64,000 nucleotides of DNA from Rhabdothermincola salaria (lineage in GTDB: Bacteria; Actinomycetota; Acidimicrobiia; Acidimicrobiales; Acidimicrobilacustridaceae): contig NZ_JAJQXW010000002.1 of assembly GCF_021246445.1 (NCBI RefSeq), positions 682,001 to 746,000 of the forward strand, given 5' to 3'. Each line of letters opens with the position of its first letter. Position 1 is the first letter of the stretch. Below, piece after piece: positions 1-64,000 of this stretch. Below the pieces are notes generated by a model. The model did no database searches. It saw only the letters and a program-made list of their open reading frames with translations, and was not told the DNA's origin. A program made the position numbers and the translations under genes.

Positions 1-1
1 G

Positions 2-1609
2 GAGGTGGCGCGCGAGGTGCAACCCGGCGACGCCCGCCTCTACGAGCTGATCTGGCGCCGCACCGTGGCCAGCCAGATGAACGACGCCATCGGCGAGACC
101 GTCACCGTGCGCCTCGGTGCGCTCACCGGGTCGGGGCGCGATGCCGAGTTCTCCGCCGCCGGCACCGTCATCACCGATCGCGGCTGGATGCAGGTGGAGC
201 CGTGGCGCAGCGACGACGACGAGGAGCGCCGCCTCCCGGCCCTCACCGCCGGCGACGCGCTCGACGCCAGCGACCTGTCGGCCGAGGGCCACACCACCAA
301 GGCCCCCGCTCGCTTCACCGAGGCCAGCCTGGTGGCCAAGCTCGAGGAGATCGGCGTCGGCCGTCCCTCCACCTACGCCTCCATCATGGAGACCATCCAG
401 AACCGCGGGTACGTGTGGAAGAAGGGGTCGGCGCTGGTGCCGAGCTGGACCGCCTTCGCCGTCACCACCATGCTCGAACGCCACTTCGCCGAACTGGTCG
501 ACTACGGCTTCACCCGCGAGCTCGAGGAGGTCCTCGACGCCATCTCGGTGGGTGACGCCGAGATGGTGCCCACCCTCGAGGACTTCTACTTCGGACCGAG
601 GGAGACGAGTGGTGAGCGCCACGGCGGCCTGCGCGACCTCGTCACCGACCGGCTGCCGGAGATCGACGCGGCGGCCATCAACACCTTCCCCATCGGCGAG
701 GACCCTGCCGGGGTGCCGGTGGTGGCCAAGCCGGGCCGCTACGGCCCGTACGTGCAGCGCGGCACCGACACCGCCAGCATCCCCGACGACCTGCCCCCTG
801 CCGACCTCGACGTGGAGCACGCCCTCGAGCTGCTGGCCATGCCCAAGGGCGGCAAGCCCCTCGGCGAGGACCCCGACACGGGCCTCACGGTGCTGGTGAT
901 GAACGGGCGGTTCGGTCCCTACGTCCAGCTCGGCGAGGTCGACGACGATCCCGACGGAAAGCCCAAGCGGGCGTCGCTGTTCGCCGGGATGGACCCCCAG
1001 ACGATCGAGCTCGACGAGGCCCTGCGCCTGCTGTCACTGCCCCGGGTGGTGGGCACGGCCCCCGACGGCGACGTCATCACCGCCCAGAACGGCAAGTTCG
1101 GTCCCTACCTCACCAAGGGCGCCGACGGGAAGGACAGCCGCAGCCTGGGTGCCGAGGAGGAGCTCTTCACCGTCACCCTCGACGAGGCGCTGAAGCTCTT
1201 CGCCGAGCCCAAGCGTCGAGGCCGGGCCGCCCCCAAGCCCCCGTTGGCCGAGCTCGGGCCCGACCCGGTCACCGGCAAGCCGATGGTGGTCAAGGACGGC
1301 CGGTTCGGCCCCTACGTGACCGACGGCGAGACCAACGCCTCGTTGCGGGTCGGCGACGAACCGTCCAGCCTCAGCCCGGAGCGTGGCGCCGAGCTCCTGC
1401 AGACCCGACGCGACGCCGTGGCCAACGGCGAGGTGGGCCTGAAGAAGAAGCCGGCGAAGAAGCGAGCCACCAAGGCCGGCGCCAAGAAGAAGGCCACGAA
1501 GAAGAAGGCCACCAAGAAGAAGGCTGCGGGCGACGGGGTGAGCTCCACCGTCAGCCGCACCGTGGGGGCCCGCGCCCGCCCCGCCAAGAAGGCTCCACCG
1601 GAGCGCTGA
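2..1609 (+). CDS. topA: DNA topoisomerase I, C-terminal part (left end outside window)
   Basis: This is the C-terminal part of the type IA topoisomerase that relaxes negative supercoils. The frame is open at the left edge, so the Toprim domain and catalytic tyrosine lie outside; the GTG at position 5 is internal. Counting that codon as 1, the family motif ARFTEASLVAKLEE followed by GVGRPSTYA lies near residues 99-122. Four GPYV-type repeats follow near 245, 302, 364 and 433, the C-terminal repeats typical of actinobacterial enzymes without Cys4 zinc fingers. The tail from about 480 to 508 is almost only Lys, Ala and Thr, probably a DNA-binding extension like that of mycobacterial TopA. Identity is near certain; only completeness is limited. 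Confidence 0.95.
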   Translation, partial: EVAREVQPGDARLYELIWRRTVASQMNDAIGETVTVRLGALTGSGRDAEFSAAGTVITDRGWMQVEPWRSDDDEERRLPALTAGDALDASDLSAEGHTTKAPARFTEASLVAKLEEIGVGRPSTYASIMETIQNRGYVWKKGSALVPSWTAFAVTTMLERHFAELVDYGFTRELEEVLDAISVGDAEMVPTLEDFYFGPRETSGERHGGLRDLVTDRLPEIDAAAINTFPIGEDPAGVPVVAKPGRYGPYVQRGTDTASIPDDLPPADLDVEHALELLAMPKGGKPLGEDPDTGLTVLVMNGRFGPYVQLGEVDDDPDGKPKRASLFAGMDPQTIELDEALRLLSLPRVVGTAPDGDVITAQNGKFGPYLTKGADGKDSRSLGAEEELFTVTLDEALKLFAEPKRRGRAAPKPPLAELGPDPVTGKPMVVKDGRFGPYVTDGETNASLRVGDEPSSLSPERGAELLQTRRDAVANGEVGLKKKPAKKRATKAGAKKKATKKKATKKKAAGDGVSSTVSRTVGARARPAKKAPPER

Positions 1610-1660
1610 GGCGGGAGGCGACGATGGTCGTGGGTGCCCGAACGGCCTCCGACGCGCCCC

Positions 1661-1666
1661 TAAGGT
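1661..1666 (+). promoter_or_regulatory. Candidate -10 element (TAAGGT) of the MFS gene
   Basis: TAAGGT fits the TANNNT -10 consensus and ends 7 nt before the GTG start at 1673, so transcription would begin at or next to the start codon. No Shine-Dalgarno sequence is visible in the gap. Inferred from sequence only. Confidence 0.4.
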
Positions 1667-1672
1667 GAGCCG

Positions 1673-3226
1673 GTGGCCGTGCCGCGCCCTCAGTCCGAGC
1701 CGTTCGAAGAGCCCGATCGCGGCCCCGATCAGATGCCCCTGCCCGGCGTCGCCGACCTGGCCGCCACCCTGGCCGAGCACCCCGACACCGAGACGCACTT
1801 CCCGCCGTCGGCGCAGGATCGCCCGGGATGGCACGTTCGGCTCTTCGGTTCCCACGAGTTCTTCCGCCTGTGGCTGGTGCAGCTCATCTCCGCCACCGGT
1901 GACTGGCTGGCCTTCTCGGCCATCATCGTGTTGGCCACCAAGGTCGGCGGTGGGGCCGGTGCCGGGGCGGTGTCGCTGGTGATGGCGGCCCGCATCGTGC
2001 CCGGCTTCGTCTTCGGCCCCATCGCCGGGGTGCTGGTCGATCGGTGGGACCGCAAGAAGGTGATGGTCGTCTGCAACCTCGGGCGAGCGGTCATCGTGGG
2101 GCTGTTGCCGTTCGTCGACAGCGTGCTCATGTTGGTCGTGGCCTCCCTCGCGCTCGAGGTGATGACCCTGCTCTGGTCGCCCGCCAAGGAGGCCGAGGTG
2201 CCCAACCTCGTCCCCCACGACCACCTCACCACGGCCAACTCGTTGTCGCTCGCCGCCGCCTATGGCACGTTCCCGTTCGCGTCGGCCCTCTTCGCCCTGC
2301 TCGCCGGTGTCTCGGTGTGGGTGGGCGCCATCCCCGGTCTGGCCTTTCTCGAGAACAACCAGATGGCCCTGGCCTTCTACGTCGACGTGCTGGCCCTGCT
2401 GGTGGCCGCCTGGATGATCAGCCGACTCCCGTTGGGTGGCCGTCGTTCCTCGAACCGGCCCCTCGACGCGGCCGACGCGGTGCAGGCCGAGCGGGCCGTG
2501 GGCGCCGCTCTCAAGGAGACCCTCGCCGACCTCGCCGAGGGCTGGCGCGAGATCGCCGCCAACCACACCATCCGCGCGGTGAACCTGGGTCTGGCCACCG
2601 GGCTCATCGGCGGCGGCATGCTCATCCCCCTCGGTGCCGTCTTCTCCACCGACGTGCTCGACGCGGGGGTGGCCGGCTACGGCGTGTTCACCACCGCGCT
2701 GGGGGTCGGGGTGGCGGTCGGGGCCGTCGGCGTCTCGATGTTGCAGAAGCGACTGCCCCAGGCCCGGGTGTTCACCGCCGCACTGGTCTTCGCCGGGGTG
2801 GCGCTGTTCGCCGCCGCCTCGTCGTCGGGGCTGTGGGTGGCCGCCGGCTTCGTGGCGCTCATGGGGGTCTGCGTCGGGCCGGTCTACGTGCTCGGCTTCT
2901 CGCTGCTGCACCAGAACGTGCCCGACGACCTGCGGGGCCGGGTCTTCAGCTCGCTCACCACCCTGGTGCGGCTGTGCGTGCTCATCTCCATGGTGGCCGG
3001 CCCCTTGTTGGCCGCAGTGCTCGGTCGTCTGTCCGAGGCCTTGGTCGGCGGCGAGCTCGACGTCCTCGGGCTGCAGCTGGCCGTCCCGGGGGTCCGGCTG
3101 GCCCTGTGGCTGGCCGCGGTCATCATCGTCGGCGCCGGGCTGGCCGCGTGGGCATCGCTGCGGGCCGGTGAGCGGGCGTCGCGGGCCCAGTCGTCTGCGC
3201 ACCCCTCCGGGCACGGTCACCGGTGA
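1673..3226 (+). CDS. MFS transporter
   Basis: A 517-residue polytopic membrane protein of the major facilitator superfamily, probably a proton-driven exporter; the substrate cannot be read from sequence. An N-terminal cytoplasmic stretch of about 55 residues precedes the first membrane helix (LVQLISATGDWLAFSAIIVL). The loop after helix 2 carries the MFS motif A region GVLVDRWDRKKVM. About 12 hydrophobic segments follow, with a long central loop near residues 255-300. The C-terminus is short and basic. The GTG start is chosen because a -10 hexamer sits just upstream. Its TGA overlaps the start of tmk (GTGA), so the two are probably co-transcribed, although no functional link is obvious. Confidence 0.85.
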   Translation: MAVPRPQSEPFEEPDRGPDQMPLPGVADLAATLAEHPDTETHFPPSAQDRPGWHVRLFGSHEFFRLWLVQLISATGDWLAFSAIIVLATKVGGGAGAGAVSLVMAARIVPGFVFGPIAGVLVDRWDRKKVMVVCNLGRAVIVGLLPFVDSVLMLVVASLALEVMTLLWSPAKEAEVPNLVPHDHLTTANSLSLAAAYGTFPFASALFALLAGVSVWVGAIPGLAFLENNQMALAFYVDVLALLVAAWMISRLPLGGRRSSNRPLDAADAVQAERAVGAALKETLADLAEGWREIAANHTIRAVNLGLATGLIGGGMLIPLGAVFSTDVLDAGVAGYGVFTTALGVGVAVGAVGVSMLQKRLPQARVFTAALVFAGVALFAAASSSGLWVAAGFVALMGVCVGPVYVLGFSLLHQNVPDDLRGRVFSSLTTLVRLCVLISMVAGPLLAAVLGRLSEALVGGELDVLGLQLAVPGVRLALWLAAVIIVGAGLAAWASLRAGERASRAQSSAHPSGHGHR

Positions 3227-3843
3227 CCGCCCCCGTGGAGGGTCGCTTCATCGCCTTCGAGGGCGGCGAGGCCTGCGGCAAGAGCACCCAGGCCCGCCTT
3301 CTCGCCGACGCGCTGGGGGCGGTGCTCACCCGTGAGCCCGGCGGCACCGCCATCGGCGCCCAGCTGAGGGCGCTGATGCTGTCACCCGACACCCACGCTC
3401 TCGACGACCGGGCCGAGGCGTTGCTCATGGCCGCCGACCGGGCCCAGCACGTGGCCGAGGTCGTGCGCCCGGCGCTGGCCGCCGGCCGCCACGTGGTCAC
3501 CGACCGCTACGCGGGCTCGTCCGTCGCCTACCAGGGCTATGGGCGGGGGCTGCCTCCCGACGAGGTCCAGTCGCTCTCGCAGTGGGCCACTGCGGGGTGC
3601 TGGCCCGACCTCGTGGTCGTGCTGGTCGTGCCCCCGTCGGTGTCCGTTCTGCGCCTCGGCGGCGAGCACGATCGGATGGAGGCCGCCGGCGACGAGTTCC
3701 ACGCCCGGGTCCTCGACGGCTTCCTGCGCCAGGCCGAGGCCCGGCCCGACCGTTGGGTGGTCCTCGACGGCGACCGGCCCGTCGACGAGGTCCACCACGC
3801 CGTGCGGGCCGTCGTGCGCGAGCGGCTACAACTGCTCCCATGA
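3223..3843 (+). CDS. tmk: Thymidylate kinase
   Basis: Phosphorylates dTMP to dTDP with ATP in the cytosol, an essential step of dTTP synthesis. At 206 residues it has the usual family length. The P-loop FEGGEACGKST lies at residues 12-22 and the DR[YF] motif with substrate-binding surroundings is DRYAGSSVAYQGYGRGL near 90-106. The start GTG overlaps the stop of the MFS gene by 4 nt, and its own stop overlaps the start of the delta' gene (ATGA). A tmk-holB pair is common in bacteria and couples nucleotide supply with replication genes. Confidence 0.96.
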   Translation: MTAPVEGRFIAFEGGEACGKSTQARLLADALGAVLTREPGGTAIGAQLRALMLSPDTHALDDRAEALLMAADRAQHVAEVVRPALAAGRHVVTDRYAGSSVAYQGYGRGLPPDEVQSLSQWATAGCWPDLVVVLVVPPSVSVLRLGGEHDRMEAAGDEFHARVLDGFLRQAEARPDRWVVLDGDRPVDEVHHAVRAVVRERLQLLP

Positions 3844-4934
3844 CGTCGTTGTCCGAGCAGCCCGTGCTGAGCGCCGAGGCCGAGGGGGTCGACCTGTGGG
3901 CCGACGTCGTCGGCCAGGACGCGACCGTGGCCGAGCTGCGGGCCGCGGTCGACGCCCCGGTGCACGCCTACCTGCTGGTGGGGCCCCGAGGCAGCGGCAA
4001 GCGGGCCCTGGCGGCCGCCTTCGCCGCCGCGCTGCTCTCACGCGACCGGGTGGGCCCGGACGCGGCCCGCCACGCCCGCCTGGCCCTGGCCGAGGCCCAC
4101 CCCGACCTCACCGTGATCGAACGCAAGGGCGCCTCGATCTCGGTGGAGCAGGCCGACGAGATCATCGCCGCCGCCTGGCGGGCTTCGGTCGAGGGCGGAC
4201 CCAAGGTCCTGGTCCTCGACGAGTTCCACCTCGTCACGTCAGCCGGTCCCAAGCTGCTCAAGTCGATCGAGGAACCGCCGGCGGGCACGGTCTTCGTGGT
4301 GCTGGCCGAGCAGCTCACCGCCGACCTCGTCACCATCGCCAGCCGCTGCGTGCGAATCGACGTTCCGGCCGTGGACGACGCCGCCGTGGCCGAGCGGCTG
4401 GTGGCCGAGGGCGTCGACCCCGAGCGCGCCGCCGATGCGGCCGCCGCCGCGGTGGGCGATCTGCGCCGGGCCCGGCTGTTGGCCACCGACGACCGCGTGG
4501 CGCTGCGCCGCCGCGCCTGGCACGCCGTGCCCGACCGCCTCGACGGCACCGGTGGTCGGGCGGTGGAGGCGGCCGACGAGCTGCTGGCCATGATCACCGA
4601 CGCCATGGCCCCTCTGGCCGAGGCTCAGGCCGCCGAGCTGGCCGAGCTCGAGGAGCGGGTCAAGGCCCGGGGAGAGCGGGGGTCCGGGCGGGCCGACCTG
4701 GTGGCCCGCCACAAGCGCGAGGAGCGTCGCTATCGCACCGACGAGATCCGTGCCGGCCTCACCGAGCTGGCCCGTCGGTATCGCGACGAGCTGACCGTCG
4801 CCGCCCGCCCCCAGGCTTCGCTGGCAGCCATCGACGCCGTCACCGAGCTGGCCGACGAACTGGTGCGCAACCCCAACGAGCGCCTCCAGCTGGTGGCCCT
4901 GTTCGTCCGCCTCAGCAACCTCGACACCCGCTAG
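3840..4934 (+). CDS. holB: DNA polymerase III delta' subunit (clamp-loader)
   Basis: A 364-residue AAA+ subunit of the clamp loader that places the beta clamp on DNA. The start is the ATG overlapping the tmk stop; the frame is open further upstream but that part lies inside tmk. Walker A is GPRGSGKR at 48-55, the Walker B region is VLDEFHLVT, and the downstream LLKSIEEPP and SRCVRID match the clamp-loader sensor region. The four cysteines of the usual zinc module between Walker A and Walker B are absent: the stretch before AEAHPDL has no Cys. A charged, Ala/Glu-rich C-terminal half follows. Delta' is favoured over gamma/tau by length and by its neighbour tmk. Confidence 0.88.
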   Translation: MTSLSEQPVLSAEAEGVDLWADVVGQDATVAELRAAVDAPVHAYLLVGPRGSGKRALAAAFAAALLSRDRVGPDAARHARLALAEAHPDLTVIERKGASISVEQADEIIAAAWRASVEGGPKVLVLDEFHLVTSAGPKLLKSIEEPPAGTVFVVLAEQLTADLVTIASRCVRIDVPAVDDAAVAERLVAEGVDPERAADAAAAAVGDLRRARLLATDDRVALRRRAWHAVPDRLDGTGGRAVEAADELLAMITDAMAPLAEAQAAELAELEERVKARGERGSGRADLVARHKREERRYRTDEIRAGLTELARRYRDELTVAARPQASLAAIDAVTELADELVRNPNERLQLVALFVRLSNLDTR

Positions 4935-5024
4935 GCCGGTCGAGGAGCGTCCGCGGGGCGGTCGTCGTCCGCCCGCCACGGGCTGGTCCCGACGCCGGGG
5001 CGGGGCGCTACCATCGTCGGACCC

Positions 5025-5100
5025 GCCCGGGTAGCTCAGTCGGCAGAGCAGCTCACTCGTAATGAGCAGGTCAGGAGTTCGATTCTCCTCTCGGGCTCCA
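5025..5100 (+). tRNA. tRNA-Thr (anticodon CGT)
   Basis: A complete 76-nt cloverleaf. The acceptor strands 5025-5031 (GCCCGGG) and 5090-5096 (CTCGGGC) pair with one G-U. The D arm is GCTC/GAGC. The anticodon stem GCTCA/TGAGC encloses loop CTCGTAA, giving anticodon CGT for the threonine codon ACG. The T arm is AGGAG-TTCGATT-CTCCT. The discriminator is T and CCA is encoded. Downstream, at about 5104-5128, a weak CCCC/GGGG hairpin could end transcription. Confidence 0.97.
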
Positions 5101-5157
5101 ACAGATCCCCCGCTCCGGGCAAGGGGTCCCTCGTGACCGAGCGGCCCGAGCCGTGCC

Positions 5158-6282
5158 TCACGTGGTCGGCCCCGGCGTCTCGCTCAGCTGGTCGACGAGG
5201 GCGTCGTAGGTAGCGGCCACGGTGGGCCAGGCGAAGCGGGCGACGTGGGCCCGGGCCGCGCCGGCGGCGGCGCGGCGGCCCTCGTGGTCGGTGAGGGCGG
5301 TGCGCAACGACCGCACCAGGTCGTCCTCGTCGTCGTAGAGGTACGGCTCGGGGGTGGGGACGAGCTCGGGGTAGGCGAGGCGCCGGGGGAGGACCGCCGA
5401 CGCGCCGGCGGCCATGGCCTCCACCACCGCGATGCCGAAGAACTCGTGCCGGGCGGTGCTCACGACCACGTCGGCCCGGCCGATGAGGTCGACGTAGCCG
5501 GCCCGGTCGGCGGTGCCGAAGTGCACGATCCGTGGCCCGAGCCGGTCGCGCGCCTCGGCGAAGGCGGGAGGAACCACCCGGAAGCTCTCGCCGGCGACGG
5601 CGACCTCGAAGGCGACCCCTTGGTCGGCCAGCGCGTGCAGCGCGGCGAAGAAGTCCTCCGGAGCCTTGTCGTACTCCCAACGGTGGTTCCAGAGCACCAA
5701 GGGCACCCGGTCGGGGTCCGGCGGGCGGTCGGGGAGGACGAACAGCTCGGCGTCGACGCCGATGGGCACCACCGTCGAACGAGCCGCCACCTCGTCCAAC
5801 CGGTGGTCGTGGCGGCGATCCGGGAAGCGGGACAGGAAGTCCGGCAGGGCGTCGAGGACCTCCGTGCGGTGGAACTCGGAGTTGAACACCACCCGGTCGG
5901 CGGCGGCCATGCTCAGCCAGTTGGTCATGGCGTAGGTGTGATCCGGGGGACCCTCGCGGGGCGGGGGGTAGGTCAGCTGGTTCTCGTGGAAGTACACGAC
6001 GACGGGAACGCCGGCGAGCGATCGCCGGGCCATCCCGAGCATGGCCGGCACGTGCACCATCTCGCTCACGACGAGCACGTCGGGGCGGCCATGGAGGGCT
6101 ACGTGCCCGTCGACCTGTTCGGCCATGGTCAGCGCCGCGCCCTGCATCCGCCACTTCCACGACGTGCCGGGATGCGTGACCACGGTGACGTCGTGACCGC
6201 TGTGGGCGGCCAGCCCCTCGGCCCACGCCCGGTGCGATGCGGTGGCGTAGGGCTCGCAGAGGAGGACCCGTCGACGGGTCAC
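5158..6282 (-). CDS. GTDC1/QTMAN-family (DUF3524) GT-B glycosyltransferase
   Basis: A 374-residue GT-B fold glycosyltransferase. The N-terminal half carries the DUF3524 signature of animal GTDC1, the tRNA-queuosine mannosyltransferase: VYFHENQLTYP at 96-106, then TNWLSMAAADRVVFNSEFHR. The C-terminal half has STARHEFFGIAVVEA, a GT4-type E-x7-E motif, then LAYPELVP as in GTDC1. The GTG start overlaps the stop of the upstream oxidoreductase by 4 nt, so they form an operon. Bacterial members are, to my knowledge, not assigned a substrate. No queuosine genes are seen in the window, so transfer of mannose to tRNA is only a hypothesis. The neighbouring tRNA-Thr is probably coincidental. Confidence 0.8.
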   Translation of the reverse strand: MTRRRVLLCEPYATASHRAWAEGLAAHSGHDVTVVTHPGTSWKWRMQGAALTMAEQVDGHVALHGRPDVLVVSEMVHVPAMLGMARRSLAGVPVVVYFHENQLTYPPPREGPPDHTYAMTNWLSMAAADRVVFNSEFHRTEVLDALPDFLSRFPDRRHDHRLDEVAARSTVVPIGVDAELFVLPDRPPDPDRVPLVLWNHRWEYDKAPEDFFAALHALADQGVAFEVAVAGESFRVVPPAFAEARDRLGPRIVHFGTADRAGYVDLIGRADVVVSTARHEFFGIAVVEAMAAGASAVLPRRLAYPELVPTPEPYLYDDEDDLVRSLRTALTDHEGRRAAAGAARAHVARFAWPTVAATYDALVDQLSETPGPTT

Positions 6283-6842
6283 GAACCCGTCGGGGTCGGT
6301 CCCTCGGGGACATCACCCGCACCGCCGTCGAGCGGTTCGAGCACGAAGAGCCGGATCGTCCTCGAGGTGACCCGCTCCTGGTAGGCGCGGTAGCCGCCGT
6401 AGATGCCGGCCGAGGCGGCCCAGATCCGCTCGCGCTCGTCGTCGGTGGCGGGCCGGGCCCGTGCCCGGACCGATCGCTGCCGGTACTCCACGGTGGCCTC
6501 GGGGTCGGCCTCCAGGTTGAGCACCCACGCCGGGGTGGAGGGCTGCCCGAAGTTGGTGCCCAACAGGGTGAGGTCGTCGTCGAGGGGCACCGAGATGAGG
6601 GGCGTGCTGCGGGGTCGGCCGCTGCGCCGCCCGGTCGTGGTGACGGTGAGCACCGGGAGGCCGGCGAGCACGCCCGGCAGGCTGGCGCGGCCCCGGGTGA
6701 GGCGGTGGGTGAGACGGTCGAGCGGGGGCAGCAACCGGGCGAACAGCCAGGCCCCGGGTCGGGTGGACGCGCCCGACTGCACCAGGCGCTGCACGACGTT
6801 GGGTGGCTGGTGGCGGTAACCGAGGTCGCGGCACAGGCCCAT
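6279..6842 (-). CDS. Deazaflavin (F420)-dependent nitroreductase-family oxidoreductase
   Basis: A 187-residue split beta-barrel protein of the DUF385/Ddn family, whose characterised members use reduced F420. The core motifs are VLTVTTTGRRSGRPRSTPL near 66-84, LLGTNFGQPSTPAWVLNLEADP, then a basic strand VEYRQRSVRARARPA and IYGGYRAYQERV. The N-terminal 60 residues are amphipathic and may contact the membrane, as in Ddn. It is the first gene of a two-gene minus-strand operon with the glycosyltransferase and is divergent from sigR. The physiological substrate is unknown. Confidence 0.85.
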   Translation of the reverse strand: MGLCRDLGYRHQPPNVVQRLVQSGASTRPGAWLFARLLPPLDRLTHRLTRGRASLPGVLAGLPVLTVTTTGRRSGRPRSTPLISVPLDDDLTLLGTNFGQPSTPAWVLNLEADPEATVEYRQRSVRARARPATDDERERIWAASAGIYGGYRAYQERVTSRTIRLFVLEPLDGGAGDVPEGPTPTGS

Positions 6843-6937
6843 GGACCCGAAAGCTAGCCACTGCCGGGCGTCGGAGGGGCGGCCGGGTCGGCCCCGGCCG
6901 AGGGGTGGTCGGCACGGATCGCTGCTAGAACGGATCG

Positions 6938-7579
6938 ATGGCCGACCAGGCGACGTTCGCGGACCAGGCGATGGAGTACATGCCGTCGCTCTACGCGGCC
7001 GCTGTGCGCATGACGCGCAACCCCTCCGATGCCGAGGACCTGGTGCAGGAGACGTACCTCAAGGCCTACCGAGGGTTCGGCGGGTTCCAGGAGGGCACCA
7101 ACCTCAAGGCCTGGCTGTACCGCATCCTCACCAACACGTTCATCAACTCGTACCGCTCCAAGAAGCGCCGGCCCGACGAGACCGAGCTGGACGAGGTCGA
7201 GGACCTCTACCTCTACCGCCGCCTCGGTGGGCTGGAGGCCGCTCAGGCCGGCCGCAGCGCCGAGGACGAGCTCATGGACTGGTTCACCGACACCGAGGTG
7301 AAGGACGCCATCGAGGCCCTCCCCGAGCAGTTCCGCCTGGCCGTGCTGCTGGCCGACGTCGAGGGGTTCTCCTACAAGGAGATCGCCGAGATCCTCGACA
7401 TCCCCATCGGTACCGTCATGAGCCGCCTGCACCGGGGAAGAAAGTCGCTGCAGAAGGCGTTGTACGAGTTCGCCCTCGAACGTGGGCTCACCGGTCGTCG
7501 GCCCAGTGTCGACGACACCGCCCCGACGGACGACCGCGAACCGGCGCACACCGGTTCGTCCCGCACCGACGACGAATGA
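6938..7579 (+). CDS. sigR: ECF sigma factor SigR/SigH (thiol-oxidative stress)
   Basis: A 213-residue group 4 sigma factor close to Streptomyces SigR and mycobacterial SigH. Region 2 contains [21 protein letters not shown] at about 27-47, then [20 protein letters not shown], nearly diagnostic of SigR. Region 4 is [20 protein letters not shown] with a following basic recognition helix. In known systems it directs thioredoxin, mycothiol and protease genes under disulfide stress. It overlaps rsrA by ATGA, the usual coupling with its anti-sigma factor. A TAGAAC hexamer ends 7 nt before the ATG, so a leaderless transcript is possible. A SigR-type GGAAT-GTT autoregulatory promoter was not recognised upstream. 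Confidence 0.93.
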
Positions 7580-7884
7580 CGGACATGGCCGACCACCACC
7601 ACCACGACGACCGGCCCACCGACTGCGAGGAAGCCCTCGCGGAGATCTACACGTTCCTCGACGGCGAGCTCACCGAGGCCAAGCGCACCGCCATCGCCTC
7701 CCACCTCGAGGGCTGCAACCCGTGCGTGGAGGTCTTCGACTTCGAGGCCGAGCTGCGCATGGTCATCTCCACCAAGGCCACCGAGCCGGTGCCCGAGTCG
7801 CTGCGGCTGCGGATCTCCAAGACGCTGCTGTCGTTCGGCGGCGACGAAGCCACCGACGACGACGACGACCGCGCCGCCTTCTGA
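7576..7884 (+). CDS. rsrA: Mycothiol-system anti-sigma factor RsrA
   Basis: A 102-residue zinc-binding redox anti-sigma factor expected to hold SigR inactive until its cysteines oxidise. The zinc ligands keep exact RsrA spacing: Cys17, His43, Cys47 and Cys50 (HLEGCNPC), 26 residues between Cys17 and His43 as in Streptomyces RsrA. The conserved [10 protein letters not shown] precedes them. A His/Asp run at residues 6-12 and an acidic C-terminus are local features. The ATG overlaps the sigR stop; a second in-frame ATG at 7585 is possible. SigR and RsrA together form one regulatory unit. Confidence 0.93.
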
Positions 7885-7902
7885 GTTCGCCGCCCCAGGC
7901 CC

Positions 7903-7908
7903 TAGGAT
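7903..7908 (+). promoter_or_regulatory. Candidate -10 element (TAGGAT) of the 43-residue gene
   Basis: TAGGAT fits the -10 consensus and ends 9 nt before the ATG at 7917, within a short gap after rsrA. It may give the small gene its own near-leaderless transcript. Inference from sequence. Confidence 0.35.
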
Positions 7909-7916
7909 CGATCCTC

Positions 7917-8048
7917 ATGGAACTCCTGTCCGTGGTCTGGTCCTACTGGATCGGCGTCGCTCTCGTCGTGCCGGCCATCCTCCTCGTCGTCGGCATCATC
8001 GGCATGTACGTCTACAAGGTCGTCGTCCCCCGCTACCCCAAGCGCTGA
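7917..8048 (+). CDS. Small single-pass membrane protein, 43 residues
   Basis: I do not recognise a family. The product has a short N-terminus (MELLSVVWSYW), one strongly hydrophobic helix of about 20 residues (IGVALVVPAILLVVGIIGMY) and a basic C-terminus ending RYPKR, so it is probably an inner-membrane peptide with its tail in the cytoplasm. It lies 32 nt after rsrA and 7 nt before the DUF2342 gene. Bias for G/C in third positions and the tight fit between neighbours support a real gene. Function unknown. Confidence 0.6.
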   Translation: MELLSVVWSYWIGVALVVPAILLVVGIIGMYVYKVVVPRYPKR

Positions 8049-8055
8049 GGCGACG

Positions 8056-9129
8056 ATGGCCGGAGCAGTCGACTGGGCCTTCGCCGAGAAGGTCGCCGTC
8101 CGCGTCGCCGGCCGTGAGCCCTTCGCCCTCTCCTACCACCACGACTCGCTGGCCCCGGACTTCGCCCGCTTCACGGCCCAGGCCGAGGAACTGGTCGAGG
8201 CCGAGACCGGCCTGCGGTCCCTGGCCGGTCCCGCTCGCGCCCGGGTGACCGACCGACCGGGGTGGGTGCGGGCCAACCTGGCCTCGTTCCAGCGGCTGCT
8301 GCGGCCCCTCCTCGACCGCTTCGGCGAACGGGTCGACTCCTCGCCCCTCGCCCCGGTCACCACCCGTCTCGCCGGGGCCGAGCTGGGCATGATGCTCGGT
8401 TGGATGAGCACCCGGGTGCTGGGCCAGTACGACCTGTTGGTCATCGAGGAGGAGAACCCCCACGAACAGGACCTCGTGTACTACGTGGGCCCCAACGTGC
8501 TGTCGATCGAGAAGCAGTTCGCCTTCCCGCCCGGTGAGTTCCGGTTGTGGTTGGCCCTGCACGAGGTGACCCACCGGGCCCAGTTCACGGGCGTCCCCTG
8601 GTTGCGCGAGCACTTCATCGGGTTGGTCCACCAGACCCTCGAGGCGGTCGAGCCCGACCCCCAGCGCCTCTTCGACGCCCTCGGGCAGCTCACCGAGTCG
8701 CTGCGCGCCGGGCGCAACCCGCTCGCCGACGGTGGCATCGCCACGCTGTTGGCCGGGCCCGAGCAGCGGGCCGTGCTCGACCAGGTCACCGGTCTCATGA
8801 GCCTGCTCGAGGGCCACGGTGACATCACCATGGACCGCGCGGGACAGGGCCTGGTCCCCAGCGCCGACCGCTTCGGGCGCGCCCTCCGCCAGCGCCGCCA
8901 GTCGGCGTCGGGGCTGGCCAAGCTGCTCCAGCAGATCATCGGGCTCGAGGCCAAGCTCAACCAGTACGCCGAGGGGGAGGCCTTCATCGAGGCCGTCGAG
9001 CGCCGGGGTGGCCCCGAGCTGTTGCACCGGGCCTGGGACGATCCGGGCAACCTCCCCAGCCGGGCCGAGATCCGCGAACCGCAGCTCTGGATCGATCGGG
9101 TGGGCGACCGCCTCTCGGCCGTCGGCTGA
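8056..9129 (+). CDS. Zinc-dependent metalloprotease-like protein (DUF2342)
   Basis: A 357-residue protein of the actinobacterial DUF2342 family, often labelled F420 biosynthesis-associated or zinc metalloprotease. The putative zinc site HEVTH is at residues 169-173, within LWLALHEVTHRAQFTGVPW. Before it lie LAGAELGMMLGWMSTRVLGQYD and YYVGPNV, typical of the family. The C-terminal part contains FIEAVERRGG and a basic helix. In Mycobacterium and Streptomyces the gene is next to tilS and hpt, exactly as here. No signal peptide is visible, so it is presumably cytosolic. Protease activity is inferred from HExxH; substrates are unknown. Confidence 0.85.
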   Translation: MAGAVDWAFAEKVAVRVAGREPFALSYHHDSLAPDFARFTAQAEELVEAETGLRSLAGPARARVTDRPGWVRANLASFQRLLRPLLDRFGERVDSSPLAPVTTRLAGAELGMMLGWMSTRVLGQYDLLVIEEENPHEQDLVYYVGPNVLSIEKQFAFPPGEFRLWLALHEVTHRAQFTGVPWLREHFIGLVHQTLEAVEPDPQRLFDALGQLTESLRAGRNPLADGGIATLLAGPEQRAVLDQVTGLMSLLEGHGDITMDRAGQGLVPSADRFGRALRQRRQSASGLAKLLQQIIGLEAKLNQYAEGEAFIEAVERRGGPELLHRAWDDPGNLPSRAEIREPQLWIDRVGDRLSAVG

Positions 9130-9144
9130 CGAGGCGTCGGCGCC

Positions 9145-10059
9145 ATGGCCGCCGGTCTGCTCCAGCCCGATCCCTCCCTCGACGCGCTGCTCGGGCGTTG
9201 CCGGTTCCCGCCGCCGGGCGCCGAGCTGTGCTGCGGGGTGTCGGGGGGAGCCGACTCGCTCGCCCTGCTGGCCCTGGCCGTGCGGGCGGGCTGCGTGGTG
9301 ACCGCGGTGCATGTCGACCACGGGCTGCGGTCCGGATCGGACACGGAGGCGGACGTGGTGGCCGACGCCGCCCGCCGCCTCGGGGCGGGCTTCCGCGCCG
9401 AGCGAGTGGAGGTGGCGCCGGGGTCCAACCTCGAGGCCCGGGCCCGGGCGGCCCGCCACGCCGTGCTGGGATCGCGCGCCGCGCTCGGCCACACCGCGGA
9501 CGACCAGGCCGAGACGGTGCTGGTGAACCTCCTGCGGGGCGCCGCCCTCGACGGGTTGGCCGGGATGCGACCCGGGCCCCGTCACCCGATCCTGGCCCTG
9601 CGTCGGGCGGACACCCATGCGCTGTGCGCCGCGCTCGGCCTCGACCCGGTGCACGACCCCAGCAACACCGACCCCGCGTTCGTGCGCAACCGGGTGCGCC
9701 ACGAGCTGTTGCCCCTCATGGCCGACATCGGCGGGCGCGATCCGGTGCCGCTGCTGGCCCGCCAGGCCGACGTGTTGCGCACGGTCGCCGATCACCTGGG
9801 CGACGAGGCCGCCGGCGTCGATCCCACCGATGCCGTCGCCCTGCGTCGGGCTCCGGTGCCCGTGGCCGTCGAGGCCCTGCGCCGTTGGTTGCGCACGACC
9901 AGCGCGGAGGGGCACCCGCCCGACGCCGCCACCGTGGAGCGGGTGATGGCCGTGGCTCGCGGCGAGAACCGGGCGACCGACGTCGGAGGCGGATGGCGGG
10001 TCGCTCGCACGCAGCGACGGCTGCGCCTCGACGCGCCGGAGGGCCACGGCGGCGTCTGA
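9145..10059 (+). CDS. tilS: tRNA(Ile)-lysidine synthetase
   Basis: Attaches lysine to C34 of the CAU-anticodon isoleucine tRNA, switching its decoding to AUA. The PP-loop ATPase motif SGGADS is at 33-38, followed by VDHGLRSGS and HTADDQAETVLVNLLRG, all conserved in TilS. The conserved segment NTDPAFVRNRVRHELLP is present near 171-187. At 304 residues it is the short actinobacterial form with a reduced C-terminal domain. It lies 15 nt after the DUF2342 gene and upstream of hpt, the classic tilS-hpt-ftsH order. Confidence 0.94.
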   Translation: MAAGLLQPDPSLDALLGRCRFPPPGAELCCGVSGGADSLALLALAVRAGCVVTAVHVDHGLRSGSDTEADVVADAARRLGAGFRAERVEVAPGSNLEARARAARHAVLGSRAALGHTADDQAETVLVNLLRGAALDGLAGMRPGPRHPILALRRADTHALCAALGLDPVHDPSNTDPAFVRNRVRHELLPLMADIGGRDPVPLLARQADVLRTVADHLGDEAAGVDPTDAVALRRAPVPVAVEALRRWLRTTSAEGHPPDAATVERVMAVARGENRATDVGGGWRVARTQRRLRLDAPEGHGGV

Positions 10060-10065
10060 CGCCTG

Positions 10066-10086
10066 CCTTCGGCCTTCGGCCTTCGG
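10066..10086. repeat. Three tandem CCTTCGG heptamers
   Basis: The 7-bp unit CCTTCGG occurs three times in direct succession in the gap between tilS and the hpt promoter. It makes only very small potential hairpins. It may be chance slippage sequence; no function is proposed. Confidence 0.6.
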
Positions 10087-10102
10087 CGCGGCCGGGGTGC
10101 GC

Positions 10103-10108
10103 TACGTT
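10103..10108 (+). promoter_or_regulatory. Candidate -10 element (TACGTT) of hpt
   Basis: TACGTT fits TANNNT and ends 9 nt before the GTG start of hpt, with no ribosome binding site between, suggesting a leaderless or near-leaderless transcript. Confidence 0.35.
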
Positions 10109-10116
10109 CGCCGTTC

Positions 10117-10686
10117 GTGCCTGATGCTCCCGACTCCCCCGGTGTCGATCGCCATGCCACCGACCCCGACCTCGGTGAGGTGGTGGTCTCCGAGGACGAG
10201 CTCGTCCGGCGCCTGGCCGAGCTCGGCGCCGAGATCAGCACCGACTACGAGGGCCGCCGGCCCCTGCTGGTGGGGGTGCTCAAGGGCGCAGTGATGTTCA
10301 TGGCCGACCTGGCCCGCCACATCGAGCTGCCCGTGGAGATGGACTTCATGGCCGTCTCGTCCTACGGGAGCGCCACCAAGACCAGCGGCGTGGTGCGCAT
10401 CGTCAAGGACCTCGACATCGACCTCTCCGGTCGCGATGTCCTCGTCGTCGAGGACATCGTCGACAGCGGTCTCACCCTCAACTACCTGTTGAAGAACCTG
10501 GCCTCGAGGAACCCGGCCACCCTCGAGGTGTGCACCCTGATCGTGAAGGACGGCCAGCAGAAGGTCGAGCCCGACCTGCGTTACGTCGGCTTCCGCCTCC
10601 CCAACACCTTCTTGGTCGGCTACGGCCTCGACATCGACGAGCGCTATCGCGAGCTGCGCGACGTGCGGACCTACGTCGGGCCCTGA
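10117..10686 (+). CDS. hpt: Hypoxanthine phosphoribosyltransferase
   Basis: Salvages hypoxanthine and guanine to IMP and GMP using PRPP. At 189 residues it has family length plus about 20 extra N-terminal residues. The PRPP-binding loop is LVVEDIVDSGLTL near 109-121; LVGVLKGAVMFMADLAR and DFMAVSSYGSATKTSGVVRI are the other conserved active-site strands, and YGLDIDERYRELRDV ends the protein. It sits between tilS and ftsH, an arrangement found in most Gram-positive bacteria. Confidence 0.95.
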   Translation: MPDAPDSPGVDRHATDPDLGEVVVSEDELVRRLAELGAEISTDYEGRRPLLVGVLKGAVMFMADLARHIELPVEMDFMAVSSYGSATKTSGVVRIVKDLDIDLSGRDVLVVEDIVDSGLTLNYLLKNLASRNPATLEVCTLIVKDGQQKVEPDLRYVGFRLPNTFLVGYGLDIDERYRELRDVRTYVGP

Positions 10687-10714
10687 CCCCGAGGCCGGAT
10701 CGGCCGCCCGAGAG

Positions 10715-10742
10715 TTGTCCCGGGACATGGGGTCGGTAGCCT
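10715..10742 (+). promoter_or_regulatory. Candidate housekeeping promoter of ftsH
   Basis: TTGTCC at 10715-10720 and TAGCCT at 10737-10742 are separated by 16 nt, a reasonable vegetative sigma promoter. The GTG start of ftsH follows 11 nt after the -10, leaving almost no leader. Confidence 0.5.
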
Positions 10743-10752
10743 CGCGGTCACC

Positions 10753-12714
10753 GTGAAGCTGCCACGTCCGTCCCAGATCTCCCCCACCACTCGCAAGTGG
10801 CTGTTGGTGGTGGTGGCCGTCGCCCTGGTGGTGGTGGCGGTGCTGGTGGTGCGGGCCCGCAGCGGTACGGACCGCACCGAGCTCGACCTCAGCGAGTTCG
10901 AGCGGCGCATCGCGGCCGGCGAGGTGGCCACTGCCGAGGTCATGGACCGCGACAACGCGGTCAAGGGCGAGCTCGAGGACGGCACCGAGTACGAGGTCAG
11001 CTACCCCCGCGAGTACGGCGAGGCGATCACCACCGCCCTGGTCGACGGCGACGTGGAGATCGAGACCAACAACCAGTCCGAGTCGATCTGGACCCAGCTG
11101 CTGTTCCAGCTGCTGCCGGTGGTGCTGTTGGTGGGGGCCTTCCTGTGGCTCATCAGCAACATGCAAGGCGGTGGCCGTCTCGGCTCGTTCAGCCGCACCA
11201 AGGCCAAGACGTCCGGCAAGGAGACGCCCGAGGTCACCTTCGCCGACGTGGCCGGCTGTGCCGAGGCCATCGAGGAGCTGGCCGAGATCCGCGACTTCCT
11301 CGCCGAGCCCGAACGCTTCCAGGCCCTCGGCGCCAAGATCCCCAAGGGGGTGCTGCTCTTCGGGCCCCCGGGCACGGGCAAGACGCTCCTGGCCCGCGCC
11401 GTGGCCGGCGAGGCAGGTGCCCCGTTCTTCTCCATCTCCGGCTCCGACTTCGTCGAGATGTTCGTGGGCGTCGGCGCCAGCCGGGTGCGCGACCTCTTCG
11501 AGCAGGCCAAGAACGATGCCCCGGCCATCATCTTCGTCGACGAGATCGATGCTGTCGGCCGTCACCGAGGGGCCGGGCTCGGCGGTGGCCACGACGAGCG
11601 CGAGCAGACGCTCAACCAGCTCCTCGTCGAGATGGACGGCTTCGACGCCACCTCGGGCGTCATCCTCATCGCCGCCACCAACCGTCCCGACATCCTCGAT
11701 CCCGCCCTGCTGCGCCCGGGCCGGTTCGACCGTCAGATCGTGGTCGACCAGCCCGACCTCGACGGGCGCCGGGCCATCCTCGAGGTCCATGCCCGCGGCA
11801 AGCCCCTCGGCGACGACGTCGATCTCGGCGTCCTGGCTCGGCGCACGCCCGGCTTCACCGGTGCCGACCTGGCCAACATGTTGAACGAGGCCGCGCTCCT
11901 CGCCGCCCGGCGCCGCCACGAGGGCGTCTCCATGAAGGAGTGCGAGGAGGCCATCGACCGCCTCCTCGCCGGCCCCGAACGCAAGAGCCGGGTGATGTCC
12001 GACCGCGAGAAGCGCGTCATCGCCTACCACGAGGCGGGTCACGCCCTGGTGGGCCACGTGTTGCCCAACACCGACCCCATCCACAAGATCTCGATCATCG
12101 CCCGGGGTCGGGCCCTGGGCTGGACCCTCGCCCTGCCCACCGAGGACCGGGTGCTGCACACCCGGGCCGAGCTGGTCGACTCCATGGCGATGCTGCTCGG
12201 CGGGCGCACCGCCGAGGAGATGATCTTCGGTGATCCCACCACCGGTGCCGCCGACGACATCGAACGGGCCACCCGCATCGCCCGGGCCATGGTCACGCAG
12301 TTCGGCATGAGCGACGCCATCGGTCCCCAGCAGCTCGGGCACCGCCACGGCGAGCCCTTCCTCGGTCGCGAAGTGCAGGGCGAGCCCGACTACAGCGACG
12401 ACGTCGCCGCCACCATCGACGCCGAGGTGGCCCGTCTGGTGGGCACGGCCCGCACCGAGGCGCGCGAGATCCTCACGCTGCACCGTCGCACCCTCGACCG
12501 GCTGGCCGACGCGCTCGTCGAGCACGAGACGCTCGGCGACCCCGAGCTGGCCGACGTGCTCGCCGGGGCGCAGGCCATCGACCCCGACGAGCCGCCCGCC
12601 GACGAACGGTCCCGGTCCCGCCCCGGGAATGAACAGGGCACACGCGGTGCTTCAACTCCGCAGGTGAGCCGGTACCAGGCCGGCTCCCCACCTCCTCGGG
12701 AGCCGAACCCATGA
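10753..12714 (+). CDS. ftsH: ATP-dependent zinc metalloprotease FtsH
   Basis: Membrane-anchored AAA+ protease that degrades unassembled membrane proteins and selected regulators. In 653 residues: a first membrane helix near 15-32, a periplasmic domain, a second helix near 112-135, then the AAA domain with Walker A GPPGTGKT at 204-211, Walker [12 protein letters not shown] and the second-region-of-homology segment [19 protein letters not shown]. The zinc protease motif HEAGH is at 426-430, with the third zinc ligand expected in the downstream [12 protein letters not shown] region. The C-terminal 50 residues are Pro/Arg-rich and disordered. The stop overlaps the folE ATG. Identity is certain. 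Confidence 0.97.
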
Positions 12715-13415
12715 CCGATCAGCTGCTGAGCGGGCCGGAGGCCTTGTCCGAGGATCTAGCGTCGTCCGGCGTGCCCCCCTTCGACGAACCCGAGCTGGTC
12801 CGGCCGTCTCGACCGGTCCCCGACCGCCCGCCCCATGAGACACTGCCCCCCGTGGACCTCCCCCGCATCGAGGCAGCTGTCCGCGAGATCCTCCTCGCCA
12901 TCGGCGAGGACCCCGACCGCGACGGCCTCCAGAACACGCCGGGTCGCGTCGCTCGCATGTACAGCGAGGTCTTCGCCGGCCTCCGCGAAGAGCCGGACTC
13001 GCACCTCAAGGTGGTGTTCGAGGCCGAGCACGACGAGATGGTGATGGTCCGCGACATCGCCCTCACCTCGATGTGCGAGCACCACCTGGTGCCCTTCATC
13101 GGCAAGGCCCACGTGGCCTACATCCCCAATGAGGACGGGCGGGTCACCGGTCTGTCCAAGCTGGCTCGTCTGGTCGACGCCTACGCCAAGCGACCGCAGG
13201 TGCAGGAGCGACTCACCGCCCAGATCGCCGACGAGATCGAGCGCACCCTGCAACCGCGGGGCGTGCTGGTCGTGGTCGAGGCCGAGCACCTGTGCATGTC
13301 GATGCGCGGCGTGAAGAAGCCGGGTTCGTCCACCGTGACCTCGGCGGTCCGGGGGTTGTTCCGCGACAGCACGGCCACCCGCTTCGAGGCCATGCGCTAC
13401 ATCGAACGCAGCTGA
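12711..13415 (+). CDS. folE: GTP cyclohydrolase I
   Basis: Converts GTP to 7,8-dihydroneopterin triphosphate, the first step of folate synthesis. The zinc and catalytic motif [21 protein letters not shown], the QERLT segment and [15 protein letters not shown] are all present. The length is 234 residues because of about 45 extra Pro-rich N-terminal residues. An in-frame GTG at 12852 would give the usual 187-residue enzyme, so the exact start is uncertain. I keep the ATG that overlaps the ftsH stop (ATGA). First of the folE-folP-folB-folK cluster. Confidence 0.94.
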
Positions 13416-13424
13416 CCGCTCGCC

Positions 13425-14204
13425 GTGATCCCCCAGGTGATGGGCATCGTCAACGTCACGCCCGACTCCTTCAGCGACGGCGGCCTCTTCCTCGATGCCC
13501 AGGCGGCCGTGGCCCACGGTCGGGCGCTGTTGGCCGAAGGGGCATCGGTGATCGACGTCGGCGGCGAGAGCACCCGCCCGGGGGCGTCTCCGGTCGACGC
13601 CGCCGAGGAGCTGCGCCGGGTCCTGCCGGTCGTCGAGGCCCTCAGCGAGCACGGACGGGTCAGCATCGACACCCGCAAGCCCGAGGTGGCCCGGGCGGCG
13701 GTGGCCGCCGGTGCCACCCTGGTCAACGACGTGTCTGCCTCGCTGTGGCCTGTCGCGGCCGACTGCGGTGTGGGTTGGGTGGCCATGCACATGCTCGGCG
13801 AGCCCGGCACCATGCAACAGGAGCCCCTCTACGACGACGTCGTCGGTGAGGTGTGCGCCTTCCTCGAGGCACAGGCTCGCCAGGCGGCGAAGGCCGGCAT
13901 CGACGAGGTCTGGGTCGATCCCGGGTTCGGCTTCGGCAAGACCGCCGAGCACAACCTCACCTTGATGGCCCACCTCGACGACGTCGTGGCCCTCGGCTGG
14001 CCGGTGCTCGTGGGCACCAGCCGCAAGGCCACCATCGGGCGGCTGTTGGCCGCCTCCGACGGGGTCGACGAGATCGTCCCGCCGGACGATCGGCTGGCCG
14101 GATCGCTGGCCACCGAGGTGTGGTGCATGCATCGTGGCGCGCGCATGGTCCGAGCCCACGACGTGAGCGCCGCCGTCCAGGCGGCCCGAGTCGTGGCAGC
14201 ATGA
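13425..14204 (+). CDS. folP: Dihydropteroate synthase
   Basis: Condenses p-aminobenzoate with dihydropterin pyrophosphate to give dihydropteroate; target of sulfonamides. The TIM-barrel signature MGIVNVTPDSFSDGG is at residues 6-20, followed by DVGGESTRPGA, then LVNDVSA, DPGFGFGKT with an HNL loop, and TSRKATIG. At 259 residues the length fits. The GTG start lies 9 nt after folE. The middle motif NDVSA and the SRK loop are intact, so the enzyme is expected to be active. Confidence 0.96.
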   Translation: MIPQVMGIVNVTPDSFSDGGLFLDAQAAVAHGRALLAEGASVIDVGGESTRPGASPVDAAEELRRVLPVVEALSEHGRVSIDTRKPEVARAAVAAGATLVNDVSASLWPVAADCGVGWVAMHMLGEPGTMQQEPLYDDVVGEVCAFLEAQARQAAKAGIDEVWVDPGFGFGKTAEHNLTLMAHLDDVVALGWPVLVGTSRKATIGRLLAASDGVDEIVPPDDRLAGSLATEVWCMHRGARMVRAHDVSAAVQAARVVAA

Positions 14205-14208
14205 CCGG

Positions 14209-14721
14209 GTGGCCAGCAAGGGCAAATGGGCCCAGGGCATCCGCCCTCGTAACTTCCACTGGGTGATCGCCGACCGTCTCGCCATCTGCGAGCGGCCCGG
14301 CGGCTACGGCGCGAACCATCGCAAGGTGCGCCGCCAGGAAGAGATCATCTGGGTCCGTGAGCAGGGGTTCACCGTCGTGATCTCCACCATCGGCGCCCCC
14401 CACAACCTGCACAACTACGACGAGCTCGGCGTCGTGTGGCGGCATCGGCCCTACGACGACGAGGACCTGGCGGGCTACGAGCGCCGGCTCTTCACCGAGG
14501 TCCAGGGCCTGCTCGCGGCCGGGGCCAAGGTGCTCGTCCACGGCGACGAGCTGGGCGACAAGGTCTGCGGGCTGATCGCCGGGTACCTGCTGTGGACGGG
14601 GCTGCTCGACACCGCGCCCGCCACCGTCACCGTCGTCGAGCGCCTCACCAGCCGCCAGCTCGGGCCCGTCGGTCGTGAGCTGGTCGCGGTGGCCGGTACG
14701 CTGCCCGCTCCCCCCGGGTGA
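14209..14721 (+). CDS. Dual-specificity-phosphatase-like protein, degenerate active site
   Basis: A 170-residue protein between folP and folB. It resembles the cysteine phosphatase fold: a strand EQGFTVVISTIGAPHNL, a second ELGVVWRHRPYDDEDL like the acid-loop region, then VLVHGDELGDKVCGLIAGYLL at the place of the VHCx5R(S/T) loop. There the catalytic Cys is Gly112 and the Arg is Lys118, so catalysis by the standard mechanism is not expected. Pro, Arg and Trp residues in the first 35 positions form a basic N-terminus. The GTG start follows folP by 4 nt, suggesting co-expression with folate genes. The fold assignment is inference from pattern; role unknown. Confidence 0.6.
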   Translation: MASKGKWAQGIRPRNFHWVIADRLAICERPGGYGANHRKVRRQEEIIWVREQGFTVVISTIGAPHNLHNYDELGVVWRHRPYDDEDLAGYERRLFTEVQGLLAAGAKVLVHGDELGDKVCGLIAGYLLWTGLLDTAPATVTVVERLTSRQLGPVGRELVAVAGTLPAPPG

Positions 14722-14749
14722 CGACACGCGCACCTCTGCGAAGGACATG

Positions 14750-15115
14750 ATGGCCCCCACTGATCGCATCGAGCTGCGCGGCCTCGTGGCCAGCGGCATC
14801 TGCGGCGCCCTTCCCGAGGAGAAGCAGCGCCGCCAGCCCCTCGAGGTCGACCTCGACGTGGTGGCCGACCTGGCCGCCGCCGGAGCGTCCGACGAGTTGG
14901 ACGACACCCTCGACTACGGGGCCCTGGCCGCCGCCGTCGAGTCGGTGATCACCGGCGAGGAGTTCACTCTCCTCGAACGCCTGGCCCAGCGCCTGGCCGA
15001 GGTCGTGCTCGCCGATCTGCGGGCCCTCGAGGTCACGGTCAGCGTGCGCAAGCAACGCCCCCCGGTCCCCCAGGTGATGGCCACCTCCGGTGTGCGCATC
15101 ACACGGGGTCGATAG
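14750..15115 (+). CDS. folB: Dihydroneopterin aldolase
   Basis: Cleaves 7,8-dihydroneopterin to 6-hydroxymethyl-dihydropterin and glycolaldehyde. Conserved features are IELRGLVASGICGALPEEKQ at the N-terminus (with the catalytic Glu region), a DTLDYGALAAAVESVI core and the C-terminal VSVRKQRPPVP carrying the lysine. About 121 residues, as usual. I prefer the ATG at 14750 over the adjacent ATG at 14747 because AAGGA then has better spacing. It abuts folK with no gap. Confidence 0.93.
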   Translation: MAPTDRIELRGLVASGICGALPEEKQRRQPLEVDLDVVADLAAAGASDELDDTLDYGALAAAVESVITGEEFTLLERLAQRLAEVVLADLRALEVTVSVRKQRPPVPQVMATSGVRITRGR

Positions 15116-15583
15116 ATGGCACGCGCCTTCCTCGGCCTCGGGTCGAACCTCGGAGAGCAGTGGGCCCTGCTGCGAGAGGCGGTGGGGTCGCTGACCGGCG
15201 TGGTGGCCGTCTCGCCGGTGTACCGCACGGAGCCGATGGGCGGCCCGGGCGGACAGCAGCCCTACCTGAACCTGGTGGTCGAGCTCGACACCGCGCTCAG
15301 CCCCCGAGAGCTCCTCGGCGTCTGTCACCGGCTGGAGTCCGCCGCCGATCGGGTGCGGGTCGAGCGGTGGGGCCCGCGCACCCTCGACGTCGACATCCTC
15401 TGGATCGAAGGCGTCGAGATCGACGAGCCGGACCTGCAGATCCCGCACCCCCGGATGCGTCGCCGTCGTTTCGTCATGGCCCCGTTGGCCGACATCGCTC
15501 CCGACGTCGCCGGCGCGGACTGGACCGACCGGGCCGAGGGTCGCGTGGAGCTGGTCGGCGGCCTCGACACCGCCCCCGCCTGA
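15116..15583 (+). CDS. folK: 2-Amino-4-hydroxy-6-hydroxymethyldihydropteridine diphosphokinase
   Basis: HPPK transfers pyrophosphate from ATP to the hydroxymethylpterin that FolP uses. The N-terminal FLGLGSNLGEQW, the substrate loop VSPVYRTEPMGGP, YLNLVVEL, RWGPRTLDVDILW with its two metal-binding Asp residues, and PHPRMRRRRFVMAPL are all clear. It has 155 residues. The ATG directly follows the TAG of folB, indicating tight translational coupling. Confidence 0.96.
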   Translation: MARAFLGLGSNLGEQWALLREAVGSLTGVVAVSPVYRTEPMGGPGGQQPYLNLVVELDTALSPRELLGVCHRLESAADRVRVERWGPRTLDVDILWIEGVEIDEPDLQIPHPRMRRRRFVMAPLADIAPDVAGADWTDRAEGRVELVGGLDTAPA

Positions 15584-15590
15584 GGCGACG

Positions 15591-16340
15591 GTGCCGTCGC
15601 TGCGCGTCATCGGCCCGGGCCGAGCGGGTGGTGCGCTCGAGGTGGCGCTGGGGGCGGCGGGCTGGCAGGTCCTGCCGGCCCGGCGACGGGGGGACGACGT
15701 GACGACGGCCGCGAGCGGCGTCGACCTGCTGGTGGTGGCCACCCCCGATGCCCTGATCGACGAGGTCGCCGCCGCGGTGGCGCCCGAGCCGGAGACCGTG
15801 GTCGTCCACCTGGCCGGATCGCGAGGCCTCGACGTGCTGGGCGCGCACCCCCGGCGGGGCGCGCTGCACCCCCTCGTCGCCCTGCCCGACGCCGCGCTCG
15901 GAGCGCGACGCCTGGCGGCCGGGGCCTGGTTCGCGGTCGCCGGAGACCCGCCGGGCGCGCTCGCCCTGGTCGAGCGGGCGGCGGCCGACCTCGGCGGCAG
16001 ATCGTTCCGGGTGGACGACGACGCCCGGGCCGCCTACCACGCCGCCGCCGCCATCGCCTCCAACCATCTGGTCGCGCTGCTCGGACAGGTCGAACGGGTC
16101 GGCGCCGGTGCCGGGGTGCCCCTCGCGGCCTATCTCGACCTCGTGCGGGCCACCGTCGACAACGTGGCCGAGTTGGGTCCGGCGGGCGCGCTCACCGGCC
16201 CGGCCGCTCGAGGCGACTGGGCCACCATCGAGCGCCACCGGGCCGCCCTCGCCCCCGACGAGCTCGAGGCCTACGACGCCATGGTGCGTGCCGTGCGTCG
16301 GTTGGTCGACGCCCGTGACGACGACGCGTCCCGCCCGTGA
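15591..16340 (+). CDS. DUF2520/Rossmann-like oxidoreductase, possible ketopantoate reductase
   Basis: A 249-residue protein with an N-terminal Rossmann nucleotide-binding strand (LRVIGPGRAGGAL, residues 4-16), DLLVVATPDALI, and an all-helical C-terminal DUF2520 domain with YHAAAAIASNHLVALLGQ. Members resemble 6-phosphogluconate and ketopantoate reductases. It lies directly upstream of panC; since no panE is visible here, it could supply pantoate by reducing ketopantoate. That role is inference from context; the cofactor would probably be NADPH. Confidence 0.78.
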   Translation: MPSLRVIGPGRAGGALEVALGAAGWQVLPARRRGDDVTTAASGVDLLVVATPDALIDEVAAAVAPEPETVVVHLAGSRGLDVLGAHPRRGALHPLVALPDAALGARRLAAGAWFAVAGDPPGALALVERAAADLGGRSFRVDDDARAAYHAAAAIASNHLVALLGQVERVGAGAGVPLAAYLDLVRATVDNVAELGPAGALTGPAARGDWATIERHRAALAPDELEAYDAMVRAVRRLVDARDDDASRP

Positions 16341-16389
16341 CCGCTCGCACCAACTGGACCGTCGGTCGTCGTCGGGGGAGAGTGGCCCG

Positions 16390-17244
16390 ATGCAGCTGGT
16401 GAGCACCAAGGACGAGTTGCGGCACCATCTCGATGCCGTGCGGATGGCCGGCCGCAGCGTCGGGTTCGTCCCCACCATGGGAGCGCTCCACGAGGGGCAC
16501 CTGTCGCTCGTCGGGGCCGCGACGGCCGACTGCGACGTCGTCGTGCTCAGCATCTTCGTGAACCCGTTGCAGTTCGGGGCCGACGAGGACCTCGAGTCCT
16601 ATCCGCGGCCGCGCCAGCGCGACCTGGAGCTGGCCGAGACGGCCGGGGTCGACGTGGTCTTCACGCCGTCCCCTCAGGAGATGTACCCGGGGTCCGTCTT
16701 CACCGCCGTGCACGTCGCCGCCCTCACCTCCACCATGGAAGGGGCGGCCCGGCCCACCCACTTCGACGGCGTCTGCACCGTGGTCACCAAGCTGTTCAAC
16801 CTGGTCGGGCCCTGCCACGCCTACTTCGGCGAGAAGGACTACCAGCAGCTGGCGGTGGTGGGCCGCATGGTGGCCGACCTCGACCAACCGGTGACGGTGG
16901 TCGGGTGCCCCATCGTGCGCGAGCCGGACGGCTTGGCCCTGTCGAGCCGCAACGTCCACCTGTCGGGGGAGCAGCGCGAGGCGGCCGGCGTGCTGCACCG
17001 GGCGCTGCGGGCCGGAGCCACCATGATCGCGGTCGGCGAGCACGACGGGGAGGCGGTGGCCGCCCACATGGCCGAGATCATCGGCGACGAGCCCCTCGCC
17101 CGGCTCGACTACGCCACGGTGGTCGACGCGGCCACGCTCGAGCCGCTGCGGGCCCTGGCGCGAGACGCCGAGATCCGGTTGTTGGTGGCGGCCGCTTTCG
17201 GATCGACGCGCCTGCTCGATAACGTGGGTGTGACCGTCCCCTGA
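16390..17244 (+). CDS. panC: Pantothenate synthetase
   Basis: Joins pantoate and beta-alanine with ATP to form pantothenate. The 284-residue protein has [18 protein letters not shown] with the HxGH nucleotide motif, [38 protein letters not shown] and [15 protein letters not shown], all invariant family segments. The frame stays open upstream into the DUF2520 gene, but the ATG at 16390 with a GGGGGAGAG ribosome binding site gives the standard N-terminus. panD follows, so beta-alanine supply and use are neighbours. Confidence 0.96.
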
Positions 17245-17308
17245 CGGCCGTGTTTCTCCTCCCCCCGTACGGCGACCGCAACCGGCGTCGAGACCTCCAG
17301 GAGCTCCA

Positions 17309-17701
17309 GTGAACCGCCGCATGATGAAGTCCAAGATCCACCGGGCGCGCGTGACCGACGCCAACCTGCACTACGTCGGGTCGATCACCCTCGACACCCG
17401 CCTCATGGAGCTGGCCGACATCAAGGAGTGGGAACAGGTCCACGTCGTCGACATCGACAACGGCGCCCGCTTCGAGACCTACGCCATCCCCGGCGGTTCC
17501 GGCGACGTGTGCCTCAACGGTGCCGCCGCCCGCCTCGTGCAGCCGGGCGACCGCATCATCGTGATCACCTACGCCGACTACGCCGACGCCGAGCTCGACG
17601 CCTATGAGCCCCGTGTCGTGCACGTCGACTCGTCGAACCGTCCGGTCGACGAGGACGCGGCCGTGGAGCTCGCCGCCCTCGAGGTCGGTGTGCGGGCCTG
17701 A
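17309..17701 (+). CDS. panD: Aspartate 1-decarboxylase proenzyme
   Basis: Pyruvoyl-dependent enzyme that makes beta-alanine for PanC. The self-cleavage site Gly24-Ser25 is in [10 protein letters not shown], at exactly the family position, and yields the pyruvoyl group on Ser25. The conserved [31 protein letters not shown] and [10 protein letters not shown] follow. It has 130 residues. The GTG start at 17309 is supported by AGGAG about 8 nt upstream. Confidence 0.96.
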
Positions 17702-17756
17702 CGGCCCGCTCCACACCCATGCACCGGTCGACACCCCGGCCGGGGGCGTGCTCCCG

Positions 17757-19406
17757 GTGAGCGACGACGGCGACGAGACGCTCCGCGAGGTCGATCTGCT
17801 CGTCGTCGGCTCTGGCGTGGCCGGCCTGTCGGCCGCCGTGCGGGCAGCCGACATCCACGGGCTCCGGGTGGGTGTGCTCACCAAGGGCGAGCTCGAGCAG
17901 TCGACCACCCGCTGGGCCCAGGGCGGCGTGGCCGCCGTGCTGGCCGAGGACCCCGACTCCACCGACCTGCACCTCGCCGACACCCTCTCCGCCGGCGCCG
18001 GCCTGTGCGAGGTCGAGGCGGTGCGGGTGCTCGTCGACGAAGGCCCCGGACGGGTGCAGGACCTCATCGCCCTGGGCGCCATGTTCGACCGCGACGCCCA
18101 CGGGGAGCTGCAGCTGGCCCGCGAGGGCGGGCACACCCTGCCCCGCATCGTGCACGCCGGTGGAGCCGCCACCGGCGCCGAGATCGAGCGGGCGCTGGTG
18201 GAGGCCGTGCAGCGCACGGCCGCCGCGGTGCACGAGCACGCCTTCGCCCTCGACCTGTTGATCGACGGCGGCCGCGCGGCCGGGGTGCGGGCGGTCACCG
18301 CCGACGGCCGCACGGTCGACGTGAGGGCCCGCCACGTGCTGTTGGCCACCGGGGGAGCCGGTCAGGTCTTCTCGGTGACCACCAACCCCCTCGAGGCCAC
18401 GGGCGACGGCGTCGCCATGGCCCTGCGCGCCGGCGTCGCAGTGGCCGACGTGGAGTTCGTGCAGTTCCACCCCACCGCCCTGCACCACCCGCGCATGCCC
18501 CGACCGCTGCTGAGCGAAGCCCTGCGGGGTCACGGGGCCCTGCTGCGCGACACGACCGGCGCGCGGTTCGTCGACGAGCTGCTGCCTCGCGACGAGGTGT
18601 CGCGGGCGATGACCCGGCGCATGCTCGACCTCGGCGTCGACCACTGCTGGCTCGACGCCACCGGCCTCGAGGACTTCGCCGCCCGGTTCCCCACGATCAT
18701 GACGTCGTTGGCCGAGGCCGGCCTCGACCCCACCGTCGACTGGCTCCCCATCGCCCCGGCGGCGCACTACCTGTGCGGGGGCATCGTCACCGATCTCGAC
18801 GGTGCGTCGAGCCTCCCCGGCCTGTGGTCGGCGGGCGAAGCGGCCTGCTCGGGGGTGCACGGCGCCAACCGGCTCGCGTCCAACTCGTTGTTGGAGGGGA
18901 TGGTGTTCGGCGCCCGGGTCGTCGAGGCGGTCGAACGGGGGGTCGACGGGCCCCGGGCGACGGGCGCCATGCGGGGTGTGCTCGAGACGACCGGTCCCGA
19001 CGCCATCGGGGCCAGCGTCCTGCGGGACTGGACCCCACCCGGTCGCCTCCCCCGGGTGGCGTCCGGCGACGCCCCGTCGCCCGCCGAGGTGGCCGCGGCC
19101 CGCGATCGCCTGCAGCGGGCGATGACCACGGGCGCCGGGGTGCTGCGCTCCGCCGATTCCCTGGCCGACACCGACCTGGTCGTGGCCGAGGTCACCGCCG
19201 TGGCGGCGAGGGGCGCCGACCCGTCGACCTGGGAGCTGGCCAACCTGGCCGTCAACGCCGCCGCCCTGCTCGACGCGGCCGAGGCCCGCCTCGAGAGCCG
19301 GGGTGCCCACACCCGCAGCGACCACCCCGCCGCCGACCCCGCCTTCCGGCGGCGGCTGGTGCTCGGCGGGGGATTACCCGCCGGGCCGTCCGGCGAGGCA
19401 GGCTGA
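17757..19406 (+). CDS. nadB: L-aspartate oxidase
   Basis: FAD enzyme that oxidises aspartate to iminoaspartate, the first step of de novo NAD synthesis. The dinucleotide motif VVGSGVAGLSAAVRA is near 16-30; TTRWAQGGVAAVL, GHTLPRIVHAGGAATG, EFVQFHPTALH with the active-site His, and GLWSAGEAACSGVHGANRLASNSLLEG match the succinate dehydrogenase/aspartate oxidase family. I use the GTG at 17757 (549 residues); the GTG at 17748 is an alternative. nadC follows after 4 nt. nadA, the quinolinate synthase that often precedes nadB, is absent from this window. Confidence 0.94.
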   Translation: MSDDGDETLREVDLLVVGSGVAGLSAAVRAADIHGLRVGVLTKGELEQSTTRWAQGGVAAVLAEDPDSTDLHLADTLSAGAGLCEVEAVRVLVDEGPGRVQDLIALGAMFDRDAHGELQLAREGGHTLPRIVHAGGAATGAEIERALVEAVQRTAAAVHEHAFALDLLIDGGRAAGVRAVTADGRTVDVRARHVLLATGGAGQVFSVTTNPLEATGDGVAMALRAGVAVADVEFVQFHPTALHHPRMPRPLLSEALRGHGALLRDTTGARFVDELLPRDEVSRAMTRRMLDLGVDHCWLDATGLEDFAARFPTIMTSLAEAGLDPTVDWLPIAPAAHYLCGGIVTDLDGASSLPGLWSAGEAACSGVHGANRLASNSLLEGMVFGARVVEAVERGVDGPRATGAMRGVLETTGPDAIGASVLRDWTPPGRLPRVASGDAPSPAEVAAARDRLQRAMTTGAGVLRSADSLADTDLVVAEVTAVAARGADPSTWELANLAVNAAALLDAAEARLESRGAHTRSDHPAADPAFRRRLVLGGGLPAGPSGEAG

Positions 19407-19410
19407 GCAG

Positions 19411-20274
19411 ATGACCAGGGCCGTGCAGCCACCCCGCGGGGCCGTCGTCGACGCCGTGGCTCGCGCCCTGGCCGAGGACCTCACCCCCCTGGGCGACCTC
19501 ACCTCGGCGTTGCTGCCCGAGGACCTCGTCGCCGAGGCGGCCTTCGTGGCCCGCCAACCCGGCGTCGTGGCCGGCCGGGCCTGCGCCGACGAGACCTTCG
19601 CCGCCGTCGACGACCAGGTGGCGCTCAGCTGGCAGGTCGACGACGGCGACGCGGTCGAGCCCGGCGCGGTGCTGGCCACGGTGACCGGCCCACTGGCGCC
19701 GATCCTCACCGCCGAGCGCACCGCCCTCAACTTCCTGGGCCACCTGTCCGGCATCGCCACCCGCACCCGGGCCTTCGTCGATGCCGCCGCGGCCGGAGGG
19801 GGCCACGCCCGCATCTGGGACACCCGCAAGACCACACCCGGCCTGCGCAGCCTCGAGAAGGCCGCCGTGCGCGCCGGAGGCGGGGCCAACCACCGCGGGA
19901 ACCTGTCGGACTGGATCCTGTTGAAGGACAACCACATCGCCCTGTTCGGCATCGTCGAGGCCGTCGGCCGGGCCCGGGCCATGTGGCCGGCGCGCACCGT
20001 GCACGTCGAGTGCGATCGCCTCGACCAGGTGCGCGAGGCCCTCGGCGCCGGGGCCGACGCGCTGCTCCTCGACAACATGACCCCCGACGAGGTGCGCGCC
20101 TGCGTGGCCGAAGCGGCCGGCGCCCCCCGGCGGCCCCTGCTCGAGGTCTCCGGCGGGGTCACCCTCGACACCGTCGCTTCCTACGCCGCGACCGGCGTCG
20201 ACTGCATCTCCGTGGGCGGGCTCACCAACGCCGCGCCGGTGCTCGACATCGGCCTCGACCTCGACCCCGCCTGA
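19411..20274 (+). CDS. nadC: Nicotinate-nucleotide pyrophosphorylase (carboxylating)
   Basis: Quinolinate phosphoribosyltransferase that forms NaMN from quinolinate and PRPP. Recognised segments in its 287 residues are EDLTPLGDLTS, RTALNFLGHLSGIATRT, DTRKTTPGLRSLEKAAVRAGG, NLSDWILLKDNH, VHVECDRLDQVREAL and LLDNMTPDEVR, with a closing SVGGLTNAAP phosphate-binding loop. The ATG at 19411 follows the nadB stop by 4 nt; the open frame further upstream lies inside nadB. Confidence 0.96.
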   Translation: MTRAVQPPRGAVVDAVARALAEDLTPLGDLTSALLPEDLVAEAAFVARQPGVVAGRACADETFAAVDDQVALSWQVDDGDAVEPGAVLATVTGPLAPILTAERTALNFLGHLSGIATRTRAFVDAAAAGGGHARIWDTRKTTPGLRSLEKAAVRAGGGANHRGNLSDWILLKDNHIALFGIVEAVGRARAMWPARTVHVECDRLDQVREALGAGADALLLDNMTPDEVRACVAEAAGAPRRPLLEVSGGVTLDTVASYAATGVDCISVGGLTNAAPVLDIGLDLDPA

Positions 20275-20295
20275 CCCGTCGCCGAAAGGACGCCC

Positions 20296-21093
20296 GTGCT
20301 GCTCGTCGTGGATGCCGGCAACACCCAGACCGTGGTCGGTCTCTACGAGCACGACGGCGAGCCCGTCGCCGACGACCGCCAGCCCGACGACGGCCTCCTC
20401 GACCACTGGCGCATCTCCACGGCATCCACCCGCACCTCCGACGAGATGGCCGTGCTGCTCCAGGGCTTCCTCGCCCTGCGGCGGGCCTCGTTCGCCGACA
20501 TCGAGGGCATCGCCGTCTCGTCCGGCGTGCCCCGGGTCACCGCCGCCATCCGCGACCTCGCCGCCCGCCACCTCGACTTCGACCCCGTCGTCATCGAGCC
20601 GGGTGTTCGCACCGGCATCGCCATCGTCTACGAGAACCCCAAGGAGGTGGGCGCCGATCGCATCGCCAACGCGGTGGCCGCCTACGCCATGTACGGGGGC
20701 CCGACCATCGTGGCCGACTTCGGCACCGCCACCACCTGCGACGCGGTGTCGGCCAACGGCGAGTACCTCGGTGGCGCCATCGCCCCGGGCATCGAGATCT
20801 CCATGGACGCCCTCGTCGGCCGGGCGGCCGCCCTGCGGGCGGTGGAGCTCAAGGCGCCCCGCACCGTGCTCGGCAAGTCCACCGTCGAGTCCATCCAGTC
20901 GGGCGCCGTGTTCGGGTTCGCGGCCCAGGTCGACGGGCTCTGCGCCCGCATCGAGGACGAGCTCGGGCCGTGCACGGTCGTCGCCACCGGGGGCCTGGCC
21001 GAGCTCATCACCCCCCACTCCGAGCGCATCCAGCACACTGAGCCCTGGCTCACCCTGCACGGTCTGCGCCTGGTGTACGAGAAGAACCTGTAG
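20296..21093 (+). CDS. coaX: Type III pantothenate kinase
   Basis: Phosphorylates pantothenate in CoA synthesis; the type III enzyme belongs to the ASKHA fold and is not feedback-inhibited by CoA. The phosphate loop is LLVVDAGNTQTVVGLY at the N-terminus; GADRIANAVAAYAMYGGP and VADFGTATTCDAVSANGEYLGGAIAPG carry the conserved Asp and substrate residues, and VVATGGLAELI lies near the end. It has 265 residues. AAAGGA precedes the GTG start. With panC and panD it completes a pantothenate-to-CoA supply set. Confidence 0.96.
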   Translation: MLLVVDAGNTQTVVGLYEHDGEPVADDRQPDDGLLDHWRISTASTRTSDEMAVLLQGFLALRRASFADIEGIAVSSGVPRVTAAIRDLAARHLDFDPVVIEPGVRTGIAIVYENPKEVGADRIANAVAAYAMYGGPTIVADFGTATTCDAVSANGEYLGGAIAPGIEISMDALVGRAAALRAVELKAPRTVLGKSTVESIQSGAVFGFAAQVDGLCARIEDELGPCTVVATGGLAELITPHSERIQHTEPWLTLHGLRLVYEKNL

Positions 21094-21101
21094 AGGTCGC
21101 C

Positions 21102-22091
21102 ATGAGGGTCGCCATCACCGGCATGGGAGGAGAGCTGGGCACCCGCGTGGCCACCCTGCTCGAGACCCACGACGAGATCACCGAGATCGTCGGGGTCGAC
21201 GTCGAGCCCCCGCGCCGCCACCTCGAGCGCAGCCACTTCCACCGGGTCGACCCGCGCAACCGGTCCCGCATGGTCGAGGTGCTGGCCGCGTTCGAACCCG
21301 AGGTCCTCCTGCACATGGGGGTCTACGAGCCCAACGCCCGCTCCAGCCCCCGTTCGGCCACGGCCCGCACCGCGGCCGGCACCGTGGCCGCGGTCGACGC
21401 CGCCCGCGAGGGCGGGTCCCTGCGCCACATCGTGATGCGCTCCGGCATCGAGGTGTACGGCCGCGGCCGCCACGCCCCCGAGCGCCCCGACGAGTCCGCC
21501 CCGCCGGCGCCCACGTCGCCGTTCGGCCAGTCGCTCCTGCACGCCGAGCGGGTCGTCGCCACCGGCGCCCTGCGGGCCGACGTCCCCGCCGCCCTGGTGC
21601 GCTTCGCGCCGGTGCTCGGACCGCACTTCCCGAGCCCGCTGGGTCGTCTCCTGCGCCTCCCGGCGGTCCCCGTCCCTGCCTTCGGTGGTGGTGCCTTCTG
21701 CGTGGTCCACCGCGAAGACGCCGCCCTGGCCCTGGTGGCGGCCGTCCTCCGCGGCGACGTCGACGGGCCCGTCAACGTGGTCGCCGCCGGGGAGGTCAGC
21801 GCCTGGGACGCCGTGCGCATGGGGGGACGCGTCCCGGTCCCCGTGTGCGGGTTGGGGTGGCAGGCGGCCAAGCTCACCACCGAGCTCTCCAGCGCCCCCC
21901 TGCCCGATCATGTCATCGAGCTCCTGGTCAAGGGGCGCCTGGCGGACGGTGGTGGGGTCGAGGGCCGCCTCGGTGTCGTGCCCGAGCACGCCACCCGCGA
22001 CGTGGTGCGCCACGTGCACGAATGGGGGGAGACGGCCTGGACCAGGTCGGGCCCCTCGACCCCTTCGAGTGGCGCGGCCCCGGCCGCCTGA
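21102..22091 (+). CDS. NAD-dependent epimerase/dehydratase-like protein, atypical
   Basis: A 329-residue extended SDR-like protein. The glycine-rich motif ITGMGGELGTRVA is at 5-17 and VGVDVEPP ends the second strand, so NAD(P) binding is likely. HIVMRSGIEVYG corresponds to the serine strand, but the catalytic YxxxK is replaced by FGQSL in SPFGQSLLHAERV, so normal SDR chemistry is doubtful. The C-terminal region has VNVVAAGEVSAWD as in sugar epimerases. It begins 9 nt after coaX with GAGG as ribosome binding site. The gene may encode a non-catalytic NAD sensor or an enzyme acting by another route; function unknown. Confidence 0.7.
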   Translation: MRVAITGMGGELGTRVATLLETHDEITEIVGVDVEPPRRHLERSHFHRVDPRNRSRMVEVLAAFEPEVLLHMGVYEPNARSSPRSATARTAAGTVAAVDAAREGGSLRHIVMRSGIEVYGRGRHAPERPDESAPPAPTSPFGQSLLHAERVVATGALRADVPAALVRFAPVLGPHFPSPLGRLLRLPAVPVPAFGGGAFCVVHREDAALALVAAVLRGDVDGPVNVVAAGEVSAWDAVRMGGRVPVPVCGLGWQAAKLTTELSSAPLPDHVIELLVKGRLADGGGVEGRLGVVPEHATRDVVRHVHEWGETAWTRSGPSTPSSGAAPAA

Positions 22092-22101
22092 GCCCGGTCC
22101 C

Positions 22102-22107
22102 TACACT
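22102..22107 (+). promoter_or_regulatory. Candidate -10 element (TACACT) of the alpha/beta hydrolase
   Basis: TACACT fits TANNNT and ends 7 nt before the GTG at 22114 with no ribosome binding site between, a leaderless arrangement. Confidence 0.4.
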
Positions 22108-22113
22108 CGGCTC

Positions 22114-22926
22114 GTGCCCACCGTCTCGGCCCACGACGGGACCCGCATCCACTACGACACCTTCGGTCCCGACGACGGCCCGCCGGTGCTGTTGGTGCAG
22201 GGTCTCGGGGCCGACAGCCGGGGCTGGATGCGGCAGCGCCGCATGCTCTCGGACCGGTACCGCGGCATCGTCTTCGACAACCGGGGGGTGGGCCGCAGCG
22301 ACGTCCCCCCCGGGCCCTACGACCTCGAGGTCATGGCCGACGACGCGGTGGCCGTGCTCGACGACCTGGGCATCGAGTCGGCCCACGTCATGGGGGCCTC
22401 GATGGGCGGGGTCATCGCCCAGATCCTGGGGGTGCGCCACCGACGACGGGTGCGCTCGCTGGTCCTGGCCTGCACCGGGTGCCAGCACCTGCCGTGGCGT
22501 CGCGAGCTGCTGGCCGAGTGGGGCGAGGTGGCCCGCACCAAGGGCATGCGGGCGCTGGTGGACACCGCGGCGCGTTGGCTGATGGGCCCGCGGTCCCGCT
22601 TCCGCCTGTGGCCCGTGGTCGGGGTGCTCGGACCGTTGGCCCTGCAGGTGTCGCCCGAGGCCTTCACCGCCCAGATCGACGCCATCTTGGCCCTCGACGA
22701 CAAGCTCCGCTTCGAGCTCACCTCGATCGAGGCCCCCACCCTGGTGCTGGTGGGCAGCCAGGACATCTTGACCCCCATCGGCGACTCCGAGCTGCTCGAC
22801 GACCTGATCCCCGATTCGGAGCTGGTGATCATCACCGGGGCCGCCCACGGGTTCATGTTCGAGACCGCCGGGCGGTTCAACGAGAGCGTGCGCACCTTCC
22901 TCGACCGGGTCTCCGCCGACGACTGA
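22114..22926 (+). CDS. Alpha/beta hydrolase
   Basis: A 270-residue serine hydrolase. The oxyanion strand is VLLVQGLGADSRGW and the following FDNRGVGRSD is typical of esterases and haloperoxidase-like enzymes. The nucleophile elbow is GASMGG (Ser at about residue 96), the acid is Asp in VGSQDILTP, and the base is His in TGAAHGFMFE. There is no signal peptide. The substrate cannot be inferred. The start at 22114 is chosen from the -10 element just upstream and because the N-terminal strand PTVSAHDGTRIHY then begins properly. Confidence 0.85.
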   Translation: MPTVSAHDGTRIHYDTFGPDDGPPVLLVQGLGADSRGWMRQRRMLSDRYRGIVFDNRGVGRSDVPPGPYDLEVMADDAVAVLDDLGIESAHVMGASMGGVIAQILGVRHRRRVRSLVLACTGCQHLPWRRELLAEWGEVARTKGMRALVDTAARWLMGPRSRFRLWPVVGVLGPLALQVSPEAFTAQIDAILALDDKLRFELTSIEAPTLVLVGSQDILTPIGDSELLDDLIPDSELVIITGAAHGFMFETAGRFNESVRTFLDRVSADD

Positions 22927-22952
22927 GGTCCATCCCGAGCGTGGGCCACGGC

Positions 22953-22973
22953 GCCCCGATGGTCGTCGGGGGC
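22953..22973. terminator. Bidirectional hairpin between convergent genes
   Basis: Arms GCCCCGA (22953-22959) and TCGGGGGC (22966-22973) pair around a 6-nt loop with one bulged G. The hairpin lies exactly between the convergent hydrolase and polyprenyl synthase genes. There is no T-run, as is common in high-GC actinobacteria. Confidence 0.5.
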
Positions 22974-22991
22974 GGTCGACGACGGGGAGGC

Positions 22992-24017
22992 TCAGGCGGC
23001 GGCGCGGACGCTGGCGAGGAGGTGGTCGGCCGCGGCCTGCAACGCACCCGCCGCCTCGGTGCCGGCGTAGGGGGCCAGGGCCACCTGGCCGTCCTCGACG
23101 TAGCGCCGGGCGGTGTCGAGCGACGCCTGCACCGCCGGCCCGCCGCGCAACAGCTCGCGGGCCTCGGCCAGGGTGGCGGGATCGTCGACCGGTTCGAACG
23201 AGCCGTCGATGGGACGGAGCCGGCCCAGCAGTGCCTCGAGGTGCTGGGCGGCGTCGCCGCCCGCCTCCAGCGTGCGGATGACCGGCAGCGTGTAGGTGCC
23301 CTCCACGAGGTCGTGGCCGGCGGGCTTGCCCAGCTCCTCATCGGTGGCGGTGACGTCGAGGAGGTCGTCCACGATCTGGAAGGCCATGCCGAAGCTGCGG
23401 CCGAAGGTCGTGAGGGCTTCGATCTGGTCGCGGGGGAGGCCGGCGACGATGCCGCCGACACGACACGACGTGGCCAGCAGCGAGGCGGTCTTGCCGTCGA
23501 TGGAGGAGAGGTAGGCCTCCTCGGTGCGACCCAGGTCGAAGGCGTGCTGCAGCTCGAGCACCTGGCCCTCGCAGAGCCGGGCGATGGTGGCGGCCAGCAG
23601 ACCGGCCACCTCGGTGCCGAGCGAGGCGCCGATCTCGGACGCCTTGGCCAGGAGGTAGTCGCCGGCGAGGATGGCCTTGAGGTTGCCCCAGCGAGCGTTG
23701 ACGCTCGGGACGGTGCGCCGGGTGGTGGCGTCGTCCATGACGTCGTCGTGGTAGAGCGACCCGAGGTGGACCAGCTCCACCGACACCGCGCCGAGGAGGA
23801 CCTCGTGGGAGGCGGCGACGATCTCGGGCGTGGCGGTCGCGGCCGACGTGACCGCGAAGGCGGGGCGCACCCGCTTGCCCCCGGCGAGGATCAGGTGGCT
23901 GGCGACCTCGGTGAGGAAGGGGTCGTCGGCCACCACCGAGGCGCGCAGGGCGTCCTCGACCCGGCTGAGGTCGGCCTGCAGCACCGGGAGAGCGAGGAGG
24001 GGGGAGGCGGCGGCCAC
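22992..24017 (-). CDS. Polyprenyl (probably long-chain) diphosphate synthase
   Basis: A trans-prenyltransferase that elongates allylic diphosphates with isopentenyl diphosphate, probably for the menaquinone side chain. The first Asp-rich motif is in LGSLYHDDVMDDATTRR and the second in FQIVDDLLDVTATDEELGKPAGHD. GGKRVRPAFAV is the substrate-binding FARM-adjacent region. I place the start at the GTG at 24017 (341 residues, family length); the frame stays open further upstream but that stretch is the clpC promoter and leader. Chain length cannot be read safely from the residues before the first motif. Confidence 0.88.
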   Translation of the reverse strand: MAAASPLLALPVLQADLSRVEDALRASVVADDPFLTEVASHLILAGGKRVRPAFAVTSAATATPEIVAASHEVLLGAVSVELVHLGSLYHDDVMDDATTRRTVPSVNARWGNLKAILAGDYLLAKASEIGASLGTEVAGLLAATIARLCEGQVLELQHAFDLGRTEEAYLSSIDGKTASLLATSCRVGGIVAGLPRDQIEALTTFGRSFGMAFQIVDDLLDVTATDEELGKPAGHDLVEGTYTLPVIRTLEAGGDAAQHLEALLGRLRPIDGSFEPVDDPATLAEARELLRGGPAVQASLDTARRYVEDGQVALAPYAGTEAAGALQAAADHLLASVRAAA

Positions 24018-24079
24018 GAGTGAACGATAGGCGGGCCGGGCCCGAACCACTGAACCCGAGAGAGGTGATGGGGAGGGTG

Positions 24080-24118
24080 GTGGGTAGACTCGACCCACGA
24101 TTCCCCCGTTCCGGGGGA
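24080..24118 (+). promoter_or_regulatory. clpC promoter region with two stacked inverted repeats
   Basis: TAGACT at 24085-24090 is a candidate -10. It is overlapped by the inverted repeat GTGGGT (24080-24085) and ACCCAC (24093-24098). Directly downstream, TCCCCCG (24102-24108) and CGGGGGA (24112-24118) form a perfect 7-bp hairpin with a 3-nt loop in the leader. No CIRCE or CtsR box was recognised. AGGGGAGG near 24133 is the ribosome binding site. Confidence 0.4.
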
Positions 24119-24147
24119 GCCATTCCCGCCCAGGGGAGGCAGTTTCT

Positions 24148-26673
<2,526 letters not shown>

Positions 26674-26698
26674 CCCAGCGGCGGTAGCGTCCGGCGTC

Positions 26699-27502
26699 GT
26701 GTCGACGCCGGACCCTCTCGCCTCCCATCGCAGCACCCGACGACCGTCGCCGATCACCTCGGCGGCGGTCGTCGTCGTTCTCGCCCTCCTCCTGCTCGCC
26801 GGCTGCCAGCTGCAGGTGGACACCACCATCACGATCGAGGCCGACGGCTCGGGCACCGTCACCCAGGCGGTGGGGCTCGACGACGCCGCGCTCGCCCGCA
26901 TCGGCGACCTCGAGCAGCAGCTCGCCGTCGACGACCTCGTCGCTGCCGGCTGGACCGTCGACGAACCGGTGCGCGAGGGAGAGCTCACCTGGGTGCGGGC
27001 GCACCGCGAGGTCGACGACACCACCGAGTTGGCCGTCGTCGTCAGCGAGCTCAACGGACCGGACGGGCCCTTCCGCGACATCGCCACCGGGCAGTCCGAC
27101 ACCTTCCTCGACCGTACGACCGAGTTCATCGCCACCTACGACCTCACCGGGGGGCCGGGGTTGTTCGCCGACCCGGACCTGGCCGCGGTCGGGGGGAACC
27201 CGTGGGGCACCCTCCTGGCCCGGATCGAGGCGGAGGAGGGCCGCCCCGTCACCGAGATGGTCGACTTCTCGGTGACCGTCGAGCTCCCCGGTGGCTACGC
27301 CGAGACGTGGACCCCGAGCTTCGCCGACCCCGCGCCCACCGAGATCTCGGCCCGTCAGAGCGAGAGCAAGGTGGGGGAGCGCCTGGTGCAGGCCCTGGTC
27401 GTGCTGTTGGTGCTGGTGACGGCCGTGGCCCTGCGGGTGGCCTGGGTGGCCCGGCGCCGTCGGACCCGCCGGATGATGGCGGGCCGCCACTACCGCCGCT
27501 GA
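26699..27502 (+). CDS. LppM-type lipoprotein with C-terminal membrane anchor
   Basis: A 267-residue exported protein. Residues near 20-36 form a signal peptide ending in the lipobox LLAGCQLQ, so Cys is the expected lipid anchor. The following VDTTITIEADGSGTVTQAVGLDD is typical of the LppM domain known from mycobacteria, where LppM affects phagosome traffic and has a separate secreted form. Near the C-terminus a second hydrophobic helix (LVVLLVLVTAVALRVAWVA) is followed by Arg-rich residues. A TAGCGT -10-like hexamer at 26685-26690 lies just upstream of the GTG. The molecular role is unknown. Confidence 0.75.
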   Translation: MSTPDPLASHRSTRRPSPITSAAVVVVLALLLLAGCQLQVDTTITIEADGSGTVTQAVGLDDAALARIGDLEQQLAVDDLVAAGWTVDEPVREGELTWVRAHREVDDTTELAVVVSELNGPDGPFRDIATGQSDTFLDRTTEFIATYDLTGGPGLFADPDLAAVGGNPWGTLLARIEAEEGRPVTEMVDFSVTVELPGGYAETWTPSFADPAPTEISARQSESKVGERLVQALVVLLVLVTAVALRVAWVARRRRTRRMMAGRHYRR

Positions 27503-27574
27503 GCACGTCGCTCCGGGTGCCCGGATGATCGGGGGTGGGCCACGGCCGGCACCGGTGCTGTCGCACGCGGTGCG

Positions 27575-27580
27575 TAGGGT
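27575..27580 (+). promoter_or_regulatory. Candidate -10 element (TAGGGT) of radA
   Basis: TAGGGT ends 7 nt before the ATG of radA; no ribosome binding site lies between them, so a leaderless transcript is likely. Confidence 0.4.
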
Positions 27581-27586
27581 CGGTGC

Positions 27587-29017
27587 ATGGCCAAGGCTCG
27601 ATCGGTGTTCCGCTGTCAGGACTGCGGAGGCACCGCGCCCAAGTGGGTGGGCCGCTGCCCCACGTGCGAGGCGTGGAACACCCTCGTCGAGGAGCGCGTC
27701 GTGCCCGCCGCCGGCGGCGCCGACGCGGGCACCCTGTCCCCGCCGGCGGTGCCCCTGCCCATCTCCGAGGTCGACGTCGACCAGTGGGTGGTGCGCCCCA
27801 CCGGGGTGGGCGAGCTCGACCGGGTGCTCGGCGGTGGGCTGGTACCGGGGTCGGTCACCCTCCTCGGCGGCGAGCCCGGCATCGGCAAGTCCACCCTGCT
27901 GTTGCAGGCCATGGCGGCGGTGGCCGCCGGCGGCACCACCGTCTTGTACGTCTCGGCCGAGGAGTCCACCCAGCAGGTCCGCATGCGGGCCGAGCGGCTG
28001 GGCACCCTCACGCCGTCGTTGTACCTGGCCTCGGAGACGGCCCTGCCCCACATCATCGGCTTCCTCGACGAGCTGTCGCCGGAGCTGCTCGTCGTCGACT
28101 CCATCCAGACCGTCTTCGACCCGGAGCTCGGTTCGGCCCCCGGCTCGGTGGGCCAGGTCCGCGAGTGCGCCGCCCGGTTGGTCGGCGAGGCCAAGCGGCG
28201 GGGGCTGGCCACCGTGCTCGTCGGCCACGTCACCAAGGAGGGCGGGTTGGCCGGGCCCCGGGTGCTCGAGCACGTGGTCGACACCGTCCTGGCCTTCGAG
28301 GGCGAGCGCCACCACGCCCTGCGCCTGCTGCGGGCGGTCAAGCACCGCTTCGGGCCCACCGACCAGTTGGGCCTGTTCGAGATGACCGGCGACGGCATGG
28401 TCGGCGTGCCCGATCCCAGCCGGCTCTTCCTGGCCGACCGGCGCCAGGGCGTCTCGGGGTCGGTGGTCGTGCCCACCATCGAAGGGCACCGGCCATTGCT
28501 GGTCGAGCTGCAGGCCCTCGTCACGCCGTCGTCGCTGCCCAGCCCGCGTCGCTCCGCCCAGGGCGTCGACAACGGTCGCCTCTCGCTGCTGATCGCCGTG
28601 CTGGCCGAGCGCAGCGGGCTGCGCCTGGCCGAGTTCGACGTCTACGCCCTCGCCGTCGGGGGCGTGAAGGTCGTCGAGCCCGGAGCCGATCTCGGCCTGG
28701 CCCTGGCGTTGGCCTCGGCTCTCACCGGCGAAGCCGTCCCGGCCGGGCTGGTGGTGTGCGGCGAGGTCGGTCTCGGTGGCGAGCTGCGCCAGGTCTCCCA
28801 GAGCGACCGGCGACTGGCCGAGGCCGCCCGTCTCGGCTTCCACCGGGCGATCGTGCCCCGGTTGGCCCCCGACGGCGATGGGTCCATCGAGCTCGTGCGC
28901 GTCGAGACCCTCGCCGAGGCGGTGGCCGCGGCCGGGCTCCTGCCCGCCGGCGGGTCCTCTCCGTCCCCGTCGGTCCCCGCCGGGAGGTCCGTGCCCTCAC
29001 CGGACGAGCCGTTCTGA
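27587..29017 (+). CDS. radA: DNA repair protein RadA
   Basis: RecA-like branch-migration helicase in recombinational repair. The N-terminal Cys4 zinc finger is FRCQDCGGTAPKWVGRCPTC (residues 8-27). The RecA core has Walker A GGEPGIGKST near 94-103 and LLVVDSIQTVFDPE as Walker B. The RadA-specific KNRFG motif appears as KHRFG. The C-terminal part is Lon-protease-like without a catalytic function (SGLRLAEFDVYALAVGGVKV). It has 476 residues. disA follows after about 20 nt, the same radA-disA order as in Bacillus and Mycobacterium; RadA is known to restrain DisA activity there. Confidence 0.96.
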   Translation: MAKARSVFRCQDCGGTAPKWVGRCPTCEAWNTLVEERVVPAAGGADAGTLSPPAVPLPISEVDVDQWVVRPTGVGELDRVLGGGLVPGSVTLLGGEPGIGKSTLLLQAMAAVAAGGTTVLYVSAEESTQQVRMRAERLGTLTPSLYLASETALPHIIGFLDELSPELLVVDSIQTVFDPELGSAPGSVGQVRECAARLVGEAKRRGLATVLVGHVTKEGGLAGPRVLEHVVDTVLAFEGERHHALRLLRAVKHRFGPTDQLGLFEMTGDGMVGVPDPSRLFLADRRQGVSGSVVVPTIEGHRPLLVELQALVTPSSLPSPRRSAQGVDNGRLSLLIAVLAERSGLRLAEFDVYALAVGGVKVVEPGADLGLALALASALTGEAVPAGLVVCGEVGLGGELRQVSQSDRRLAEAARLGFHRAIVPRLAPDGDGSIELVRVETLAEAVAAAGLLPAGGSSPSPSVPAGRSVPSPDEPF

Positions 29018-29025
29018 ACGGGAAC

Positions 29026-29031
29026 TAGACT
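29026..29031 (+). promoter_or_regulatory. Candidate -10 element (TAGACT) of disA
   Basis: TAGACT ends 7 nt before the disA ATG, as at radA. disA may thus be transcribed separately and leaderless as well as from radA. Confidence 0.4.
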
Positions 29032-29037
29032 CCGCGG

Positions 29038-30114
29038 ATGCCCCGGCGACGCAGTGAGGCGATGCTCGACGCCCTCGGTGCCGTCGCGCCGGGGAAGCCG
29101 CTGCGTGAGGGCCTCGACCGCATCCTGCAGTCGGGCATGGGTGCTCTGATCGTCGTGGCCGACGGTCCCGAGGTGCTCAACATCTGCTCGGGCGGGTTCC
29201 TGCTCGACGCCGCGTTCAGCCCGCAGCGCCTCTCGGAGCTGGCCAAGATGGACGGCGCCATCGTGTTGGCCCCCGATGCCAGCCGGATCGCCCGGGCCAA
29301 CGTCCACCTGGTCCCGAACCCCAACGTGCCCACGTCCGAGACCGGCACCCGTCACCGCACCGCCGAGCGGGTGGCGCGGTCCATCAACGTGCCGGTGATC
29401 TCGGTGTCCGAGGACATGTCGATCATCGCCGTGTACGTGGCCGACACCAAGCAGCAGCTGGTGCCCATCCCCCGGCTGCTCGACCGGGCCAACCAGGCCC
29501 TGCGCACCCTCGAGCGCTACAAGGACCGTCTGGTCGAGGTGTCGGCCAACCTGTCGGCGCTCGAGGTCGAGGACCTCGTCACCCTGCGCGACGTGGTCAT
29601 GTTGTTGCAGCGCACCGAGATGGTGCTGCGCATCGCCGAGGAGATCGAAGGCGACATCGTCGAGCTCGGGGCCGACGGTCGCCTGGTGCGCCTCCAGCTC
29701 GAGGAGGTCCTCGCCGGCGTCGACGACGAGCGCCGCCTGGTGGTGCTCGACTACCTCCACGAGGAGAACGACTGGCACCTCGAACAGGCCATGGAGGGGC
29801 TGGCCCGTCTCGACACCGAGATGCTGCTCGACATGAAGGCCGTGGCCGAGGTCCTGCACCTGCCCGACGGCGCCGCGGTCGACCTCGACGATCCGGTGCA
29901 GCCCAAGGGGCACCGCATGCTGGCCCGCATCCCCCGCCTGCCCGACTCGGTCATCGAGGCCATCGTCGATCGCTTCGGCACCCTGGCCACCATCATGCGG
30001 GCCACCATCGCCGACCTCGAAGGGGTCGACGGCGTCGGCGACCACCGGGCCAAGGCCATCAAGGACGGATTGTCCCGCCTGGCCGAGGCCAGCATCCTCG
30101 ATCACTACAGCTGA
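29038..30114 (+). CDS. disA: DNA integrity scanning diadenylate cyclase
   Basis: Makes c-di-AMP from two ATP and scans DNA for branched structures. The DAC domain active-site motifs are DGA at 72-74 and RHRT at 105-108 (in GTRHRTAERVA). A long helical spine (YKDRLVEVSANLSALEVEDLV and onward) and a C-terminal HhH domain with GVDGVGDHRAKAIKDGL complete the family architecture. It has 358 residues, as usual. No ydaO-type c-di-AMP riboswitch was noticed in the window. The core gene order breaks after this gene: carD follows only 15 kb later. Confidence 0.97.
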   Translation: MPRRRSEAMLDALGAVAPGKPLREGLDRILQSGMGALIVVADGPEVLNICSGGFLLDAAFSPQRLSELAKMDGAIVLAPDASRIARANVHLVPNPNVPTSETGTRHRTAERVARSINVPVISVSEDMSIIAVYVADTKQQLVPIPRLLDRANQALRTLERYKDRLVEVSANLSALEVEDLVTLRDVVMLLQRTEMVLRIAEEIEGDIVELGADGRLVRLQLEEVLAGVDDERRLVVLDYLHEENDWHLEQAMEGLARLDTEMLLDMKAVAEVLHLPDGAAVDLDDPVQPKGHRMLARIPRLPDSVIEAIVDRFGTLATIMRATIADLEGVDGVGDHRAKAIKDGLSRLAEASILDHYS

Positions 30115-30169
30115 GGCCTCGGGGTCGCGCACTGCGCCCCGAGCGGCGCGTCGGTGCCAGGATCGGGGG

Positions 30170-30823
30170 ATGCGCATCACACTGCCCTCCGGCACCGCGG
30201 CCGCCCTCGCCCGCCCCGACGGGGCCGAGCGAGGCCTCGTGGTCATCCCCGACATCATGGGCCTGCGCCCGCTCTTCGACGACATGGTCGATCGCCTGGC
30301 CGCCGACACCGGCTGGGCGGTGTGCGCCGCGGAACCCTTCGCCGGCCACGAGGACTGGACCATCGAGCAGCGCATGGGCGGCGGGGTGGCCGACGTGGGC
30401 GACGAACGGGTGCTCGGCGACGTGGTCGCCGCCGCCGAGGCCACCGGCTGCGACACGGTCGGGGTCATCGGCTTCTGCATGGGCGGCATGTTCACCTTCA
30501 AGGCCGCGGCCACGGGTCGGTTCCACCGCGCCGTCGGCTTCTACGGGATGATCCGCCTGCCCGAGCCGTGGCGAGGGCCGTCGCTGGCCGAGCCGCTCGA
30601 CGCCCTGGCCTCTCCCGAGCGCTGCCCGACCATGGCCGTCATCGGCACGGTCGATCCGTACACCCCGCCACAGGACGTGGCCGACGCCGAGGCCCTCGGC
30701 GTGCACGTGGTGCGCTACGAAGGCGCCGACCACGGGTTCGTGCACGACCCCAGCCGACCGGCGCACCGGGCCGACGACGCGGCCGACGCCTGGCAGCGCA
30801 CCCTGGAGTTCCTGGGCACCTGA
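30170..30823 (+). CDS. Dienelactone hydrolase family protein
   Basis: A 217-residue alpha/beta hydrolase of the dienelactone hydrolase type. The catalytic triad is Cys in IGFCMGGMFTF, Asp in IGTVDPYTPP and His in GADHGFVHD, the Cys/Asp/His set that distinguishes this family from serine hydrolases. The N-terminal strand with VVIPDIMGLRP provides the oxyanion hole. Without chlorocatechol genes nearby, the true substrate is uncertain. It begins 56 nt after disA and marks the left end of the accessory block. Confidence 0.88.
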   Translation: MRITLPSGTAAALARPDGAERGLVVIPDIMGLRPLFDDMVDRLAADTGWAVCAAEPFAGHEDWTIEQRMGGGVADVGDERVLGDVVAAAEATGCDTVGVIGFCMGGMFTFKAAATGRFHRAVGFYGMIRLPEPWRGPSLAEPLDALASPERCPTMAVIGTVDPYTPPQDVADAEALGVHVVRYEGADHGFVHDPSRPAHRADDAADAWQRTLEFLGT

Positions 30824-30838
30824 CCCGGTCCCATCCGA

Positions 30839-30861
30839 CCCGCCCCCGTCGTAGGGGTGGG
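30839..30861. terminator. Bidirectional hairpin between convergent genes
   Basis: Arms CCCGCCCC (30839-30846) and GGGGTGGG (30854-30861) pair over 8 bp with one G-T around a 7-nt loop, midway between the convergent hydrolase and dehydrogenase genes. There is no T-run. Confidence 0.5.
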
Positions 30862-30866
30862 CCTGG

Positions 30867-31802
30867 TCAGGGTTGGAGGACGACCTTGATGGCGCCGGCG
30901 GCCCGATCGGCCGCGGTGCGGAAGGCCTCGGCGGCCTCGTCGAGCCCGAAGCGATGGGTGATGACGGTGTCGGCGATCTCGGGGTCGCGGGCGAGGAGCT
31001 CGGCCGCCTCGTCCACCTCGCGTCGGCCGTGGTGGTCGCCGTAGGCCATGGCCCCCACCCACGACAGCTCCTTGACCAGCGTGACGGCGCCGGGCGCGGG
31101 TAGCAGCCCGTGGTACACGCCGAGCAGCACGATGCGGGCTCCCGGTGTGGCCAGCTCTGCGCCGCGGGCCAGGCCGGACTCGCTGCCGGCGGCGTCGATC
31201 ACGATGTCGTACGACCCCGAGGGGGAGCCCGCTCCGAGGCGCTCGCCCGCGTGGCGCTGGTGGGGATGGCGGGACTCGAGGTCGACCTCGGCGCCCAGGT
31301 GGCGCAGGGCGGCGACGGCCAGCAGCCCGATCGATCCACCGCCCACGACGACCACCCGCTGACCGGGCTGCGTCTCGGCGCGCACGGCCCCGTGCCACGC
31401 CACGGCCGTGGGCTCGACGAGGCAGGCATCGGACACGTCGAGTCCTGGGGGCAACGGGACCAAGGCGGAGCGGCGGACGCGGGCCTGGTCGGCCAGGCCG
31501 CCGTCGACGAAGATCCCGAGGTTGGCGTGGTCGCCCACGCAGCGCTGGCGATGGCCCGCCGCACACTGCCCGCAGCTCCCGCAGGGCATCAGGGGTTCGA
31601 CGGCGTGGGGCACGCCGTCGACGAGGCCGGCGAACTCGTGGCCCAGGGTGAAGCCTCCGAAGCCGAGGGTGACGAAGCCGAGGTCGGTGCCGCAGATGCT
31701 CGACGTCGCGACGTCGACGACGACGTGGTCGTCGTCGGGGCCGTCGGGTGCGGGCACGTCGACGACGCGGGCCTGGTTGTCCTCGATGCGAACGGCGCGC
31801 AC
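30867..31802 (-). CDS. Zinc-dependent alcohol dehydrogenase (MDR), short form
   Basis: A 311-residue medium-chain dehydrogenase. The catalytic zinc site is in SSICGTDLGFV and LGHEFAGLVDG. The structural zinc cluster is MPCGSCGQCAAGHRQRC with four Cys. The nucleotide fold has VVVVGGGSIGLLAV. EVDLESRHPHQRHAGERLGAG replaces the usual second strand. The reading frame begins with a GTG (MRAVRIEDN). It lies 24 nt after a second dehydrogenase on the same strand, so both are probably one operon controlled by the divergent TetR regulator. Substrate unknown, presumably an alcohol or polyol. Confidence 0.85.
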   Translation of the reverse strand: MRAVRIEDNQARVVDVPAPDGPDDDHVVVDVATSSICGTDLGFVTLGFGGFTLGHEFAGLVDGVPHAVEPLMPCGSCGQCAAGHRQRCVGDHANLGIFVDGGLADQARVRRSALVPLPPGLDVSDACLVEPTAVAWHGAVRAETQPGQRVVVVGGGSIGLLAVAALRHLGAEVDLESRHPHQRHAGERLGAGSPSGSYDIVIDAAGSESGLARGAELATPGARIVLLGVYHGLLPAPGAVTLVKELSWVGAMAYGDHHGRREVDEAAELLARDPEIADTVITHRFGLDEAAEAFRTAADRAAGAIKVVLQP

Positions 31803-31826
31803 GGCGATCTCTCCTCGGTGGGGTTG

Positions 31827-32885
31827 CTACCGGTTGGCGTGGACGAGGGTGACCCGGACCGCGTCGCGATCGGGGTCGCGGCGCTCGAGCAGGGCGATGG
31901 CCTCGGGGATCTCGTCGAGGCCGACGGTGACGCCGGCCATGGTCTCGGCGTGGGCCGTTCCGTCGCGCAGCATCTCGACGGCGGTGGCCATGGACGCCGG
32001 CGTGAAGCCCGAGCCGCCGAACAGCGTGAGGCTCTTGGTGACGATGTGGTCGGTGACCAGGTCCGGGACCGGTCGGAAGTGCTTGAGGCCGGCCAGCAGG
32101 ATCCGTCCGCCGTAGCGGACCAGCTCGACCGCCTGGGGAACGGTGGCGGTGGCGGTGGTCACGTCGAACACCACGTCGGCGCCCCAGCCCTTCGTGAGGT
32201 CCCTCACCGCCTGGCCGACGTCGTCGCGGTCGACCATCAAGGTGGCGGTGGCGCCCATGGCCTCGGCCGCCCGCAGGCGCAGACCGTCCGACGAGGTGCC
32301 GGTGACGACCACCCGGTCGGCCCCCGCGGCCAGCGCGGCGGCCACCACGGCGAGGCCCTGGTGGCCCGGCCCCTGCACGACCACGGTCTCGCCCGGGTGC
32401 ACGCCGACCCGCTCCACCCAGTTCACCGCGTTGGCCAGGGGCTCGAAGACGGTGAGGGCGGCGGCCGGCCCGTCGGACGGCAGCCGATGCAGGCGGGTGC
32501 CGGCGAAGAGCTGCATGTACTCGCCGTAGCCGCCCCACAGCCCGGGCTCGCCGGCGCCGGTCATGTCGCTGTAGCCGTAGACCCGCAGGGGACCACCCGG
32601 GAGGATCTCGTCGACCCCGACCCGGTCGCCGACGGCCACGCCGAGGTCGGCGTCGGGGGCCAGCTCCACGACTCGGCCGACGGTCTCGTGCCCTGGCACC
32701 ACCGGGAAGGCGCTGGCCCCGGGGACCAGCTCGACGCCGTGGAACTGGGCGGCGTCGCTGCCGCACAGCCCCACCGCCTCGACCGCCAGCACCGCCCCGC
32801 CGGGCGGGGGTCCGGGCACGGCGAACTCCCGGATCTCGACGGTGCCGTCACCCGGGAACACCGCTGCTCGACAGGTCTGCGTCAT
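31827..32885 (-). CDS. Zinc-binding dehydrogenase (MDR)
   Basis: A 352-residue medium-chain dehydrogenase. Residues GLCGSDAAQFHG and VVPGHETVGRVVE supply the catalytic zinc ligands, but the four-Cys structural zinc loop of its neighbour is missing: the corresponding GVDEILPGGPLRVYGYSDM has no Cys. The Rossmann part is VVVQGPGHQGLAVV. I start at the ATG at 32885 (MTQTCRAAVFPG); a much longer open frame upstream overlaps the tetR gene. First gene of the dehydrogenase operon. It may accept threonine-like or sorbitol-like substrates, but this cannot be decided from sequence. Confidence 0.85.
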   Translation of the reverse strand: MTQTCRAAVFPGDGTVEIREFAVPGPPPGGAVLAVEAVGLCGSDAAQFHGVELVPGASAFPVVPGHETVGRVVELAPDADLGVAVGDRVGVDEILPGGPLRVYGYSDMTGAGEPGLWGGYGEYMQLFAGTRLHRLPSDGPAAALTVFEPLANAVNWVERVGVHPGETVVVQGPGHQGLAVVAAALAAGADRVVVTGTSSDGLRLRAAEAMGATATLMVDRDDVGQAVRDLTKGWGADVVFDVTTATATVPQAVELVRYGGRILLAGLKHFRPVPDLVTDHIVTKSLTLFGGSGFTPASMATAVEMLRDGTAHAETMAGVTVGLDEIPEAIALLERRDPDRDAVRVTLVHANR

Positions 32886-32946
32886 GGATCCCCCTCGGAG
32901 AGGCCGCCCCGGCGTTCGCCGGTCGGGCGAGCTCGGCCGACCGAGT

Positions 32947-32980
32947 CGAACGGTATCAGGGCAGGGACTGGTACCGTTCG
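32947..32980. promoter_or_regulatory. Candidate TetR operator with divergent -10 elements
   Basis: A perfect 9-bp inverted repeat, CGAACGGTA (32947-32955) and TACCGTTCG (32972-32980), with a 16-nt spacer, lies between the divergent dehydrogenase and tetR genes. Each arm contains TACCGT (a TANNNT -10) reading outward toward one gene; the right-hand one ends 8 nt before the tetR ATG. A dimer bound here would block both promoters. Confidence 0.55.
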
Positions 32981-32984
32981 GCTG

Positions 32985-33557
32985 ATGGCCGCACCCGTGG
33001 GAGTGGATCGTGACACGGTCGTGGCGGCGGCAGCGGCCCTGGTCAGCGAAGCCGGGCGGGTGGACGCGGTGAGCCTGCGCCAGGTGGCCGAACGGGTGGG
33101 GGTGCGCACCCAGAGCCTGTACGCCCACGTCGACGGGCTCGACGACCTGCGCCGGGCCCTCGCCGTGGTCGGCCTCGTACGGCTGGGCGACGCCCTCACC
33201 GATGCGGCCATCGGGCGTTCCGGCCCCGAGGCGGTCGAGGCGATCGTGCGGGCCTACGTGCGCTTCGCCCTCGACGAGCCCGGGCTCTACGACGCGACCC
33301 TGGTGGTGCCCGGCGACGACGTCGAGGTGGCGGCGACGATGACCGCGGTCGGTCGTCCCCTCAACCTGGTGTTCCGGTCCTACGGCTATGACGAGGCCGA
33401 CGCCCTGCACTGGTACCGCATCGTCTTCGCCGCCGTGCACGGCTACGCCCTCATGCGCCGCGACGGCCTGTTCACCATGCCCGCCGACCCCGACGAGACC
33501 CTCGACCGCATGATCGCCGTGTTCGTGCGGGAGCTCGAGGCCACGGCGCCGGTCTAG
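32985..33557 (+). CDS. TetR/AcrR-family transcriptional regulator
   Basis: A 190-residue repressor. The N-terminal helix-turn-helix is VSLRQVAERVGVRTQSLYAHVDGLDDLRRA at about 23-50, with the standard recognition helix and Y-x-H. The C-terminal ligand domain (YVRFALDEPGLYDATLVV, and HWYRIVFAAVHGYALMRRDG) matches the WHG-type C-terminal domain. It is divergent from the two zinc dehydrogenases and preceded by an inverted repeat, so it most likely represses both itself and that operon. Inducer unknown. Confidence 0.88.
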   Translation: MAAPVGVDRDTVVAAAAALVSEAGRVDAVSLRQVAERVGVRTQSLYAHVDGLDDLRRALAVVGLVRLGDALTDAAIGRSGPEAVEAIVRAYVRFALDEPGLYDATLVVPGDDVEVAATMTAVGRPLNLVFRSYGYDEADALHWYRIVFAAVHGYALMRRDGLFTMPADPDETLDRMIAVFVRELEATAPV

Positions 33558-33588
33558 GAACCACCGCTGGCGTGTCGGGTGGGGCGGG

Positions 33589-34182
33589 TCAGGGGCGCTC
33601 CAGCTCCAGGCGACGGGCGGTGAGCCCGGGGGCCAGGTCCTCGTCGTGGTGGCGACGGACGTGGAAGCCGTCGACGAGGGCGTCGACGACATGGGGGCGC
33701 AGGGGCCACGGCGGGCCCGACGGCTCCTCGGGGTCGGCCACGGTGATGGCCACGGCCATCAGCAACCCGCCGGGGGCCACCGTGCGGTGGATGGCCTCGA
33801 CGGCGGCGACCTGTTGTTCCGGCGCGATGGACTGCACGGTGAAGACCTCGACCACCAGGTCGAAGGCGGCGTGCCAGTCCGCGGGGAGGGCGAAGAGGTC
33901 GGCCACCTGCCAGTCGACATCGGCCTCGGGGTGGCGACGGCGGGCCCACGCCACCGCCGACGGGGCGGCGTCGAAGGCCACGACCTCGAGGCCGTGCTCG
34001 GCCAGGGCGGCCGCGTCGTCGCCCAGCCCCGAGGCCACGACCAGGGCCCGACGATGGTGGTCGGGCTCGAGGTCCGCCAACCACTCCTCGACCAGGCGGC
34101 GGGAGATGGCGTGCTGCCACGGGACGGCGGCGTCGTCGCCCTCGGCGCGGGCGTAGACGGACTCGAAGAAGTCGTCGGCCAT
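33589..34182 (-). CDS. SAM-dependent class I methyltransferase
   Basis: A 197-residue protein with a Rossmann-type methyltransferase core. Motif I is ALVVASGLGDDAAALA, slightly divergent from GxGxG; motif II ends VVAFDAAPSAVAWAR; then DVDWQVADLFALP and FDLVVEVFTVQSIAPEQ for motifs III and IV, and VAPGGLLMAVAI. The N-terminus (ADDFFESVYARAEGDDA) resembles thiopurine- or tellurite-type small-molecule methyltransferases. It lies downstream of the beta-propeller lipoprotein gene on the same strand. Substrate unknown. Confidence 0.8.
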   Translation of the reverse strand: MADDFFESVYARAEGDDAAVPWQHAISRRLVEEWLADLEPDHHRRALVVASGLGDDAAALAEHGLEVVAFDAAPSAVAWARRRHPEADVDWQVADLFALPADWHAAFDLVVEVFTVQSIAPEQQVAAVEAIHRTVAPGGLLMAVAITVADPEEPSGPPWPLRPHVVDALVDGFHVRRHHDEDLAPGLTARRLELERP

Positions 34183-34185
34183 CGC

Positions 34186-34239
34186 TCAGGCCGTCGGCCG
34201 TGATGGTGCGCCAGGCAGGCCGGTGTCGGTGTCGGTCAT
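34186..34239 (-). CDS. Possible 17-residue leader peptide upstream of the methyltransferase
   Basis: An ATG at 34239, preceded by a GAGGGGGACC ribosome binding site, opens a 17-codon frame (product MTDTDTGLPGAPSRPTA). Its TGA is 3 nt from the methyltransferase ATG, in a different frame. It may be a true small protein, or a leader that couples translation to the methyltransferase. Support is only the ribosome binding site and position. Confidence 0.3.
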   Translation of the reverse strand: MTDTDTGLPGAPSRPTA

Positions 34240-34279
34240 CGTCCGGTCCCCCTCGTGGCGGCTGGCGGTGGTGGCGCCA

Positions 34280-35977
34280 TCATCGCGGTTCGTAGCGCAC
34301 GATGCCGAAGGCGGTCGTGTGCATCACCCGGCCCTGTTCGTCGAGGTTCAGGCCCGAGAAGAGGGTGTTGTAGCGGTTGGAGCCCGTGACCCAGTGGAAG
34401 ACCGACTCACCTGTCGACCAGTCGAGGCCTTCCAGGGTCCACGCACCGTCGCGGGCGCCGACGGTGTAGAGGGTGTCGGAACCGGTGGAGACCAGGGGCA
34501 CGGCGTTGGCCGACGAGACCTCCCGGTTGACCCAGGCGGTGTCGAGGCGATCGGCGGTGGGATCCCACGCCAGCTTCTGCAGGCCCTTGGGGGTGAAGTC
34601 GGGGTCGGCCCCGGCGTAGCCGGCGAGGATGCGGGTGGCGGCCGGCGGGAAGCCATCGGGGATCGAGGAGGGGTCGTTGTTGACGACCAGCGCCCCGTAC
34701 CCGCCGACGACCACCGACTGCTCGGTCTGCACGGCGGTGCGGGTGGGGTCGCCGATGTCGGCTCGGACCTGCCCGGCGATGCGCTCGCTCGGTGCGCCCT
34801 CGGGGGGCGTCCAGCCGGCCGGGATCTCGTCGCGCCACATCAGCACCACGTTCATCACGTCCTCGCCGTCGGTGAACACCACGAACCGGTCGGCGTCGGG
34901 GCCGAAGCCCATGAGCGACGGGGTGGCCCCCGACCCGTTGCCCGAGCCGTTGCGGTAGGGGGCCGTCCACGCCCCGTCGGCCGGGTCGGTGGACAGCGAC
35001 GAGCCGTCCCAGACCACCTTGTGGGCGTGGTCGAGGGAGAGGGCGTAGATCCCGCCGTCGTCATCGACGGCCACGCTGTTGCGCACCCAGTCCGCTTGCC
35101 CGGCTCGGCGGCCCTCGGCCCCCATCTGCTCGTTGTGGGCCGGCGCGGCCTCGCCCCCGGGGAGTCGTACCGCCTGGTGGGAGGAGAAGTCGCGAGCCGC
35201 GACGACGATCCACCCTTCGTCGGTGATCATCACCAGGTGGCCGTCGAAGGTGAGGTTGGCGCCGGCGAAGGACCCGGTCACCTCGGCGGGCCGGGCGAAG
35301 GTGGCGGCCAGCTCGATGGGAGAGGCCGGGTCGTCGGGGTCGACGTCTCGATAGGCGAGGATCGACTCGGCACCGCCGACGAAGAGGGTGTTGTCCCGGT
35401 CGAGCAGGTAGTACACACCGCTCAAGCCGGTGAGGTACTGCGCAGCCAGGCCGATGCCGGCATCCGCGAGGGCTCGTCCCTCGAGGCCGTCGAGCTCGGC
35501 GATGTGGGCGTCGGCCATCTCCGAGGTGACGGGCTCCTTGTCCGGCAAGGGCAGCTCGGCGAGCACCTCGAGGGTCTCGGCGTCGAGCTTGGAGATCCGA
35601 TCGCCGCCGTTGCTCCAGATCACCCGACGTCCGTCGGGATAGGTGGGGGAGATGGCCAGGCCGAAGTGGGCCGGTCCGAGGTGGGTGTAGGTGAGCTCGT
35701 CGGGTGAGAGGGTGGCCGTGGGGCCGGTGGGGCCGGCGACGGTCATCGAGTCGGTCTGGGCGCTGTCGAAGTGGCCGATGGGCACGACGGAGTCGGCCAG
35801 GAACGGGTTGACCGGGGGATCGCCGGCAGCGGTCGTGGTGGAGGGTTCGACTGCGGGCTCGGACGCGTCGGTCGGCGACGTGCTGTCGCCGCTGTCGGAG
35901 CAGGCTCCGGCGGTCAGGGCCAGCACGGCGAGCAGCGCCGTGGCCCGCCGTCGGGTGGCGGTGGATCGAGCGGTCAT
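34280..35977 (-). CDS. Putative lipoprotein with beta-propeller-like repeats
   Basis: I recognise no named family for this 565-residue protein. The N-terminus is basic, then hydrophobic, ending in the lipobox LALTAGACSDS, so it is probably lipid-anchored outside the cell. A Ser/Thr/Pro linker follows. The rest consists of repeated beta-rich segments with an Asp-Gly turn, such as RVIWSNGGDRISKLDAETLEV, NTLFVGGAESILAYRD and GGIYALSLDHAHKVVWDG, which suggests a PQQ-like or related beta-propeller. It is divergent from a MarR regulator across a short palindrome-containing gap, which may control it. No enzymatic motif is obvious. Confidence 0.6.
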   Translation of the reverse strand: MTARSTATRRRATALLAVLALTAGACSDSGDSTSPTDASEPAVEPSTTTAAGDPPVNPFLADSVVPIGHFDSAQTDSMTVAGPTGPTATLSPDELTYTHLGPAHFGLAISPTYPDGRRVIWSNGGDRISKLDAETLEVLAELPLPDKEPVTSEMADAHIAELDGLEGRALADAGIGLAAQYLTGLSGVYYLLDRDNTLFVGGAESILAYRDVDPDDPASPIELAATFARPAEVTGSFAGANLTFDGHLVMITDEGWIVVAARDFSSHQAVRLPGGEAAPAHNEQMGAEGRRAGQADWVRNSVAVDDDGGIYALSLDHAHKVVWDGSSLSTDPADGAWTAPYRNGSGNGSGATPSLMGFGPDADRFVVFTDGEDVMNVVLMWRDEIPAGWTPPEGAPSERIAGQVRADIGDPTRTAVQTEQSVVVGGYGALVVNNDPSSIPDGFPPAATRILAGYAGADPDFTPKGLQKLAWDPTADRLDTAWVNREVSSANAVPLVSTGSDTLYTVGARDGAWTLEGLDWSTGESVFHWVTGSNRYNTLFSGLNLDEQGRVMHTTAFGIVRYEPR

Positions 35978-36024
35978 GGGCCCCTTCCGGCTCGGCTCCC
36001 CCGAGCCGGTGCCTTTCCAACTAC

Positions 36025-36043
36025 CTTTCTAGCAAGATAGTGT
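36025..36043 (+). promoter_or_regulatory. Candidate MarR operator and -10 element
   Basis: CTTTCTAGCAAG (36025-36036) is an imperfect palindrome centred on CTAG with 10 of 12 symmetric positions, typical in size for a MarR site. It directly precedes TAGTGT (36038-36043), a candidate -10 of the marR gene. It lies between the divergent lipoprotein and marR genes. Confidence 0.45.
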
Positions 36044-36066
36044 CGGGACGTCGACACTGGAGGGAC

Positions 36067-36540
36067 ATGGCCCACCCGCCGGAGCTCACCACGCTCACCT
36101 TGTTGCTCGCTCGTGCCAGCCGGCTGAACGAGGCGGTGATCGGCGACGTCTGCCGCCGCCACGCGGTCGCTCCGGCCGAGCTGCGCGTGCTGGGGGCGCT
36201 GCGGTTGTCGTCGGGGGGTGCGCCCATGCGCCCCACCGTGCTCGGCGGTCGGGTCGTGCAGACCTCCGGCGGGCTCACCGCCACCCTTCGCCGTCTGGAG
36301 GCCGCCGGTGCGGTGGAGCGGGTCGGCGACCCCGAGGACGGGCGCGTGCGGCTGGTGGCGCTCACCCCGGAGGGTGAGCAGCTCCACGACCGGCTGCTCG
36401 ACGATCTCACCGCGCGCTACGCCGTGACCTTCGACGGTGACCTCGACGCCGATCTGGCGGCGGTCCGCCGCTTGCTCGACCGCCTCGAGGCGATGGGGGA
36501 CGTCGCTTCGAGCGCCCACTGGGCCCCGCCCGAGGTCTGA
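36067..36540 (+). CDS. MarR-family transcriptional regulator
   Basis: A 157-residue winged-helix regulator. The recognition region is VLGGRVVQTSGGLTATLRRLEAAGAVERV and the wing is GDPEDGRVRLVALTPEG, both characteristic of MarR. The start is the ATG at 36067, preceded by GGAGGG; the GTG at 36040 would lie within the candidate -10 element and is less likely. It is divergent from the lipoprotein gene and is likely to regulate it and itself. Ligand unknown. Confidence 0.88.
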   Translation: MAHPPELTTLTLLLARASRLNEAVIGDVCRRHAVAPAELRVLGALRLSSGGAPMRPTVLGGRVVQTSGGLTATLRRLEAAGAVERVGDPEDGRVRLVALTPEGEQLHDRLLDDLTARYAVTFDGDLDADLAAVRRLLDRLEAMGDVASSAHWAPPEV

Positions 36541-36591
36541 GCGCTCGACGGCTCGAGTCGGGTCGGGCTCGGGGATCCCTCTCGTCGTCGG

Positions 36592-36605
36592 GCGCCCCAG
36601 GGCGC
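36592..36605. terminator. Hairpin between convergent marR and thioesterase genes
   Basis: GCGCC and GGCGC arms around a 4-nt CCAG loop form a compact GC hairpin in the 95-nt gap between convergent genes. No T-run. Moderate support from position only. Confidence 0.35.
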
Positions 36606-36635
36606 ACCTCCCGGCGGGCGGATGTGTCTCGATCG

Positions 36636-37424
36636 TCAGGAGTGCACGTAGCGCATCTGACGGCTGGTGGAGAGCAGCTCGCCCTCGGGTGACCAGATCT
36701 CGGTGTCCTCGTCGACGAAGCCGCCGACCGAGGCCCGGGTGGTGAGCACCACCAGCACCGGGGTGGTGGCCGTGAGCTCGGCGCGGGGCAGCGACGAACG
36801 GGCGTGGTAGGTGAGGTCGACCGACTGGGCGATGGCCCCCACCGGCCACACGTGGTAGGCGACCGGCGGCCACAGGTCGGCCAGCAGGCCGAGGTAGCGG
36901 TGGTCGACGATCTCGGGGGTGCGAGGCAGCACCCAGCCACCGACACGGGCCTCTCCGCCCGCGAGCTCCTCGATGCGGGGGTACAGGTGGAACTTGTCGA
37001 AGGTGGGGACCGGGAACGGCGGCTCGGTGGGGGGCTCCTCCGCCCCGACGGGTGCGACCTCCGGCATCACCGCGGCGTGGAACTCCGCCACCGGGCGGCG
37101 GCGGGCGAACGACGCCAGCACCAGTCCGGCCGGCTTGCCGCCCGACCACAGCCGGGCGGTGGCGTTGGCCATGGTGCGACCGGTGCGCTCGACCGTGACC
37201 TCGGCCCGGAAGGGCCCGTCGACGAAGCGGCGCATGTAGTGCACCGTGCAGTGGTGCAGCTCCATGTCGTGGCCGAGCTCGGCGTCGACCGCGGTCTGGG
37301 CGAGGGCCATCACGTAGCCGCCGTGCAGCGCCTCCCACCCCCACCAGACCCTGGAGCAGTCTCGTTCGTAGATCCCGTCGCCGAGGGCGGTGAGCTGGCA
37401 TTCGGTGTCGAGCAGTGCGGTCAC
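36636..37424 (-). CDS. Thioesterase-family protein (double hotdog)
   Basis: A 262-residue protein with two hotdog domains, like TesB-type acyl-CoA thioesterases. The first half has WEALHGGYVMALAQTAVDAELG and LHHCTVHYMRRFVDGPFRAEV; the second has VGAIAQSVDLTYHAR and VLTTRASVGGFVDEDTEIWSPEG, ending near the TesB-type C-terminal strand. It would hydrolyse acyl-CoA in the cytosol. It is convergent with the marR gene and lies 49 nt downstream of the NifU-like gene on the same strand. Chain-length preference is unknown. Confidence 0.85.
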   Translation of the reverse strand: MTALLDTECQLTALGDGIYERDCSRVWWGWEALHGGYVMALAQTAVDAELGHDMELHHCTVHYMRRFVDGPFRAEVTVERTGRTMANATARLWSGGKPAGLVLASFARRRPVAEFHAAVMPEVAPVGAEEPPTEPPFPVPTFDKFHLYPRIEELAGGEARVGGWVLPRTPEIVDHRYLGLLADLWPPVAYHVWPVGAIAQSVDLTYHARSSLPRAELTATTPVLVVLTTRASVGGFVDEDTEIWSPEGELLSTSRQMRYVHS

Positions 37425-37473
37425 CGTGGTTGCCTACCACGCCCCGGACAGGGCCTCGACGAGCGAGCGGCGA

Positions 37474-37734
37474 TCAGCCGGTGCGAGGGTCGTCGATGGC
37501 GACGGCGGCCAGACCGGGCACCTGGGGCTGCATCAGCTGCAGGGCCACGTCCTGCAGCAGCGGCGTGGGGAGCACGCACTCGGCGCAGTTGGCGTCGACC
37601 AGCACCAGGCGGAGCTGGGCCACCTCACCCTCCAGGCCCACCAGCTCGATGTCGGCGCCGTCGGCCTGCAGGAGGCTGCGCACCGACTCGAGGGCGGTGG
37701 CCACGGCGGTCGTGTCGAGGCTGCTGGTGGTCAC
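37474..37734 (-). CDS. NifU-like C-terminal domain protein
   Basis: An 86-residue protein resembling the Nfu/NifU C-terminal domain, which binds an iron-sulfur cluster through a CxxC pair. Here the pair lies in VDANCAECVLP at about residues 51-61, followed by a helix (PLLQDVALQLMQPQ) and a closing strand. N-terminal residues form a helix and the strand ADIELVGLEGEVAQLRLVL. The GTG start overlaps the SDR stop by 4 nt. It is the last gene of the UGSC operon, hinting that iron-sulfur or metal chemistry belongs to that pathway. Confidence 0.75.
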   Translation of the reverse strand: MTTSSLDTTAVATALESVRSLLQADGADIELVGLEGEVAQLRLVLVDANCAECVLPTPLLQDVALQLMQPQVPGLAAVAIDDPRTG

Positions 37735-38543
37735 TGGGTGTCCTCCGGGCGTCGGTTGGGCGGGCGGGTGCGTGAGAGGTGGGCGCCGGCGTCGGCCAGG
37801 ATCAGCTGACCGGTGATGCACCGGGCCAGGTCGCTCACCAGGAACACGGCCAGGCGCGCCAGCTCGTCGGGCTCGGTGAGGCGCCGCAAGGGGGTGGAGG
37901 CCACCAGGTCGGCCACGTGGTCGTCGTCGAAGGCCTCCCGGACCGTCTCGGTGAGCGTGGTCCCCGGCGCCATGGCCACCACCCGGATGCCGTCGGCTCC
38001 GAGCTCGACGGCCATGGTCTGGGTGAGGTGGTTGATGCCGGCCTTGGCCGCGGCGTAGGCGGCCATGAACGGTGCCGGCCGGGTGGTCTCGCCGGAGCTG
38101 ACGTTGAGGATCACGCCCCCGCGCCCTGCCGCCACCATGGCCCGGGCCTCGGCGGCGCCGGCCAGGGCGGTGAGCACCAGGTTCTGGTCGAGCAGCCCGC
38201 GCCAGTGGTCGCCGTCGAGGGTGGTGAACGGCCCGGGGCGGTGCTCGCCGTACATGCCCACGTTGTTGACGGCGATGTCGAGCAGGCCGCCCAGGCCGCC
38301 GACGGCGTCGGCGACCATGCGGGCGAGGGCGGTGTCGTCGCGGGCATCGGCCACGACGGCGAAGGCCCGGCCCCCCTCGGCGACGATGCGATCGACGGTG
38401 GCGTCGGCGTGGGCGGATCGCACGTCGTGGACGGCCACGTGGGCGCCGGCCCGGGCCAGCCACACCGCGATCTCGGCCCCGATGCCGGCCCCCGATCCGG
38501 TGACGAGCGCCGTGCGGTCGGTGAGGTCGATCTCGACGGTCAC
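37731..38543 (-). CDS. SDR-family oxidoreductase
   Basis: A 270-residue classical short-chain dehydrogenase. The NAD(P) motif is ALVTGSGAGIGAEIA, the strand NNVG is present, the catalytic Ser is in ILNVSSGETTRPAP and YAAAK follows, so the active site is complete. VHDVRSAHAD ends strand 2 with Asp, favouring NAD. The start is the GTG at 38543, which overlaps the upstream UGSC gene. It is translationally coupled on both sides in the four-gene operon, so it probably acts on a product of that pathway. Substrate unknown. Confidence 0.88.
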   Translation of the reverse strand: MTVEIDLTDRTALVTGSGAGIGAEIAVWLARAGAHVAVHDVRSAHADATVDRIVAEGGRAFAVVADARDDTALARMVADAVGGLGGLLDIAVNNVGMYGEHRPGPFTTLDGDHWRGLLDQNLVLTALAGAAEARAMVAAGRGGVILNVSSGETTRPAPFMAAYAAAKAGINHLTQTMAVELGADGIRVVAMAPGTTLTETVREAFDDDHVADLVASTPLRRLTEPDELARLAVFLVSDLARCITGQLILADAGAHLSRTRPPNRRPEDTQ

Positions 38544-39091
38544 GAGGCTCCGGCGCCGGTGAACAGTGCGATGAGCCGGTCGGTGGCCGCCTCGGCCCAC
38601 GCCGTGAGCGTGGCGGCGTCGGTGCCGCCGATGGGGTGGGGGAGCACCAGCAGCCGGGTGTCGGGGAGCCCGAAGCTCGACGACAGGGTGCGGGCCACGG
38701 TCTCGAAGTGGGTGGTGGTGGCCACCACCGCCGGGCGCCCGACCTTCTCGAACTCGATCGCATCGGTGACCGAGTAGGCGGTGCAGCTGCCGCAGTCGGC
38801 GGCGCCGGTGATGACCAGGTCGGCCTCGGCCACCACCGTGGCGAAGATGTCGGGGTCGCAGGGCACCGCCGCGTTGGCCGACTCGCCCCGGGGGCCCTTC
38901 TTGGTGATCACCGACACGGTGGCCCCGGTGCGCCGGGCCAGCGCCTCGGCGGCCGCGGTCATGACCACATCGGCATTGGGCTTGCCGTTGTCGAGCACGG
39001 CGACACGCAGGCCGGCCAGCGTGGGCGGCGACGGAGCCAGGGCCACGGACTCCGGGCCCGGTTCGGAGTCGGGGAGGTAGACGAGGGTCAT
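38540..39091 (-). CDS. UGSC-family (seleno)protein homologue, Cys form
   Basis: A 183-residue protein. Residues 96-115 read GAADCGSCTAYSVTDAIEFE, the motif of a family in which the first Cys is selenocysteine in some members (UGSC). Here Cys100 and Cys103 form CGSC, so no selenium is required. The N-terminal half has VAVLDNGKPNADVVM and ITKKGPRGESA, with a flavodoxin-like or Rossmann-like strand pattern. It would be cytosolic; the chemistry of the family is unknown to me. Genes before and after overlap or nearly touch (3 nt and 4-nt overlap), so it is a core part of the operon. Confidence 0.75.
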   Translation of the reverse strand: MTLVYLPDSEPGPESVALAPSPPTLAGLRVAVLDNGKPNADVVMTAAAEALARRTGATVSVITKKGPRGESANAAVPCDPDIFATVVAEADLVITGAADCGSCTAYSVTDAIEFEKVGRPAVVATTTHFETVARTLSSSFGLPDTRLLVLPHPIGGTDAATLTAWAEAATDRLIALFTGAGAS

Positions 39092-39094
39092 GGC

Positions 39095-40159
39095 TCAACC
39101 TTCCACGGGGAGGGTGACGCTGCGGGTGACGCCCCACGACGGCACGACGAGCGAGTGCTTGCCGGGTCCGCCGACCACGACGACCCGGATGTTGTCGGCG
39201 TCACCGGTCATGGGCATCAGGTGGTCGTCGTCGCTGACGATGTGCATCCACTGCTGCCAGGCCCGCTCGGCGAAGTGGCGCTTGAGCACCCCCAGGGGCA
39301 GGCGGGCGTGGTCGAACAGGTACGACGAGACGTCGCCCCGGGTGAGCCCTCGATCGGCCAGGCTGCGGGCGTGCTCGGGGCCGAGGACGATGAAGTACTC
39401 GGCCTGGCTGATGGGGGCGTTGTTCTGGCCCAGGGAGGTCATGGCCGAGGCGATCTTGTCGAGGATGAGGGCCGGGTCGCCGGCGGCCTCGGCATCGTGG
39501 ACGTTGTGGGGGCCCTCGCCGCAGTGCACGGTGACGGCGCTCGGGGCGTCGACGCCACGGCTGAGGGCGTAGGACTCCCACGGGCTCTCGGCGAGGTTCT
39601 CGGCCGCGCAGAACGTGTACTTCGCCGGCTGACCATGGGTGGCGGCGTCGCCGGAGCCGGGGAGGGCGCCGGCCACGTGGAGCATGGCCAGGCGGACCGC
39701 CCGACCGACGGTGGCGTTGGCCCGGTTGCCGGGCCCGAAGGCGCCCACCCCTGCGTGGAAGCCGGCGGCCTCGGCGATCCGGCCGTGCACCAGCACCATG
39801 GGGGCGACCGGGTGGGTGGTGGCGTTGACGCCGCGCAGGTTGACCTCGGGGCGGGCGAGGGCCCGCAGAGCGGTGAGCACCACCGGGAACGTCTCGGGGA
39901 GGCAGCCGGCCAGGACGGCGTTGATGGCCACCACCCGCCGAGTGACGATGCCGGCACGGGGCTGGAGGGTGAACAAGACCTCGTCGGGGTCGCCCTCGGC
40001 GGTGGCCAACATGGCGTCGACTCGCTCCGCGGCGGGGGGCACGACGGGGAGCCCGTCGCCCAGGCCCCGTTCGGCGAGCAGCTCGAGCATCGCCTCGGGG
40101 CCGTCGTCGGCGAGCTCGACCATCTCGGGCTGATAGGTGGTCCGACTGGTGACCGTCAC
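39095..40159 (-). CDS. Uncharacterised protein paired with UGSC protein
   Basis: I do not recognise a characterised family for this 354-residue protein. Notable segments are ERGLGDGLPVVPPAAERVDAML near the N-terminus, VVAINAVLAGCLPETFPVVLTA, GPGNRANATVGRAVRLAMLHVAG and a His/Asn-rich VHCGEGPHNVHDAEA. No signal peptide or membrane helix is visible. The conserved GDGLPVVPP segment recurs, to my memory, in proteins encoded next to UGSC proteins. It is the first gene of a minus-strand operon with UGSC, SDR and NifU-like genes, divergent from an amidohydrolase. Confidence 0.65.
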   Translation of the reverse strand: MTVTSRTTYQPEMVELADDGPEAMLELLAERGLGDGLPVVPPAAERVDAMLATAEGDPDEVLFTLQPRAGIVTRRVVAINAVLAGCLPETFPVVLTALRALARPEVNLRGVNATTHPVAPMVLVHGRIAEAAGFHAGVGAFGPGNRANATVGRAVRLAMLHVAGALPGSGDAATHGQPAKYTFCAAENLAESPWESYALSRGVDAPSAVTVHCGEGPHNVHDAEAAGDPALILDKIASAMTSLGQNNAPISQAEYFIVLGPEHARSLADRGLTRGDVSSYLFDHARLPLGVLKRHFAERAWQQWMHIVSDDDHLMPMTGDADNIRVVVVGGPGKHSLVVPSWGVTRSVTLPVEG

Positions 40160-40182
40160 GAGCTCCCCCTGAGTCGAATGCC

Positions 40183-40200
40183 ATCAGACTCTAGACTGAT
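40183..40200. promoter_or_regulatory. Imperfect palindrome in divergent promoter region
   Basis: ATCAG (40183-40187) and CTGAT (40196-40200) flank ACTCTAGA; 7 of 9 positions pair. It lies between the divergent UGSC-operon start (40159) and the amidohydrolase start (40232). It may be an operator; no regulator gene is adjacent, so support is weak. Confidence 0.3.
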
Positions 40201-40231
40201 GTGGGTCGGTCGACAAGGGAGGGGGACCAGC

Positions 40232-41110
40232 GTGGAGGACGAGGGCACTGCGACAGGTGGCCGGCCCACGCCAGCCGTGATCGATGCCCACACCCACGTG
40301 GCCTGCCCCGACACCGAGCGCTTCCCGACCCGACCCACCGGGGTGGGCAGCGACTGGTGGGCGCACGGCGGTGGTGCGGTCGAGGGGTTGGTGGCCGAGA
40401 TGGACGCGGCGGGCGTGATTCGGGCGGTGGCGGTGCAGGCCGTGGGGGTCTACGGCCACGACTGCCGCTGCGCCGCCCACGCCGTGGCCGCCCACCCCGA
40501 TCGCCTGGCCCTGGTGGCGTCGGTGGACATGGACGGCTCCGACCCCGCGCAGGCCCTGCACGACCTCGTGGGGGAATCCGGATCGGTGCGGCCGGCGGGC
40601 GTGCGTTGCTTCGGCGTCGGTGCCAAGGGCGCGACCTGGCTGGACGACGGCCGTGGTCACGAGGTGTGGGCGACGGCCGGCGATCTCGGCCTCACGGTGG
40701 TCCCCTGCGTGTTCTCACCGGCGCTCGACGCCGTGGCCGGCCTCTCTGCGGCCCACCCCGAGGTCCGGGTCGCGGTGGACCACTGCGGCTTCCCCGACCG
40801 TGAGGGCGCGGCCGGCTGGGCTGCTGTCCACCGGTTGGCCGAGGTGGGCTCGGTGGCGTTGAAGGTGTCGAGCTACGTGCTCGAGGCGGCCGAGCGCGAC
40901 GACGGCGACCCGGCGCCGGTCGTCGACGACCTCGCCCGCCGGTTCGGGGCCCACCGCCTGTGCTGGGGTTCGGATCACCCGCAAGACCAGACCCGGTCCT
41001 ATGCCGACAAGCTGGCCCTGGCTGCCCACGCCGTCCGCCGCCTCGACGGCGAGGCCGTCGCCTCGTTCTTCCACCACACCGCCGCCCGCCTCTGGTGGGG
41101 CCGGCCCTGA
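40232..41110 (+). CDS. Amidohydrolase family protein (ACMSD-like)
   Basis: A 292-residue metal-dependent TIM-barrel hydrolase or decarboxylase. HxH is in VIDAHTHVACP near residues 14-24, a His follows in VAVDHCGFPD, and the metal Asp is in LCWGSDHPQDQTRSY. VEGLVAEMDAAGVIRAVAVQ is the usual second strand. These features suit the amidohydrolase-2 branch, related to ACMS decarboxylase. The GTG at 40232 has a GGAGGGG ribosome binding site; an upstream ATG at 40199 has none. It is divergent from the UGSC operon and may belong to the same catabolic route. Confidence 0.82.
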   Translation: MEDEGTATGGRPTPAVIDAHTHVACPDTERFPTRPTGVGSDWWAHGGGAVEGLVAEMDAAGVIRAVAVQAVGVYGHDCRCAAHAVAAHPDRLALVASVDMDGSDPAQALHDLVGESGSVRPAGVRCFGVGAKGATWLDDGRGHEVWATAGDLGLTVVPCVFSPALDAVAGLSAAHPEVRVAVDHCGFPDREGAAGWAAVHRLAEVGSVALKVSSYVLEAAERDDGDPAPVVDDLARRFGAHRLCWGSDHPQDQTRSYADKLALAAHAVRRLDGEAVASFFHHTAARLWWGRP

Positions 41111-41120
41111 GGTCGATGGC

Positions 41121-41609
41121 TCAGCTGATCTCGACGAGGTTCTCGAAGCGGACCAGGGGGAGCTCGCGGTCGGTGCGGGACTGGTAGTCGCGGTAGTACT
41201 CGCGGTCGGTGGTGAGCAGGTCCCAGATGCGCTGGCGCTCCTCGCCCTCGAGCACCACGGCGTCGCATTCGTACAGCCCGCCGCGCACCCGGATCTTCAC
41301 CTTCGGGTTGGCGGTGCGGTCGGCCAGGTTGAGGTACCAGGCGGGGTGCTCGGGGGCGCCGGAGAACGAGCCCACCACGACGCGGCGACCCTCGGGGTCG
41401 TACCAGAAGGGCAACGTGACCTTGTGCTCGTTGCCCGACTTGCGGCCGATGGTGTGCAGGATCACGTGGTCCATGCCGGCGATGATCCACGCCTCCTCGG
41501 CGTCGGTCGTCTCGAGGAAAGCGGTGTGCTGTCGGGAGATGCCGGGGATCTCGTCGCGGCTCGGCTCGTCGAACGCCTCGTTCTTCTGGCTGGCAGGCAC
41601 GTCGCTCAT
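41121..41609 (-). CDS. Deazaflavin-dependent nitroreductase-family oxidoreductase
   Basis: A 162-residue member of the DUF385/Ddn family, distantly related to the protein at 6279-6842. Key segments are VILHTIGRKSGNEHKVTLPFWYD, VVVGSFSGAPEHPAWYLNLADR and IRVRGGLYECDAVVLEGEER, then DREYYRDYQSRTDRELPLVRF. F420 binding is expected from the family. I start at the ATG at 41609 (MSDVPASQ) rather than a GTG further out. It ends 11 nt from the convergent amidohydrolase. Substrate unknown. Confidence 0.83.
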   Translation of the reverse strand: MSDVPASQKNEAFDEPSRDEIPGISRQHTAFLETTDAEEAWIIAGMDHVILHTIGRKSGNEHKVTLPFWYDPEGRRVVVGSFSGAPEHPAWYLNLADRTANPKVKIRVRGGLYECDAVVLEGEERQRIWDLLTTDREYYRDYQSRTDRELPLVRFENLVEIS

Positions 41610-41740
41610 GGGCGCGCACTGTAGGCGACCGACCCGCATCGGTTCCCGACCAGCTCGGCCGGGAGAACGTTGACCTGATGAACTAGAACGGGCACAGACG
41701 AGCCGGGCTGCGCGAACGCGTCCGGAGTGGGGAGCACGAC

Positions 41741-42793
41741 GTGATGAAGGTCGATCTGGGAGTGGCGCTGAGCGGACCCGTCGGGGTGGCCGACCAGGCC
41801 CGGGAGCTCACCGAGCTCGGCGCCGACGGCCTGTTCACCTTCGAGAACGCCCACGACGTGTTCTTCCCGCTGGTGCTGGCCAGCCAGGCCGTCGACGCCG
41901 ACCTGATGACCAACGTGGCCATGGCCTTCCCTCGCAGCCCCCTGCACCTGGCCTACGGCGCCAACGACCTGCAGCTGCTCACCGAGGGTCGGTTCCGTCT
42001 CGGCCTGGGTTCGCAGATCAAGCCCCACATCGAGAAGCGCTACGGCTCGCGCTGGGGCAAGCCCGTCGCCCAGATGCGCGAGTGGGTGCAGGCGCTGAAC
42101 ATGATGTTCGACCACTTCGAGGGCAAGGGCCCGTTCGACTTCCAGGGCGAGTACACCCGCCACACGCTCATGACTCCGAACTTCAACCCCGGGCCCAACC
42201 CTCACGGTCGTCCGCCGGTGCTGGTCGGGGCCCTCGGGCCCAAGATGTGCGAGATGACCGCCGAGGTGGCCGACGGCATCCTGGTCATGCCCTTCAACAG
42301 CGCCCGGCACATGAACGAGCGCACCGTGCCGGCCCTGCAGTCCGGCCTGCGCAAGGCGGGGCGCACCGGCGAGGAGCTCGAGGTGATCGCCGAGGTCATC
42401 GTGGCCACCGGCCGCGACGACGCCGAGCTGGCCGCGGCCGCCGCCGGCGTGCGCTACCTCCTCGGCTTCTACGGCTCGACCCCGTCCTACAAGCCGGTCC
42501 TCGACGTGGAGGGTTGGGGCGAGTACCAGCCCCGGCTCAACGGCCTGTCCAAGCAGGGCGACTGGCAGGGCATGGCCGACCTCATCACCGACGACATGGT
42601 GTCCACCATCTCGGTGTTCGGCACCCCGAAGCAGGTCGCGGCGGAGATCCTCGACCGCTTCGGGCCCCACGCCTCGCGGGTGTGCTGCTACTTCCCCGGC
42701 TACGACATCGACCCGGAGACCATGGCCGAGCTCCTCCGCGCCATCAAGGACGGCTCGGCCGCCCGCGACGACCTGGGCGGCGTACGGGCATGA
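41741..42793 (+). CDS. LLM class F420-dependent oxidoreductase
   Basis: A 350-residue TIM-barrel luciferase-like monooxygenase, of the branch seen in actinobacteria with F420. Recognisable are the N-terminal VDLGVALSGPVGVADQARELTELGADGLF, MTNVAMAFPRSPLHLAYGANDL, EGRFRLGLGSQIKPHIEKRYG and PVLVGALGPKMCEMTAEVADGILV, all typical. The GTG at 41741 has a suitably placed GGGGAG; the ATG at 41744 is equally possible. The stop overlaps the enoyl-CoA hydratase start (ATGA), so the three genes 41741-44588 form one operon, perhaps for sterol or lipid degradation. Confidence 0.86.
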   Translation: MMKVDLGVALSGPVGVADQARELTELGADGLFTFENAHDVFFPLVLASQAVDADLMTNVAMAFPRSPLHLAYGANDLQLLTEGRFRLGLGSQIKPHIEKRYGSRWGKPVAQMREWVQALNMMFDHFEGKGPFDFQGEYTRHTLMTPNFNPGPNPHGRPPVLVGALGPKMCEMTAEVADGILVMPFNSARHMNERTVPALQSGLRKAGRTGEELEVIAEVIVATGRDDAELAAAAAGVRYLLGFYGSTPSYKPVLDVEGWGEYQPRLNGLSKQGDWQGMADLITDDMVSTISVFGTPKQVAAEILDRFGPHASRVCCYFPGYDIDPETMAELLRAIKDGSAARDDLGGVRA

Positions 42794-43662
42794 GCGCGGC
42801 GGACGAGGTCGGTTCGCAGCGCATCGACCTCGGCACCGACGACCTCCTGCTCGATCTGCGCGACGACGGCGTGGCCGTGGCCACCCTCAACCGCCCCGAC
42901 ACCCGCAACGCCTTCAGCGGGGCCATGGGCTCGGCGCTGGCCGAGGTCTACCGTCGAGCCGACACCGACGACGCCATCCGGGTGGTCGTGCTCACCGGCA
43001 CCCCGCCCGCCTTCTGCGCCGGCGCCGACTTCTCGTCGGGCAGCGACGTGTTCGAGCGCAGCGACACCCCCACCGAGTTCAGCGCCAACCCCGTGCACCC
43101 CACCGCCTGGCAGATCCGCAAGCCGGTCATCGCCGCGGTGAACGGCCACGCCATCGGCCTCGGCCTCACCCTCACCCTGCACTGCGACATGCGGTTCATG
43201 GCGCTCGACGCCAAGTACGGCATCGTGCAGGTGCGGCGCGGCGTGATGCCCGACGCCATGAGCCACTGGACGCTGCCGCGCATCGCCGGCATGGCCAACG
43301 CCGCCGACATCCTGCTCACCGGGCGCACCTTCACGGGAGCCGAGGCCCAGTCCCTCGGTGTGGCCAACAGGGTCCTGCCCAACGACGAGGTGCTCCCCGC
43401 TGCTCTCGAGGTGGCCCACGACATGGCGGTCAACACCGCGCCGGTGTCGGTGGCCGTGGCCAAGCGCCTGCTGTGGGGCTCGTTCGGTCTCGACCCCGGC
43501 CAGGTCGAGCGGGCCGAGACCGAGCTGCACCTGCACATCATGGGCGAGCCCGACGCCCGCGAGGGGGTCAACGCCTTCCTCGAACGGCGCGACCCCGAAT
43601 GGACCATGACCGTCAACGACAACTGGCCGGCCGCCTGGCCCGGCCCGGAGGACGTGCTGTGA
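42790..43662 (+). CDS. Enoyl-CoA hydratase/isomerase (crotonase) family protein
   Basis: A 290-residue crotonase-fold protein. Oxyanion-hole strands are AFCAGADFSSGSDV and VNGHAIGLGLTLTLHCDMRF. The second segment is RRGVMPDAMSHWTLPRIAGM, where many relatives have PEA; the usual Glu is Asp here, so hydratase activity may differ. LLTGRTFTGAEAQSLGVANRVLP is the closing family motif. It is coupled by 4-nt overlaps to the LLM gene before and the SDR gene after. A CoA-linked substrate is expected. Confidence 0.85.
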   Translation: MSAADEVGSQRIDLGTDDLLLDLRDDGVAVATLNRPDTRNAFSGAMGSALAEVYRRADTDDAIRVVVLTGTPPAFCAGADFSSGSDVFERSDTPTEFSANPVHPTAWQIRKPVIAAVNGHAIGLGLTLTLHCDMRFMALDAKYGIVQVRRGVMPDAMSHWTLPRIAGMANAADILLTGRTFTGAEAQSLGVANRVLPNDEVLPAALEVAHDMAVNTAPVSVAVAKRLLWGSFGLDPGQVERAETELHLHIMGEPDAREGVNAFLERRDPEWTMTVNDNWPAAWPGPEDVL

Positions 43663-44588
43663 GCGAGCAGACCACCCCCCGCACCACCGACGACGTCCTG
43701 GCGGGCGTCGACCTCTCCGGTCGCACCGCCCTGGTCACCGGCGCCACCACCGGGCTCGGCTTCGAGACGGCCCGCGCCCTCGCCGCCGCCGGCGCCCACG
43801 TGGTGATGACCGCCCGCACCGCCGAGAAGGGCGCCGACGCCGTGGCCCGCCTGCGCGAGCGGGTGCCCGAGGCGTCGGTCGAGGCCGGCGTCGTCGAGCT
43901 CGGCTCCCTGGCCAGCGTGCGGGCCTTCACCGACGAGCTCAGCGGGCGCATCGACGAGCTCCACCTGCTGGTGGCCAACGCCGGGATCATGATGCCGCCT
44001 CTCGGTCGCACCGAGGAGGGCTTCGAGCTGCAGTTCGGCACCAACCACCTCGGCCACTTCCTGTTGGTGAGCCGGCTCATGCCCGCGCTGTTGGCCGGTG
44101 CCCCCTCACGCGTCGTGGTCCTCAGCTCCGGCGGGCACCAGGCCTCCGGCGTCGACCTCGAGGACCCCAACTACGAGCATCGGCCCTACGCCAAGATGGA
44201 GGCGTACGGGCAGTCCAAGACGGCCAACGTGCTCTTCGCCCTCGAGCTCGATCGGCGCTACGCCGACCGAGGCGTGCACGCCTGGTCGGTGCACCCGGGG
44301 ATGGTCCGCACCGACCTCGGTCGCAACTTCACCAAGGACGACTACGCCGAGATGGCCGGTCGGGCCAAGTCGGCCGGCACCTCCCTGCCCCCGCTGTACG
44401 AGGTGGAGCAAGGGGCGTCCACCAGCGTGTGGGCGGCCACGGCCCCGGAGCTCGACGACCAGGGTGGCGCCTACCTGGCCGACTGCGCGGTGGCCCCCGC
44501 CGCCGCGCACGCCACCGACCCGGAGGTGGCCGCGAAGCTGTGGTCGCTCTCCGAGGAGCTGGTGGGCGAGGCGTTCCCGACGTCGTGA
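43659..44588 (+). CDS. SDR-family oxidoreductase
   Basis: A 309-residue short-chain dehydrogenase of the retinol-dehydrogenase-like type. TALVTGATTGLGFETA is the cofactor motif, LVANAGIMMPP follows strand 4, the Ser is in VVLSSGGHQ, and the catalytic YGQSK precedes TANVLFALEL. VVMTARTAEK ends strand 2 with Arg, favouring NADPH. The GTG start at 43659 overlaps the crotonase stop. It closes the three-gene operon and could reduce or oxidise a keto group made there. Confidence 0.9.
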   Translation: MSEQTTPRTTDDVLAGVDLSGRTALVTGATTGLGFETARALAAAGAHVVMTARTAEKGADAVARLRERVPEASVEAGVVELGSLASVRAFTDELSGRIDELHLLVANAGIMMPPLGRTEEGFELQFGTNHLGHFLLVSRLMPALLAGAPSRVVVLSSGGHQASGVDLEDPNYEHRPYAKMEAYGQSKTANVLFALELDRRYADRGVHAWSVHPGMVRTDLGRNFTKDDYAEMAGRAKSAGTSLPPLYEVEQGASTSVWAATAPELDDQGGAYLADCAVAPAAAHATDPEVAAKLWSLSEELVGEAFPTS

Positions 44589-44604
44589 CGTCTCGGTGGC
44601 GCCC

Positions 44605-44635
44605 GAACCGGCCGGCCGAGGTGGGCCGCCGGTTC
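44605..44635. terminator. Strong bidirectional hairpin between SDR and Crp/Fnr genes
   Basis: Arm 44605-44617 (GAACCGGCCGGCC) pairs with arm 44624-44635 (GGCCGCCGGTTC) over 12 bp with a single bulged C, around the 6-nt loop GAGGTG. It is the most stable hairpin noticed at a convergent junction. No T-run. Confidence 0.6.
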
Positions 44636-44640
44636 TGGCG

Positions 44641-45300
44641 TCAGCGCGCCCGGCGGGTGAGCTGCTCGCGGTTGGTGATGCGGTAGCGGCGCTCGGCCTG
44701 GTCGATCCACCCCAGGCGCACGAAGCTGGCGATGGCCTTGTTCACCCGCTCGCGGGAGGCGCCCACCATGCCGGCGAGCTCTTCCTGGGTGATCGGCAGC
44801 GAGAACTCGTCGGCCTCACCGGCCAGCTCGAGCAGGCGCTTGGCCGTGCGCCCGGTGACATCGAGGAACACCGAGTCGGCCAACTGGTTGTCGGTGTTGC
44901 GCAGACGGCCGGCCAGCAGCTCCACCACGTTCCACAGCAGCTCGGGGCGCTTTTCGTAGATGGAGCGCAGCGGCTCGTAGGGGATGGCGGTGACCGCGGA
45001 GGGCTCGAGGGCCCGAGCCTCGGCCGAGCGGAGCATGCGGTCGAACAGCGGCATCTCGCCGAAGAGGTCGCCCCTCTCCATGAGCGCCACCACGGACTCG
45101 CGCCCGTCGTCGGACTTGTTGGCGATGGCGATGCGGCCGGACTCGACGACGAAGAGCTCGGTGGCCTCGTGGTTCTCGGTGAAGATCACGTCGCCCCGGT
45201 TGAGGGCGCGGGTCTGCGCCGCCGCCACCAGGTCGTCGAGGGCGGCGCCCTCGAAACCCTTGAAGAACTCCACATCGCTCAACAGCCGAGGTTCCACCAC
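44641..45300 (-). CDS. Crp/Fnr-family transcriptional regulator
   Basis: A 219-residue regulator. The N-terminal cyclic-nucleotide-binding beta-roll includes LFVVESGRIAIANKSDDGRESVVALMERGDLFGEMPLFDRMLRSAEARAL in sequence order; the phosphate-binding-cassette segment GEMPLFDRMLRSAEA is close to cAMP receptors. The C-terminal winged helix has LPITQEELAGMVGASRERVNKAI with a Crp-like recognition helix. It begins with GTG. It is divergent from carD. By resemblance it could be the GlxR/Crp global regulator, but the target is not seen. Confidence 0.9.
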   Translation of the reverse strand: MVEPRLLSDVEFFKGFEGAALDDLVAAAQTRALNRGDVIFTENHEATELFVVESGRIAIANKSDDGRESVVALMERGDLFGEMPLFDRMLRSAEARALEPSAVTAIPYEPLRSIYEKRPELLWNVVELLAGRLRNTDNQLADSVFLDVTGRTAKRLLELAGEADEFSLPITQEELAGMVGASRERVNKAIASFVRLGWIDQAERRYRITNREQLTRRAR

Positions 45301-45432
45301 GAGCGGCGATCCTACCCGGACGCTCGGTGGCGTGCGCGGCGACCGTCCCGGCCACCGGACCTCGCCCGTAGGGGCCGCGACGGCGAACTAGCCTCGACGA
45401 GCCAGGACCCGGGACGATGCGCAGGGAGCAGC

Positions 45433-45912
45433 ATGCCGTTCGACGTCGGTGACAAGGTCGTCTACCCGCACCACGGTGCGGCGGTGATCGAGCGCAAGGA
45501 GTCCAAGGAGGCGTTCGGCGAGCAGCGGGAGTACTTCGTGCTGCGCCTCGCCTACGGCGAGCTGACCCTGATGGTCCCGGTCGACAACACCGACGAGGTC
45601 GGCCTGCGCGAGGTCATCACCGCGGAGGAGGTCGAGGAGGTCTACGACGTCCTGCGCAAGAAGGACGCGCGCATGCCCACCAACTGGTCGCGACGCTTCA
45701 AGAACCACGTCGAGAAGCTCAAGTCCGGCGACGTGTACCAGGTGGCCGAAGTGGTGCGGAACCTCACCCTGCGCGACAACGACAAGGGGCTCTCCGCCGG
45801 CGAGAAGCGCATGTTGGCCAAGGCCCGCCAGATCCTCGTGTCGGAGCTCACCTTCGCGCTCGAGCTCACCGAAGAAGAGGCCGAGGCCCAGCTCGACGGA
45901 GTCCTCACCTGA
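45433..45912 (+). CDS. carD: CarD-family transcriptional regulator
   Basis: Binds the RNA polymerase beta subunit and stabilises open complexes at rRNA and other promoters. In 159 residues: the N-terminal Tudor-like RNAP-interaction domain (FDVGDKVVYPHHGAAVIERKE at the start) and a C-terminal helical DNA-contacting domain (PTNWSRRFKNHVEKLKSGDVYQVAEVVRNL). Start ATG at 45433 with AGGGA upstream; TAGCCT at 45390-45395 could be the -10. It overlaps a putative CTG start of ispD; the carD-ispD-ispF row is standard in actinobacteria. Confidence 0.95.
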   Translation: MPFDVGDKVVYPHHGAAVIERKESKEAFGEQREYFVLRLAYGELTLMVPVDNTDEVGLREVITAEEVEEVYDVLRKKDARMPTNWSRRFKNHVEKLKSGDVYQVAEVVRNLTLRDNDKGLSAGEKRMLAKARQILVSELTFALELTEEEAEAQLDGVLT

Positions 45913-46676
45913 CCGCCTCCCCGACCGGCGCCGCCGGAGACAGCTCGGCTGCGTCCGACGAGGGCCCGCTCGACGGGCCGGTCTGGGCCATCGTGCTCGG
46001 GGCGGGCCAGGGCCGTCGCTTCGGGGGCACGGTGCCCAAGCAGTACGAGCGCCTGGGACGCGAACGGGTCATCGACCGCTCGCTGTCCACCGCCCGGGCG
46101 GTGGCCGACCACGTGGTGGTGGTGCTGGCCCGTGGCGACGACGACGAGGGCGTGGCGCTGGTGGACGCCGGCGTCGCCGACGTCGCCGTCCCCGGCGGCG
46201 CCGAGCGAGCCGACTCCGTGCGCGCCGGCCTGTCCGTGGTGGACGCCGACGCGGCCGTCGTGGTGGTCCACGACGCCGCCCGGCCGCTGGCGTCCCCGGC
46301 GCTGTACCGCTCGGTCGTCGACGCGGTGCGCTCCGGCGCCGACGCCGCCATCCCCGCCGTCGCCGTCACCGACACCATCAAGCGGGTCCATCCGGCGCCG
46401 GTCGAGATGGGCGCGGCCGTCGAAGGTCTCGACGTGGTGGCCGAGACGCTCGATCGCGACGAGTTGGTGGCGGTGCAGACGCCGCAGGCGTTCCGGGCGG
46501 CGATCCTGCGACGGGCCCACGCCGATGCGGGCGCCGCCACCGACGACGCCGGCCTCGTGGAGGCGGCCGGAGGATCGGTGGTGGTGGTGCCGGGTGAGGG
46601 CACGAACCTGAAGATCACCGGTCGCCACGACCTGGTCGTGGCGGCGGCGCTGCTCGACCTGCTCGGCGAAACGTAG
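45909..46676 (+). CDS. ispD: 2-C-methyl-D-erythritol 4-phosphate cytidylyltransferase
   Basis: Makes CDP-ME in the MEP isoprenoid pathway. Conserved are WAIVLGAGQGRRFGG (nucleotide loop), VPKQYERLG, PGGAERADSVRAGL, VHDAARPL, AVAVTDTIKRV and VQTPQAFRA. The only ATG/GTG available is the GTG at 45993, which lies inside the first strand WAIVLGAG and would delete its beginning. No ATG, GTG or TTG lies between the carD stop and it. I therefore place the start at the CTG at 45909, overlapping the carD stop as CTGA just as ATGA and GTGA do elsewhere. If the GTG is used, the CDS is 45993-46676. Confidence 0.85.
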   Translation: MTASPTGAAGDSSAASDEGPLDGPVWAIVLGAGQGRRFGGTVPKQYERLGRERVIDRSLSTARAVADHVVVVLARGDDDEGVALVDAGVADVAVPGGAERADSVRAGLSVVDADAAVVVVHDAARPLASPALYRSVVDAVRSGADAAIPAVAVTDTIKRVHPAPVEMGAAVEGLDVVAETLDRDELVAVQTPQAFRAAILRRAHADAGAATDDAGLVEAAGGSVVVVPGEGTNLKITGRHDLVVAAALLDLLGET

Positions 46677-46685
46677 CCTGAGGTC

Positions 46686-47174
46686 ATGACCGTTCGCGTC
46701 GGGCAGGGCTTCGACATCCATGCCTTCTCCGACGATCCCGGGCGGCCGTTGGTGCTCGGTGGCGTGCACTTCGAGGGCGAGCGAGGCCTCACCGGCCACA
46801 GCGACGCCGATGCGGTCGCCCACGCCTGCGCCGACGCCCTGCTCGGCGCCGCCGGCCTGGGGGACATCGGTCAGCACTTCCCCGACACCGACCCGCAGTG
46901 GGCCGGGGCCGACAGCGTCGGGTTGTTGGCCGAGGTGGCCGCTCGGGTGCGCGCCGCCGGGTGGGAACCGGGCAACGTCGACTGTGCCGTGATCTGTGAG
47001 CGCCCGAAGCTGGCGCCGAGGAGGGACGAGATGCAACGCACGCTCACCGAGGCGGTCGGCGCCCCCGTCACCGTCAAGGGCAACCGGGCCGAGGGCCTCG
47101 GCGCCATCGGGCGCGTCGAGGGCCTGGCGTGCGTCGCCGTCGCCGTCGTCACCGCGTCGGGGTCGGGATCGTGA
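46686..47174 (+). CDS. ispF: 2-C-methyl-D-erythritol 2,4-cyclodiphosphate synthase
   Basis: Cyclises CDP-ME 2-phosphate in the MEP pathway. Zinc ligands Asp10 and His12 are in VGQGFDIHAF and the third His is in LTGHSDADAVAHACADALLGA. DIGQHFPDTDPQW and the C-terminal EGLGAIGRVEGLACVAVAVV are family segments; KGNRAEGLG replaces the more usual KATTTEGLG. It has 162 residues. TAGCCT at 46674-46679, sharing the ispD stop, is 7 nt before the ATG and may be an internal promoter. Its stop overlaps the rlmB-like gene. Confidence 0.95.
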   Translation: MTVRVGQGFDIHAFSDDPGRPLVLGGVHFEGERGLTGHSDADAVAHACADALLGAAGLGDIGQHFPDTDPQWAGADSVGLLAEVAARVRAAGWEPGNVDCAVICERPKLAPRRDEMQRTLTEAVGAPVTVKGNRAEGLGAIGRVEGLACVAVAVVTASGSGS

Positions 47175-48214
47175 CCCCGCCTCGCGGCTCGGGCAAGGGC
47201 AAGGGCGGTGCCGGCAAGGGCGGACGAGGCGGTCCTCCCGGTCGCGGCGCTCCGGCCGGGCGGGGCGCCAAGGGCGCGGGACCGGCCAAGAAGGCGGCCA
47301 AGCCCCTGTCGCCGGCGGCCAAGAAGGCGGTGGAGGCCAAGCGGACCAAGCACGCGGCGGCGTCGGTGCGCAAGGCCGACCGCCCCGGAGGCGGCCCCCG
47401 GCGGGTGGCGTCGGGCCCGCGCGAGCCGGGCCGCCGGGGACCGAAGAACGACGGGATCGGCGGCGACCAGGTCGAGGGCCGTCAGGCCGTGCGGGAGCTG
47501 CTCCTGGCCGGCTCCCGACGCATCCGCGAGATCTACGTCGCCGAGGACCAGGACGACAACGAGGTCCTGGGCGACATCGTGGAGCTGGCCCTCGACCTCA
47601 AGGTGCCGGTGCGCGAGGTCACTCGCACTCGTCTCTTCGCCGAGGCCCGCACCGACGCCCCCCAGGGGGTGGTGGCCAAGGCCCAGGCGCTGAAGGAGTG
47701 GGACGTCGACGACCTGGCCCGCCGGCCGAGCCCGTCAGGGGCTCCGCCGTTCCTGCTGGCCGTCGACGGCGTGACCGATCCGGGGAACCTCGGGGCGCTG
47801 CTGCGCTCGGCGGAGTGCGCCGGGGTGACCGGCGTCGTCCTGCCCCGGCACCGGGCCGTGCACGTCACCCCCACCGTCACCAAGGCCGCCGCCGGAGCCG
47901 TCGAACACCTCCCCATGGCGCTGGTGGGCGGCCTCCCCAACGCCCTGCGCGGGCTGCGCGACGCCGGGGTGTGGGTCATCGGCCTCGATGCCGGCGGCGA
48001 CACCGACCTGTTCGACCTCGAGGTCGCCGACCAGGCCGTCTGCCTGGTGCTCGGCGCCGAGGGCAAGGGCCTCTCCCGGCTGGTGCGCGAACGGTGCGAC
48101 GCGGTGGCCGGCATCCCGCTGTTGGGCCAGCTGGCATCGCTCAACGTGGCCGCGGCCGGCGCCCTGGCCTGCTACGAGGTCACCCGCCGGCGGCTGGCAT
48201 CGCCCCGCCCGTGA
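47171..48214 (+). CDS. rlmB: RlmB-like 23S rRNA 2'-O-methyltransferase (SpoU family)
   Basis: A 347-residue SPOUT methyltransferase, probably modifying G2251 of 23S rRNA. The first 100 residues are a basic, Gly/Pro/Lys-rich disordered extension. The substrate-binding domain begins QVEGRQAVRELLLAG. The trefoil-knot SAM site is built from DPGNLGALLRSAECAGVTGVV, LVLGAEGKGLSRLVRERC and IPLLGQLASLNVAAAGALACYEV. The GTG start overlaps the ispF stop. cysS, usual between ispF and rlmB in actinobacteria, is not present here. Confidence 0.9.
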   Translation: MTPPRGSGKGKGGAGKGGRGGPPGRGAPAGRGAKGAGPAKKAAKPLSPAAKKAVEAKRTKHAAASVRKADRPGGGPRRVASGPREPGRRGPKNDGIGGDQVEGRQAVRELLLAGSRRIREIYVAEDQDDNEVLGDIVELALDLKVPVREVTRTRLFAEARTDAPQGVVAKAQALKEWDVDDLARRPSPSGAPPFLLAVDGVTDPGNLGALLRSAECAGVTGVVLPRHRAVHVTPTVTKAAAGAVEHLPMALVGGLPNALRGLRDAGVWVIGLDAGGDTDLFDLEVADQAVCLVLGAEGKGLSRLVRERCDAVAGIPLLGQLASLNVAAAGALACYEVTRRRLASPRP

Positions 48215-48807
48215 CCGGGCGCCGCTCAGCACGGTCGGCGGCGGCGCTGGGGGTGCTGGCCCTGGTGGTCGTCGGGTGCAGCGACAGCGGGAGCGACGAG
48301 GACGGTCCCGCACTTCCCGCCACGGCGACGACCCTGGTGCCCTCGAGCACCGGTGATCGCTGCGACGACCCCACCGACGATCTCGACGCTCCCGGGGTGC
48401 CCGACGACGTGCGGGCCTCGCTCTCGGGCATCGACCTGGTGGGCGCATCGGCCGTCGTGGAGGGCGACGAGCTCCTCGTCCGCTTCGACGTCGCTGGTCC
48501 CCTCGCCGAGGTGGCCGACCCCACCTTCGTGGTGGCCCAGGGCGATCCGCTCGAGTCGCTCAGCTTCGAGCTGCGCCTCACCCGCACCGACGGCGACTGG
48601 TCGTCGACGCTGGTCACCTGGCCCTCGGGTCGCGAGCAACGCCAGGAGGCCGGGCTGGAGATCGAGGCCGAGGACACGGCGATCGCCACGTCCCTTCCGC
48701 TCTCGGCCCTGCCGCCGATCGCCTTGTCGCTCCAGTTCGGCGCGGCCGCGGAGCTGCCCGACGGCACGATCGTCATCGACGACTGCAGCAGCCTCGGCGG
48801 TTCCTGA
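48211..48807 (+). CDS. Putative lipoprotein
   Basis: A 198-residue protein with a short Arg-rich N-terminus, a hydrophobic stretch and a lipobox (LALVVVGCSDS), so probably an anchored lipoprotein. The mature part starts with an acidic, Pro/Thr-rich linker, then a beta-rich domain with VEGDELLVRFDVAGPLAEVADPTFVV and FELRLTRTDGDWSSTLVTWP. I recognise no family. The GTG start overlaps the rlmB-like stop by 4 nt, so it is co-transcribed; the operon ends here before the next promoter. Function unknown. Confidence 0.7.
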   Translation: MTGRRSARSAAALGVLALVVVGCSDSGSDEDGPALPATATTLVPSSTGDRCDDPTDDLDAPGVPDDVRASLSGIDLVGASAVVEGDELLVRFDVAGPLAEVADPTFVVAQGDPLESLSFELRLTRTDGDWSSTLVTWPSGREQRQEAGLEIEAEDTAIATSLPLSALPPIALSLQFGAAAELPDGTIVIDDCSSLGGS

Positions 48808-48856
48808 CCCGGCCCGGCCCGTTCATGGACGCGTCACCTCGCTGTCGCTCGGGGTT

Positions 48857-48885
48857 TTGACCGCTCCTGGTGGCCCTCGTAGGGT
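48857..48885 (+). promoter_or_regulatory. Promoter of first ABC binding-protein gene
   Basis: TTGACC (48857-48862) and TAGGGT (48880-48885) are separated by exactly 17 nt, a strong vegetative promoter. The same arrangement, with similar spacer, recurs before the second binding-protein gene, which supports it. The leader is about 100 nt. Confidence 0.75.
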
Positions 48886-48993
48886 CGCCGCCGACGGAAG
48901 TCGTCAGTCCGGGGGGCCGGGTCGGGAGGGGCACAGCGCGTGACCGCTCTGCCGATCGGCCGCCCTCGGGCTCCATCTCTGAGGGGGATCCTT

Positions 48994-50595
48994 GTGAAGC
49001 CGAAGACGTTCGCGCCGCTGGCACTGCTGCTGGCGCTGACCATGGTGGCGGCCGCATGCGGCGGCGACGGCGACGAGAACGGCGGCGGCGAACCCGGCAC
49101 CACCGAGGAGGCCAGCGGCGAGCGCTGCGAGGCCACCGTGCCCGGTACCCAGGTCGACTACGGCGTGTACGCGCCGACGCCGTCGCTCGATCCGCCCTAT
49201 GTGAGCGGTGGCCTGGTGGGGGGCACCCAGCTCCTCAACGTCTACGACGTGCTCTTCACGTTCGACTTCGAGGCCAACACGTTCGAGCCCCGGGTGGCGG
49301 AGTCGCTCGAGCCCAACGACGACTTCACGGTGTGGACGCTCAAGCTGCGTGACGACATCACCTACAGCGACGGCACCGCCCTCGACGCCCAGATGGTGTC
49401 GGACAACATGGACCGCTACCTGCAGGAGGGCGTGCGCAACTCCTCGGGTGGCTTCATGACCACCATCGAGGACAAGACGGTCGTCGATCCCCAGACCCTC
49501 GAGATCACCTTGTCCAAGCCGTGGTCGGAGTTCCAGTTCGTGTTCGCGGACGAGCCCGGCTACGTCGTGAACCTCAACGCCATCGGTGACGACGCCGAGG
49601 CCTTCGGTGTGGAGCCCCCGGATGCCGCCGGCATCGGCCCCTACGTCGTCGAGCGCAACGTGCCCGGCGAGGAGCTGGTCATGACCGCCCGCGAGGACTA
49701 CTGGGACGGCCCGGTGTGCATCGAGACCCTGCGGTTCGTGTTCGTGCCCGGCGCCCAGGCCACCTACGACGCCTTCCAGGCGGGCGACGTGAACGTGGCC
49801 TTCCTGCGTGACGAGCCGGTGATCGCCGAGGCCGTCGATGCCGGCACCGAGAGCTTCTTCATCGAGCCGCAGGCCGGTGGTGCCTTCATCGTCAACCACG
49901 ACGAGGGCCGGCCCGGTGCCGACGTCAAGGTGCGCGAGGCCATCGGCCTGGCCGTCGACATCGACGTCGTCAACGATCGGGCCTTCGACGGTGACATGGC
50001 GGTCTACAAGGCCCTCGTGGCCCCGGACTCGCGGTTCTACTCCGACGCCATCGAGGAGATGGCCACCGACCTCGAGGGTGCCCAGGCGGCGCTCGAAGAG
50101 GCCAAGGCCAACGGCTACGACGGCCAGATCGAGGTGCTGTGCGCCAACGCCCCGCCCGCCCCGGAGACCGCGTTGTCCCTCGAGGCGCTGCTCGAGTCGG
50201 CCGGGTTCGACGTCAACGTCACCACCATCCCGACCTCCGACCAGATCGGTCAGGTCATCCAGGGTGACTACGACATCGCCTGCTGGGGTCTCAACGCCGG
50301 GGCCGAGACCGGGATCACGGCCCTCAACCTCAACCTGCGCTCCGACAGCCCCTCCAACCGGGTGGGCTACGAGAGCGCCGAGATGGACGAGGCCCTCGAC
50401 GCCCTCTTCGCCGCTCCCGACGAGGAGGCCCGCCAGGAGGCCGTGGCCGAGATCAACTCGATCTACAACGAGGACTGGGTGGGCGTGATCTACGGCGCTC
50501 CCCGCGAAGGCATCATCTGGGCCGACGACGTCGAGGGGATCATCCCCACCACGGCTTCGACGTTCCTGTTCGCCAACGCCTACATCAACAGCTAG
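48994..50595 (+). CDS. ABC transporter substrate-binding protein (peptide/nickel type), copy A
   Basis: A 533-residue extracytoplasmic solute-binding lipoprotein of the DppA/OppA family 5. The signal peptide ends in the lipobox MVAAACGG (Cys22), followed by an Asp/Gly/Glu-rich linker. VAESLEPNDDFTVWTLKLRDDITYSDGTALDAQMV is in family order, as are EIPLS-like and GAPREGIIWADDVEG segments near the end. The GTG at 48994 has GAGGGGG spaced 6-7 nt upstream. It is nearly identical to copy B over most of its length. Ligand is unknown; peptides, nickel or opines are possible. Confidence 0.88.
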   Translation: MKPKTFAPLALLLALTMVAAACGGDGDENGGGEPGTTEEASGERCEATVPGTQVDYGVYAPTPSLDPPYVSGGLVGGTQLLNVYDVLFTFDFEANTFEPRVAESLEPNDDFTVWTLKLRDDITYSDGTALDAQMVSDNMDRYLQEGVRNSSGGFMTTIEDKTVVDPQTLEITLSKPWSEFQFVFADEPGYVVNLNAIGDDAEAFGVEPPDAAGIGPYVVERNVPGEELVMTAREDYWDGPVCIETLRFVFVPGAQATYDAFQAGDVNVAFLRDEPVIAEAVDAGTESFFIEPQAGGAFIVNHDEGRPGADVKVREAIGLAVDIDVVNDRAFDGDMAVYKALVAPDSRFYSDAIEEMATDLEGAQAALEEAKANGYDGQIEVLCANAPPAPETALSLEALLESAGFDVNVTTIPTSDQIGQVIQGDYDIACWGLNAGAETGITALNLNLRSDSPSNRVGYESAEMDEALDALFAAPDEEARQEAVAEINSIYNEDWVGVIYGAPREGIIWADDVEGIIPTTASTFLFANAYINS

Positions 50596-50609
50596 CCGCA
50601 GCGAGGATC

Positions 50610-50643
50610 GACCCCGGGGGCAGGCGCGGGCCGCCCCGGGGTC
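50610..50643 (+). terminator. GC hairpin after binding-protein gene A
   Basis: GACCCCGGGG (50610-50619) pairs with CCCCGGGGTC (50634-50643), 10 bp, loop 14 nt, 15 nt after the stop codon. The same hairpin follows gene B. It lacks a T-run and could act as terminator or as 3' stabiliser of the binding-protein message. Confidence 0.6.
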
Positions 50644-50763
50644 GGTTCCCTGGCGTTCGACGACGTCAGCGGAGCCAGATCCAGTAGCCGGGCACCTGGT
50701 GGAACCGGCCCGGCCGCCGCGGTCGGGCGTTCACTCGTCGGCCATCCGCCGGTCGGGTGGTGT

Positions 50764-50792
50764 TTGACCCCCCGCGGAGGCCCTCGTAAGGT
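50764..50792 (+). promoter_or_regulatory. Promoter of second ABC binding-protein gene
   Basis: TTGACC (50764-50769) and TAAGGT (50787-50792) with a 17-nt spacer whose last nine bases (GCCCTCG region) match those before gene A. Conservation between duplicates strengthens the call. Confidence 0.75.
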
Positions 50793-50907
50793 CGCCGCCG
50801 ACGGCGAGAGCCGTCGGGCTCGGGGGCACTGGGCCACCGCGGCGTGCGGAGCACTCGTGCGCGTCGGGTCCACCGACCCTGGTCGTTCACTCTTGAGGGG
50901 GATGCTC

Positions 50908-52518
50908 GTGAAAGCGAAGAGGTTCGCACCGCTGGCCTTGTTGCTGGCGCTGACCATGGTGGCGGCCGCATGCGGCGGCGACGACGACGGCGATGGTGAC
51001 GGTGGTTCGGCCAGCCCGGACACCACCGAGGAGGCCAGCGGCGAGCGCTGCGACGCCACCGTCCCTGGTACCCAGATCGACTACGGCGTGTACGCGCCGA
51101 CCTCGTCGCTCGACCCGCCCTTCGCCAGCGGCTCGCTCGTGGGGGGCACCGAGCTCATCAACATCTACGACGCGCTGATGACGTTCGACTTCGAGACCAA
51201 CACCTTCGAGCCTCGCCTGGCCGAGTCGCTCGAGTCCAACGACGACTTCACGGTGTGGACCCTGAAGCTGCGCGACGACATCACCTACAGCGACGGCACC
51301 GCCCTCGACGCCCAGATGGTGTCGGACAACATGGACCGCTATCTGCAGGAGGGCGTGCGCAACACCTCGGGTGGCTTCATGACCACCATCGAGGACAAGA
51401 CGGTCGTCGATCCCCAGACCCTCGAGGTCACGCTGTCCGAGCCGTGGTCGGAGTTCCAGGTGGTGTTCGCCGACGAGCCCGGGCTGGTCGTGAACCTCAA
51501 CGCCATCGGCGACGACGCCGAGGCCTTCGGTGCCCAGCCCCCCGACGCCGCTGGTGTCGGCCCCTACGTCGTCGAGCGCAACGTGCCCGGTGAGGAGCTG
51601 GTCATGACCGCCCGCGAGGACTACTGGGACGGCCCGGTGTGCATCGAGACCCTGCGGTTCGTGTTCGTGCCCGGCGCCCAGGCCAGCTACGACGCCTTCC
51701 AGGCCGGCGACCTGAACGTCGCCTTCCTGCGCGACGACCCCGTGATCACCGAGGCCATCGACGCCGGCAACGACAACTTCTTCATCGAGCAGCAGGCCGG
51801 CGGTGGGTTCGTGATCAACCACCGCGACGGTCGTCCCGGCGCCGACGTCAAGGTGCGTGAGGCCATCGGCCTGGCCGTCGACATCGACGTCATCAACGAT
51901 CGGGCCTTCAACGGCGACATGGCCGTCTACAAGGCCCTCGTGGCCCCCGACTCCCGCCTCTACTCCGATGCCATCGAGGAGATGGCCACGGACGTCGAGG
52001 GCGCGACGGCGGCCCTCGAGGAGGCCAAGGCCAACGGCTTCGACGGCCAGATCGAGGTGCTGTGCGCCAACGCCCCGCCCGCGCCGGAGACCTCGTTGGC
52101 CCTCGAGGCCCTGCTCGAGTCGGTCGGGTTCGACGTCAACGTGACCAACATCCCGACCGCCGACCAGATCGGTCAGGTCATCCAGGGTGACTACGACGTC
52201 GCCTGCTGGGGCATGAACTCCGGCCCCGAGACCGGGATCACCTCGTTCAACCGCAACCTGCGCGGCGACAGCTCGTCCAACCGTCAGGGCTACGCCAGCA
52301 CCGCCATGGACGACGCCCTCGACGCCCTCTTCGCCGCTCCCGACGAGGAGGCCCGCCAGGAGGCCATGGCCGAGGTCAACTCGATCTACAACGAGGACTG
52401 GGTCGGCGTCATCTACGGCGCTCCCCGCGAGGGCATCATCTGGACCGATGACATCGAGGGCATCATCCCCAGCAACGCCACCACGTTCCTGTTCGGGAAC
52501 GCCTACATCAACAGCTAG
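50908..52518 (+). CDS. ABC transporter substrate-binding protein (peptide/nickel type), copy B
   Basis: A 536-residue lipoprotein, paralogue of copy A. The N-terminus KRFAPLALLLALTMVAAACGG gives Cys22 as lipid anchor. Substitutions against copy A cluster in places such as EASLLVGGTELINIYDALM versus the equivalent of A and NVTNIPTADQIG versus NVTTIPTSDQIG. The start is the GTG at 50908, matching copy A and spaced correctly from GAGGGGG; the ATG at 50902 abuts that site and is unlikely. The permease genes follow after a hairpin. Confidence 0.88.
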   Translation: MKAKRFAPLALLLALTMVAAACGGDDDGDGDGGSASPDTTEEASGERCDATVPGTQIDYGVYAPTSSLDPPFASGSLVGGTELINIYDALMTFDFETNTFEPRLAESLESNDDFTVWTLKLRDDITYSDGTALDAQMVSDNMDRYLQEGVRNTSGGFMTTIEDKTVVDPQTLEVTLSEPWSEFQVVFADEPGLVVNLNAIGDDAEAFGAQPPDAAGVGPYVVERNVPGEELVMTAREDYWDGPVCIETLRFVFVPGAQASYDAFQAGDLNVAFLRDDPVITEAIDAGNDNFFIEQQAGGGFVINHRDGRPGADVKVREAIGLAVDIDVINDRAFNGDMAVYKALVAPDSRLYSDAIEEMATDVEGATAALEEAKANGFDGQIEVLCANAPPAPETSLALEALLESVGFDVNVTNIPTADQIGQVIQGDYDVACWGMNSGPETGITSFNRNLRGDSSSNRQGYASTAMDDALDALFAAPDEEARQEAMAEVNSIYNEDWVGVIYGAPREGIIWTDDIEGIIPSNATTFLFGNAYINS

Positions 52519-52532
52519 CCGCAGCGAGGATC

Positions 52533-52566
52533 GACCCCGGGGGGCAGGCGCGGGCCGCCCGGGGTC
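52533..52566 (+). terminator. GC hairpin between binding-protein gene B and the permeases
   Basis: GACCCCGGG pairs with CCCGGGGTC over 9 bp, a copy of the hairpin after gene A. Because the permease gene begins only 35 nt further on with no clear promoter between, this hairpin may let only part of the transcripts continue. Confidence 0.55.
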
Positions 52567-52600
52567 GGTTCCCTGAGATTCGAAGGAGGGGACCCGAACG

Positions 52601-53722
52601 ATGCTGCGGCTGTTCGGGCGACGACTGATCCGCCTGGTGCCCGTGCTGTTCCTCGTGACGCTCGGCACGTTCTTCCTCATCGCCCTGGTCCCCGGAGATC
52701 CCGCGGTCAGCATCCTCGGCCCGGACGCCACGCCCGAGGCGATCGCCAACCTGCGCACCGAGCTCGGGCTCGACGAGCCGCTCGTGGCGCGCTACTGGGA
52801 CTGGTTGAGCAGCGCCTTCCAGGGCGACCTCGGCAACTCCCTGCTGCAGCCCACGGACTCCGTGGTCGACCTGATCCGCGCCAGCCTGCCCATCACGCTG
52901 CAGCTGGCGGCCATGGGTCTGCTCATGGCGCTCTTCATCGCCGTGCCCCTCGCCATCTGGTCGGCCTACCGAGCCGACAGCCACGTCGATCGGGCGTCGT
53001 CGTTCCTCACCGCCGCCCTCATCTCCGTCCCCACCTTCCTGGCCGCGCTGTTGCTGGCCTACTTCTTCGTCTTCCAACCCGACGTCGTGCGCTGGGCCAC
53101 GCTGCTGCTCGGGTTCTCCATCGCCGGGGCCATGGTGGTCGGCGCCGCCAAGCGCTGGGGCGACGACACCAACCGGGCCGTGCTGGTCCGCCTCGGGGGC
53201 GCCGCCGCCGTGGTGGGCGCCACCCTGGCGGTGTTCGCCTTCTTCCCCGAGTTCCCTCGCACCGGGTTCTCCCGCATCACCGCCGAGGAGGGCCTGGGCG
53301 AGAACCTGCGCTCGGCCTTCCTCCCGGCGTTCGCCCTGGCCCTCACCGAGATCGCCGTGTTCACCCGACTGCTGCGCGGCGACATGATCTCGACGCTCCA
53401 GGAGGACTACATCCTGGCGGCGCGGGCCAAGGGCATGCCGGTGTGGCGGGTGCTGTGGAGCGACGCCCTGCGGCCGTCGTCGTTCTCGCTCGTCACCCTC
53501 GCCGGGGTGAGCCTGGGCCGACTCATCGGCGGCACCGTCATCGTCGAGACCATCTTCGCCATCCCCGGCATGGGCCGCCTCGTCGTCAACCAGGGGGTGG
53601 TGCTCGGCGACTTCACCGTGGTGCAGGGCGGCGTGCTGGTGATCGCCGTGTTCTACGTCCTCATCAACCTGGTGGTGGACGTGTCCTACCTCTACCTCGA
53701 CCCGAGGATCCGTCGTGCCTGA
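52601..53722 (+). CDS. ABC transporter permease (DppB-like), enlarged
   Basis: A 373-residue permease of the DppB/OppB family. The N-terminal signature RLIRLVPVLFLVTLGTFFLI and LVPGDPA is present; the EAA loop that docks the ATPase is EDYILAARAKGMPVWRVLW near 268-286, followed by SLGRLIGGTVIVETIFAIPGMG. It is about 50-60 residues longer than usual: between the third helix and PRTGFSRI it has an additional segment (about 158-216) with two more hydrophobic helices. GGAGGGG upstream gives the ATG start. The stop overlaps the next permease by 8 nt. Confidence 0.9.
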   Translation: MLRLFGRRLIRLVPVLFLVTLGTFFLIALVPGDPAVSILGPDATPEAIANLRTELGLDEPLVARYWDWLSSAFQGDLGNSLLQPTDSVVDLIRASLPITLQLAAMGLLMALFIAVPLAIWSAYRADSHVDRASSFLTAALISVPTFLAALLLAYFFVFQPDVVRWATLLLGFSIAGAMVVGAAKRWGDDTNRAVLVRLGGAAAVVGATLAVFAFFPEFPRTGFSRITAEEGLGENLRSAFLPAFALALTEIAVFTRLLRGDMISTLQEDYILAARAKGMPVWRVLWSDALRPSSFSLVTLAGVSLGRLIGGTVIVETIFAIPGMGRLVVNQGVVLGDFTVVQGGVLVIAVFYVLINLVVDVSYLYLDPRIRRA

Positions 53723-54785
53723 GGCTCCCGTGCTCGAAGACCTGCCCGCCGAGCCCGAGGAGCCGACGCCCGCGCCGCGGCCCACTCCGGCCCGGCCCTG
53801 GGCCCGCGTGGCGCTGCTGCCGCTGAGCCTCGTGCTGCTCTTCGTCGCCCTCGACGTGATGGCCGGGCTCACCGTGTGGGCCCAGGCGCCGGTGGTCGCC
53901 GTCGGCCTGGCCGCCTTCTACATGGGCCTCGACGCCCTGCTCTTCGTCGTCAAGGGGCGCAAGGTCAACACCGGCTTCTGGCTGGCGGTGGTGTGGGTGG
54001 TCGGCCTGGTGCTGCTGGCCGTCTTCGCCGACCTCTTGCCGCTGGGTGAGTCCGAGGACACGGCTGCCACCTTGCGGGACACGCCTCGCCTCCGACCGGA
54101 CCTCTTCTCGGCCCATCCGCTCGGCACCGACAACCAGGCCCTCGACATCCTCGCCGGTGTCATCTACGGCGCCCGGGTCTCGCTGCAGGTCAGCTTCCTG
54201 GCCGTGGCCATCGGCATGGTCGGCGGTGGGCTGCTGGGCATCTCCGCCGGCTTCTTCCGCGGCAAGCTCGACGCCGTGGTCGGCGTGTTCGCCGACTCCA
54301 TGCTCGCCTTCCCCCCGCTCATCCTGCTCCTCGCCGTGGTGGCGGCCGTCGACGCCAGCGTGCTCAACATCTCCCTGGCCCTGGCGCTGTTGAGCGTGCC
54401 CACCTACACCCGTCTGGCCCGGGCCAACACGCTCACCCTGGCCCAACGCGAGTTCGTGCTCTCGGCCCGGGCCATGGGCGCCAAGGACTGGCGCATCATC
54501 GCCTTCGAGCTGGTGCCCAACGTGGTGCGCCCTCTGCTGTCGTACAGCTTCATCATCATCGCCGTGCTGATCGTGGCCGAGGCGTCGCTGAGCTTCCTCG
54601 GGGTCGGCATCCAACGCCCCACCCCCACCTGGGGCAACATGATCGCCGCCGGTCAGAACGACCTCCAGCAGACCCCCCACCTGGTCTTCGTGCCCGGTGC
54701 GGTGATGTTCGTGACCGTGTTCGCCCTCAACAAGATCGGCGACCGGGCCCGCGCCAAGCTCGACCCCCGCGCCAGCGCCATCTGA
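53715..54785 (+). CDS. ABC transporter permease (DppC-like), enlarged N-terminus
   Basis: A 356-residue DppC/OppC permease. The core has HPLGTDNQALDILAGVIYGARVSL, the EAA loop EFVLSARAMGAKDWRIIAFELVPN and LSFLGVGIQRPTPTWGNMI, all standard. The N-terminus is unusual: after a Pro/Glu-rich cytoplasmic stretch there are three to four hydrophobic helices (about 33-105) instead of the usual one before the LPLGESED segment. The partner DppB-like permease is also enlarged. The ATPases that would energise both lie in the convergent operon. Confidence 0.9.
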   Translation: MPEAPVLEDLPAEPEEPTPAPRPTPARPWARVALLPLSLVLLFVALDVMAGLTVWAQAPVVAVGLAAFYMGLDALLFVVKGRKVNTGFWLAVVWVVGLVLLAVFADLLPLGESEDTAATLRDTPRLRPDLFSAHPLGTDNQALDILAGVIYGARVSLQVSFLAVAIGMVGGGLLGISAGFFRGKLDAVVGVFADSMLAFPPLILLLAVVAAVDASVLNISLALALLSVPTYTRLARANTLTLAQREFVLSARAMGAKDWRIIAFELVPNVVRPLLSYSFIIIAVLIVAEASLSFLGVGIQRPTPTWGNMIAAGQNDLQQTPHLVFVPGAVMFVTVFALNKIGDRARAKLDPRASAI

Positions 54786-54790
54786 CCGGG

Positions 54791-55372
54791 TCAGGTCGGA
54801 GGGTCGTCCTCGGCTCGGAAGCGGAACAGGCGGCGCTCCTTGCGGAGCCGGTCGAGCCGCTCGAAGTCGACGTCGGGCTGCTCCTCGTGCTCGTCGGCGT
54901 CGTAGGCGATGACCCACGTGCCGGCCACGAGGTCGTGCAGGCCCCGGCCGGAGCCGACGAGGGTGGGCAGCGCCAGCGCCACCAGGACGGCACCGGCCAC
55001 CCACGGGTTGGGCACCAGCAGCACCACCAGCACGAGGAGCCATCGGCGCACGGCGCGGGCCAGGCCCGGGGTGTCGGTGCCGGGGTGCGCGGCGACCTTG
55101 ACGTCCAACCAGTCCTTGGCCGGTGTCTGGCCCAACCGGGCGACGAACACCAGCTCGTAGCCGGTGAGCAGCACGGCGAAGAGGTAGCGAGCTCCGTCGG
55201 GGCCGACGAGTGCGCTCCCGCCGAGCACCATGAAGGTGAGCTGGGCGAAGAAGACGATGAAGAGGTCGACCACACGCGCCGCGGCGCGCCGCCAACGAGC
55301 CGCAGGATCAGGCGCCGCCGGCCGACTCCTCCGCGAAGTGGCACGCCACGTAGTGCCCGGGGCGCAGCTCAC
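54791..55372 (-). CDS. RDD-family membrane protein
   Basis: A 193-residue membrane protein of the RDD family: the conserved Arg-Asp pattern is RAAARVVDLFIVFFAQLTFMV, followed by TPAKDWLDVKV and GRGLHDLVAGTWVI. There are three or four membrane segments and a charged C-terminal tail. The GTG start lies 65 nt inside the upstream ATPase gene; no good start was found after that gene ends, because the RDD domain begins immediately. Last gene of the minus-strand ATPase operon; the role with the transporter is unknown. It ends 5 nt from the convergent permease gene. Confidence 0.75.
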   Translation of the reverse strand: MSCAPGTTWRATSRRSRPAAPDPAARWRRAAARVVDLFIVFFAQLTFMVLGGSALVGPDGARYLFAVLLTGYELVFVARLGQTPAKDWLDVKVAAHPGTDTPGLARAVRRWLLVLVVLLVPNPWVAGAVLVALALPTLVGSGRGLHDLVAGTWVIAYDADEHEEQPDVDFERLDRLRKERRLFRFRAEDDPPT

Positions 55373-56312
55373 GTAGCTCCGGCTCGGTCTCGGCGCACAC
55401 GTCCTGGGCCAACGGGCACCGGGTGCGGAAGCGGCAGCCCGACGGCGGATCGATGGGCGAGGGCAGGTCGCCGCTGATGGTGCCGTCGCCGTTCTCCCTG
55501 TCGGGGTCCGGGACCGGGATCGACTGCAGGAGCAGCTGCGTGTAGGGGTGGACGGGTTCGCCGTAGAGCTGGTCGGCGCCGGCGACCTCGCAGATCTTGC
55601 CCAGGTACATCACCACGACGCGGTCGCTGACGTTCTTGACCACGGCCAGGTCGTGGGCGATGAAGAGCAGCGTGAGGCCGTAGCGCTGCTTCATGCTCTC
55701 GAGCAGGTTGAGGATCTGGGCCTGCACGGACACGTCGAGCGCGGAGACCGGCTCGTCGCAGATGATGACCTCGGGATCGAGCATGAGGGCGCGGGCGATG
55801 CAGATGCGCTGGCACTGCCCGCCGGAGAACTCGTGGGGTCGGCGGTCGCCGACGACCTTCGGGTCGAGGCCGACCGCTTCGAGGATCTCGTCGATGTGGC
55901 GGTCGTGCTCGGGGCCGGAGCGCTCGTGCCAGATCCGCGGGCCTTCGTTGACGATGTCGCGGACCTTGCGCCTCGGGTTCAGCGAGGAGATCGGGTCCTG
56001 GAAGATCATCTGCAGGTGGGTGCGGACCCGTCGCAGCTCCTCGCCCTCGAGGCCGGTGAGGTCCTGGCCGTCGAGGACGACCTCACCGGACGTGGGCTTG
56101 GGGAGCTGCATGATGGCGCGCCCGGTGCTCGACTTCCCGCACCCCGACTCGCCGACGAGGCCGACCGTCTCGCCCTTGAGGATGTCGAAGCTCACATCGC
56201 TGACGGCGTGGACCACCTCGCCCTTGCCGGTGGGGAACTCGACCACCAGGTTGCGCACCGTGAGCACGGGGTCCTGGTCGCCGCGGAGGTGGGCGGTGCC
56301 GCTGCCGGCCAT
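55308..56312 (-). CDS. ABC transporter ATP-binding protein (DppF/OppF-like)
   Basis: A 334-residue ATPase of the oligopeptide/dipeptide importer type. Walker A is GESGCGKS, Q-loop FQDPISSLNPRR, signature HEFSGGQCQRICIARAL, Walker B VIICDEPVSALDVS and H-loop AHDL. The C-terminal oligopeptide extension has a Cys cluster (GCRFRTRCPLAQDVCAETEP), as in family members that bind an iron-sulfur cluster. The ATG overlaps the preceding ATPase stop by 1 nt (TGATG). It pairs with that gene to form the heterodimer for the permeases at 52601-54785. Confidence 0.94.
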   Translation of the reverse strand: MAGSGTAHLRGDQDPVLTVRNLVVEFPTGKGEVVHAVSDVSFDILKGETVGLVGESGCGKSSTGRAIMQLPKPTSGEVVLDGQDLTGLEGEELRRVRTHLQMIFQDPISSLNPRRKVRDIVNEGPRIWHERSGPEHDRHIDEILEAVGLDPKVVGDRRPHEFSGGQCQRICIARALMLDPEVIICDEPVSALDVSVQAQILNLLESMKQRYGLTLLFIAHDLAVVKNVSDRVVVMYLGKICEVAGADQLYGEPVHPYTQLLLQSIPVPDPDRENGDGTISGDLPSPIDPPSGCRFRTRCPLAQDVCAETEPELRELRPGHYVACHFAEESAGGA

Positions 56313-57412
56313 CAGCTCACCACCTCGGCGCGCAGGTCGAGGCCGGCGGCGGTGACGCCGGCCTCGGTGTTGCGGCGCAGGGCCTCGTCGCCCTCCGGGG
56401 TGCCGGTGGGGAAGTGGCAGCACCACTGGTGGGCGGGTCCGTCGAGCACGACGTAGCCGGGGTCGACCTCACCGCAGGTGGGCTGGGCCTGTGGGCACCG
56501 GGGTGCGAACCGGCAGGCGGGTGGGGGCGAGACCATGTCGGGAGGTCGTCCCGGGATGGCCTCCAGGGTCGAGTGGCTGGGCAGCTCGACGCGGGGGATC
56601 GAACGCATCAGCGCCGTGGTGTAGGGGTGGCGGGGGTTGATGAACAGCTCGCGGGTGGGGGCCATCTCCGACAACCGGGCGGCGTACATCACGCCGATGC
56701 GGTCGGCCCGTCCGGCCACCACCCCGAGGTCGTGGGTGATGAGGATCATGCCCATGCCCGTCTCCTCCTGCAGGCTCTGCAGGAGGTCGAGGATCTGCTT
56801 CTGGACGGTCACGTCGAGGGCGGTGGTGGGCTCGTCCGCGATCAACAGCTTGGGCTCGCACGACAGCGCGATGGCGATGGTGACCCGCTGGCGCATGCCG
56901 CCCGAGAGCTCGTGGGGGTACTGCGAGAGGCGCCGCTCCGGATGGGGGATCCCCACGTGACCCAACAGCTCGACGGCGCGGCTGCGGGCATCGGTGCGGT
57001 TGAGTCCGAGGTGGTAGCGCAGGGGCTCGGTGAGCTGCTGGCCCACCTTCTTGACCGGGTTGAGCGAGGTCATCGGGTCCTGGAAGACCATGGCCACCTC
57101 GACCCCGAAGAAGTGCCGGGCTTCGGCCAACGTGAGGCCCCGCACGTCCCGCCCGTCGAGCAGCACTTCCGAGGCGGGATCGACCGAGGCCGCCTTGGGC
57201 AGGATGTTCATGATCGACCGGACCAGCACCGACTTGCCCGAGCCGGACTCGCCGACGATCCCGAGCGTCTCGCCCCGATCGAGCTCGAAGGACACACCGT
57301 CGACCGCCAGGAGCTCGCCCCGGTCCGTGGCGAAGCGGGTGGACAGGCCGTTGACGGCCAGCAACGGTTGTCCTGCGCTCAACGGTTCCCCCCGGGTCGT
57401 GGCCGCGGCCAT
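56312..57412 (-). CDS. ABC transporter ATP-binding protein (DppD/OppD-like)
   Basis: A 366-residue ATPase. Walker A is GESGSGKS, Q-loop FQDPMTSLNPVKK, signature HELSGGMRQRVTIAIAL, Walker B LLIADEPTTALDVT, H-loop THDL. The C-terminal oligopeptide-transporter extension carries a Cys cluster (ACRFAPRCPQAQPTCGEVDPGY). I start at the ATG at 57412 (MAAATTRGEPLS); a longer frame up to 57442 is possible. First gene of the minus-strand operon, 243 nt from the divergent SCO gene. Confidence 0.93.
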   Translation of the reverse strand: MAAATTRGEPLSAGQPLLAVNGLSTRFATDRGELLAVDGVSFELDRGETLGIVGESGSGKSVLVRSIMNILPKAASVDPASEVLLDGRDVRGLTLAEARHFFGVEVAMVFQDPMTSLNPVKKVGQQLTEPLRYHLGLNRTDARSRAVELLGHVGIPHPERRLSQYPHELSGGMRQRVTIAIALSCEPKLLIADEPTTALDVTVQKQILDLLQSLQEETGMGMILITHDLGVVAGRADRIGVMYAARLSEMAPTRELFINPRHPYTTALMRSIPRVELPSHSTLEAIPGRPPDMVSPPPACRFAPRCPQAQPTCGEVDPGYVVLDGPAHQWCCHFPTGTPEGDEALRRNTEAGVTAAGLDLRAEVVS

Positions 57413-57550
57413 GTTGGCAGCCGGGTGCAGGAGCCGCAACACGCCGCAGGCCCGTCGCGTGCCCGTCGTGGGCCTCCGGTGCCCGGGGGCGTGAACCCAC
57501 CCGCCCGGACGACCTGACCGATGTCACACCGCCTCGGCGGATCGTCGGGA

Positions 57551-57568
57551 ACCAGGGCCGCTCCTGGT
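57551..57568. promoter_or_regulatory. Inverted repeat in the copper-operon leader
   Basis: ACCAGG (57551-57556) and CCTGGT (57563-57568) form a perfect 6-bp inverted repeat with a 6-nt spacer. GGGAAC at 57547-57552 could be an ECF-type -35. The region is upstream of the chosen SCO start; if translation began at the ATG at 57521, the repeat would be coding. Confidence 0.3.
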
Positions 57569-57655
57569 GCGACTACCACCAGCGTGCCCCGGTCCCCGCG
57601 CCCCGCATCCGCCCGAACTCGGTCGCATCGCAACCCCGACGGCCCGACCCCGGGC

Positions 57656-58252
57656 GTGGTGCGGGTGATCGTCGTCCTCGTCGCCTTGGCGCTGCTCGCC
57701 GCCGCGTGCGGCAGCGACGGGTCCGCGGCCTCGTTGAACGGCCTCCAGCAGGACCCTTCTCCGCAGGTGGGGGAGGTGGCACTGCCCGACGTGCTCGATG
57801 GCGGAGCTTCCTCCGCCATGCGGGCGCAGTCGGATGAGCTGCTGTTGGTGTTCTTCGGGTTCACCAGCTGCCCCGACATCTGCCCCACCACCATGGCGAC
57901 CATCGCCACCGCGCTCGACCAGCGCCCCGAGCTGGTGGACGAGGTGGAAGTCGCCATGGTGAGCGTCGACCCCGAGCGGGACACGGCGGATGTGATGCCG
58001 CGCTACGTCACCTCGTTCGTCGACCGGGCCCGGGCCCTGCGCACCGACGACCCGGCGACCCTGCGGGCCGCGGCCGACGCGTTCGGGGCGTCCTACCTGG
58101 TCACCACCGACGCCGACGGTGAACCCGATGTCGGGCACTCGGCCTATCTGTACGGCGTCGACGACCAGGGCCAGGTCGTCGTGACCTGGAGCTTCGGCGT
58201 CACCGCCGACGAGCTCTCGTCCGATCTCTCCACCCTGCTGACCCAGTCCTGA
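57656..58252 (+). CDS. SCO-family copper-binding/thioredoxin-like lipoprotein
   Basis: A 198-residue (from GTG 57656) exported protein, like Sco1/SenC, which deliver copper to cytochrome oxidase CuA. The short signal peptide ends in lipobox LLAAACGS (Cys18). The copper/redox motif CPDIC at residues 72-76 lies in FFGFTSCPDICPTTM, and the third ligand His is in VGHSAYLYGVDD. The start is uncertain: an in-frame ATG at 57521 would add 45 Arg/Ser/Pro-rich residues, which do not look like a signal peptide. First gene of a five-gene operon. Confidence 0.88.
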   Translation: MVRVIVVLVALALLAAACGSDGSAASLNGLQQDPSPQVGEVALPDVLDGGASSAMRAQSDELLLVFFGFTSCPDICPTTMATIATALDQRPELVDEVEVAMVSVDPERDTADVMPRYVTSFVDRARALRTDDPATLRAAADAFGASYLVTTDADGEPDVGHSAYLYGVDDQGQVVVTWSFGVTADELSSDLSTLLTQS

Positions 58253-58262
58253 GGAGGACCCC

Positions 58263-58907
58263 TTGACCACCGACCGACCGCTCACGTGCATCGACGGCCG
58301 ACGAACGCGGCCTCGCCGCCTCCTGGTCGTGCCTCTGCTGGCCGTGGCCGCGATGGTGCTGGCCGCGTGCGGCTCCACCGACGAGGCCGACGGCGGGGCG
58401 GCGGCGACCGTCGAGGTCCGCGACGCCTGGGCGCGCACGTCCCCCAGCGGGCAGATGAACGGCGCCGCCTACATGGTGCTGGTGGGGGGCGAGGAGGACG
58501 ACCGGCTGGTGGGGGTGAGCGTCGCCTCCGACGTGGCCGCTCGGGCCGAGCTGCACGAGACGGTGATGGCCGACGACGACGCCACCGGGATGGGCGGCGA
58601 TGCCCAGATGGACGGCGATGCCCAGATGGACGGCGATGCCCAGATGGACGGCGATGCCCAGATGGACGATGCCGGCATGGACGGGACCCCGACCACCATG
58701 GCCGCAACGCCGGGGATGATGACCATGCACGAGGTGTCTGCCATCGACGTGCCGGCCGGTGGGGAGGTGGCGCTCGAACCGGGCGGCTACCACGTGATGC
58801 TGCTGGAGCTGGCCGCCCCCCTCGTGGCCGGTGAGACGGTCGATCTCACCCTCGAGCTCGAGCAGGCCGGCACCGTCACCGTGACCGCCGAGGTCCGCAC
58901 CGCGTGA
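58263..58907 (+). CDS. PCu(A)C copper chaperone with Met-rich insert
   Basis: A 214-residue lipoprotein (lipobox VLAACGS, Cys36) with a PCu(A)C domain, which passes Cu(I) to SCO or CuA. The copper ligands are His98, Met155, His177 and Met179. The usual ten residues between His98 and the Met are expanded to 56 by a Met/Asp-rich insert with four perfect GDAQMD repeats and ten further Met in the insert. The TTG start is supported by AGGAGG spaced 6 nt upstream and by 10 nt spacing from the SCO gene. It should act outside the membrane next to the SCO protein. Confidence 0.88.
   Translation: MTTDRPLTCIDGRRTRPRRLLVVPLLAVAAMVLAACGSTDEADGGAAATVEVRDAWARTSPSGQMNGAAYMVLVGGEEDDRLVGVSVASDVAARAELHETVMADDDATGMGGDAQMDGDAQMDGDAQMDGDAQMDDAGMDGTPTTMAATPGMMTMHEVSAIDVPAGGEVALEPGGYHVMLLELAAPLVAGETVDLTLELEQAGTVTVTAEVRTA
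58596..58667 (+). repeat. Four perfect 18-bp tandem repeats
   Basis: The unit GGCGATGCCCAGATGGAC occurs four times in register and encodes GDAQMD each time. The copies are identical, pointing to recent expansion by slippage inside the PCu(A)C loop. Confidence 0.95.
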
Positions 58908-58917
58908 GGTCACGGCC

Positions 58918-59331
58918 GTGAGTCGATCCCCCCGTGGGGCGAGCGTGGCCGTCACCGCGGTGCTGCTGGTCGGCGCCGCGGCCCTGGGCGCATGGCTGGT
59001 GCTCGGGGGATCGGAACGAGGCCCCGGGGCCGTCCCCCGGTTCGAGATGGTGGATGCGTCGACTCCCGGTGACGTCGAGATCGTGATCCCGGCTGGTACC
59101 GCGTCCCGCTTGGCGAGCGGGGCGCCGGTGAGCGCCGTCCCCCGCCTGATCGAACCCCACGTCGGCGACGTGGTCGTCGTGCGCAACGAGGACGTCGACG
59201 CGGCCTTCCTCGGTCCGTTCTTCGTGCCGGCCGGGGAGACCATCGCCCACCGAGCCCTCAGCACCGGTGTGCTCGAAGGGTCCTGCTCGGCCCATGAGGA
59301 CGGACGGATCACCGTGGTGGTGGCGGCATGA
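58918..59331 (+). CDS. Cupredoxin-like membrane-anchored protein
   Basis: A 137-residue protein with an N-terminal membrane helix (about 10-29) and an extracytoplasmic beta-rich domain. VGDVVVVRNEDVDAAFLGPFFVPAGET and GVLEGSCSAHEDGRITVVV look like the second half of a cupredoxin, with Cys123 and His126 at the C-terminal ligand loop. The first His of a blue-copper site is not obvious (the place reads NEDVDAAF), so copper binding may be partial. GTG start 10 nt after the chaperone; its stop overlaps the sigma factor ATG. Role inferred from context as part of copper handling or sensing. Confidence 0.6.
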   Translation: MSRSPRGASVAVTAVLLVGAAALGAWLVLGGSERGPGAVPRFEMVDASTPGDVEIVIPAGTASRLASGAPVSAVPRLIEPHVGDVVVVRNEDVDAAFLGPFFVPAGETIAHRALSTGVLEGSCSAHEDGRITVVVAA

Positions 59332-59915
59332 ACACGGCTCGCCCGCGCCGGGTTGTGAGCCGACGAGGGAGCGGCGATGCTCGGGGGGTGGACGACACGA
59401 CGCGGCTGTTGCTCGCCGCCCGAGACGGTGACCGGGACGCCTTCGCCGAGTTCGTGCGCCGCACCCAGCCCGAGGTCCACCGGCTCTGCCGGGCGCTGAG
59501 CAGCCCGTCGGCCGCCGACGATCTCACCCAGGAGACCTACCTGCGGGCACTGGACGCGCTCGGGCGCTTTCGAGGCCGATCGTCGGCGCGCACGTGGTTG
59601 CTGGCCATCGCCCGCAACGTGGCGGCCGACGACATCCGTCGTCGGGGAGCACGCGGACGCCTGCTGTCCCGGCTGGGCGGCCCCGACGAACCCATGGCCT
59701 CACCAGGAGCCATGGTCCACACCGCGGACCTGTTGGCCCGCCTCCACCCCGATCGTCGCGACGCCTTCGCGCTCACCCAGCTGCTGGGCCTCAGCTACGC
59801 CGAGGCCGCCGAGGTCCTCGACTGCCCGGTGGGGACGATCCGCTCCCGGGTGGCGCGTGCCCGCGAGGACCTGGTCGACGCGCTTCGCGACCCTCGCGCC
59901 GAGGAGACGGGATGA
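59328..59915 (+). CDS. ECF sigma factor
   Basis: A 195-residue group 4 sigma factor. Region 2 contains VHRLCRALSSPSAADDLTQETYLRALDALGRF and RTWLLAIARNVAADDIRRR; region 4 is RDAFALTQLLGLSYAEAAEVLDCPVGTIRSRVARA, typical of SigC/SigM-like ECF factors. An N-terminal Arg-rich stretch of about 20 residues precedes region 2. It overlaps both neighbours by 4 nt (cupredoxin-like before, anti-sigma after), so it is made with the copper proteins. Likely targets include its own operon; a GGGAAC motif lies upstream at 57547. Confidence 0.92.
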   Translation: MNTARPRRVVSRRGSGDARGVDDTTRLLLAARDGDRDAFAEFVRRTQPEVHRLCRALSSPSAADDLTQETYLRALDALGRFRGRSSARTWLLAIARNVAADDIRRRGARGRLLSRLGGPDEPMASPGAMVHTADLLARLHPDRRDAFALTQLLGLSYAEAAEVLDCPVGTIRSRVARAREDLVDALRDPRAEETG

Positions 59916-60706
59916 CCGGCCGGAAGGACACTCCGATCGCCCTGCCGGCCGAGTGCTCGCCGTGGCGCGAGGCCCTCTCGGCCCGGATCGACGGAGAGCT
60001 CCCCGCGGCCGACCACGGCGGCCTCGACGACCACCTGGCCGGGTGCGAGAGCTGCCGGGCCTTCGCCGGTGACGCGGAGGCCTCCCACCGGGCTCTTCGG
60101 CTCGGTCCCGCCGAAGCCGTGGGCGACCGGACCGACGCGATCATGGCCGCCTGGGACGACCGCCAGGATCGAGACGGGCCGTCGCGCCGGCACCGTCCAG
60201 CGCGACGGGTCGGTGTGGCGGCGCTGGTGGCGGCCGCCCTGGTGGTGCTGGCCGGCCTGGCCGGGTGGTGGCCCGGTGGAGGCGGCGCGGACGCCGAACC
60301 GGCGTTGGCCTTCGCGTCGGGCGTGGCCACCCCGGCCCCGGCGGAGGGCAACACGGCGGTGTACGTGTCGCTCACCAACGACGGAGGCTCGGACCGCCTC
60401 CTGGGCGTCGACACCGACGTCGCCGAGCGGGCCACGCTGCACGCCACCGAGCAGCGCGACGGCCTGGTGCTCATGACCGGCCGCGACGACTACCCCGTGC
60501 CGGGCGACACGACGGTCGTGTTCCAGCCGGGGGGCGCCCACGTGATGCTCGAAGGGCTCCGGCGTCCGCTCGAGGTCGGGGACCGGCTCGAGGTGGTGCT
60601 CGAGTTCGAACGCTCGGCCTCGCGCACGCTGATGGTCGAGGTGGTGTCGCTCAGCGAGGTCACCGAGGTCGTCGGTATCGCCTCGCAGCTGATGGGCCCC
60701 GCCTGA
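59912..60706 (+). CDS. Anti-sigma factor fused to PCu(A)C copper-binding domain
   Basis: A 264-residue three-part protein. Residues 1-60 form a zinc anti-sigma domain with Cys15, His41, Cys45 and Cys48 (HLAGCESC), the spacing of RsrA-like ZAS domains. Residues 101-119 are a membrane helix after an Arg-rich stretch, placing the ZAS part in the cytoplasm. Residues 128-245 form a PCu(A)C domain outside, with His177, Met188, His210 and Met212 in the exact H-x10-M-x21-H-x-M spacing of copper chaperones. The design suggests that copper binding outside controls sigma release inside. The start overlaps the sigma gene by ATGA. Confidence 0.85.
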   Translation: MTGRKDTPIALPAECSPWREALSARIDGELPAADHGGLDDHLAGCESCRAFAGDAEASHRALRLGPAEAVGDRTDAIMAAWDDRQDRDGPSRRHRPARRVGVAALVAAALVVLAGLAGWWPGGGGADAEPALAFASGVATPAPAEGNTAVYVSLTNDGGSDRLLGVDTDVAERATLHATEQRDGLVLMTGRDDYPVPGDTTVVFQPGGAHVMLEGLRRPLEVGDRLEVVLEFERSASRTLMVEVVSLSEVTEVVGIASQLMGPA

Positions 60707-60724
60707 GGCGGATACGTCCCCCGG

Positions 60725-60746
60725 GCGCCCGGCCGGGTCGGGGCGC
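60725..60746. terminator. Hairpin between convergent copper operon and LLM gene
   Basis: GCGCCC (60725-60730) and GGGCGC (60741-60746) pair around a 10-nt loop directly between convergent genes. No T-run. Confidence 0.45.
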
Positions 60747-61724
60747 TCAGCGTCGGGCGAGGTCGGCCAGCAGCGTCAGCGTGCGGTCGTGGTTGGCGGT
60801 GCGTTCGGCGGGGTCGGCACCCACCCCGAAGGTCATGGCGGCCAGGTCGGTGACCCCGGCATCGGCGTAGGACGCCAGACGGGCGGCCACCTCCTCTTCG
60901 GTGCCGATGACGGCGACCTGCTCCGGGGCACCCGTCTCGCCCAGCGCCAGCACCCGCGCGTAGGTGGGGATCTCGCGGTACATGGCGTAGCGGCGGGCCG
61001 CCACCGCCAATCCCTCCTCCCGGTCCGAGCAGACCGCCACGGGCAGGCCGGCCACGACCCGCGGCAGCGGTCGCCCGACCGATTCGGCCGCCGCCGCGAG
61101 GCGAGGGACCACGTGGTCGGCGTGCGTGCGCTCGTCGCACATCCAGGTGATGGTGCCTGCCGCTCGCTCACCGGCGAGGCGCAGCATCAGCGGGGCCAGG
61201 GCGGCGAGCAGCAGGGGCACCGGACGGGCCCCGGGGACGGCCAGGATGGCCTCCACGGGAAAGCGCTCGCCCTCGTGGTGGACCCTCCCGCCCATGGCGC
61301 CGGCGGTGCCGTCGACCACCTCGCGCTGGGCCTGGTTGGCCGCCTCCAGCACGGCGACGTACTCCCGCACGTGGTGGATGACGCCGTCGTAGTCCGCGCC
61401 GTACCAGTTCTCGGCGACGCTGCGGTGGCTGGGACCGATGCCCAGCAGGAGCCGGCCGTCGCAGGCGGCCTGGGTGGTCAGGGCGTGCTGGGCGAGGCCG
61501 TAGGGGTGGTGGGACCAGGTGGGGACGACCGCCGTGCCGAGCTCGATGCGCGACGTCGCCCGGCCGGCGACGGCCAGGGCGGTGAGGGCATCGAGGCTCC
61601 AGGGGACGTGGGGTACCCACCCGGCGTGCAGTCCGTGCTCCTCGGCCCACACCGCCCGGGCCACGACGTCGTCGATGTCGGATCCACCCGGTCCCGTCTC
61701 GGCGACGAACAGTCCGATGCGCAC
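60747..61724 (-). CDS. LLM class F420-dependent oxidoreductase
   Basis: A 325-residue luciferase-like monooxygenase. Segments MRIGLFVAETGPGGSDIDDVVARA, IELGTAVVPTWSHHPYGLAQHALTTQA, DGRLLLGIGPSHRSVAENWYG and PVPLLLAALAPLMLRLAGERAAGTI are characteristic of the F420 branch (TIGR03564-like). It lies 4 nt downstream of the molybdenum hydroxylase gene on the same strand, so both are co-transcribed. Substrate unknown. Confidence 0.86.
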   Translation of the reverse strand: MRIGLFVAETGPGGSDIDDVVARAVWAEEHGLHAGWVPHVPWSLDALTALAVAGRATSRIELGTAVVPTWSHHPYGLAQHALTTQAACDGRLLLGIGPSHRSVAENWYGADYDGVIHHVREYVAVLEAANQAQREVVDGTAGAMGGRVHHEGERFPVEAILAVPGARPVPLLLAALAPLMLRLAGERAAGTITWMCDERTHADHVVPRLAAAAESVGRPLPRVVAGLPVAVCSDREEGLAVAARRYAMYREIPTYARVLALGETGAPEQVAVIGTEEEVAARLASYADAGVTDLAAMTFGVGADPAERTANHDRTLTLLADLARR

Positions 61725-61728
61725 CGGT

Positions 61729-63978
61729 TCAGAGCTCCTGGAGGGCCCGCCACACCCGCTCGGGCGTGAGCGGCATGTCGATGTGGCGAACGCCCAGGTG
61801 GGCGAGGGCGTCGATCACGGCGTTCTGCACCGCAGGGGTGGAGCCGATGGTGCCGGACTCGCCGATGCCCTTGGCGCCCAGGGGGTTCATGGGCGACGGG
61901 GTCTCCATGGGCACCCGCTCGAAGCTGGGCAGCTCGGCCGCCGACGGGACGGCGTAGTCGATGAGGGTGGCGGTGACGGGATTGCCGTCGGGGTCGTAGC
62001 GGACCTCCTCGAACAACGCCTGGGCGATGCCCTGGGCCAGCCCGCCGTGCACCTGCCCGTCGACGATGAGGGGGTTGAGGATGCGGCCGGCGTCGTCGCA
62101 GGCGACCATGCGGACCAGGTCGACCTGGCCGGTGTCGCGGTCGACCTCGACCACGGCGACGTGGGCGCCGAAGGGGAACGACGGCCCCCCGGACGAGAAG
62201 TCCGAGACGGCCAGCAGCTCGTGGGTGTCGGCGGTGTCGGCCACCGCGGCCCAGTCGACGCTGATGGCCGGGGTGCCCACCACGTGGAACGCGCCGGTCT
62301 CGGCATCGAGGACCACGTCGTCGACGGCGGCCTCGAGCAGGTCGGCGGCCCGGTCGCGGGCGAGGGCGACCAGCTTGCCGGCGGCGTCGTCGACCGACGA
62401 GCCCGCCACCTGCGCCGAGCGGGACCCGCCCGTCACCTCGCCGTGCGGGACCACGTCGGTGTCGCCGTAGACCACCTCGATGCGGTCGAGGGGTAGGCCG
62501 GTGCGCTCGGCGACGAGCATGGCCCAGGAGGTCACGTGCCCCTGGCCGTAGGGGTTGGAACCGGTGACCACCAGCGCGGTGCCGTCGGGGCGCAGCTGGA
62601 CCGAGGCGAACTCCTCGCCCCCGGTCATGGCGGTGATCTCCACGTAGCAGCCCAGCCCGATGCCCAGGAGGCGGGAGTCGTCGGCCGCTCGGCGCCGGGC
62701 CTGCTCGGCCCGCAGGTCGTCGTAGCCGGCGGCGGCCAGCACCCGGTCGAGGGCGCCCTCGTAGTCGCCGCTGTCGTAGGTGGTGCCCATGGGGGTCTGG
62801 AAGGGGAAGGCATCGGGGGCCACGAAGTTGCGCCGGCGCACGTCGGCGGGGTCGAGGCCGGCTTCGGCGGCGAAGAGGTCGACGGCCCGTTCGAGGGCGG
62901 CGGCCGCCTCGGGCCGACCGGCGCCGCGGTAGGCGCCGGTGGGCGTGGTGGTGGTGGCCACCGAGCGCGAGCGGTACTCGACCTCGGCGATGTCGTAGAC
63001 GCCGCTGGCCATGATGCGGGTGGCGAAGGGCAGGATGGCGCCCATCGTGGGGTAGCCGCCGGCGTCCTGGACGACCTCGAGGCGGTAGGTCGTGAGGTGG
63101 CCGTCGGCGGTGCCGCCCAGGGTGACGGTCTGGACCTGGCCTCGGCCGTGGTTCATGCCCACGAGGTTCTCCGAGCGGGTCTCGCTCCAGCGGACGGGCC
63201 GGTCGATGCGCCGGGCCAGCTCGCCGAGCAGCAGGGCCTCGGCAGGGATCTGGGCCTTGGCGCCGAAGCCACCGCCCACGTCGGGGCAGACCACCCGGAT
63301 CTGCTCGGGGTCGAGCCCATAGGCCTCGGCCAGGGCGGTGCGCACCGGGTGGGGGCCCTGGCAGCCGATCTCGACCACCAGGCGGTCGTCCTCCCACCAG
63401 GCGAGGGCGCTGCGGGCCTCGATGGGGACCGGCGCCACCCGCTGGTTCACGGTGCGGGTGGTGACGACGACGTCGCAGTCGTCGAACGAGACCGGGTCGC
63501 CGTGGTGGTCGATGACCATGGCGGCGTTGGTGCCCGCCGCGGGGAAGAGCAGCGGTGCGTCCGGCTCGAGCGCGGCCTCGGGGTCGACGAGGGCGGGCCG
63601 CGGTTCGATGTCGACGATCACGGCCTCGGCGGCGTCGACCGCCTGGTTGCGGGTCTCGGCGACCACGGCGACGACGGGCTCGCCGACGAAGCGGACGGTG
63701 TCGGTGGCCAGCACCGGCCGGGTCATGGCCTGGTCGACGATGGCCAGGGGGACGAGGTCGGGCAGGTCGATGTCGGCGGCGGTGACGACGGCCAGCACCC
63801 CGGGCGCGGTGCGGGCCTCGTCGGTGTCGATCGACTCGATGTGGCCGTGGGCGACAGTGGAGCGGACGTACACCACGTGGGCGGCGCCATCGCGAACGAT
63901 GTCGTCGACGTAGGTGCCGCCGTCGGTGAGCAGCGCCGGATCTTCGCGACGCAGGACACGGTGACCGAGGATGCTCAT
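61729..63978 (-). CDS. CoxL-like xanthine dehydrogenase-family molybdopterin-binding subunit
   Basis: A 749-residue large subunit of a molybdenum hydroxylase. GRPVRWSETR-type and VGGGFGAKAQI segments bind the cofactor. The active-site loop is GAYRGAGRPEA, the form II pattern, not the AYRCSFR loop of true CO dehydrogenase with its S-bound copper. The catalytic Glu is in GAKGIGESGTIGSTPA near the C-terminus. Form II proteins oxidise various heterocycles or aldehydes. The ATG at 63978 is chosen; a GTG at 63984 is possible. The FAD and iron-sulfur subunits, if present, lie to the right of the window. Confidence 0.9.
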   Translation of the reverse strand: MSILGHRVLRREDPALLTDGGTYVDDIVRDGAAHVVYVRSTVAHGHIESIDTDEARTAPGVLAVVTAADIDLPDLVPLAIVDQAMTRPVLATDTVRFVGEPVVAVVAETRNQAVDAAEAVIVDIEPRPALVDPEAALEPDAPLLFPAAGTNAAMVIDHHGDPVSFDDCDVVVTTRTVNQRVAPVPIEARSALAWWEDDRLVVEIGCQGPHPVRTALAEAYGLDPEQIRVVCPDVGGGFGAKAQIPAEALLLGELARRIDRPVRWSETRSENLVGMNHGRGQVQTVTLGGTADGHLTTYRLEVVQDAGGYPTMGAILPFATRIMASGVYDIAEVEYRSRSVATTTTPTGAYRGAGRPEAAAALERAVDLFAAEAGLDPADVRRRNFVAPDAFPFQTPMGTTYDSGDYEGALDRVLAAAGYDDLRAEQARRRAADDSRLLGIGLGCYVEITAMTGGEEFASVQLRPDGTALVVTGSNPYGQGHVTSWAMLVAERTGLPLDRIEVVYGDTDVVPHGEVTGGSRSAQVAGSSVDDAAGKLVALARDRAADLLEAAVDDVVLDAETGAFHVVGTPAISVDWAAVADTADTHELLAVSDFSSGGPSFPFGAHVAVVEVDRDTGQVDLVRMVACDDAGRILNPLIVDGQVHGGLAQGIAQALFEEVRYDPDGNPVTATLIDYAVPSAAELPSFERVPMETPSPMNPLGAKGIGESGTIGSTPAVQNAVIDALAHLGVRHIDMPLTPERVWRALQEL

Positions 63979-64000
63979 GGGCACCGACCGTACCGGGTGA

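Follow-up and report, generated by a model that had tools for sequence, protein, structure and literature searches.

A zinc anti-sigma factor fused to a PCu(A)C domain at a SigC-like copper locus: a candidate sensor of copper shortage

The operon and the protein encoded by its last gene

The window (the whole stretch of DNA analysed, 64 kb in length) contains an operon with all genes on the plus strand, in the order sco, pcuAC, a gene for a cupredoxin-like protein, a gene for a SigC-like ECF sigma factor and, as the last gene, an anti-sigma factor fused to a PCu(A)C domain (hereafter, the fusion). The sco gene (57584..58252, +) encodes a SCO1/SenC copper protein with a lipoprotein-like N-terminus (PF02630, 94.6 bits), whose start we revised to a GTG. 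The mechanically predicted reading frame begins with the ATG at 57521, which lies upstream of the promoter motif described below, and hence the GTG at 57584 is the more likely start. This codon is in frame with sco, is situated 9 nt after the -10-like CGACT and resembles the leaderless-looking starts of relatives; we regard it as the likely start of sco, possibly a leaderless one.

The second gene (58263..58907, +) encodes a lipoprotein-like PCu(A)C copper chaperone, which matches PF04314 in two stretches (113.6 bits) and contains a methionine-rich insert. The insert, situated inside the domain between the ligand halves, contains four copies of the hexapeptide GDAQMD (58596-58667). The third gene product (58918..59331, +) is a membrane-anchored cupredoxin-like protein, assigned by its phmmer relatives with an H...C-x2-H pattern; no Pfam or NCBIfam family matched it above the cut-off. 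Its relatives adjoin sco in five SigC loci (L041, L045, L233, L240, L244). Most of them carry both GHxxG and C-x2-H, the window copy being without the first histidine.

The sigma factor (59328..59915, +; PF04542, PF08281) is closest to the NCBIfam models PRK12535 (162.6 bits) and SigC (152.1 bits), followed by RpoE (90.8 bits), all these scores being below the equivalog cut-offs. As the SigC equivalog cut-off is 219, we call the protein SigC-like and not a SigC equivalog. Among solved structures its best match is M. tuberculosis sigma-C (2o7g, 1.5e-21). With the mechanical starts, ATGA overlaps join the last three genes, so that the sigma factor gene starts in the last codons of the cupredoxin-like gene and the fusion gene in the last codons of the sigma factor gene. 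The overlap of the latter pair, 4 bases, bears out the link to an ECF sigma factor that the initial annotation, made from the sequence before this analysis, had assumed.

The fusion (59912..60706, +) is translated into 264 amino acids with no internal stop. Its N-terminal part is a zf-HC2 anti-sigma domain (residues 15-49; 59954..60058, +), which scores 38.3 bits with PF13490 against a cut-off of 22.2 and contains the Hx3Cx2C pattern. The C-terminal part is formed by a PCu(A)C domain spanning residues 140-237 (60329..60622, +), which scores 87.8 bits with PF04314 against a cut-off of 29.4, and its predicted Cu(I) ligands are His177, Met188, His210 and Met212 (60440..60547, +). Both domains had been named in the initial annotation, and Pfam agrees with it on each, PF04314 being well above its cut-off. 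The zinc residues Cys15, His41, Cys45 and Cys48 are exactly where it had put them, and for the copper ligands both the positions and the H-x10-M-x21-H-x-M spacing are exact. In a sequence search against solved structures the PCu(A)C domain had its best match in 9rf0 (3.5e-13), with 2k6w and 1x9l also found.

Between the domains there is a single predicted transmembrane helix at about residues 100-118 (60209..60265, +), close to the one membrane helix annotated earlier at about 101-119. The most hydrophobic 19-residue segment of the protein starts at residue 100 (mean Kyte-Doolittle hydropathy 2.5), and a helix spans residues 101-114 in a low-confidence structural model. The Arg-rich stretch RRHRPARR precedes this segment and fits an N-inside orientation; thus, the zinc domain is expected to be cytoplasmic, with the PCu(A)C domain on the outer side of the membrane. 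The NCBIfam anti-sigma models that match the fusion do so below their cut-offs (NF052375, 25.6 against 100 bits; NF052368, 24.4 against 50), and the RsrA and ChrR models, also below cut-off, score lower still.

Structure prediction, which had been suggested as a check of the C-terminal domain, should show the cupredoxin-like beta fold of PCu(A)C; the models, built from three-row alignments, are of low confidence (AlphaFold pLDDT 52.8 for the whole fusion, 58.9 for the PCu(A)C domain alone), though their best matches are of this family. For the low-confidence model of the whole fusion, Foldseek ranks 1-11 are all PCuAC-family structures; for that of the domain alone, VIA-align ranks 1-9 are of the same family (Z 7.8-9.6).

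The usual anti-sigma factor of SigC-like loci and the recurrence of the fusion

SigC-like sigma factors were found in 34 of 148 genomes, the window's own included (E <= 1e-25). In 24 of the 30 SigC-like loci that were retained, there is a zf-HC2 anti-sigma factor with a C-terminal multi-helix membrane domain. One of the remaining six is the locus of the window with its fusion, and the other five (L049, L068, L069, L072, L077) show neither type. Across 185 loci searched with local profiles, we observed 43 distinct ORFs of the membrane-type anti-sigma factor and only three fusions. Judged by the sequences, the PCu(A)C domain of the fusion stands in the place of the multi-helix membrane domain. 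In the genome of the window (G000) and in one of the two other fusion-bearing genomes (G350), the fusion is the sole match to the usual SigC anti-sigma factor at E <= 0.001; the other one (G005) has a membrane-type anti-sigma factor besides its fusion. The idea of a one-protein sensor, with which the earlier annotation had explained the fusion, is supported by the architecture, the conserved copper ligands and the copper context, but not as an isolated system: the fusion belongs, as a variant, to a widespread class in which SigC-like sigma factors are paired with zf-HC2 anti-sigma factors, most of the latter in the loci examined being of the membrane type.

The search for further proteins with both domains covered 148 relatives, 395 genomes of the class, 397 of the order and 396 of the phylum, these sets overlapping, and was complemented by a pattern scan of contigs. 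It yielded the same two-domain fusion in two further genomes of other genera, G005 from the same family and G350 from the same order, which answers positively the question raised with the initial annotation, whether other proteins combine zf-HC2 and PCuAC. Over all genome searches there are at least three fusions, at most six candidates per genome having been scored in the class, order and phylum sets. Long or partial matches in 15 genomes (G830, G1025, G955, G739, G782, G860, G124, G568, G525, G849, G355, G970, G308, G875, G838) were inspected at their positions, and by local profiles none of them was a fusion. The genome G001, of the same genus as the window's, has neither a SigC-like sigma factor, nor the fusion, nor the anti-sigma factor of such a sigma factor.

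All three fusions pass both Pfam cut-offs, the other two with 67.2 and 65.1 bits for PF04314. The zinc residues and the four copper ligands are invariant across the three proteins at only 38% identity to the protein of the window; in the G005 fusion the first spacer of the ligand motif is longer by one residue. An identical architecture in two other genomes rules out a chance fusion or an error in a single assembly.

Conservation of the ligands also bears on what the domain may sense. The PCu(A)C domain could dock the Sco or PCu(A)C protein, or read the assembly status of cytochrome oxidase, and not sense copper itself. The operon encodes likely partners, Sco and PCu(A)C, and a defective aa3 oxidase has been suggested as a stimulus of SigC in C. 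glutamicum (PMC7337898). In the VIA-align comparison of the low-confidence domain model, chains of the M. smegmatis respiratory supercomplex, which we presume to be PCu(A)C-like, occupy ranks 10-12 (Z 7.4-7.6), followed by immunoglobulins from 6.7. On the other hand, docking alone would not need the four metal ligands, and these are kept in three diverged fusions. We consider such a sensor of assembly status unlikely.

The genomic positions of the other two fusions differ. In G350 the sigma factor gene is situated directly upstream of the fusion gene; the mechanical start of the latter overlaps the sigma factor gene by 4 bases, and its second methionine, the start needed by the promoter motif, is about 24 bases past the stop of the sigma factor gene. 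The G005 fusion is not adjacent to a sigma factor gene and stands alone; the sigma factor, 60% identical to that of the window, is encoded on another contig, divergently from copCD-ycnI. Beside the sigma-fusion pair of G350 there are Nramp and ZnuA genes (L178:8804-13369, -), convergent with it. The G005 fusion (L034:7198-11754, +) is situated between genes that by eye look like those of CobW-type metallochaperones and of a type-B L31 protein. A setting of CobW-type and type-B L31 genes is typical of zinc-starvation loci.

As to the origin of the fusions, three changes of label are needed on the sigma factor tree and three on the PCuAC tree, with few strong branches in either. A grouping of the three fusion PCuAC domains was not rejected (p-AU 0.941, quick tree). 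The PCu(A)C domain was possibly recruited into anti-sigma factors more than once. Formation of the fusion by duplication of the neighbouring pcuAC is possible but not supported; the adjacent PCu(A)C protein is nearest to other chaperones, in a tree with few strong branches. In three loci of same-family relatives (L012, L013, L019) there are ORFs that by eye resemble a Sco protein with a PCu(A)C domain attached.

The promoter motif and the genes behind it

We took 31 intergenic regions that separate a sigma factor gene from a divergently transcribed anti-sigma factor gene and searched them for GGAAC and C/TGAC separated by 14-22 bases. A site reading towards the anti-sigma factor was observed in 26 of the 31 regions, and none read towards the sigma factor; the intergenic regions of L050, L054, L064, L065 and L066 had no site. 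The consensus is GGAAC-N17-CGAC, with a spacing of exactly 17 in 23 of 27 sites. The other four (L051, L055, L056, L086), first scored with a spacing of 14, have on inspection a further CGAC at 17. We trained a matrix on 22 of the 27 sites, leaving out these four and the second site of L026. The matrix is circular for the promoters of anti-sigma factors, which are its training set; one of the training sites, in L044, falls below the cut of 16 with a score of 13.2.

In the 64-kb window the pattern GGGAACY-N16-CGACY has a sole match, GGGAACC-N16-CGACT at 57547..57574 (+), upstream of sco; it is the predicted driver of the whole operon. The chance expectation of a match in the window is 0.05, and 5 of 100 shuffled sequences had one or more. 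The matrix score at 57547 (22.5) is the best in the window, the next one being 18.1 at 45757. In G005 the fusion gene is immediately preceded by the motif, and copCD-ycnI by a matrix hit of lower score (18.1). In G350 it is found before the fusion, if the latter starts with the second methionine, and before ycnI-copCD. Thus, in all three cases the motif precedes the fusion gene or its operon. For G005, the fusion's own motif and the unlinked sigma factor provide the link between the two.

These observations bear on two further explanations. The fusion could be a chance or decayed one with no role in sensing, as it is rare, with three cases. However, it is an intact ORF in three genera, with invariant ligands and with the motif before the gene or operon in all three, which makes this explanation highly improbable. 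Alternatively, the protein could sense another metal or a general metal shortage, zinc or manganese besides copper. The main hint here is given by Nramp and ZnuA beside the G350 pair, followed by the CobW-type-looking and type-B L31-looking neighbours of the G005 fusion. Against it, the operon partners identified in the window are the copper proteins Sco and PCu(A)C, and the motifs of G350 and G005 also precede ycnI/copCD; we consider this explanation quite improbable.

As a control of the matrix, we scanned 35 SigC-related loci (488,541 bases) at the true spacing and with the spacing slid by 1-3 bases. At 16 bits or more there were 51 hits at the true spacing versus 1, 1, 2, 5, 6 and 14 at the slid ones (14 at -3); at 20 bits or more, 32 hits versus 0-1. 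For 20 of the 28 units containing sco, pcuAC, ycnI or copCD, the motif was situated no more than 650 nt upstream of the domain of the first gene. Five of the other eight (the sigma-fusion unit of L178, and units of L040, L041, L045 and L230) have it inside the unit, before a copper gene or the fusion, and three, one each of L044, L227 and L233, have no motif. Once units starting with a membrane-type anti-sigma factor were excluded, it was upstream of the first gene in 13 of 20. In Blastococcus and Geodermatophilus (L079, L080, L086), profiles place the motif, the anti-sigma factor, copCD, ycnI and sco in one run.

We also inspected ten motif hits, most of them with no assigned gene, and scanned with profiles the eight genes that start no more than 140 nt from them. 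These were DsbB (L228:4285-4908), DsbA-like thioredoxins (L044:11033-11773, L085:8302-9030, L089:8784-9509; these and the DsbB gene all +), Sco (L241), DUF1775/YcnI (L229), PCuAC (L043) and one gene with no family (L239). This composition suggests that the regulon may couple copper delivery with thiol redox.

Counted over eight whole genomes, the exact pattern occurs 69 times versus 48 for the reversed-pattern control, with 8 versus 4 in G000 and 4 versus 8 in G350; in G001, although it lacks a SigC-like sigma factor, the counts are 8 versus 3. Number alone therefore carries no weight, and the meaning of the motif comes from its position. In the genome of the window, its own copCD-ycnI locus and the second sco-pcuAC locus have no motif, so that the predicted regulon there may consist of just the one operon. 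Of the seven further exact matches there, none is situated before a profile-recognised gene, the ORFs having been read around one of them only; a wide regulon in this genome is not supported by its motif matches.

Regulation by copper and comparison with known systems

The sign of the response could be either of two, release of the sigma factor in copper shortage or in copper excess. Of the genes behind the motif, ycnI/copCD probably take up copper, and sco/pcuAC probably deliver it. The ycn operon of B. subtilis is described as encoding a putative copper importer and a copper-dependent repressor (PMC8424229). CopC and CopD bear copper-resistance names in Pfam, and the direction of their copper transport is thus not certain. 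As to SigC itself, that of M. tuberculosis is described as a factor that 'prevents copper starvation' (PMC7924339), and in C. glutamicum a lack of copper or a disturbance of haem a insertion is reported to switch on its regulon (PMC7337898). Taken together, the genes behind the motif and the role of SigC in shortage indicate that the sigma factor is most likely released at low copper.

The opposite sign, with Cu(I) on the PCu(A)C domain releasing the sigma factor and the operon answering a copper load, had been proposed for testing in the initial annotation and is probably wrong, as the genes behind the motif point to copper shortage. This sign has a precedent in CorE of Myxococcus, described as a sigma factor that Cu2+ activates (PMC8999054); a role of Sco and PCu(A)C in buffering copper is conceivable, and by its Pfam name CopD is a resistance protein. 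However, behind the motif we identified sco, pcuAC, ycnI/copCD and genes of thiol redox, with no efflux pump among these identified genes, and both SigC systems with published conditions are reported to act in copper shortage (PMC7924339, PMC7337898). We therefore regard a sensor of excess as rather unlikely.

We consider it fairly probable that the fusion is the anti-sigma factor of the SigC-like (ECF36-type) sigma factor, that its PCu(A)C domain serves as an extracytoplasmic sensor of copper status, and that the sigma factor is freed in copper shortage. On the computed domains, ligands, operon, motif with its position, and recurrence, we infer how copper binding, sigma factor binding, the sign of the response and signalling across the membrane would work. 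If copper is sufficient, Cu(I) would be bound by His177, Met188, His210 and Met212, and the cytoplasmic zf-HC2 domain would hold the sigma factor. If extracytoplasmic copper is low, or if it is withdrawn by the Sco and PCu(A)C proteins of the same operon, which would compete for it with the PCu(A)C domain of the fusion, the domain would turn into its apo form. The apo domain would loosen or destabilise the anti-sigma factor, the signal crossing the membrane by a conformational change or by anti-sigma proteolysis, and the sigma factor would be freed. It would then transcribe motif-bearing promoters, that of its own operon included, and copper delivery would increase. The sigma factor would thus drive its own operon (positive feedback), and the anti-sigma factor, encoded by the last gene, would be remade (negative feedback).

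Several known systems share parts of this scheme. In CnrYXH of Cupriavidus metallidurans, an ECF sigma factor is likewise controlled through an anti-sigma factor by a metal signal from outside the membrane; that system uses a separate sensor protein, CnrX, and responds to an excess of nickel and cobalt. In the window, in contrast, the putative sensor domain is situated on the anti-sigma factor itself; a structure of CnrH is among the solved-structure matches of the window's sigma factor. Class I zinc zf-HC2 membrane anti-sigma factors have the same Hx3Cx2C cytoplasmic domain and a sigma factor encoded alongside, whereas the predicted sensor part of the fusion is PCu(A)C, and the matching NCBIfam anti-sigma models are below their cut-offs. 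The same domain and Cu(I) ligand set are found in PCu(A)C proteins such as Thermus PCuA (2k6w), AccA (9yah), S. lividans SL3965 (3zja) and PmoF1/PmoF2 (6p16/6p1f). These are chaperones or copper-binding domains, whereas the domain of the window is joined to a regulator. CorE of Myxococcus xanthus belongs, too, to a copper-responsive ECF system, but its sensor is described as a Cys-rich, cytoplasmic extension on the sigma factor (PMC8999054), while the candidate sensor of the window is on the anti-sigma factor and predicted to be extracytoplasmic.

The closest sigma factor family is SigC (ECF36) of M. tuberculosis and C. glutamicum, with the role in copper shortage reported for both. According to PMC7924339, SigC of M. 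tuberculosis had no known anti-sigma factor as of 2021, and a conformational switch has been proposed for it (PMC8999054), whereas in the window an anti-sigma factor with a copper-chaperone domain is encoded together with the sigma factor. Section 2.8 of PMC7924339 treats as open both the means by which M. tuberculosis detects a lack of copper and the existence of an anti-sigma factor of SigC. The locus described here, although from another actinobacterial class, provides a concrete candidate for such a sensor, with defined predicted ligands, a partner sigma factor and a predicted promoter, which makes the question testable.

The initial annotation had known of no described system of this kind, and we likewise found, in the open-licence literature, no publication that couples an anti-sigma or sigma factor with PCuAC; the main text of PMC7406223 mentions neither copper nor PCuAC. 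The sigma factor and the class of the anti-sigma factor are known, and PCu(A)C as the candidate sensor domain is new. If the proposed regulation is true, the fold of a copper chaperone is used for signalling. We incline slightly towards the broader view that PCu(A)C was recruited as a periplasmic shortage sensor in place of the multi-helix domain, and that anti-sigma factors of these types are the missing sensors of the actinobacterial copper-acquisition regulon.

The comparison also brought to light a wider family of SigC-linked anti-sigma factors with a second, unnamed candidate sensor domain. Examples of the membrane type, found with local profiles, are L055:800-1879 (-) and L045:9321-10034 (+), among others; in the two examples scanned, the multi-helix domain had no Pfam match. 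In G434 there is a zf-HC2 ORF (L179:3458-4939, -) in which no membrane domain was recognised; it is co-directional with its SigC-like sigma factor and divergent from sco-pcuAC. The multi-helix domain, a candidate for copper sensing, has conserved His, Asp and Glu residues: in 39 copies (numbered by the L055 domain), His109 is conserved in 39, His48 and Asp95 in 37 each, and Glu106 in 33.
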